Shown here in pieces: positions 1 through 26,176 of a DNA stretch of 26,176 nt. A program made the translations under genes and the position numbers. Every line of letters begins with the position of its first letter. The first letter of the stretch is position 1. Origin of the DNA: a virus; the IMG/VR virus record IMGVR_UViG_3300043436_000462, positions 1 through 26,176 of that record; one strand, written 5' to 3'. The notes beneath the pieces are model-generated. The model worked only from the letters and a program-made list of their open reading frames with translations. It was not told where the DNA came from and did not search any database.

Positions 1-1040
1 TGTAATACTTGACCGCTTGTTCCATCAGCTGTTGGTAGTGTGTATGTTGTACTCGCGGCTAAATTATCAGCTGCTTTTAATCCAACGTAGTTAGTTCCAT
101 TATCACTATCCTCTCTAAATCTTAACTCTGTCGCCTGTGTTGAATTACCTCCAACTAATACAGACCCACTACCATTTGGTAATAATTCAATGTTGCCATT
201 TGCTCCATCATAAATTCTGATTGAGCCTTGATTTGCATTTCCTTCATGAGTTGTTAAAATTAAATCACCATTCCCTCTTGTAACTATTGTAGCATCAGCA
301 TCATTATCACCTACCCTAACAGAGTCAGTATTTAGATGAACATCTCCAGTCCCATCTGGTGCTATTGTTATATTTCCATTTCCTGTGCTGGTAATATTAA
401 ATCCATTGACATCTAAATTACCACCAAGCTGTGGAGTTAAATCGTTAACCAAATCACTTGCAATTGTTAAATCGCCCGAGCCTAAAATTGAATTAGTGTT
501 AATCGTTTTTATGTTTGTTCCCGAAACTAAAGTATCTTGTTTAGCATTTAATGCAGTTTGTGTAGCAGTTGAAACTGGTTTATTTGCATCCGAAGTATTA
601 TCAACATTTGAAAGACCAACATCCGATTTTGATAAATCTATATTTCCACTACCTAAAATACTTTGTCCCTCAATCGTTTTTATGTTTGTTGCTGAAACTA
701 ATGTAGCTTGTTTTGAATCTATCTGCGTTTGTATTGCCGAAGTAACTCCGTTCAATGTTTCAAATTCTGTATTGCTTATAGTACCATTTCCAATTTTAGC
801 TGCGTCTATTCCACTCGCTACTTTTGAATTTGTTACCGCTGAATTGTCAATTGTCCACGTTGCACCCGAACCACTTACGGTAATATCACCTTTGTCGCCG
901 TCTGAAACACCACCAGTCGCAAGGCTTATAATTGTGTTTAGAGTAGCTTTCTTTGTTTCGCCACTTTGCACTATTGGTACTACCTCAGTACCCGTTACGG
1001 TGGTCGCTGCGTTTAGTTGACTTATTTTAATTTCTGCCAT
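1..1040 (-). CDS. Tail fibre / appendage protein, N-terminal part (runs off window)
   Basis: An open frame starts with ATG at 1040 (MAEIKISQLNAATTV) and stays open to base 1, about 346 codons, so the C-terminus lies outside. The N-terminus is the short adaptor-like segment common at the start of phage appendage proteins. After it come low-complexity beta-rich repeats: two related blocks with the core TNIKTI...SILGSG (about residues 118-132 and 175-188), and a segment GLSNVDNTSDANKPVSTA typical of phage tail fibres. Later Gly/Asn/Asp-rich repeats resemble the shaft sequences of receptor-binding appendages. The leader is AAAATAAAATAAAATG, nearly the same as that of the capsid gene. It is the last visible gene of the late operon. 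The inferred role is host adsorption; the receptor-binding tip is not visible. Confidence 0.8.
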   Translation of the reverse strand, partial: MAEIKISQLNAATTVTGTEVVPIVQSGETKKATLNTIISLATGGVSDGDKGDITVSGSGATWTIDNSAVTNSKVASGIDAAKIGNGTISNTEFETLNGVTSAIQTQIDSKQATLVSATNIKTIEGQSILGSGNIDLSKSDVGLSNVDNTSDANKPVSTATQTALNAKQDTLVSGTNIKTINTNSILGSGDLTIASDLVNDLTPQLGGNLDVNGFNITSTGNGNITIAPDGTGDVHLNTDSVRVGDNDADATIVTRGNGDLILTTHEGNANQGSIRIYDGANGNIELLPNGSGSVLVGGNSTQATELRFREDSDNGTNYVGLKAADNLAASTTYTLPTADGTSGQVL

Positions 1041-1051
1041 TTTATTTTATT

Positions 1052-1303
1052 TTATCTTTCTAACAATGTTTCACCACTCCACGAGTTACTATATATACTT
1101 CCGAAACCGCCCATAAATATCAATAATTCGCTAATAAGAAAATCATTTGATTCAGTTATCAAAAAGTCTCCCGATTCAGTTAACAAGTTAGTTGTTTCTT
1201 GCCCACCTTGTTGACCCGAAGCACCCCAACCAATTAAATTTAAAACTCCTTGACCCCATCCAATTACATTTCTTACAAAGAAGTTAAGTAGGTTGTTTAA
1301 CAT
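1052..1303 (-). CDS. Small repeat-containing protein of unknown function (83 aa)
   Basis: Lies between the connector and the fibre gene. The N-terminal half contains two copies of an IGWG motif (residues 14-17 and 24-27) within a hydrophobic, Gly-rich stretch. The middle holds LTESGDFLITESNDFLISE (residues 41-59), a short tandem repeat of the form TESxDFLI. A closely related peptide, ILTESNDVFITES, occurs near the N-terminus of the 894-residue tail protein at 9720-12404. This suggests a small structural module shared between virion proteins. The IGWG segments could be membrane-active, but I see no standard holin layout. Function unknown; a minor virion or tail-tip protein is a guess from position. 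Confidence 0.6.
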   Translation of the reverse strand: MLNNLLNFFVRNVIGWGQGVLNLIGWGASGQQGGQETTNLLTESGDFLITESNDFLISELLIFMGGFGSIYSNSWSGETLLER

Positions 1304-1378
1304 TTTGGTTTGCCTTTTTTAAATAAACGAGTAACTTAGTAATATTTTCCTTTTTTGGTTTGTAATTTGTTTTCTTTT

Positions 1379-1891
1379 TCATAAGACCCAGCCTCCATAG
1401 TTATTAATATCACTTGGATATGTGTCCCCGTTTGAGTTTAAATTGTACTCGGGAAACAAATCTTGGTTATAAATTATATGACTTATAAATCTATCAGTGT
1501 ATTCCTTTGCAATACTCGTGTATTTGTTAGTTAAAAAATCAACTTCCAATTTATCCACGTTTTCAGCATTTTCTGAGCTGTGTTTATAAATACCTTTGTT
1601 TGCTATCGTGTATGCTGCATTTGGTAAATATTCAACCATTGCCCAATAAATAAGCATAGGCTTAACGTAAATCTCTAAAAGCTCTTTGTAGTTAGAAAAA
1701 GACGGGTCTTCAATATCACCGCTTATAATTAAGTCTTTTAGCTTTTCAGTTAACTTAGTTCCTAAGTAGTTTTCAATATGAATATCTTGTGCGATTTTTA
1801 CAAACTGAATAAATTTATCCGTGTCCGTGTTTCCGTTCAATGCAGTCAATCGAACTAAGTCATCGCGAGTAATAAATAAAGCCTCTGCCAT
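1379..1891 (-). CDS. Head-tail connector-like protein (DUF6712-like)
   Basis: A mostly helical 170-residue protein translated directly after the portal: the portal stop and this start overlap as TAATG, so the two are probably translationally coupled. Its size, helical pattern (ITRDDLVRLTALNGNTDTDKFIQFVKIAQ), the IENYLGTKL segment and its place behind the portal match the DUF6712 / gp6-like head completion proteins of Bacteroidetes phages. Such proteins form a ring under the portal in the head-tail joint. The family is recognised by pattern and context, not by a search. The C-terminus ends in an aromatic/Gly tail, NNYGGWVL. Confidence 0.55.
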   Translation of the reverse strand: MAEALFITRDDLVRLTALNGNTDTDKFIQFVKIAQDIHIENYLGTKLTEKLKDLIISGDIEDPSFSNYKELLEIYVKPMLIYWAMVEYLPNAAYTIANKGIYKHSSENAENVDKLEVDFLTNKYTSIAKEYTDRFISHIIYNQDLFPEYNLNSNGDTYPSDINNYGGWVL

Positions 1892-3777
1892 TATTCCCAG
1901 AATTTACGTGTGTTTGGATTATTTGGTGAATACCCTTTTGTTGGTGTGTCTTTTGGTAAGGTTGAAACCAATACAGGGTTTTTAATTACATATCCTAATT
2001 TTTCAGCTTTTTTTACCGCTACTCTTTTAGCTTTTGGCGAATTAACATCAATTCCCGTACCCTCAAAACTTGCATACACTTGTTTATTCCAACGGTGAGA
2101 ACATCTTGCACCGCCTTTATGAAGCCAAATTGAATAATTATCAGAACCGAACTCACCAAAGCCGGGGTTAACTATTTGTAATTCCATTCTTTCAATGTCC
2201 TCTTTTCGATAAATCTTTTTAGCAGCTATCATTTTACGACAAAATTCACGGCTTTTGTTAGTTGTTTCACCCGCGTAAATGTATCGAGTAATAAATTTAA
2301 TACCGTCTATCGTTTCATCTTGTTCACTTTTTGAATTTGGGAACGCGGAACCCGTGCTAACTAAGTTAACTACTTTTGAAAACAAACCCTTTTTTAGCTC
2401 TTTAGAGAGCATTTCGTTTTCTTTGTCATCGTTATCATAGTCAACTGCGCTTTCATCTATTAAAAGCCAATTTTCGTTAGGGTCTTCGCCCAAGTCAATT
2501 AACGATTGTGCTATTACAGAATCTTTGCTTAAATTTAATCCTGTTTCTAAGTCGCTCCCTCCTTGTTCAGGTGGCAAACCTACGATACTACGTATCTCAT
2601 TTGGAGTTAAAGTTTCAATTACTTTATTTGCAACCAATGGTGAAAGGTTATTAATGCTTTCAAGTAGTCTGCGTTTGTTGTTATCAGTTGTTAAATTACC
2701 GTCTGCGTCTAATGGATTTAAAGTCTGGAAATATAGTTTTAATGATACATCGTTGAACGCTAAAATTTTATCCAAAGCGTCAATCAATAATTCTTGATAT
2801 GGTTTAATAACCATGTTTTCAAATAAAACAGTCGAATTTCTTAGCTCGTCTGCGTTTGAACTAAAACCATTTGATGAAGCAATACCAAATAAAAGAGGTG
2901 AAGTTACGTTATGACCTAACATTATTTTGCGTAAACATTCCTCACTTAAATATGTGTAGTGGTCGGGAGCATCGTTTAACGGTATATCTTCAACACTTGT
3001 TCGTGTTTCTACATTATCGTTAAAACTTACAATAACCTTGCGGCCTTGCGACCCTGTTAACTTTCCTAAAACTTGACTTGTAATCGTATCTTGTTGCTCG
3101 GGTGTTGGCACTCCATTATTGAAGTTTACAATCTTAGTTCCCGAGAATGAATTTTGAACTTCATTGATTAAGTAATTCGCAACCTCTTCTTCAAGTAAAG
3201 CATAGCTAATCGCACCTTGATAATCAACGTAACTAAAATACTTCATACCTAAAGAATAAGGCTTAATGTAAAGTATTTCGACTTCGTTATTTGAATAGCC
3301 AAAAGCATCTATTCTTTTAGGTGGAAATTTTTTAATGTCCTCCCAGTTGTCTGAATAATAATACGCTTCAATTTCTCCCTCTTTGTTACACTTTTCAGGT
3401 GCTAATAATTGTACTGGAATATGATAAGCTTTTAAAATCTTTTTATGATTTTTGTCATAGTGAACTTGAATAGCACATTGACCCAAAGCCTTTAACTCAA
3501 AACACAATTTTCGCAAACAATCTTGATTAAACAAAGACATCATTTGAGCGTACTCATTCGGCTTTTTGTTAGCGTCCAATGCAAATAGTCCACGACCGTA
3601 AATTAAGCGGCTTATATTGTTTATAATTGCGTTATTCGTAGTTGAATTTTTGTACCGCTCAATAAGAAAATCAAAATACTCATTATTATCGCCATACGTA
3701 ACCCATTCATTTCGCTTTGATTCTGAAATTACTGGAGCTTCGTATTTAGCTAAATTTAATATATGTAAGTTATTCAT
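1891..3777 (-). CDS. Phage portal protein with C-terminal extension
   Basis: At 628 residues this is longer than a minimal portal. The first ~420 residues carry the portal signature of this phage group, in particular the stretch around LRKIMLGHNVTSPLLFGIAS and the following SSNADELRNSTVLFENMVIKPYQ, which correspond to the stem and clip helices. The portal forms the dodecameric channel at one capsid vertex through which DNA is pumped. The last ~150 residues are Lys-rich and contain FCRKMIAAKKIYRKEDIERM and GGARCSHRWNKQVY, a pattern reminiscent of MuF-type head morphogenesis domains found near or fused to portals. The start overlaps the end of the preceding 110-residue gene by 8 bases. The gene sits downstream of the capsid gene instead of next to the terminase. 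Confidence 0.85.
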   Translation of the reverse strand: MNNLHILNLAKYEAPVISESKRNEWVTYGDNNEYFDFLIERYKNSTTNNAIINNISRLIYGRGLFALDANKKPNEYAQMMSLFNQDCLRKLCFELKALGQCAIQVHYDKNHKKILKAYHIPVQLLAPEKCNKEGEIEAYYYSDNWEDIKKFPPKRIDAFGYSNNEVEILYIKPYSLGMKYFSYVDYQGAISYALLEEEVANYLINEVQNSFSGTKIVNFNNGVPTPEQQDTITSQVLGKLTGSQGRKVIVSFNDNVETRTSVEDIPLNDAPDHYTYLSEECLRKIMLGHNVTSPLLFGIASSNGFSSNADELRNSTVLFENMVIKPYQELLIDALDKILAFNDVSLKLYFQTLNPLDADGNLTTDNNKRRLLESINNLSPLVANKVIETLTPNEIRSIVGLPPEQGGSDLETGLNLSKDSVIAQSLIDLGEDPNENWLLIDESAVDYDNDDKENEMLSKELKKGLFSKVVNLVSTGSAFPNSKSEQDETIDGIKFITRYIYAGETTNKSREFCRKMIAAKKIYRKEDIERMELQIVNPGFGEFGSDNYSIWLHKGGARCSHRWNKQVYASFEGTGIDVNSPKAKRVAVKKAEKLGYVIKNPVLVSTLPKDTPTKGYSPNNPNTRKFWE

Positions 3778-4102
3778 ACGTTATATATTGGTTTGTGGTC
3801 GCGTGGCTTGTATATTTGCCATTATTAACCGAGAAATTAACTAAATTTTGGTCTGTGCAAAATACTTTTCCTCGAAAAACTACATCACCGTCGTTAAATA
3901 ATTCAATATTGTAAAAACGATTTTCAGTCAATTCGCAAATAACATTCAACACTTGGTAATATCCTTTGTCATCAACGCTATCTATTTCTATTTCTACGGG
4001 TACGTTTGTGCTGTCATCCGTAAATATCAATTCATCGAACGTCGTTGAACGTGGCACTATTACCAATTGCTGTGTTTCAGTTGAAGTCGTTAATACGTTC
4101 AT
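3770..4102 (-). CDS. Hypothetical beta-rich structural-operon protein (110 aa)
   Basis: A 110-residue acidic, beta-strand-rich protein (for example TQQLVIVPRSTTFDELIF and FYNIELFNDGDVVFRGKVF) directly upstream of the portal gene, with an 8-base overlap. I do not recognise the family. Position suggests a minor virion or assembly protein acting with the portal. Its start is preceded by AACGTTTA exactly six bases before ATG, a leader shared with three other genes here. A terminator-like hairpin lies between it and the preceding tail-tube gene. Confidence 0.6.
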   Translation of the reverse strand: MNVLTTSTETQQLVIVPRSTTFDELIFTDDSTNVPVEIEIDSVDDKGYYQVLNVICELTENRFYNIELFNDGDVVFRGKVFCTDQNLVNFSVNNGKYTSHATTNQYITYE

Positions 4103-4108
4103 ATAATA

Positions 4109-4116
4109 TAAACGTT
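4109..4116 (-). promoter_or_regulatory. AACGTTTA pre-start motif (110-aa gene)
   Basis: On the minus strand AACGTTTA is followed by six bases and then ATG at 4102. The same octamer at the same distance precedes three other genes, with starts at 6819, 7640 and 15573. Function unknown; a translation or regulatory element is inferred. Confidence 0.4.
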
Positions 4117-4144
4117 CAATCCGTGTTTCTGTTTCTAAAAATAT

Positions 4145-4169
4145 AAAAACCCCACCAATTAGGCAGGGT
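4145..4169 (-). terminator. Intrinsic terminator after the tail-tube-like gene
   Basis: Read on the minus strand, ACCCTGCC and GGTGGGGT form an 8-pair stem with two G-U pairs around a 5-base loop, followed at once by a run of T. It lies about 25 bases past the stop of the 191-residue gene and before the 110-residue gene. Confidence 0.7.
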
Positions 4170-4194
4170 CTCTATATTATGAAGAAACACTATT

Positions 4195-4770
4195 TTAATT
4201 ATCTACGATTGTAGCACCGTTGAAAATAACAGTAGCCATATCGCTTTCGCTATTTGTGTTTAAGAAGTTAGCAGGTACGTTTTCCATTCCTGTAAACGTT
4301 AAGTTGTACCCGTTGAAATCACCCATTGCCGTACCGCTTGAAATAGTACCAGCAGTTACATCGCAACCTCTTTGCAATCCTGCAATAAAGAATTGATTTT
4401 CGCGTGTTTTAACTACAATGTGAGGACGTCCGTAAGCTAATAACTTAACTGTTTTGTGTGTCGCAACGTCTTGTTTTTTCAATTGCACAGTCAATACTTG
4501 CTCAAAGAAAGTTGTTCCGTTGTCGCGGCTCGTTTGAATAGTTTGCTCAAATGAGTTAGCTCCTTTCAATTCAAATTTGTAAAGCGAAGAAACACTTGCA
4601 ATGTCTGAAATAGTGTCTTCATATCCAGCAGCAACTGAATACAAAACGTCGCCACCTGCTAAAGTTGAATCAGGATTAAAGTCTCCAAAATTAATAAAGT
4701 AGATTGCATCCAAACCCGATACTCCAGATTTACACGCTTCCAATCTGCCTTGTGCTATATCACAGCTCAT
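4195..4770 (-). CDS. Putative major tail (tube) protein
   Basis: A 191-residue protein starting MSCDIAQGRLEACKSGVSGLDAIYFINFG, an N-terminus I associate with a structural protein of Bacteroidetes prophages. The rest is beta-rich with a central region FELKGANSFEQTIQTSRDNG and a C-terminal segment (YNLTFTGMENVPANFL) resembling tail tube subunits, where an Ig-like or tube fold ends in a Gly/Asn-rich loop. The gene is framed by terminators on both sides (4797-4826 upstream, 4145-4169 downstream), as expected for a highly expressed virion protein. Tail tube is the best guess; a head decoration or stopper protein is the alternative. Confidence 0.6.
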   Translation of the reverse strand: MSCDIAQGRLEACKSGVSGLDAIYFINFGDFNPDSTLAGGDVLYSVAAGYEDTISDIASVSSLYKFELKGANSFEQTIQTSRDNGTTFFEQVLTVQLKKQDVATHKTVKLLAYGRPHIVVKTRENQFFIAGLQRGCDVTAGTISSGTAMGDFNGYNLTFTGMENVPANFLNTNSESDMATVIFNGATIVDN

Positions 4771-4795
4771 GTCTTTTTATTTTTTAATGTTTAAC

Positions 4796-4826
4796 AAAAA
4801 AGGGTGGCGTTTATTTCACCACCCTT
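4796..4826 (-). terminator. Intrinsic terminator after the major capsid gene
   Basis: On the minus strand AAGGGTGG and CCACCCTT form a perfect 8-base-pair stem with an 11-base loop, followed by a T run. It begins about 20 bases after the capsid stop codon and could limit read-through from the capsid gene. Confidence 0.85.
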
Positions 4827-4845
4827 ATAATAGTTTGAAATTAGA

Positions 4846-5802
4846 TTAGTTAGCAGAATTTGTAATACCGTAAGTAACTACATCCGAAGCAAAACCGTAT
4901 TTAGCATCAGCTGAAAAACGCATGATAACTCTTACGTTTTGTGAACCGTCGATATCACCCATATCCAAAACTTTAACTTCTTGTTGGTCGCTCATCAAAC
5001 CAGTCGCAAAGAACAAGTTTGACGTTTGAGCTAACAACGCAGTGTTTGAAGCAAGACCTGGAGCTAAGAAAATTTTAACACCATCAAAGTAAAGATCTCC
5101 TAAAACTTGGTTTGTTCCTTTGTTGTCATAACCATTAGCACCCACACCAGAAGCAGCAAATCCACCCAATGCACGAACGTAAGCTCTATAAATGTTGTTA
5201 GAAACATAAAGTTTCAAATCTTCTTTTCCGTAAAGAGCAGCAGGTAAAGCGTCAACGATAAGACCCAATTGAGCAATAACGTTTGAAGCATTTACACCAC
5301 CACCAACTGCAGCAATTTCTTGTGCGGAAGGTAAAGAAGCGTCAGCTGCTAATTGTCTCATGATTCCAGCGAATTCACCAGCAGAAGCATTGTTACCGTC
5401 CCAAATAGTTAACTCTAATTGTTGAGCAACTTTCTCAGCAGCGTGTGCAATTAAGAAATCAGAAAAAGATTTAGGTAATACATCAAATGCAGAATAACCC
5501 ATTTGAATAGCATCCCAATCTGAACGAAAATCAGACTTACAAAGTTGTAAATTCACTTGAAAAAACTCAGGTTGAAGCACTCGCTCAGTCAAAGTAATTG
5601 TTGAAGTAGGGTCAAAATCACATGAAGCGTTTTTAACGATACCGTCAGTTGCAACTCTTTTAATAACTTGTTTGTACTTAACGTTAGGCATGATAGTGAT
5701 TCCGCCTTTTTCTAATGTTGGCGCAGACAATAAAGCTGCTGCAATGTACTTACCTGCAAATTCACCTGCGTAGGTAGTACTGATACTTGTTGTTGTTGGC
5801 AT
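4846..5802 (-). CDS. Major capsid protein
   Basis: A 318-residue protein with the composition and layout of an HK97-fold capsid subunit: an N-terminal arm (MPTTTSISTTYAGEFAGKYI), a helical spine around FSDFLIAHAAEKVAQQLELTIWDG, Ala/Gly-rich linkers, and a beta-rich C-terminus with a repeated M/V-rich strand (NVRVIMRFSADAKYGF). It follows an acidic scaffold-like gene and a protease three genes back, the normal head-gene setting. The leader ATTTTAAAATAAAATAAAATG has no Shine-Dalgarno site but is A-rich, as in strongly expressed Flavobacteria genes. A strong hairpin terminator follows. Its codons look more regular and its GC content higher than its neighbours, as expected for a highly expressed gene. 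Confidence 0.82.
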   Translation of the reverse strand: MPTTTSISTTYAGEFAGKYIAAALLSAPTLEKGGITIMPNVKYKQVIKRVATDGIVKNASCDFDPTSTITLTERVLQPEFFQVNLQLCKSDFRSDWDAIQMGYSAFDVLPKSFSDFLIAHAAEKVAQQLELTIWDGNNASAGEFAGIMRQLAADASLPSAQEIAAVGGGVNASNVIAQLGLIVDALPAALYGKEDLKLYVSNNIYRAYVRALGGFAASGVGANGYDNKGTNQVLGDLYFDGVKIFLAPGLASNTALLAQTSNLFFATGLMSDQQEVKVLDMGDIDGSQNVRVIMRFSADAKYGFASDVVTYGITNSAN

Positions 5803-5826
5803 TTTATTTTATTTTAAAATTTATAA

Positions 5827-6417
5827 TTACTTATTTAATTTATCCAAAATTGAATCCATAATAGTGCGACCTCTTTTTGAAGCTATTTTGATTCGCTCAA
5901 CTGGATTTTCGTTTTCAGGATTAAAAGCAATAGGTTTAGGCTCCTCGCTCAATTCTACTTCCGTGTTTTCCTCGATAACTGGATTTTTCAATGAGCTTAA
6001 TTCAGCTTTTAAAGTTTCGTTTTCTTTTTTCAATTCCTCAATTTCTGAAAAGAAAGATTCTTTAACCACACTTTCAACTGTTTTCTTTGGACTTGGTGCA
6101 ACCGTTTTTTCAGCTTCGATTTCAATTTCAGTTCCGCTTTCTTCAACTTCAACTTCGGGAGCTTCTTCCATTTTCTCTTTTACCTCTTTGATAATTCCTT
6201 CAACCTCTACTACCAAGATACGCCCGTCCTCTAATTCATATTCACCAACTGGCACAGGGATTTTTTGGTCATCTTCCGTAACTACGAAAACTTCCATTTC
6301 AGATTCAAAAGATTCAGCTTCCAATACAGTAACGCCGTCGCTTAATTTCATTTGTTCTAACTTTACTTCCATTCCTAAAAGAACTCGAACTTTGTTTAAG
6401 ATTTGATTTGTATTCAT
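5827..6417 (-). CDS. Acidic coiled-coil protein, probable scaffold
   Basis: A 196-residue, very Glu-rich protein directly before the capsid gene. The middle (about residues 75-115) is almost entirely acidic with Pro/Val spacers. It is followed by a heptad-like helix (FFSEIEELKKENETLKAEL) and a basic C-terminus (ERIKIASKRGRTIMDSILDKLNK). A charged, extended coiled coil with a basic C-terminal segment directly upstream of the capsid gene is the classic layout of a capsid scaffolding protein, whose basic tail binds the shell during assembly. The family is not recognised by sequence; the role is inferred from composition and position. Confidence 0.6.
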   Translation of the reverse strand: MNTNQILNKVRVLLGMEVKLEQMKLSDGVTVLEAESFESEMEVFVVTEDDQKIPVPVGEYELEDGRILVVEVEGIIKEVKEKMEEAPEVEVEESGTEIEIEAEKTVAPSPKKTVESVVKESFFSEIEELKKENETLKAELSSLKNPVIEENTEVELSEEPKPIAFNPENENPVERIKIASKRGRTIMDSILDKLNK

Positions 6418-6426
6418 TTTGCTTAT

Positions 6427-6819
6427 TTATAAGTTTTTAATATTTGCGTCAATAGCATTTGCTAATTTGAATAAACCAGACGCTTTTGTTTTTATTCCTT
6501 TAGCAAAACCAGGTAAATTTGTAACCGATGCAGGAGCTTGTAAACCCAATGCTTTAGCTTCAGTAATTGTGCTATTTGCGTCTTTAATAAAAGCGTCAGC
6601 TAATACATTAATAGATTTCCCAAGATTATTTAAACCCATTTTTGCGTCATTTATAGCTTTTACATATTTTGACGCCTCATTAGATTTTGCTAATAAATCA
6701 GCGTATTGTTTTTCAATTTCTTGAACTGATTTAAACATAGCAAGTTCTACTTCTTGACTTGATAATTCAGTTGTTTGATTGCTAAACAACTTCTCGTAAA
6801 CTGTTTTTCTCGTGTTCAT
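6427..6819 (-). CDS. Hypothetical helical protein (130 aa)
   Basis: A 130-residue all-helical protein, rich in Ala, Lys and Ser, with repeated patterns such as KSVQEIEKQYADLLAKSNEASKYVKAIND. It lies nine bases before the scaffold-like gene in the head module. Family not recognised. It might assist head assembly or be a minor internal protein. The start is preceded by AACGTTTA six bases before ATG. Confidence 0.55.
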   Translation of the reverse strand: MNTRKTVYEKLFSNQTTELSSQEVELAMFKSVQEIEKQYADLLAKSNEASKYVKAINDAKMGLNNLGKSINVLADAFIKDANSTITEAKALGLQAPASVTNLPGFAKGIKTKASGLFKLANAIDANIKNL

Positions 6820-6825
6820 ATTTCT

Positions 6826-6833
6826 TAAACGTT
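6826..6833 (-). promoter_or_regulatory. AACGTTTA pre-start motif (130-aa gene)
   Basis: On the minus strand AACGTTTA stands exactly six bases before ATG at 6819, in the gap after the 63-residue gene. It is the same arrangement as before the starts at 4102, 7640 and 15573. Confidence 0.4.
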
Positions 6834-6857
6834 TTAAATTATTATTTTGTTACTTTT

Positions 6858-7049
6858 TTATCCGTTTTGACGTATTGTAACTCTTACTCCGTTGTTTTCC
6901 GTTTGCGTAACTTGTTGAGGTGTTACACTCGCTGTTTTTCCTATTCCTTGCGCCTCTAAACTTCCGTCGCAACATTTAGAATTATAAGTTCCATCTTTAC
7001 AAAGACATCCTCTTTTGCCACCTTTCGGGCTTGGTATTTTTTCTGCCAT
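6858..7049 (-). CDS. Small Cys-rich protein (63 aa)
   Basis: A 63-residue protein with a compact Cys cluster, GCLCKDGTYNSKCCDGS (residues 14-30), containing four Cys that could bind a metal or form disulfides. A Gln/Thr-rich tail (TPQQVTQTENNGVRVTIRQNG) follows. I have the impression that similar short proteins with this CxCxDGTYxxxCCDG pattern occur in Bacteroidetes phage head modules, but I know of no function for them. It is separated from the upstream protease gene by only six bases. Its leader TTTTAAAATAAACTAAAATG is a variant of the A-rich leader used by the capsid gene. Confidence 0.6.
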   Translation of the reverse strand: MAEKIPSPKGGKRGCLCKDGTYNSKCCDGSLEAQGIGKTASVTPQQVTQTENNGVRVTIRQNG

Positions 7050-7055
7050 TTTAGT

Positions 7056-7640
7056 TTATTTTAAAAGTTCTTTTAGTTTATTAATTATTTCTTCTCTTTC
7101 GTTTTTTTCTTGGCTCATTTCGTATTTATCCGCAAAGTAACCCTCGATTGAAAAGCCTTTAACTTTACCTGCTTTTACGTCTTTCCAAATATCTTCGTTG
7201 TTTACTTTCATAGCGATCATCCAAGTTCCTTTGGGTAGGTTAAATCCGTATTCCTTTGATTTATCCATTTCGGGATTGTCAATCACCCAGCTTTCAACAA
7301 CACTCATTCCGTTTAACTTTTCTTTGTGTTCGTAGGTAGCATTGTTTTGATTTGAGCGCATTAAGAATAGTTCTGAAGCCTTTTTGATAGTGTCCTCACT
7401 GAAATATATGTAATATCCTTTGCCGTCTTTATCAGCTCTTAAAATTTGTTTGTTAGGGACTAAGGCAGCACCCATTAAGATTTTTTTTTCAGTATCAACT
7501 TCTTTTAGTTCTAATTCGTGTTTTGCTAAGGCTATAAAGTTTTCCTCAATTGCAGGTGAATTAACGATACTAACTGCATGGATTCCAGTTTGTAAATCGT
7601 TTTCATCAATCACTAACTCGATAATCTTTTTTGATTCCAT
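7056..7640 (-). CDS. XkdF-like prohead protease
   Basis: A 194-residue protein resembling the XkdF / Peptidase_S78_2-type putative phage serine protease. It starts with a segment (ELVIDENDLQTGIHAVSIVNSPAI) typical of the family. It contains KILMGAALVPNKQILR, a His in the ATYEHKEKL segment (about residue 105), the strand MSVVESWVID, and the late motif GKVKGFSIEGYFA (about residues 158-170) with the likely catalytic Ser. The enzyme would mature the prohead by cleaving scaffold or capsid. The downstream scaffold-like and capsid genes fit. The AACGTTTA leader overlaps the tape-measure stop. Which His/Ser residues are catalytic is inferred by pattern only. Confidence 0.7.
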   Translation of the reverse strand: MESKKIIELVIDENDLQTGIHAVSIVNSPAIEENFIALAKHELELKEVDTEKKILMGAALVPNKQILRADKDGKGYYIYFSEDTIKKASELFLMRSNQNNATYEHKEKLNGMSVVESWVIDNPEMDKSKEYGFNLPKGTWMIAMKVNNEDIWKDVKAGKVKGFSIEGYFADKYEMSQEKNEREEIINKLKELLK

Positions 7641-7646
7641 ATTTTT

Positions 7647-7654
7647 TAAACGTT
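7647..7654 (-). promoter_or_regulatory. AACGTTTA pre-start motif (protease gene)
   Basis: On the minus strand AACGTTTA stands exactly six bases before ATG at 7640 and overlaps the TAA stop of the tape-measure gene. It is one of four identical arrangements in this operon. Confidence 0.4.
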
Positions 7655-9575
7655 AAAATGAAGCATTTTGTAACCTATTTCTTTCAAGGCTTAATCCAGT
7701 TGCAACGTCCCCACTTACTACATACGCTCGTGTTGGTTGTTGCTGAATTTGTGCTAATTGATTAACTCCCGAACTTCCTATTACGTTAAAGTTAGGAGCT
7801 TGCATTTGAGGTGCACCGCCACCACCTCCAGCGGGTGCAGTACCTCCACCACCTCCCGAGCCACCACCCTCAAATTTTTGTGAGGCGATTTTTGCTACGT
7901 TAACTAATCCTGCGGCAATAGCCACACCTGCGGCAATAGCACCCCGAACGGGTGAACTCGGGTCAGGCACTGGAACAAATTGTGAAGCATAGGCAGCAGT
8001 CGCACTTTTATAAGTGTCAATTGTAGCGCTTGCCATTTGTGCAGCTTTGTTAATTTGAAATGCTCTACGCGCAGCCTTTTCGGATTTTCTACCAAATAAT
8101 TCTGTTATACTTGAAATTGTTTGCAATCCTTGTTGCACCATTTTAACCTTGAATGATTGAGAATTTTCTTCAAGTTTACGAGCCTTTACTGCCTGTGTTT
8201 CTAAAATTAATTGTTCTTTTTCGGCAGCCGCTAATTTAATTCCAACTTCAGCGTCTAAACTACCTTGTAAAGTTTGTAATCTATTATCACTTATAATTTT
8301 TAAATCAGTGACTTTTTTCGTTTCTAATCCTAATGTATAATTGACATCAGATTTTAACGCCTCTTTTACTTTGTCTGCGTTGTTTTGTCGCGCTAATTCT
8401 AATTCAGCTCCCGAAAGATTTTCTAATTTTAGCCTTTTATTGAGTAAGTTTTTTAAGACTTTTTCGTTTGTATCGTCTTTTCGTATCTCTAATTCTATTA
8501 GCGCGTCTAAATTAGATTTTAAAGCTTCTTGTTGTTTTTCATACGCTTCGCTATTCGCTTGTTCTTGTTCTTGCAAAGAGTCTGTTTGCTCCTGCCTAAT
8601 ATCAATACGTTGCTGTCTTTTTAAATTTACTAAGTCTTTGTATTCTTGTTCGGCTATTTCTCTCGATTGCTTTGCAGCTTCACCATATTTTTTAACAAGT
8701 TCTTCTTGTTTTTTGATTACTTCTTCATCAGCATCGTTTGCTTTCATTGAAGCTAATATATCCTTTTCACGTAAGTAAGTTGATTTTGCCAACTCTTTGT
8801 TTTTACGTGCCATTGCAAGTTCTTCCTCTTGGTTTGCTAAGGCTAATTTTCTTAATTCTTGCGCTGACTTTCCAGAGGCTTTTGCGTAATCTAATTGAAA
8901 CTTATTGTTTTCCTCTAATCGTGTTTTTGATTTTTCTAATTCTAAATTTTGTTTCTTTAATTCACGTGTTGAATTTTTTATTGAAGCTGCATTTTTTTCG
9001 TTTTCAGCCGTTGACGTTTGAAAGTATTTTATCAAAGCATATCCAGCTGCAATAAGTCCAGTAATTGCAACCGTTAACGCTACAATGGGGTTAGCTTTTA
9101 TTACGTTATTCCATACATATTGAGCCGCTGTTACAACTTTTTGAACGATACTATATCTCATAAGCTGCGCCCCCAAAGTCTTGAAAGAATCAACAGCCTC
9201 TAAAACACCGTCAACACCTTGCGCCAAAGCCATAGCACTTTGAACTTTTAACAAAGATTCTTGCACCGCTTCGCTTTCAACACCTACTAATCCGAGCGCA
9301 CCCTCAAAGGCTTGAAATCCATTCAATACACCGCTTAAAGATTGCGTTAACGCATTGAATTTAGCATCGGGATTAAAAGCATCGGTTAAGTTTTTAGCGT
9401 CTCCAATAGCGTCTTTTAATTGCGCTGCCCTTTTTGCTGCGTCAATAGCCGCTTGTGAGGTTGCTCCAAACTTTTCACTTAATGCAGCAACGTCTTGTTG
9501 TGCTGCTCTTAACTGAGCCTTTAAACTCTTTTCATTGGTTTCAATGTTTAACTCAATTACCCTTTTTTCTGCCAT
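7653..9575 (-). CDS. Tail tape measure protein
   Basis: A 640-residue, mostly helical protein. The first ~130 residues are Ala/Gln-rich helices (AAQQDVAALSEKFGATSQAAID). A hydrophobic segment follows at about residues 158-186 (NPIVALTVAITGLIAAGYAL). A long charged coiled coil covers about residues 190-480, then comes a second Ala-rich section, a Gly-rich linker (about 565-590) and a C-terminus RAYVVSGDVATGLSLERNRL that I associate with tape measures of Bacteroidetes phages. The tape measure sets tail length and occupies the tube lumen; at roughly 1.5 angstrom per residue this would suggest a tail near 0.1 micrometre. It starts inside the 56-residue gene, overlapping it by 23 bases. It is shorter than many siphovirus tape measures. 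Confidence 0.8.
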   Translation of the reverse strand: MAEKRVIELNIETNEKSLKAQLRAAQQDVAALSEKFGATSQAAIDAAKRAAQLKDAIGDAKNLTDAFNPDAKFNALTQSLSGVLNGFQAFEGALGLVGVESEAVQESLLKVQSAMALAQGVDGVLEAVDSFKTLGAQLMRYSIVQKVVTAAQYVWNNVIKANPIVALTVAITGLIAAGYALIKYFQTSTAENEKNAASIKNSTRELKKQNLELEKSKTRLEENNKFQLDYAKASGKSAQELRKLALANQEEELAMARKNKELAKSTYLREKDILASMKANDADEEVIKKQEELVKKYGEAAKQSREIAEQEYKDLVNLKRQQRIDIRQEQTDSLQEQEQANSEAYEKQQEALKSNLDALIELEIRKDDTNEKVLKNLLNKRLKLENLSGAELELARQNNADKVKEALKSDVNYTLGLETKKVTDLKIISDNRLQTLQGSLDAEVGIKLAAAEKEQLILETQAVKARKLEENSQSFKVKMVQQGLQTISSITELFGRKSEKAARRAFQINKAAQMASATIDTYKSATAAYASQFVPVPDPSSPVRGAIAAGVAIAAGLVNVAKIASQKFEGGGSGGGGGTAPAGGGGGAPQMQAPNFNVIGSSGVNQLAQIQQQPTRAYVVSGDVATGLSLERNRLQNASF

Positions 9576-9723
9576 TGTGCTTTGCTTTAATTTCTCTTAT
9601 TGCTTGTTTCCAAATATCTTTTACACTCGATTTTAATTCGTGTTTTCCTTTGGCTATTTCTATATTCTCACTGAAACCAACGTGTTCAGAAAGTTTTAAC
9701 ATTTCTATTATATTCTTTATCAT
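9553..9723 (-). CDS. Small coupled tail-module protein (56 aa)
   Basis: A 56-codon gene between the 894-residue tail protein and the tape measure. Its ATG overlaps the upstream TGA as ATGA, and its own end overlaps the tape-measure start by 23 bases in another frame. The product begins MIKNIIEMLKLSEHVGFSEN, is helical and basic at the C-terminus (IREIKAKHNGRKKGN), and includes KGKHELKSSVKDIWKQAIRE. The tight overlaps on both sides and the lack of any other gene in this 145-base gap support it. Function unknown. A tail chaperone-like or linker role is only a positional guess. Confidence 0.6.
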   Translation of the reverse strand: MIKNIIEMLKLSEHVGFSENIEIAKGKHELKSSVKDIWKQAIREIKAKHNGRKKGN

Positions 9724-12404
9724 ACTTGTTTTACTATTACATAAGTTTTACTTCCATCGCCATATTCAATTGTAAATAATCTTGTTAACGGACTTGGAAG
9801 ACTACTATATGTTGCCAATATATTTTTATCTGAATAATCATTAACTTCCCATTGAACAAGTGCACTTGGTAAAATAAAATCAGCATCACCGCTAACAATT
9901 GCATACGTGTTTCCACTTCGATATTTAATATCAAACGAAACACTTGAATTTGGTTCTTCAACTATTATTAAACTTCCTAAGTCAACTTGCCTAAAGTCAT
10001 TATATAGCGTTAACGTCGCTTCTCCCGTCGTTAATTCTACTTTGACATCGTTTATTATATATCGTTTGTCTCGAATGATAAGACGGTCATTTAAACGTAA
10101 ACTTGTTAGAATACTCAAAGGCAACATTGATTTGTATGTTGTCAGTCTTTGTTTGAGGTTATATAAATTTGATAAATAACTAAAATAATAAGTAGCAAAT
10201 AAACCATTTTGTATTGTCTCTTTGTGAATAATTGAATTGTCTGCACCGAAGTTTAAGCTATATTTTGTTCCCGATACGGTTATATCTTGACCGAATAGCA
10301 TATATTTATTAATTGAGTAGTATATTGAAACACCATCAAACATTTTAATATTTGGGCTTATTCCTGTTGCCGCTCCATATTGATAAAGTAGTGTTGGCTT
10401 TGGAATATAGCTTTGATAGTTTTGGTTTAAATGATAACCTAAAATTGCAACATCCGTAGGGTTTGTTCCAACTGATTCTGTGAATAATAAATTCTCAAAT
10501 GGTTGTTCTATTGTAAAGTCTCCACTATCGTAATTAAATACGTTATTCGTGTTTCCGTATTCTTGGTTTGAAATAGCAAAATATTGTCTGTTTGTAAACG
10601 CTTCACTTTGCTGGTATTTCATTGAGATATTTCTATACAAAGGAACTCGCGCAACATCAATGCTTTCACTATCAATGTATTTACTTACGTCTATTACAGC
10701 TCCATCATTATACCAATCCTCTAAAGGTTCTATTTGAAATGTGTTTTGGTCTATACCTACACACGTTAAATTAAATTGCTTTATAATGGCTGAAAAGAAA
10801 TCAGCTACTTTCATATCGGGCAAAGTGTTTGCAGGATTTAACGCACGTGTTAAGGTAGTTGGATAGCAACTAACGGTAGCGAAATTATTAACAAAATCAC
10901 CATTATAAAACGTTACTATATTGTAGGTAATATAATATTCGATGACTACATTTTGCGCTGCTTTTATTTCAAACCTATAAATTTCACCTAATCCCAAACT
11001 ATATGGAATTGTTATTGTAAAGTTTGCAGGACTAACGTCACTACCTTGAACCGTTTGGCTCAAAACTTCATTTCGATAGACTTCAATAAAATAATCCGAA
11101 GCACCCGAAATATTTTGCAAGAAAAACGATATTTCGTGTCTTGAAGTGTTTGACGGATTGTTGTAAAATCCTACCCATATTCTATTTTCTGGAATTTTTA
11201 TTGACGGAATTGGATTTACAGTTGGTTCAGTTGCTCCACTATTTACAATTTCGTGGAATAACATTGGCTGTTTGTCAAAGCTTAAATTCGTTGTTATTGT
11301 GTTTATATCAATTACATCCGTGTTTTTGGCTAACATAAATAGCTTTGTCCAACGAGGGTCTGAAAAGAAATCACTTATAAAAGAAACACCAAAATACTCT
11401 TCAATAGCATCAAACATTCGAGCTACTTTAACCGCTGGAAATAACTCGTAATAAGTAAAGGTATTTGCGTTTATTGTTATATCGTTTATACCACCGTCTG
11501 CATAAGTCCATAATCTATTGGGAGCTATTAATGGGAAACGAATATCATAATCAATCGCATCATTAGTAATTCTATTTAATACATTCGTTGCAGTCAACGG
11601 AAAAGAAATTGAGCTGAAATCTAACTGATTGATTTTTATTTCTCCAAATATATCTTTGAGGTTTGTAAGTTGACCAAAGAAACTGACTGAATAATTATCT
11701 ACTAATCCGTTTTTTAGGTTCGCCTTTTCGAGCATTACAACACCCTTACGGAACGGAATAAAATCAATTTCAATATAAGCAGGTCGCTTAATATTATAAT
11801 CTAAAGTACCATCAACATCGTTCTGATAAAAATGCTCAAAGATTTTGTTATTCACTACGCTTCCCGGTACTGTGAAACTTTGACTGAAATCCGTAAACGT
11901 TTTTGATATATCACTTAAATTCTGAACACTTAATGTAAGGTTTATTTTTTCATCGTTGAATAACTCCAGTCTTTCGTATTTTAAATCCCTGCATTGTTCA
12001 GTTAAAAGATAGTCAAGTTCATCGCCCTCGCTTGTACAAAATTGCCAGTTATTAATAAACGGGTAGTAAATATCTAAATCACTACAATAAGGATAAACTA
12101 TTTCGTTTACAATTATACTAATATTCCATTGAGAGCCATCCCAATATATCTCAATAGACGGAGTAAATACGGAACTTTCTGTAATAAAAACATCGTTGCT
12201 TTCTGTTAATATTCTCCTACCATTTTCAGTTGCAAGATAATCGCCTTGACTTAAATCGGTATTGTATTCGTATTTTGGTTTGTCATTTTCCATTCCTATC
12301 ATAGGAACGTCAACGATTTGCGAAACACCGTCTATTGTGAACGTAACACGAATGCAATCTAAATCCGTTACATCCCTGCCTACGTATATTTGAACTGTTC
12401 TCAT
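9720..12404 (-). CDS. Large tail / baseplate-type protein (894 aa)
   Basis: The largest gene in the window. Residues 1-100 hold a Cys-containing beta domain (CIRVTFTIDGVSQIVDVPMI at 17-36, IYWDGSQWNISI near 86-97) with an inserted repeat ILTESNDVFITES (65-77). From about residue 130 comes a conserved section LELFNDEKINLTLSVQNLSD, ISKTFTDFSQSFTVPGS and IDFIPFRKGVVMLEKANLKN, which I associate with a tail protein widespread in Bacteroidetes prophages. Its layout (early beta domains, then IKQFNLTCVGIDQNTFQIEPLEDWY) resembles hub or baseplate proteins of the gp27/gpD type, which include a domain that maps virion coordinates onto the tail tip. It sits just before the tape measure and abuts the 472-residue gene. 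Hub is inferred; structural tail protein is well supported. Confidence 0.65.
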   Translation of the reverse strand: MRTVQIYVGRDVTDLDCIRVTFTIDGVSQIVDVPMIGMENDKPKYEYNTDLSQGDYLATENGRRILTESNDVFITESSVFTPSIEIYWDGSQWNISIIVNEIVYPYCSDLDIYYPFINNWQFCTSEGDELDYLLTEQCRDLKYERLELFNDEKINLTLSVQNLSDISKTFTDFSQSFTVPGSVVNNKIFEHFYQNDVDGTLDYNIKRPAYIEIDFIPFRKGVVMLEKANLKNGLVDNYSVSFFGQLTNLKDIFGEIKINQLDFSSISFPLTATNVLNRITNDAIDYDIRFPLIAPNRLWTYADGGINDITINANTFTYYELFPAVKVARMFDAIEEYFGVSFISDFFSDPRWTKLFMLAKNTDVIDINTITTNLSFDKQPMLFHEIVNSGATEPTVNPIPSIKIPENRIWVGFYNNPSNTSRHEISFFLQNISGASDYFIEVYRNEVLSQTVQGSDVSPANFTITIPYSLGLGEIYRFEIKAAQNVVIEYYITYNIVTFYNGDFVNNFATVSCYPTTLTRALNPANTLPDMKVADFFSAIIKQFNLTCVGIDQNTFQIEPLEDWYNDGAVIDVSKYIDSESIDVARVPLYRNISMKYQQSEAFTNRQYFAISNQEYGNTNNVFNYDSGDFTIEQPFENLLFTESVGTNPTDVAILGYHLNQNYQSYIPKPTLLYQYGAATGISPNIKMFDGVSIYYSINKYMLFGQDITVSGTKYSLNFGADNSIIHKETIQNGLFATYYFSYLSNLYNLKQRLTTYKSMLPLSILTSLRLNDRLIIRDKRYIINDVKVELTTGEATLTLYNDFRQVDLGSLIIVEEPNSSVSFDIKYRSGNTYAIVSGDADFILPSALVQWEVNDYSDKNILATYSSLPSPLTRLFTIEYGDGSKTYVIVKQV

Positions 12405-13823
12405 TTAGATAATTGTATTTAACACATCGTAAGCCATTTCAAACTCCATTTGGTAGTTAATTGTTTTCGTGTTTATGGATTTGAATTTTTCAACAGATTT
12501 GGTTTTTAATACCGCAGGTAATCCGTTTATTCGTATAGTCTCACTCAATAACATTTCCTCAATCGTTACTTTGTAATTTTCTTCAACCCAGCCAGTATTT
12601 ACTTTTATGCTTCGTTTCGCGTTTGTGTTGAAATTCTTTGTTTGTCCCTCGTATAAATTGTAATTCGGAAAATTTGTAGGGTTTAACTTGTATTGCGTGT
12701 TTGACATTTCTACACTTTCAGTTGAAGCCTTGTAAAAGAACTCACGTTGCCAACCTCCCCAACGATTAACAAAGTCGCAAGTAATTACTTCGTACTTACA
12801 TTCACATTGAGGTAGGAAGTAGTAAGTATCTTGGACAACCTCATCTCCGTCTAATATTTCAACTTTGTTGCCATTTAGAATATATGGAGTATATACTTTT
12901 GTAATATCGTAAACCGTGTTTGCGTTTATATTTATGGTTTGATTATCTCCCGTTTTTACGTCCGTATATTTAATTTGCCAATAATTATTTTCACCCTCAT
13001 CACCAGTTAATAAAGAAAACCCTCCTACATTTGCGTTGTAGTATCCAGTCGTTGAAAAGCTTTCTAATGTAGCTCCCTCGATATATGTCCATTGGTCTGT
13101 TTTTGGACAAGCTGGAGATTCACCAAAAAATGTCCAATTATATTCTGGCTCGTTTATATTAAATGGATGATTTGGGTCACTTGAACCGCCACTAAAAAGC
13201 CAAAAAGATTCTTGCAATTCTATATTTATATCTACAAGCACAAAATCGCCATCCGCTATAAAAAGGTTAAAATAACCCTCGTAAATTTTAGGCACGTTAT
13301 ATTCATAATTCACTCCGTTGTACGTAAATGAAACACCGATACAATCACAATTTCCTGTACCGCAAGTAGTCCAAAACGTTGAACACGGATAATTATATAC
13401 GTTGCTACCACCTACTAAACTCTTATCACTTAACAATACATTTTGTCCTGAGTAGTTACTTCCGTTTTCATATAACGCGTAACCATCAAAACATTTGTAC
13501 GTGAATGTGTCTATTAAGGTTTCAATTCCATCAATGCTATAATAAGTCTTATAAGTTACGTTACAGTACGCATATTGATTTGTTAGATCATCTGTGCCCG
13601 ATACGGTAGGGTCTGATTGATTGAAGTCAAAATACTCACGTAAAAACGGACTGATATTGTAGTACGTGTTTATGTTGTTTATACTCGGTATTTGTTTGCT
13701 AAGTGAATAACTCGGGAAAGCTGGAGATGAACCTGTGCCGTTCCAAATAAACAATTCTAAACGTGTGCTTTCTTGTCCTATTTCGGCTATCGTTATAATA
13801 TACGGTGAACGTGCAAATATCAT
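12405..13823 (-). CDS. Tail-associated structural protein (472 aa)
   Basis: A beta-rich, Asn/Tyr/Thr-rich protein of 472 residues starting MIFARSPYIITIAEIGQEST. Residues 147-180 are Cys-rich (CSTFWTTCGTGNCDC) and lead into CIGVSFTYNGVNYEYNVPKI, a block that aligns by eye with residues 17-36 of the next gene product. The two neighbours therefore share a small domain. Later it has a CPKTDQWTYIEG segment and a second Cys pair (FLPQCECKYEVITCDF). The low charge and strand-rich pattern fit a distal tail or baseplate protein. The start overlaps the preceding stop as ATGA, and the stop directly abuts the next ATG. Exact role unknown. Confidence 0.6.
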   Translation of the reverse strand: MIFARSPYIITIAEIGQESTRLELFIWNGTGSSPAFPSYSLSKQIPSINNINTYYNISPFLREYFDFNQSDPTVSGTDDLTNQYAYCNVTYKTYYSIDGIETLIDTFTYKCFDGYALYENGSNYSGQNVLLSDKSLVGGSNVYNYPCSTFWTTCGTGNCDCIGVSFTYNGVNYEYNVPKIYEGYFNLFIADGDFVLVDINIELQESFWLFSGGSSDPNHPFNINEPEYNWTFFGESPACPKTDQWTYIEGATLESFSTTGYYNANVGGFSLLTGDEGENNYWQIKYTDVKTGDNQTININANTVYDITKVYTPYILNGNKVEILDGDEVVQDTYYFLPQCECKYEVITCDFVNRWGGWQREFFYKASTESVEMSNTQYKLNPTNFPNYNLYEGQTKNFNTNAKRSIKVNTGWVEENYKVTIEEMLLSETIRINGLPAVLKTKSVEKFKSINTKTINYQMEFEMAYDVLNTII

Positions 13824-14356
13824 TTTTTAAAGTTTTGTTTCATTATACTATCAAATAAATCCACCACATCCAAACCGTAGCTGTCTACTAAGTCATCGGG
13901 TAGTTTTTTAAACGCTGCCTCAAAAGGCTTTGTAAAGAATAAACTTGGTTTAATTCCTTTCTCAAATATGCTTCGAGCAATAGCGAAATTTAATCCTTTG
14001 CGAGATTTGAATTGTCCTTTTGTGTTTCGTGGTGCAATACCTCTTTTAATAGTCCATTTGTCAAAAGCACTTGGAGGAGGCATTCCTTTTAATCCGTTTT
14101 TACCTCCCTTTGATTTGTAAGTAAATTCAGTTCCTGGATATTTTTTCTTAGTTCCTGAAACTCCTTTATCTTGAAAGAACCCGTAAGCCTCCATGTCAAA
14201 GTAAATGCCTATTGAGTTTGGAAACTGCTTTGTTTCTCCTTTAATTGAATTATAAAGTTTTTTAGACGCGTTTTTACCGCTTGTAGTTAAGTTTCTTTTA
14301 GCTTGTGATACTACGTACTGAATAAATTTATTTAATGTTTCCTCGTGGTTAGTCAT
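13820..14356 (-). CDS. Head-tail joining / neck-like protein (HK97 gp10-like)
   Basis: A 178-residue basic protein. I use ATG at 14356 (MTNHEETLNKF); a GTG one codon earlier is less likely. It has an N-terminal amphipathic helix (LNKFIQYVVSQAKRNLTTSG), a central beta section (FPNSIGIYFDMEAYGFFQDKGV), a Lys/Gly-rich loop and a C-terminal helical part (PFEAAFKKLPDDLVDSYGLD). The helix-strand pattern with KxxYNSIKGE and the YGFFQDKGVSG segment is typical of HK97 gp10-like neck or tail-completion proteins, which act at the head-tail junction. It is placed between the tail-terminator-like gene and the large tail proteins. Recognition is by pattern. Confidence 0.5.
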   Translation of the reverse strand: MTNHEETLNKFIQYVVSQAKRNLTTSGKNASKKLYNSIKGETKQFPNSIGIYFDMEAYGFFQDKGVSGTKKKYPGTEFTYKSKGGKNGLKGMPPPSAFDKWTIKRGIAPRNTKGQFKSRKGLNFAIARSIFEKGIKPSLFFTKPFEAAFKKLPDDLVDSYGLDVVDLFDSIMKQNFKK

Positions 14357-14807
14357 CACATACAGTCATTTCGTTGCCTACCAAATAATCAAACGTCATT
14401 GTCCATCCTGCTAAATTATTTTCAAACCTTTCAATAAATGGCTCACAAGTTGGATTACCATCAATAATTCCTAAGTTGCTGAAAAAATCACCACGCGTTA
14501 ATTTTTCATAAACACGATTCAACATTGTTATCTGAGTATTCAATACATCCTGCTCATTATCATTGCCTATAAAAATATCAGTTGTTTCGTCTTTTGATAT
14601 GTCAACAATATCCATAGCTATTATCGAAATGTTGTATCGTATTACATTACTTTCAAACGTGGCGTTATTTACCATAATATGCGCCAAAGGAAATATCGTT
14701 TGCTTTGATAAGTCAACTCTGAATATATCTCCCTCAGTAACCGTGTTCACCAAGTTCGTTGCCTCCAGTTCCGTCTTTAAAATGTTTAGTATTGCGTAGT
14801 AACTCAT
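14349..14807 (-). CDS. Tail-completion / terminator-like protein (152 aa)
   Basis: A 152-residue acidic protein starting MSYYAILNILKTELEATNLV, followed by a beta section (DIFRVDLSKQTIFPLAHIMV) and a C-terminal strand GWTMTFDYLVGNE. The pattern of one N-terminal helix and a four-strand sheet that ends with a strand of the WTMTFDY type matches tail terminator proteins of siphoviruses and gpU-like proteins, which cap the tail tube. It overlaps the next gene by 8 bases. The family assignment is by fold pattern and position only; it could be a different neck protein. Confidence 0.5.
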   Translation of the reverse strand: MSYYAILNILKTELEATNLVNTVTEGDIFRVDLSKQTIFPLAHIMVNNATFESNVIRYNISIIAMDIVDISKDETTDIFIGNDNEQDVLNTQITMLNRVYEKLTRGDFFSNLGIIDGNPTCEPFIERFENNLAGWTMTFDYLVGNEMTVCDD

Positions 14808-14829
14808 GTTCCTTTTTTTAGTTGTCTGT

Positions 14830-15573
14830 TTAATTCACGTTGCTCAATCTCGGTTTTCTGCTTTTCAAAAGTAAGGTAGGTAAGTGCTGCTGTAAGTCGA
14901 AGCTTGGTAACGGCTTCAAATTTTGTGACATCTCCTTTAGCGACTGCATATATACTTTGATACCACCCCCAGTTTTTGCTAAATTGAGTTCTTTCACTAA
15001 ACTCGCTGAAATCTCCTTGTTCTTCACTATCTCCGTCTCCAAATAAGACAGGGTAGCCGTCAATAATTCGTTTTCTAAATTGTAAAAAAAAACCTTTGCA
15101 GCAAGTGAAACATCCAAAGGAGCAAACTCCATAACTTCCGAATAATTAGCGGCTGATTCATAAGGTTCTATTTTATACTTATCTCCGTGTTTTTCTACTA
15201 TCGGTCGATACATTACCGCCATTGCTTTGTGAAATGTCTTTATATCGCTTATATTCGCTTCCAAGTCAATGTATTCACCCCAACTGATATGCTCTAAATT
15301 AGGAATGAAACCAAACTCCTTGTCTAAAATCTTGAATGTGCTTTTGAACTCCGTCTTTTGTTTAAACATTTGAGCAAAATGATTGCTTAAACTTTCAACT
15401 TCACTGAACGGAATTTTAACCACGTCTTTTAATTGGATTCCACAAAAACACTCAATCATTTTTTCAGCTAAAAAAACTTCATCATTCGTGTTTTCGGCTA
15501 TTGCTAAAAACTTTTGATAGTGCTTCAATGGAATTTCACTAAGACTTGTTGGAATTACTAATTCAAGCTTCAT
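14830..15573 (-). CDS. Hypothetical late-operon protein (247 aa)
   Basis: The start is set at ATG 15573 (MKLELVIPTSLSEI). A longer reading to 15615 would swallow the end of the preceding gene and the AACGTTTA leader. The 247-residue product is helical and acidic (YQKFLAIAENTNDEVFLAEK, ISWGEYIDLEANISDIKTFH), with Lys/Arg at the very end (LLLKSRKPRLSNVN). I do not recognise a domain. Proteins of this shape just after the terminase may be assembly chaperones, but that is a guess. The next gene starts 22 bases downstream. Confidence 0.6.
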   Translation of the reverse strand: MKLELVIPTSLSEIPLKHYQKFLAIAENTNDEVFLAEKMIECFCGIQLKDVVKIPFSEVESLSNHFAQMFKQKTEFKSTFKILDKEFGFIPNLEHISWGEYIDLEANISDIKTFHKAMAVMYRPIVEKHGDKYKIEPYESAANYSEVMEFAPLDVSLAAKVFFYNLENELLTATLSYLETEIVKNKEISASLVKELNLAKTGGGIKVYMQSLKEMSQNLKPLPSFDLQQHLPTLLLKSRKPRLSNVN

Positions 15574-15574
15574 A

Positions 15575-15754
15575 TTATTTAAACGTTTTATTATGATTAT
15601 TGTAGTACACGGCAACGGCGTACGCTTCGCCTAACATCATTAAATGCTTTCTTATACTTTGAGCGTCGTTAAAAACTATCTTTACACGCCTACCCGTCCG
15701 AATATACACATAATACTCAACCTCTTTGGTCATTACCGCTGTGTCCTCTGTCAT
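15575..15754 (-). CDS. Small protein coupled to the large terminase (59 aa)
   Basis: A 59-codon gene whose ATG shares a base with the terminase stop (TAATG), so the two are probably translationally coupled. The product starts MTEDTAVMTKEVEYYVYIRT and continues with GRRVKIVFNDAQSIRKHLMM. It looks like a small alpha/beta protein: a strand pair followed by one helix and a final Tyr-rich strand. No family recognised. The gene fills what would otherwise be a 180-base gap between the terminase and the 247-residue gene. It ends two bases before the next ATG. A possible role in DNA packaging is inferred from the coupling only. Confidence 0.65.
   Translation of the reverse strand: MTEDTAVMTKEVEYYVYIRTGRRVKIVFNDAQSIRKHLMMLGEAYAVAVYYNNHNKTFK
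15580..15587 (-). promoter_or_regulatory. AACGTTTA pre-start motif (247-aa gene)
   Basis: On the minus strand AACGTTTA stands exactly six bases before ATG at 15573, overlapping the last codons of the 59-residue gene. It is the same spacing as at three other starts in the late operon. Confidence 0.4.
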
Positions 15755-16914
15755 TAACGTATATTATATGTGCCGTAATTTCTTTTCAATCCGAGCGTTT
15801 CCATTTCGTGGTATCTTAGCGCATCAATTCCATGGTTATTTGTGTCAATAGGTTTGTTTAAACGTGTGCCTTGTTTATCAACGTCCCAACAATATGCTCG
15901 AAGTTCTTTGATTAGATTAGTGCTTTGTGACGTTACTAAATATTCATGCTGTTGCATTACATCTATTCCGTAATTAATACTGTCTTTTCCTTTAGTAACG
16001 CCTTTTATTGTTATTCCGTACCTCTTTATTTCATCAATGCTTTTAGGCTCGGAGCTATCTGCATACACTACTACGTTTTTTGGTAGGATTTTAGCTATAT
16101 CGCTGTTTAACATTCCAGTACGATAAACTAACTCATTCAGTATCCGTGTTCCGTTATAATTGTAAATCTCGATTGCAGAAGTAGGGTCGTTTGTATATCC
16201 AAAGTCTAATCCAATTCCTATCAATTTAGCTTCGGCAGGTAGTTTATCAATAGACTTCCAGTTGCTAAATATAACACCCTCTAACATTCCTATTTCACCA
16301 TCAAGGTAAACACGACACCAATTCGCCCAATATGAGCTCGTTTCTGCTTTTAAACGATTCTTTTCTAATTGGTCAATAATTGATTTGTCAAGAGCTTCAT
16401 TGTCTTTGTACGTTAAGATAAGAAAGTCTGCGTCTGATTCGCCTTTTAGTTCCTTATGTACCCAAAATTCATTTGCTGGGTTAAAGTCTAAGTATATCTC
16501 TTTCTTTGTACGTATGGCAAGTTCGTTATATGATTCAAAGGTTACATTGTTACATTCGTTTATGTACAGAATATCACGCCTTGCACCTCGTAATTTAGAG
16601 CTGTCATCAGCACTAAAAAATTCTAAATAGCTTCCGTTTTTAAAAGTGTAGGTTAATAACGACTTGTTAAATTGGTCATCGTTGTATCTGTTTGTCCATT
16701 TAAGGATTTTAATACAGTCTTTCAATGCACCCCTACGCAAGTGAGGTATTGTTTCTGCAACTATACTTATTTCCGTGTTTGCGTATTTTATAGCCTTGTC
16801 AATTAATACTGCTAAAATAGAATACGTTTTCGAAGCCGACGAACCTCCTTGAATAATCTTTGTTCGCTTTTTTAAACTCAGTATCTTGTTGGTTGCGCTT
16901 GTTCTTTTAAACAT
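15754..16914 (-). CDS. terL: Terminase large subunit
   Basis: 386 residues, a compact Terminase_3 / PBSX-type packaging motor. The N-terminal ATPase has Walker A at residues 22-30 (QGGSSASKT) and Walker B at 115-120 (ILYINE, with the catalytic Glu). The C-terminal RNase H-like nuclease shows its three acidic positions: D237 in GLDFGY, D286 in VVYADSSEP and D364 in NNHGIDALRY. This enzyme pumps DNA through the portal and cuts concatemers. It follows the small-terminase-like gene with an 8-base overlap. All motifs needed for activity are present, so the gene looks intact. Confidence 0.93.
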   Translation of the reverse strand: MFKRTSATNKILSLKKRTKIIQGGSSASKTYSILAVLIDKAIKYANTEISIVAETIPHLRRGALKDCIKILKWTNRYNDDQFNKSLLTYTFKNGSYLEFFSADDSSKLRGARRDILYINECNNVTFESYNELAIRTKKEIYLDFNPANEFWVHKELKGESDADFLILTYKDNEALDKSIIDQLEKNRLKAETSSYWANWCRVYLDGEIGMLEGVIFSNWKSIDKLPAEAKLIGIGLDFGYTNDPTSAIEIYNYNGTRILNELVYRTGMLNSDIAKILPKNVVVYADSSEPKSIDEIKRYGITIKGVTKGKDSINYGIDVMQQHEYLVTSQSTNLIKELRAYCWDVDKQGTRLNKPIDTNNHGIDALRYHEMETLGLKRNYGTYNIR

Positions 16915-17221
16915 CTGGAAATAAAGGTTGTTCTACTATTGTTTGCTCTATTTGTTGAAGTGGTGCTCCGTAACCGCTATCCATTAACGCTTTATAGGCT
17001 GCAACATCACCCTCACGTGCTTTCTTTATCAGTGCCAAAGTCATTAAATCTTCTTGGCTCATTGTTTCGCTTTCACCAGTTAAAGGGTTCTTTAAGTTTT
17101 GATTAACTTCTAACCAATACTTTGCTATTGTGCTTCTATTCTTTGCGCCTTTAGGTCTTCCGTTAGGGTTTCCGCTTTCGCCTTTTTTAAATTCGTGTTT
17201 TTCTATATCTTTTGCACCCAT
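16907..17221 (-). CDS. Small terminase subunit-like protein (DUF5681-like)
   Basis: A 104-residue protein beginning MGAKDIEKHEFKKGESGNPN, then GRPKGAKNRSTIAKYWLEV. The KKGESGNPNGRPKGAKN motif is the hallmark of DUF5681-type proteins, often found next to large terminases. A helical C-terminal half (MSQEDLMTLALIKKAREGDV and AAYKALMDSGYG) would allow oligomerisation. The 8-base overlap with terL supports a role as the DNA-recognition subunit that starts packaging. It is short for a classic small terminase, and no clear helix-turn-helix is visible; the Gly/Arg/Lys-rich segment may bind DNA instead. Confidence 0.7.
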   Translation of the reverse strand: MGAKDIEKHEFKKGESGNPNGRPKGAKNRSTIAKYWLEVNQNLKNPLTGESETMSQEDLMTLALIKKAREGDVAAYKALMDSGYGAPLQQIEQTIVEQPLFPDV

Positions 17222-17245
17222 TTTTCTGCTGTTTTTGTGCTGTAA

Positions 17246-17890
17246 TTAGAGCGGTTGGGTCGGATTCGCACCGCCTACCTTTTCACTGGATTGTGAATTG
17301 TTCAACTTATGAACTTCAACCGCTTGTTTTGGATATGGTTTACTTAAAGACTTACACAAAGATATTAAACTTTTGTCAAGTGGATATAAGTATTTATGTT
17401 TTGGTTTTGGTAAATATACATTTGGTTCTCTACCTAAAATTTTTCTTGCGGCTCCAATACTACCTCCCATTGATTTATTATGCTTTCCTTCAATAATTGG
17501 AGGGCTTTTTACTTCTCCTAAATAATACCAATTTGTAGCTTGATAAATAATTCCATTATGCCCTTGTTCTTGGTCTGCATAACTTACTATTAATTTAACA
17601 AGTGGCAAATCTTTTTTTATTAATTTAATTGATTTACCTAAAACTTTACTTGTTTTATATTGTTTTCCATTCAAAGCCATTCTTACAAATTCAATAACTT
17701 GACCTTGACTTAAATTATATTGTTTACCTATTTGAGGACTTGCACCAGTTCCAAATAAAGCTACGCCGCACCATTCATTATTATCGTTAAAAACTGAATA
17801 ACCAAATGTGTTAATAGGAATTGCTTTTGCATAATGAAAATTTAAGCAAGCATATTTAATAGCTTTATAAGATGCTTTTTCTAATTTCAT
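17246..17890 (-). CDS. Mom-like DNA adenine modification protein (GNAT fold)
   Basis: A 214-residue protein similar to phage Mu Mom and its relatives, GNAT-fold enzymes that turn adenine in phage DNA into a carbamoylmethyl-type derivative and so block restriction. Supporting segments are FHYAKAIP (about residues 18-25), WCGVALFGTGASP (about 40-52), VIEFVRMAL (about 65-73) and the core block LIVSYADQEQGHNGIIYQAT followed by NWYYLG (about 100-125), which is the best-known signature of the family. The ATG overlaps the stop of the ParB-like gene (ATGA). The C-terminal ~50 residues are basic and low complexity and end GGANPTQPL. No Com-like regulator is seen next to it. The exact modification made here cannot be read from the sequence. 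Confidence 0.75.
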   Translation of the reverse strand: MKLEKASYKAIKYACLNFHYAKAIPINTFGYSVFNDNNEWCGVALFGTGASPQIGKQYNLSQGQVIEFVRMALNGKQYKTSKVLGKSIKLIKKDLPLVKLIVSYADQEQGHNGIIYQATNWYYLGEVKSPPIIEGKHNKSMGGSIGAARKILGREPNVYLPKPKHKYLYPLDKSLISLCKSLSKPYPKQAVEVHKLNNSQSSEKVGGANPTQPL

Positions 17891-18432
17891 AATTCTCCTG
17901 CACTGACTGAATAAAATGCTCCGTTGTATTTTCTATCTATTAACTCTTGAATATCGTTTTCGGCTTCTTGTAATTGTTCAACTGTTTTAAAAGTTATCTT
18001 CATTGAAGCAGGTTTATTTTTTTCTTCTCCTATTAGTTCGTCTAAACTTGGTTCGTTCATTAAAATCGGTAAATCTAATCCCCAATCGTCTAACTTTTCC
18101 GCGTCCCATTCATTTGCTAAACTGTCCCAATCCCATTCTCCAAAACCTACGTTGTCTTTTATTAAGAATTCGTTTTTTTGTTCCTCAGTCCATTCGTCTG
18201 CTATTATAATAGGTATTTCTTTCAATCCTATCTCTTTACAGGCTTTTAAACGCATATTACCACCTAAGACAACATATTTATTATCTACATCAGTAAAAAC
18301 CACTAAGGGACGTTTATTTAGCATATCGGGGAACTCCTTTATTGAAGTTACTAACTTTTGGAATTTTCCGTCTTTTATTATTCTTGGATTCTTTGGGTTT
18401 GGTTTAACCTCGTTTATCTTAACTAATTTCAT
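17887..18432 (-). CDS. ParB/sulfiredoxin-like domain protein
   Basis: A 181-residue protein with an N-terminal ParB/Srx domain: VKINEVKPNPKNPRII (residues 3-18), a central strand-turn RPLVVFTDVDNKYVVLGGNM and RLKACKEIGLKEIPIII (about 59-77). The GGNMRLKA segment is the diagnostic nucleotide-binding box of the superfamily. Phage members of this group often lie beside DNA-modification genes or terminases. Here it is coupled to the Mom-like gene by an ATGA overlap and directly abuts the preceding gene (TAAATG). It lacks the DNA-binding helix-turn-helix of true partition ParB, so plasmid-like segregation is unlikely. The C-terminal part is acidic and Trp-rich (GEWDWDSLANEWDAEKLDDW). Confidence 0.8.
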   Translation of the reverse strand: MKLVKINEVKPNPKNPRIIKDGKFQKLVTSIKEFPDMLNKRPLVVFTDVDNKYVVLGGNMRLKACKEIGLKEIPIIIADEWTEEQKNEFLIKDNVGFGEWDWDSLANEWDAEKLDDWGLDLPILMNEPSLDELIGEEKNKPASMKITFKTVEQLQEAENDIQELIDRKYNGAFYSVSAGEL

Positions 18433-18636
18433 TTAATTAGGGTTGTAATAATAATAGTTGTATTCTGTTTTGTTTATCTCGTGAACTTGAATATAGTTTA
18501 TATCCTCGCATCTAAATACTAAATAATCACATTCAGCTATTTTAAATAGTAGTTTTAGTTCATTCCATGCCTTTGTGTCTTCGTGTTTTGGTAGGAACAC
18601 AATATAATATTCAGTTGCCACATTCGTTTTAATCAC
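18433..18636 (-). CDS. Hypothetical protein (67 aa)
   Basis: A 67-residue product with a GTG start at 18636; no in-frame ATG is near it. It overlaps the preceding gene by 8 bases and directly abuts the ParB-like ATG. The sequence (ATEYYIVFLPKHEDTKAWNE, then a Tyr-rich end TEYNYYYYNPN) suggests a small alpha/beta fold. Family not recognised. The tight packing supports it as a real gene. Confidence 0.5.
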   Translation of the reverse strand: MIKTNVATEYYIVFLPKHEDTKAWNELKLLFKIAECDYLVFRCEDINYIQVHEINKTEYNYYYYNPN

Positions 18637-19045
18637 TCTTTTTCGTAGATTCGGTATGGTCTTTATATTGATTATAAACTTTTCTTAAATCCTCAATCCT
18701 ACTTTTAACACAACTCGGGCAGCTTGTTAGTTCATTCCTTACTTGGAATATTCTTGAATGAATTTTAAATAGTTCCATTTGTTCAATAGGACTAACTCTA
18801 TCCGTGTTTTTGTTAAACCATATATGTAAGTAACTAAATTCGTTTTCTTGTAAGCATAACGCTTTCTTATATGGAAATAGTTCGTTTAACTTTGCTTTAC
18901 GTTCATCACATCCGCAGTCTTCACCTAATAACCATTTAGCTACCTTTGACACTCCAGTTACCTCTAAAACCTTTTCAACTGTGTCTCCTAATCCTTTGCT
19001 TTCAGCTGCTAATATTTCAGCTTTTGTCCGTCTTTTTCTTGCCAT
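18629..19045 (-). CDS. Cys-containing hypothetical protein (138 aa)
   Basis: 138 residues starting MARKRRTKAEILAAESKGLG, a basic N-terminus that could bind DNA, followed by a helix and a GEDCGCDERKAKLNELFP block (about residues 56-73). A later CPSC pair lies near residue 114. The four clustered Cys could bind a metal. The DCGCDERKxKLN pattern is familiar to me from proteins of flavobacterial phages, where it has no assigned role. It follows the sigma-like gene by five bases and may be under the same control. Confidence 0.6.
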   Translation of the reverse strand: MARKRRTKAEILAAESKGLGDTVEKVLEVTGVSKVAKWLLGEDCGCDERKAKLNELFPYKKALCLQENEFSYLHIWFNKNTDRVSPIEQMELFKIHSRIFQVRNELTSCPSCVKSRIEDLRKVYNQYKDHTESTKKSD

Positions 19046-19050
19046 GTTTT

Positions 19051-19578
19051 CTATATTAATTCAAAATCCTCATTTACATAATCTAAATAATCCTCTTTCA
19101 CATTTTCGTTTATTCGCTCCTTGCAATGTTTCAACGTGCAGAATATACTTCGAAGACTTATTTTAGTTTCATTTGCTATCTCACGCATTGACATATCACT
19201 ATCTTTATATAACTTGAATAACAATCTATCGTAGTGGTGCCAAGTTTCCATTTCTTGTTGTACTCTTTGCATTAAATCTCCAAAGGCTTCGTGTTTTTCT
19301 ATCTCATCAATCTGTTGCAAAGTCAGTATTTCGTTGACATCAACTTTAATTACCTTACTTTTTTGCCTGTGAAAGTCAATAAACAATGAACGTAAAGTCA
19401 AAAACACGTAGTATTTATTCACTTGACCGTTTACAATTACCGCGTTTTCTTTATTCTTGTTTAAAAAACGAATATACATTTCTTGAACTAAATCTTCAGC
19501 GTAAAACTCCTCGCCAAATCCCTTAACTGTTTTAACATATTCCTTATGGAATTTAGCTACTTGTTCTATCCAGCTCAT
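19051..19578 (-). CDS. Sigma-70 family factor
   Basis: I choose ATG 19578 (MSWIEQVAKFHKEYVKTV), 175 residues; a TTG seven codons upstream is also open. Region 2 is visible as YAEDLVQEMYIRFLN (about residues 26-40) and YYVFLTLRSLFIDFHRQKSK, with the aromatic/basic pattern used in -10 recognition. Region 4 is MSMREIANETKISLRSIFCT (about 130-149), a helix-turn-helix of the ECF / sigma-70 r4 type, followed by LKHCKERI. It lies between the early genes and the late operon and is itself downstream of a -33/-7 promoter, so it may direct RNA polymerase to late promoters. I could not identify its target promoters. Confidence 0.75.
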   Translation of the reverse strand: MSWIEQVAKFHKEYVKTVKGFGEEFYAEDLVQEMYIRFLNKNKENAVIVNGQVNKYYVFLTLRSLFIDFHRQKSKVIKVDVNEILTLQQIDEIEKHEAFGDLMQRVQQEMETWHHYDRLLFKLYKDSDMSMREIANETKISLRSIFCTLKHCKERINENVKEDYLDYVNEDFELI

Positions 19579-19675
19579 ATATAAATCTCGATAGTCCAAT
19601 AAAAGATAAAAATGCCAATGATACCGCTTTTTTTATAAGCAATACCAAAGGCAAATTCATCCGTTTTTCTAACCC

Positions 19676-20032
19676 TCACGACACTAAATTATATAAATTT
19701 CTTTTATAGTTCAACAATCGACCCAAAGCCATTGAACAAATATCTAATTTATAAACGTATTTTTCCGACAATTCATGCAATAATCCTTTCTTGCATTTCA
19801 TAACCATATCCGAATAAAGTCTCATTCTAACCTGCATACCCTCAATCATGTCATCAATGTTGCTGATTCGTTCTTCAACTAACTCTTTACATAATTCGTA
19901 ACCTTTACCGTTGCAGGACATACAAGTATAATACACTTCTTTTTGTTCGTAAGGAATATGCGTATCGTTTAATTCAACAATAATACATCCGTCTCCCTCA
20001 CATTCGTGGCAATCAATACATAAACTTTTCAT
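19676..20032 (-). CDS. DnaJ-like zinc-binding protein
   Basis: 118 residues. The first ~50 contain the repeat pattern of the DnaJ Cys-rich domain: CIDCHECEGDGC (residues 5-16) and CMSCNGKGYELC (about 37-48). Together these give CxxC pairs that can bind one or two zinc ions. The rest is helical (ISNIDDMIEGMQVRMRLYSD) with a basic C-terminus. There is no J domain, so it is not a Hsp40 co-chaperone; similar short proteins may act as RNA or DNA regulators in phages. It is the first gene after the promoter at 20056-20086 and precedes the sigma factor by about 100 bases. Confidence 0.6.
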   Translation of the reverse strand: MKSLCIDCHECEGDGCIIVELNDTHIPYEQKEVYYTCMSCNGKGYELCKELVEERISNIDDMIEGMQVRMRLYSDMVMKCKKGLLHELSEKYVYKLDICSMALGRLLNYKRNLYNLVS

Positions 20033-20055
20033 AATTTCTAATTTTAATTGTTAGA

Positions 20056-20086
20056 CAAATATACTAATTAATATAATACAAACAAA
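20056..20086 (-). promoter_or_regulatory. Bacteroidetes-type promoter (TTTG-N19-TATATTTG)
   Basis: On the minus strand TTTG (20086-20083) and TATATTTG (20063-20056) are separated by 19 bases, matching the Bacteroidetes -33/-7 consensus TTTG...TANNTTTG. The start of the 118-residue gene lies 24 bases beyond. The block TTAGTATATTTGT is repeated upstream of the ERF gene at 22839-22851. Confidence 0.65.
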
Positions 20087-20113
20087 AAAAAAGCGGAATT
20101 TTTTACGTTCCGC
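20084..20113 (-). terminator. Intrinsic terminator of the early operon
   Basis: On the minus strand GCGGAA and TTCCGC form a 6-base-pair stem with a 9-base loop, followed by nine T. It ends the recombination/lipoprotein operon. Its T run touches the -33 element of the next promoter. Confidence 0.8.
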
Positions 20114-20189
20114 CTTCCGACCGTGTTACCACAATCCAAAAATGATTCAGTAAGTGTTCTAATGGTAACTATCTGAATACGTTATTTAA

Positions 20190-20288
20190 TTAATCACGTT
20201 TAAATAAGTTAATAACTAATTTAATTGCTAAGGCTATAATTACAATTGCAATGGCAAAACCGATTGAAACTATTATAAAATACTTCAT
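20190..20288 (-). CDS. Small membrane peptide (32 aa)
   Basis: A 32-residue peptide, almost entirely one transmembrane segment (YFIIVSIGFAIAIVIIALAI, from residue 3) followed by a basic end, KLVINLFKRD. Its ATG overlaps the stop of the lipoprotein gene (TAATG), so translation is probably coupled. It precedes the operon terminator. The likely topology is N-out with a positive cytoplasmic C-terminus. It may act with the SPFH-tail lipoprotein; function unknown. Confidence 0.6.
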   Translation of the reverse strand: MKYFIIVSIGFAIAIVIIALAIKLVINLFKRD

Positions 20289-20710
20289 TACTTAATACTT
20301 ATAATTGATTGAGAACCTGAACCAACTGACGTAGTAGGAAGTTTTCCATTCCATTTTTCAATTTTAAAATATTCAATAATATTTGCGGTAATTGATTGAT
20401 TTAATAATCTGTTAGCTTCTGCTTCCGCAGTTGCATTAATTATTTTTGCTTTTGCGTCTGCCTCTGCTTTTATTAGTTTTTCTTTCGCATACGCTTCTGC
20501 TTTTGTAATCTTTGTTTGAGCATCTAATTTAGCTGATTCATTATCTGCTTTTGCTTGTTCAATTTTTACCTTTTTAGTTGATTCAGCTTTTAAAAGTTCT
20601 CCTTTACCTTCTGACTCTCGGTCTAATCTATCTTGTTCTCTTTCATATCCACGACAAGAATCTAATGATAATGCAATTAATACGCTTACTAAAATTGTTG
20701 CTTTTTTCAT
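20288..20710 (-). CDS. Lipoprotein with SPFH/prohibitin-like C-terminal tail
   Basis: 140 residues. The N-terminus MKKATILVSVLIALSLDSC is a lipoprotein signal with lipobox LDSC and Cys19 as the lipid anchor. Residues 36-105 form an Ala/Lys/Glu coiled coil (TKITKAEAYAKEKLIKAEAD). The C-terminus IIEYFKIEKWNGKLPTTSV (about 111-129) matches the conserved end of SPFH proteins (stomatin/prohibitin/HflC type), where a helix is followed by KIEKWNGxLP. The SPFH domain itself is missing, so this looks like the oligomerising tail of a prohibitin on a new membrane anchor. The leader is AAATAAAATAAAATAAAAATG. A role in superinfection exclusion or membrane modification is speculation. Confidence 0.65.
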   Translation of the reverse strand: MKKATILVSVLIALSLDSCRGYEREQDRLDRESEGKGELLKAESTKKVKIEQAKADNESAKLDAQTKITKAEAYAKEKLIKAEADAKAKIINATAEAEANRLLNQSITANIIEYFKIEKWNGKLPTTSVGSGSQSIISIK

Positions 20711-20726
20711 TTTTATTTTATTTTAT

Positions 20727-20930
20727 TTATTTACTAAAGAACTCACCCAGCTTTTCAATTGACTTGCTGGATAAAGTGTTTCCGCTCATAAATTTATGAA
20801 GGTTAGGTTGTCTTATATCTACAATCTTAGAAAAAGCATTAAGGCTTAATTCGTGTTTTTGTAGGTAGTGTCTAATCATTAACCTTGTTAATTCATTTGC
20901 TTCGCTTAAAACCTTTGCTTGTTGTTTCAT
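20727..20930 (-). CDS. Cro/CI-type helix-turn-helix regulator
   Basis: A 67-residue protein with a Cro/CI-like HTH: LIRHYLQKHE-type first helix (about 17-27), LSLNAFSKIVDIRQPNLHKF (about 28-47) as the helix-turn-helix, and LSSKSIEKLGEFF as the closing helix. It is coupled to the preceding gene by an ATGA overlap. It would be a small DNA-binding regulator of the early operon. No partner repressor in the opposite orientation is visible, and its operator is not identified. Confidence 0.75.
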   Translation of the reverse strand: MKQQAKVLSEANELTRLMIRHYLQKHELSLNAFSKIVDIRQPNLHKFMSGNTLSSKSIEKLGEFFSK

Positions 20931-21175
20931 ATACCATTTAAAAAGTCATCAAACTCTTTATTGCCATAACTTGGTTTACCGCCTATTGGCTTCGCTTGTT
21001 CTTTAACTGGTTTAAAACTTAAGCTCAAAAACTTTCCTTTTGCTCCGTCTTTTACCCAACTTGAAACATAATATTCTACGCCTCCGATTGTAGCTTTACC
21101 TTGATAGTGCGGGTGCGTTTCCTTTTCTCTTTTGTCGTTAGTGAATAACGCTCCACTGTTGTCTTTCTTTTCCAT
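20927..21175 (-). CDS. DUF736-like small protein (82 aa)
   Basis: 82 residues with GALFTNDKREKETHPHYQGK at residues 8-27, then YYVSSWVKDGAKGKFLSLSF (about 35-54). A strand-rich core with alternating charged residues and the pattern LFxNDKxxxxxHPxYxGK resembles DUF736-like proteins, common in phage recombination and replication cassettes; some may bind ssDNA. It ends with an acidic tail, EFDDFLNGI, of the type that docks partners in SSB-like proteins. Neighbouring ERF and exonuclease genes support a role in recombination, but that is inferred. Confidence 0.6.
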   Translation of the reverse strand: MEKKDNSGALFTNDKREKETHPHYQGKATIGGVEYYVSSWVKDGAKGKFLSLSFKPVKEQAKPIGGKPSYGNKEFDDFLNGI

Positions 21176-21185
21176 TTTTACTTGT

Positions 21186-21428
21186 TTATATTTGATTATT
21201 ATTTACAAACCATTTAGAAACCTCGTTTATTGATTCAAAATTGATTACCTCGAATTTATTTGATTCAAAGTTGAAGTTTACTAAACTCAATGTTTTTATT
21301 GCTTTTTCAAAGTTGCATATCTTACAAACCTTAACAACCCCCAAATCTGATTTTAATTGATATTTTCTGTTTGACTTGTTGAACTCAGATAAAGGCAGGT
21401 TTCTTTTACAATTAAAACATTCTTTCAT
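21186..21428 (-). CDS. Zinc-ribbon-type protein (80 aa)
   Basis: 80 residues with two Cys pairs, CFNC (4-7) and CKIC (about 35-38), spaced as in a zinc ribbon, plus a basic linker, KSNRKYQLKSDLGVVK. The start MKECFNCKRNLPLSEF resembles HNH-associated or small zinc-ribbon phage proteins. No nuclease His/Asn box is seen, so nucleic-acid binding is more likely than cutting. It sits in the recombination cassette. Confidence 0.6.
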   Translation of the reverse strand: MKECFNCKRNLPLSEFNKSNRKYQLKSDLGVVKVCKICNFEKAIKTLSLVNFNFESNKFEVINFESINEVSKWFVNNNQI

Positions 21429-21430
21429 TA

Positions 21431-21625
21431 CTATTTACTTGCTCTTGGAACGTATAAATTTGTAAATCTTTCACGACTGCAACAAAATTCTGTTATCGTG
21501 TTTTTGGCATTTTGCCTAATTACTTCATACCAAACTTTTGTTGAAGTTATTTCTTTGATTTGAACGACTTGGTCGGTTCTTGTTACATTGGTATAATATG
21601 CCATTTCTTTTAATTCGTTTTTCAT
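21431..21625 (-). CDS. Hypothetical protein (64 aa)
   Basis: 64 residues with strand-rich sequence (YYTNVTRTDQVVQIKEITST, then VWYEVIRQNAKNTITEFCCS). The start overlaps the exonuclease stop (ATGA). Family not recognised; the tight packing suggests a real gene. An internal ATG at codon 8 is a possible alternative start. Confidence 0.5.
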   Translation of the reverse strand: MKNELKEMAYYTNVTRTDQVVQIKEITSTKVWYEVIRQNAKNTITEFCCSRERFTNLYVPRASK

Positions 21626-22293
21626 AAGTTTTCTATTAAATTGTTATAATATTCCCTGCATTCTTCTACTCGTTGTTTAATCTTTTCAATTATTTCTTCG
21701 TCTTTTGCTATTTTAAAGACTTTTAAACGCTTTTCTTTCGGGATGTGGTCAAAGTTATGTTTCTTTTGTACAAAATCTCTTACGTCTAAACTTTCGTCTA
21801 TTAACCCTTGCTTCCAATGTTCTCGCCTTACTTCGTCTTCAACTATCTGAAATGGTGTATTTACTAAGCAGTAACATAATAACGCTTCCGTTTTGCCAGT
21901 TAGCCACATATAACCTTGCAATTGATAGTAGTAATCTTTGTTTGGTATTTCATCCTCAAAGAACGGAAAAGTAGTGGCGTCCCAACTTGTTTTCACATCC
22001 AAAAGAATTTCATTCGTGTTTATATCAGGCGTTCCCGTTATCCATTCGTTTGTTATGTTTTCTTCATTCTTGTAAATAAAGCCTAAATTCAAAACATCGT
22101 TAACAAGTTCTATTGCTTCGTTTTCGCATTCGTTACCTTTATCCGTGTATCTACTCCAAAACTCTTTGCGTATTCCGTACGTGTTTTCGATTGCAAGTTC
22201 CTGAATGTAAGTTTTACAAGTTTTAGATAAAACCTCACCTTTTGTTTTAGATGAGGTCATTATTTTTCCTAATTGCGATGCTCGGATTCTCAT
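21622..22293 (-). CDS. YqaJ / lambda-exonuclease-type recombination nuclease
   Basis: 223 residues of the PD-(D/E)XK superfamily. Visible are the opening helix region RASQLGKIMTSSK, an acidic helix around NECENEAIELV (about 54-64), the strand EWITGTPDIN with D90, the LLDVKTSW segment with D99 and K101, and YYYQLQGYMWLTG (121-133), the conserved late helix of the YqaJ-type nucleases. These exonucleases digest one strand of duplex DNA and hand ssDNA to an annealing protein. The ATG overlaps the stop of the ERF gene (ATGA), pairing it with its annealase. The nuclease residues appear intact. Confidence 0.85.
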   Translation of the reverse strand: MRIRASQLGKIMTSSKTKGEVLSKTCKTYIQELAIENTYGIRKEFWSRYTDKGNECENEAIELVNDVLNLGFIYKNEENITNEWITGTPDINTNEILLDVKTSWDATTFPFFEDEIPNKDYYYQLQGYMWLTGKTEALLCYCLVNTPFQIVEDEVRREHWKQGLIDESLDVRDFVQKKHNFDHIPKEKRLKVFKIAKDEEIIEKIKQRVEECREYYNNLIENL

Positions 22294-22811
22294 ACTAATA
22301 ACAATGATTTCTTTTGTACTTCGTTTAAATCGAACTTCGCTTGTAGTTCTTCAGCGGTAAACTCACCTGCTCTAATTGCTTCAATAGCTTTTAAAAAGCG
22401 TTCGCCCTCAATCTTAGGTTTCTTTTCCGTGTTTACGGCTTTTACTTGTTCACCTGCTGCGTCCGTGTCTTTGTCCGTTACGATTCCTAAAATAGTTGAA
22501 AGGCAGTAACGTCTATAATAAGTTATTCCCGAACCAAAAGACTGATAATCGTTCATTCCTTTTAGCTGAATCATTGGTATATCGGTTTTACTTTCTATAC
22601 TTTCACCACTTTCGCAATGGAATAACACGGTAACTATTTGTTGACCATTGATTAACTGAGTAAATCCTAATCCGTGTTTTTGTAATAACGGGTTAATCAC
22701 TTCAAAGATTTTAGGTAAATCCGCATAGCTATACCCATAACCTTGCGTTCCTTTGTGAATTACTGGCACTTCTTGTTGAAAGTCTGCCAATGCTTTAAAT
22801 AAGTGTTTCAT
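22290..22811 (-). CDS. erf: ERF family single-strand annealing protein
   Basis: 173 residues. The N-terminal helix-strand section (KALADFQQEVPVIHKGTQGY) is followed by the ERF signature YADLPKIFEVINPLLQKHGL (about 29-48). The core region QSFGSGITYYRRYCLSTILG (about 92-111) then leads to IVTDKDTDA. ERF proteins form rings that anneal complementary ssDNA, as in P22 Erf, and act with a 5'-3' exonuclease. A promoter-like TATATTTG lies about 30 bases upstream. The C-terminal ~45 residues are Lys/Glu-rich and end LNEVQKKSLLLV, a likely partner-binding tail. It heads the recombination cassette. Confidence 0.88.
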   Translation of the reverse strand: MKHLFKALADFQQEVPVIHKGTQGYGYSYADLPKIFEVINPLLQKHGLGFTQLINGQQIVTVLFHCESGESIESKTDIPMIQLKGMNDYQSFGSGITYYRRYCLSTILGIVTDKDTDAAGEQVKAVNTEKKPKIEGERFLKAIEAIRAGEFTAEELQAKFDLNEVQKKSLLLV

Positions 22812-22839
22812 AAAATATAAATTAATTGTTTAACGTGTA

Positions 22840-22847
22840 CAAATATA
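22840..22847 (-). promoter_or_regulatory. Likely -7 promoter element of the recombination operon
   Basis: TATATTTG on the minus strand, inside TTAGTATATTTGT, 28 bases before the ERF start at 22811. The same 13-base block is in the promoter at 20056-20086. No clean TTTG is seen 19 bases further upstream, so the -33 part is weak or absent. Confidence 0.5.
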
Positions 22848-22885
22848 CTAAAAAGAATAATATAAAAGCGAAAAAAGAAAAATAT

Positions 22886-23245
22886 TTATAAAAATTTCTT
22901 CAATCCTTCTGCGCATCGTTGAATTGAATTAGCGCGTTCCTGTAACGACTTTATTTGCTCTGCTATAGTTTCAGTACAATCGCTTGTAAAATAGCCGTGT
23001 GACGTAGCTATTAACGGAATAATGCCGTTTGTACGAATGTAGTTTACCATTTTACGCAATCTCGGTTGTGTCATCCGTGTTTTAAAACCCTTGCCTACTA
23101 AATACTCATTTAATCGGGTAACGATTAATTCAGCTTTTATCGGGCTTTCTTTTTTATAATTACGAAATCCGTGAACTACTATTGGAAGTATCTCCATTTC
23201 TTCGCTTGTAAGTTCGCTTGTGTGTTCTTCAAAGTTGGTTATCAT
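22886..23245 (-). CDS. Hypothetical replication-region protein, winged-helix-like (119 aa)
   Basis: 119 residues starting MITNFEEHTSELTSEEMEIL. The layout is a helix, a strand-turn IVTRLNEYLVGKGF, a helix MTQPRLRKMVNYIRTN and a beta hairpin IPLIATSHGYFTS. This suggests a winged-helix DNA-binding fold with a C-terminal helix (AEQIKSLQERANSIQRCAEG). Proteins with this arrangement are familiar to me from Bacteroidetes phages near helicase and recombination genes, without a known role. It follows the 129-residue gene after only four bases. Confidence 0.55.
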   Translation of the reverse strand: MITNFEEHTSELTSEEMEILPIVVHGFRNYKKESPIKAELIVTRLNEYLVGKGFKTRMTQPRLRKMVNYIRTNGIIPLIATSHGYFTSDCTETIAEQIKSLQERANSIQRCAEGLKKFL

Positions 23246-23249
23246 AGCT

Positions 23250-23639
23250 TTATTTATTACCGTGATTTTTTGCTCTTAAATTATCTGCTCTAAGACTTGT
23301 TGAACGCCTGTATTGAGTTGCATATCTATGTTTTGATTCGCTTTTTCTTACTGAATAATATTCAACACGTTCTTTATCCGTCATTTTGGATATTTTATCT
23401 TCATAAAACTTTTTACCAAGTTCTATATTTTTATTTGGCTTTTCTATACGCCATTCATTTGTTATTCCTAATTCAGTTAAAACGTCATCAATAAAATCAA
23501 TCTTATCTAAATTAAAATAAGCGCTAATTAAAAAACTGTGCTTACCTAAATCTAACATCATTTGAACGGATAAATCTCGGACATCAAAATACCCAAACCC
23601 TAAAATGCTTTTTCGTGTTAATGTTCTTTTTAAAATCAT
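23250..23639 (-). CDS. Hypothetical protein (129 aa)
   Basis: 129 residues. The first half (MILKRTLTRKSILGFGYFDV, then RDLSVQMMLDLGKHSFLISA) recalls the FGKY-type DUF3820 pattern of a short strand followed by a helix, but the match is loose. The second half is basic and helical and ends RADNLRAKNHGNK. The Arg/Lys richness suggests nucleic-acid binding. It lies between the NinG-like gene and the winged-helix-like gene. Confidence 0.5.
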   Translation of the reverse strand: MILKRTLTRKSILGFGYFDVRDLSVQMMLDLGKHSFLISAYFNLDKIDFIDDVLTELGITNEWRIEKPNKNIELGKKFYEDKISKMTDKERVEYYSVRKSESKHRYATQYRRSTSLRADNLRAKNHGNK

Positions 23640-23672
23640 AATATAAAGGTTTAATTGTTTCAGCTAAATTAA

Positions 23673-24203
23673 TTATTCTTTTTGATATAACTCTATTTCT
23701 TTAATCTTTTTTTTATATTCTGCCATAATTTCTTTTAGTTCGTCTTTGGTGAACTTCCGTGTTTTCCTTGCTTCAGTCTCTAATTGCTGGTAGTTTTCGA
23801 TTCCGATTTTATGAATTAAGTTTCTCTGATATTCAATAAGATTACCACTCAAATACGTGTTACAGTGTTCGCATTGCAAATGCACGTTCCTTTCATCAAA
23901 CCGAACGTTGTAATGATTATTCGCGTTAAAGAAGTGACCTGCGTTTTCTTTTAATGGTTTCTTTTGGCAACTTATACAAACTTGACCTTTATCTCGTAAT
24001 CTGATATATTTATTAAAAATTATTTGAGTAGCTTTTATCAATTCCTGGACTGTCTCAAGATCATTTTTCATTTTGGCTTTCGTCTTTTTCCAGGTCTTTT
24101 CCTTTTCAGATTCTACCCAAACACGAACGCACTCCGATTCTAAACAATACTTTTGATTAAAGCGGATAGGCTCAAACTTTTCTTTGCAGTTTTTACATCT
24201 CAT
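23673..24203 (-). CDS. NinG-like recombination protein
   Basis: I use ATG 24203 (MRCKNCKEKFEPIRFNQKYC), 176 residues; a TTG two codons earlier is unlikely. The N-terminal zinc finger has CKNC with two further Cys at about 20 and 25. The central HNH-like part has CISCQKKPLKENAGHFFNAN followed by VRFDERNVHLQCEHCN, in which CxxC pairs and His residues form the zinc and nuclease site of lambda NinG. NinG (Rap) processes branched recombination intermediates and fits with the ERF/exonuclease cassette downstream. A Lys/Glu-rich helix closes the protein. It overlaps the small 47-residue gene by 11 bases. Confidence 0.85.
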   Translation of the reverse strand: MRCKNCKEKFEPIRFNQKYCLESECVRVWVESEKEKTWKKTKAKMKNDLETVQELIKATQIIFNKYIRLRDKGQVCISCQKKPLKENAGHFFNANNHYNVRFDERNVHLQCEHCNTYLSGNLIEYQRNLIHKIGIENYQQLETEARKTRKFTKDELKEIMAEYKKKIKEIELYQKE

Positions 24204-24336
24204 AATCAAACTCTAATTGGCCGCTATTGTATTTTTTTAAATCTTTAATTAAGATTTTCATTTTTTCTTTTGTAGATTTTAATCTTTTCCATTCATTGTA
24301 ATTCATTGGGTATTTTAGTTGCTTTTTATATTTCAT
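24193..24336 (-). CDS. Small basic protein between two early genes (47 aa)
   Basis: A 47-codon gene starting MKYKKQLKYPMNYNEWKRLK. It overlaps the end of the 97-residue gene by 11 bases and the start of the NinG-like gene by 11 bases. The product is very Lys-rich in the first 38 residues and ends acidic (LEFDYEM). It fills what would otherwise be a 122-base gap. No family recognised; a nucleic-acid or NinG-partner role is a guess. Confidence 0.6.
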   Translation of the reverse strand: MKYKKQLKYPMNYNEWKRLKSTKEKMKILIKDLKKYNSGQLEFDYEM

Positions 24337-24619
24337 AATTTTTAACTGTTAATTGTGTTTGTAAATCCTTTACTTTAAATTTTTCCTCTTGCAGTAACTT
24401 TTCCAAACGAAAACACGATTGTAAAGCACTACGATACTCTTTTTCCATCGTTGAGTAAACTAAACTTATTTCTTGAATGTCTTTTAAGGTACGCTCCATT
24501 GAATCAATTATATCTTTTCGATTAGGGTGGTTCGTGTTTATCTCTTCTAAGCTATTTTTAACTTTTAAATAAGTAGTTTGTATTCCTACTTTGGCACTTA
24601 TAATATTCAATTCATCCAT
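24326..24619 (-). CDS. Coiled-coil protein (97 aa)
   Basis: 97 residues starting MDELNIISAKVGIQTTYLKV, almost wholly helical, with clear heptads in the second half (YSTMEKEYRSALQSCFRLEK, then LLQEEKFKVKDLQTQL). Family not recognised. It is the first gene after the 245-base intergenic region and could be an oligomeric replication accessory protein. Confidence 0.55.
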   Translation of the reverse strand: MDELNIISAKVGIQTTYLKVKNSLEEINTNHPNRKDIIDSMERTLKDIQEISLVYSTMEKEYRSALQSCFRLEKLLQEEKFKVKDLQTQLTVKNYEI

Positions 24620-24686
24620 AATTCGTGTTTTTGCTTGTTATAATTTACTTAATTTTGTTTTAGCTTATCAACCATTAATTGTAAGA

Positions 24687-24717
24687 GTTGAAAAAGTTCT
24701 ATACTCATCTAACTTTG
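24687..24717 (+). promoter_or_regulatory. Candidate plus-strand promoter
   Basis: GTTG (24687-24690), 19 bases, then TAACTTTG (24710-24717). The -7 element matches TANNTTTG fully and the -33 matches TTTG in three of four positions. It points at the terminator at 24742-24769 on the same strand. Such short matches occur by chance, so this is tentative. Confidence 0.3.
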
Positions 24718-24741
24718 TTTTGTGAGCTATAAAGGTTTTAG

Positions 24742-24769
24742 CCGTTGAACCCAAATCAACGGTTTTTTT
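24742..24769 (+). terminator. Plus-strand intrinsic terminator / candidate small RNA 3' end
   Basis: CCGTTGA and TCAACGG form a perfect 7-base-pair stem with a 7-base loop, followed at once by seven T on the plus strand. On the minus strand no T run follows. No gene runs on the plus strand here, so it may end a short RNA started near 24724, or limit plus-strand read-through toward the helicase gene. Confidence 0.65.
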
Positions 24770-24793
24770 AATTCCATCGAATTCTAAGGAATT
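24770..24793. repeat. Nested palindrome AATTCC / GAATTC / GGAATT
   Basis: AATTCC (24770-24775) and GGAATT (24788-24793) are inverted repeats that share their centre with GAATTC (24779-24784). 18 of 24 bases are symmetric. A possible operator. Confidence 0.45.
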
Positions 24794-24797
24794 AAAA

Positions 24798-24829
24798 TTA
24801 TAATATTGTTAACGTCAACAATATAATAA
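24798..24829. repeat. 32-bp imperfect palindrome, candidate operator or origin element
   Basis: Two 13-base arms (TTATAATATTGTT and AACAATATAATAA) match as inverted repeats with one mismatch around the 6-base centre AACGTC. It lies in a 245-base gap without protein genes. Confidence 0.55.
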
Positions 24830-24830
24830 A

Positions 24831-24850
24831 TTATCCCGTTTTATCCCGTC
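24831..24850. repeat. Tandem 10-base repeat TTATCCCGTY
   Basis: Two adjacent copies, TTATCCCGTT and TTATCCCGTC, directly after the 32-bp palindrome. They are iteron-like in layout, though two copies is few. Confidence 0.4.
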
Positions 24851-24864
24851 TAACTTTTTAAACC

Positions 24865-25053
24865 TTATAATTTTTCTATTTCGTCTTTTACTAATTCCCA
24901 ATATTGTCTAAATGGGTTCGGAAGCATTATTCTATCCATTGCTTCAATTATTTCATTACAACAAGTTAAAGCACATTGTTTAGCAAAATGCTTTTCAGTT
25001 AAAAGAAATTGGTATTTATCAATTAATTCTATTGCTTTTTGTTTAGGTTTCAT
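24865..25053 (-). CDS. Small conserved-type phage protein (62 aa)
   Basis: 62 residues starting MKPKQKAIELIDKYQFLLTE, then HFAKQCALTCCNEIIEAMDR, ending YWELVKDEIEKL. The pattern of a first helix, a KQCAL...EII helix and a terminal YWxxVKxEIEKL helix is one I recognise from small proteins found widely in Bacteroidetes phages, usually near the replication genes, with no known function. It follows the helicase after a stretch of 9-base repeats. Confidence 0.65.
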   Translation of the reverse strand: MKPKQKAIELIDKYQFLLTEKHFAKQCALTCCNEIIEAMDRIMLPNPFRQYWELVKDEIEKL

Positions 25054-25059
25054 ATTACA

Positions 25060-25094
25060 AGTTAAGTTAGTTAAGATAGTTAAGGTAGTTAAAA
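25060..25094. repeat. 9-base tandem repeat TAGTTAAGN
   Basis: About four imperfect copies of a 9-base unit: a partial copy near 25060, TAGTTAAGA (25068-25076), TAGTTAAGG (25077-25085) and TAGTTAAAA (25086-25094). They span the end of the helicase gene and the gap to the next start. Confidence 0.55.
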
Positions 25095-26108
25095 CGGCAC
25101 ATCACCTTTACTTTGTTTCATCTTTTCCGAAAACGAAAGTAATTCTTTTCCGTTTACTACATCAGGTTCAATCAAAGGTAGTTGTTTAGCTGGAAACTGA
25201 TTACTAATTACATTGCGTTGTTCACTTGCGTAATATTTAGTGTAATTGTTGTTTTCTGCATCCTGAAAATAGTAAGTCAATCTATCTTTGTCAAAATACA
25301 TTTTAATGCTTCCGACTTCGCCTATTGAACGTGGTTTAATTTTGTTAAAGTAAATTGTAACCTCATTGCTTAAAATATCCTCACGATGAACTGTTATCAT
25401 TGATTTACCAGAGTTAAACCATTCACTACCACCTTTTAAATCGTAAGGGCTTGGAGCAGGTCTTTTCCCATTTTCTTTTTCAGTTAGCTTGGGGTGAATA
25501 ATCGTGTGTAAATGTAATTCGTTTTGTTCGGCAATATGGTTTCTTAATGGCAAAATATATTCTAAGTATTGTGCATATCCTCCGTATTTTTCGTAATCGT
25601 GGCTCATATCCTTCCAACTATCAATAGAAGCCGTGTGTAATCCTTCGTCCGTGTTTTTTAATTCAATAGCCCACTCCCAAAAATCTTTTGGGCTTAGTTT
25701 TCCTTTTGTATCTTTGCGTGTAACAATATGAAAGTGTCGCATAACCCATTCCATAGCGCGTGTTATTTCAATATCTGTAATTACATTTTCTGCATTCGGA
25801 TTAAAACTTTTACCCGTCTTTTTGTGAATTAAATCGGCTACTATTTCAACGTTATTTCCTACGTCAGGAAAATAAACTAAATGCTTCCATCCATAAAATT
25901 TAGAAGTGTTTACTAAAAGTTCCATTAAGACTTGTGTTTTTCCACTCATAGGATATCCAGTCCAATCGGTGCAATTACCTAAAGTCATTGAATAATGTTT
26001 ATGTAATTGTTCCCAACCTAAAAACATTCCTTTTTTGTTATAGTTATCGCGGTGCTTGTAAATCTTATCTACAATATCGCCTTGCTCAGTTATCTTAAAT
26101 CCGTTCAT
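25089..26108 (-). CDS. RecA/DnaB-like helicase ATPase
   Basis: I choose ATG 26108 (MNGFKITEQG), which overlaps the stop of the upstream gene as ATGA; a TTG two codons earlier is also open. The 339-residue protein has a Walker A GYPMSGKT at about residues 51-58, a DnaB-like strand HLVYFPDVGNNVEIVADLIH, a hydrophobic Walker B strand LHTASIDSW (about 157-165), and a later LHLHTIIHPKLTE segment, the order of the RecA-fold core of DnaB/RepA helicases. It lacks the N-terminal primase-interaction domain of full DnaB. It likely unwinds DNA at the phage origin. The acidic end KQSKGDVPF resembles tails that contact SSB. Confidence 0.8.
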   Translation of the reverse strand: MNGFKITEQGDIVDKIYKHRDNYNKKGMFLGWEQLHKHYSMTLGNCTDWTGYPMSGKTQVLMELLVNTSKFYGWKHLVYFPDVGNNVEIVADLIHKKTGKSFNPNAENVITDIEITRAMEWVMRHFHIVTRKDTKGKLSPKDFWEWAIELKNTDEGLHTASIDSWKDMSHDYEKYGGYAQYLEYILPLRNHIAEQNELHLHTIIHPKLTEKENGKRPAPSPYDLKGGSEWFNSGKSMITVHREDILSNEVTIYFNKIKPRSIGEVGSIKMYFDKDRLTYYFQDAENNNYTKYYASEQRNVISNQFPAKQLPLIEPDVVNGKELLSFSEKMKQSKGDVPF

Positions 26109-26176
26109 TGCCAAGGTGCTTTAAATTTTTCTTCTTGTTGTTTAGGGTTAAACTTTTCATCGTTCTTTTTCCAAAT
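26105..26176 (-). CDS. 3' end of an upstream gene (partial)
   Basis: The last 23 codons of a gene entering from beyond the window: WKKNDEKFNPKQQEEKFKAP and then WQ, ending in TGA that overlaps the helicase ATG. The end is Lys/Glu-rich. Too little is visible to name it; its position before the helicase suggests another replication gene. Confidence 0.5.
   Translation of the reverse strand: MWKKNDEKFNPKQQEEKFKAPWQ

Follow-up and report, generated by a model that had tools for sequence, protein, structure and literature searches.

The virus record analyzed in this study (26,176 bases, hereafter the window) encodes an accessory two-gene cassette that pairs a headless SPFH-like lipoprotein with a membrane micropeptide. 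The predicted lipoprotein is derived from SPFH proteins but is not itself an SPFH protein, the defining domain being absent. Pairing across relatives, selection on the small gene and joint gain or loss all support the proposal, made in a preliminary description of this DNA, that an SPFH-tail-only lipoprotein is coupled to a single-helix membrane peptide, and both genes form a real unit as far as sequence can tell. The coordinates and lengths, the LDSC lipobox, the Ala/Glu/Lys helix and the KIEKWNGKLP motif given at that time are all borne out. The features are listed in Table 1.

Table 1. Features of the cassette in the window (approximate limits are indicated).
Feature	Position	Strand	Basis or characteristics
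Lipoprotein gene, 140 aa	20288..20710	-	Signal peptide, lipobox, coiled coil and SPFH-type end, without SPFH domain
Predicted signal peptide, residues 1-18	20657..20710	-	Sequence; xxSC before Y/W/R in 29/29 distinct lipobox-clade proteins listed
Predicted lipobox cysteine, residue 19 (Cys19, L-D-S-C)	20654..20656	-	Sequence; invariant in 22-row alignment
Wall helix (CC1-like), ~residues 24-92	20435..20641	-	11-residue periodicity; limits approximate
Bend helix (CC2-like), ~residues 93-115	20366..20434	-	Alignment to full-length phage SPFH proteins; limits approximate
Prohibitin-type cap, residues 116-140	20291..20365	-	KIEKWNGKLP at 116-125; four full-length phage SPFH proteins give scores of 93-114
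Micropeptide gene, 32 aa, one membrane helix	20190..20288	-	1-base overlap with lipoprotein stop
Cassette, 546 bases: two genes and 25 flanking bases	20181..20726	.	Relatives L100 and L103 have 1 base there

The pair is encoded on the minus strand and flanked by a small HTH-like gene (20727-20930), which gave only weak matches in Pfam and PHROGs, and a Cys-rich gene (19676-20032), and is surrounded by replication and recombination genes. Base 20288 is common to the stop codon of the lipoprotein gene (20288-20290) and the ATG of the micropeptide gene (20286-20288), confirming that a 32-aa single-helix gene overlaps the end of the lipoprotein gene. Promoter, terminator and Rfam scans of positions 19600-21200 returned nothing usable. 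A hairpin with a T-run (GCGGAA...TTCCGC; 20091-20116, minus strand), unreported by the terminator scan, was spotted by eye downstream of the pair and is kept with small changes in 16 aligned relatives.

The LDSC motif of the lipoprotein is followed by a long Ala/Glu/Lys helix, and the protein ends with KIEKWNGKLPTTSVGSGSQSIISIK. The N-terminal membrane anchor that is typical of the SPFH superfamily is thus present as a predicted lipobox and not as a transmembrane (TM) helix. Within the helix, a lag of 11 residues gives both the highest mean self-identity (0.26) and the highest hydropathy autocorrelation (0.34, against 0.33 at lag 9). The same spacing recurs in how far the CC2 tyrosine lies from the GK motif, counted without three rows that have no anchor motif. 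This distance is 56 (n=3), 67 (n=22) or 76 (n=3) residues in distinct lipobox-type proteins, and 54 (n=6), 56 (n=39), 67 (n=1) or 78 (n=1) in TM-anchored proteins. The values 56, 67 and 78 are spaced by 11, while 54 and 76 are two short of the series, in the case of 76 because of a two-residue gap in the window type that is visible in the alignment. Steps of 11 residues correspond to three helical turns and would suit a packed wall. AlphaFold2 predicts a single helix (residues 2-120) with a disordered end for the window protein, and a helix (2-96), a break, a second helix (100-112) and a loose end for its sister L026. The latter model fits a CC1-CC2-cap layout without proving it; a Foldseek search with it against the PDB gave no match at E<=10.

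The absence of an SPFH domain from the lipoprotein, as previously described, agrees with a search for PF01145 (Band_7/SPFH), which gave no match across the whole record and was positive in 14/14 control genomes. Pfam gave only sub-threshold hits for the lipoprotein, including FloA (0.028) and GH101_dom-5 (0.0096). Such hits show that composition noise is present, and since coils of such composition yield false hits, several checks were used. The last part of PHROG 200 (‘lipoprotein’, 379 positions) matches residues 41-134 with E=7e-15. PHROG 11227 (‘protease’, 138 positions) is matched by the window protein (E=3.9e-12) and by 12/12 other members tested, with values from 1.4e-22 to 1.8e-34 for the sisters; its best stretch in the window protein is limited to residues 6-77 because the cap differs. 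NCBIfam gave only matches below the cut-off for the lipoproteins, PADLOC gave no lipoprotein match, and no protease family in Pfam, PHROGs or NCBIfam matched the window protein.

Specificity was tested by searching 395 genomes, from the order to which the Tenacibaculum genome belongs, with a 22-member family profile (E<=1e-8). The profile matched 26 proteins, which on reading comprise the lipoprotein itself (1), TM-anchored tail-only proteins (6) and full-length stomatin/QmcA-like SPFH proteins (19), with no unrelated coiled coil among them. Among PDB sequences the best profile matches are Prohibitin-2 (1.3e-5) and QmcA (1.5e-4), with HflC at 0.49, and the alignments lie mostly in the coil. 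PHROGs, the 395-genome profile and the segment scores described below all point to an SPFH-related C-terminal coiled coil and cap, a kinship that exceeds chance resemblance.

The segment scores reveal a mosaic. Residues 20-66 of the window protein score 215, 205 and 181 against L010, L011 and L012, respectively; the scores are 90-145 with the remaining lipobox-type proteins and 26-66 with the tested SPFH proteins. For the end of the protein (residues 93-140), scores do not exceed 49 with ten host SPFH proteins and range from 20 to 53 with lipobox-type proteins except L010 and L011, compared with the values in Table 1 for full-length phage SPFH proteins. The lipoprotein is, by these alignments, a mosaic of a front half from a lipobox-type family and a cap from full-length phage prohibitins. 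The KWNGKLP end is found in only three of the 22 aligned members (window, L010 and L011) and is also encoded by the broken L012; the remaining members carry a stomatin-type (Y/F)(I/V)PTE...P(I/L) tail. The cap type is thus exchangeable. Lipoproteins of either cap type have a front half of one kind and go with micropeptides of one family, which makes the front half the most likely partner site of the micropeptide. Neither the exchangeable tail nor this link of the micropeptide with the front half appears in the preliminary description. In L012 (4935-5252, plus strand) the lipoprotein reading frame is broken and the micropeptide behind it is intact.

Pairing was assessed in 80 loci (the best 80 of 87) from a scan of viral contigs with a five-row family alignment; a further set of relatives consisted of the best 80 of 597. 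The 35 lipobox-clade and 60 TM-anchored hits represent 30 and 54 distinct DNA sequences, respectively. A micropeptide of the same family adjoins 26 of the 30 distinct lipobox-type genes among these best 80 of 87 loci. A strict script finds 24/30. Two more loci are counted because they are detected by the micropeptide profile: L023, where an alternative start lengthens the peptide to 51 aa, and L012, which has the peptide next to a broken lipoprotein frame. The same script finds a small TM open reading frame (ORF) beside only 3/280 other genes of at least 100 aa in the listed loci, and beside 1/54 TM-anchored homologues. Conversely, all micropeptide profile hits in the examined loci (30/30) adjoin a lipoprotein gene. 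The micropeptide follows the lipoprotein in 20 cases and precedes it in six; in a tree of 32 proteins, starred branches force two separate changes to explain the latter order, and gene order has thus changed at least twice. A lipoprotein without a micropeptide was found in L031 and L033, which encode the same protein, and in the whole records of the Chryseobacterium phages MA9V-1 and MA9V-2.

The micropeptide is under purifying selection, with a pooled pN/pS of 0.24 (pN 0.108, pS 0.453; 10 non-independent pairs). A mid-helix proline is present in 19/21 aligned micropeptides and absent from those of the window and L012, and in 18/21 the C-terminal ten residues are more positively charged than the N-terminal four. 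No convincing match was obtained in PHROGs (five micropeptides, best 0.0095) or NCBIfam (four micropeptides, best 0.094), nor for the window micropeptide in Pfam or PADLOC. In phage PJN03, a 33-aa micropeptide (L003:4406-4507, plus strand; ON245412.1, complement 22816-22917) lies directly behind the lipoprotein gene and is unannotated.

Comparison of the window genes with the best 80 relatives of the window terminase indicates that both genes come and go together. Neither gene was found by tblastn in any of the syntenic loci that span the region (0/38), and in 16 spanning loci with both neighbors well conserved the neighbor starts are 291-571 bases apart, compared with 898 in the window. L100 and L103 are identical to the window over 90/90 bases beyond the site, where they have one base against the 546 of the window; they are without exactly 545 bp containing both genes. 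These two contigs are 98.7% identical over 4.3 kb and count as a single observation of an empty site. The exact empty site and the absence in syntenic relatives show that both genes entered or left this place as one unit, and we regard the pair as an accessory cassette. Pairs with the other cap type occupy a corresponding place in L014 and L015 (SSB-like gene, HTH-like gene, pair, sigma-like gene), and in L010 the pair is placed before the SSB-like gene. It is true that Ala/Glu/Lys coils inflate scores and that several Pfam and NCBIfam hits are of this kind, but a chance coiled-coil likeness next to a spurious small ORF is contradicted at the sequence level by the specificity of the 395-genome profile, the mosaic, the selection, the controlled pairing and the exact empty site, and we consider such an artefact very improbable.

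The most likely reading of the cassette, which we put forward tentatively, is that of an accessory envelope module in which a headless periplasmic SPFH cap disturbs SPFH-FtsH quality control. The first gene product would be exported as a lipoprotein and kept in the envelope by its lipid, and the second would be a single membrane helix of ~32 residues that acts with the front half of the lipoprotein. Packed side by side, the lipoproteins could form a headless periplasmic cap or join a periplasm-facing host ring, and the micropeptide would reside in the inner membrane, probably in an N-out/C-in orientation. One step further, host SPFH-FtsH membrane quality control might be disturbed or mimicked during infection. 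In the solved PHB1/2 and Erlin1/2 cages, as described in PMC12624060, the wall consists of CC1 helices, after which come a bent CC2 layer and a ring of parallel beta-9 strands; PHB1/2 assembly is hit most severely by CC2 changes. The regions corresponding to CC1, CC2 and the cap are retained in the phage lipoprotein.

The lipobox would place the lipoprotein outside the cytoplasm. Predictions in PMC10434171 place HflK/HflC, which act on FtsH, in the periplasm and orient E. coli QmcA towards the cytoplasm; from these orientations and the predicted export, a periplasmic decoy could meet a ring of the HflKC or prohibitin type and not one of the QmcA type. A different account of whether HflK/C restrains or assists FtsH is given in PMC12048511. 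Against a host SPFH target speaks that the 19 full-length profile matches are QmcA-like, the type predicted to be cytoplasmic in E. coli.

The genomes of carrier bacteria bear on the same question. The genome scan found four bacterial records with a family member, namely Tenacibaculum caenipelagi, Sphingobacterium paludis, Riemerella anatipestifer and Aquimarina algiphila. All four belong to the Bacteroidota. Band_7 genes are present in all four carrier genomes, and those of Tenacibaculum and Aquimarina include prohibitin-sized ones. In Riemerella, with a 329-aa stomatin-like and a 670-aa flotillin-like gene, and in Sphingobacterium, with one 713-aa frame, none of the Band_7 hits is of HflC/prohibitin size; this disfavors HflKC/prohibitin as a general target. 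Only three Band_7 proteins of the carrier genomes, all of them prohibitin-sized and from Tenacibaculum or Aquimarina, match the family profile at E<=1 (L178, 2.7e-8; L182, 1.7e-5; L179, 4.1e-5). One of them, the 260-aa SPFH protein L182 of the Aquimarina genome (1318-2100, minus strand), has an apparent lipobox (FCNC) and may set a cellular precedent for SPFH proteins with a lipid anchor.

The idea that a phage SPFH protein acts on the host was thus only partly upheld: an accessory unit in phages would suit host interaction or exclusion, but a simple block of a host SPFH complex fits poorly with QmcA-like cellular matches and with two of four carrier genomes that have no HflC/prohibitin-sized Band_7 gene. 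The latter result also shifts weight from an action on SPFH-FtsH to an independent scaffold. According to this second explanation, the lipoproteins would build a headless cap or lattice of their own, with the micropeptide as anchor, that protects or organizes the envelope and has no host SPFH partner. The self-assembly parts are retained, the 11-residue length steps suit a packed wall, and the TM-anchored homologues are without the micropeptide (1/54 with any small TM ORF), as if it replaced a lost anchor. Exchange of two cap types that mirror cellular SPFH classes hints at partners, however, and we regard an independent scaffold as rather doubtful. A further formulation, which we likewise regard as rather doubtful, is that SPFH scaffolds can function without the SPFH domain: phages would have reduced them to a lipid-anchored wall-and-cap subunit with exchangeable caps, and together with an anchor-replacing micropeptide this subunit would rewire or imitate the FtsH-HflKC/prohibitin envelope complex of the host.

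Superinfection exclusion, in which the lipid-anchored coil and the membrane peptide would keep a second phage from adsorbing or from delivering its DNA and the SPFH-like tail would serve only for oligomerization, is likewise doubtful. The varying presence of the cassette between close relatives would suit such a role, three carriers are also IMG/VR records from bacterial genomes, and the tail-only gene of Salmonella phage SPN1S is inserted between terminase and head-tail genes but encoded on the other strand. The latter is a typical position of accessory genes. Cor-type phage lipoproteins are known to prevent superinfection (PMC4936722), but the match of this family is weak (one member, E=0.068, and none for the window protein). 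Moreover, no PADLOC match was obtained and the window pair lies amid replication and recombination genes. The SPN1S gene (L219:3630-3824, plus strand) is annotated as a 64-aa ‘protease’ (SPN1S_0003), seemingly from an internal start; its open frame, on the strand opposite to the terminase, extends upstream to a hydrophobic segment with a possible lipobox (AGC).

The spanin pair Rz/Rz1 consists of a lipoprotein and a TM protein that are encoded together, and the cassette could by analogy be a spanin-like or holin-regulating lysis pair of an outer-membrane lipoprotein and an inner-membrane peptide. Apart from this reminiscence, one TM-anchored member weakly matches an Rz-like spanin family (E=0.014). 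Unlike spanins, however, the micropeptide has no periplasmic coil and almost no periplasmic part, and the lipoprotein has an SPFH-type tail and TM-anchored homologues, which would fall short of the outer membrane. L028 and L024 carry an endolysin or amidase (4.3e-41 for PHROG 7 and 5.6e-45 for PHROG 822). Behind this lysis gene lies a distinct lipobox protein whose hydrophobic C-terminal segment gives it, by eye, the look of a one-gene spanin, but it belongs to PHROG 5885 with no known function. In addition, the pair lies near recombination genes (an ERF cluster in 11/33 loci). A role in lysis is therefore unlikely.

The tentative reading of an envelope module that disturbs SPFH-FtsH quality control can be compared with known systems. 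HflK/HflC, prohibitin and QmcA/stomatin rings share the CC1-CC2-cap layout, and the predicted export matches the HflK/HflC orientation, but the window protein is without SPFH domain and has a predicted lipid anchor instead of a TM anchor. MgtR, which acts with or on FtsH, is like the micropeptide a membrane-active peptide of ~30-50 residues, and a similar FtsH link of the micropeptide is conceivable. SpoVM and lambda CIII are further small membrane-active peptides of this size (~30-50 residues) that act with or on FtsH. Full-length phage SPFH/Band 7 lipoproteins (PHROG 200) have the same KW[ND]GKLP end and in some cases a lipobox (L007), but contain the SPFH domain, of which the window protein has only the part that follows. 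PHROG 11227 consists of tail-only SPFH-like proteins of ~130-150 aa that include members from phages S-PM2, AAM22, fEg-Aba01, Milano and PJN03; most members seen differ in having an N-terminal TM segment and no micropeptide. The sequences do not support the name ‘protease’, as no catalytic domain was seen, which suggests that the family is misnamed. 

Genome papers mention phage proteins with an SPFH domain for T4-like phages (PMC1524935), Bruynoghevirus relatives (PMC8540360) and a satellite phage (PMC4936722). For phage Sajous1, an ‘SPFH domain band 7 family lipoprotein’ is named, with three retrieved in the proteomic table, and SPFH is noted in Vi01-like phages (PMC10892097). The words phage and virus do not occur, by word search, in the 2009 study of prokaryotic SPFH evolution (PMC2636767), and we recognized no literature on tail-only SPFH proteins or the pair in the accessible open-licence part of PubMed Central.

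The cassette in Bacteroidota phages suggests imitation or disturbance of a conserved membrane scaffold. A natural wall-and-cap-only protein that has a partner peptide, whose caps are exchangeable and whose length varies mostly by 11 residues at a time, offers a small handle for telling the assembling part of an SPFH ring from the part that acts on other proteins. A conserved micropeptide is also added to the complete PJN03 genome, from whose annotation it is missing.

A split SPFH system, with a separate SPFH domain encoded in the carriers, was considered as a general rule and rejected, as it applies to 1/22 records only. In this record, an Aquimarina prophage that also carries the tail-only lipoprotein, a 180-aa protein consisting of the SPFH domain without coiled-coil tail (L218:1444-1986, plus strand; the same gene as L186) is encoded just before a small-terminase-like gene and has no evident export signal by eye. 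Near the prophage pair there are several tandem ORFs with similar C-terminal halves (GSRLCF motif) and an N-run between them (L029:5864-7515, plus strand). Another arrangement of an SPFH gene with a small TM protein was observed in viral contig L001, where a 51-aa single-helix ORF (4232-4387) overlaps the start of a full-length prohibitin-type SPFH gene (4374-5294, both plus strand).
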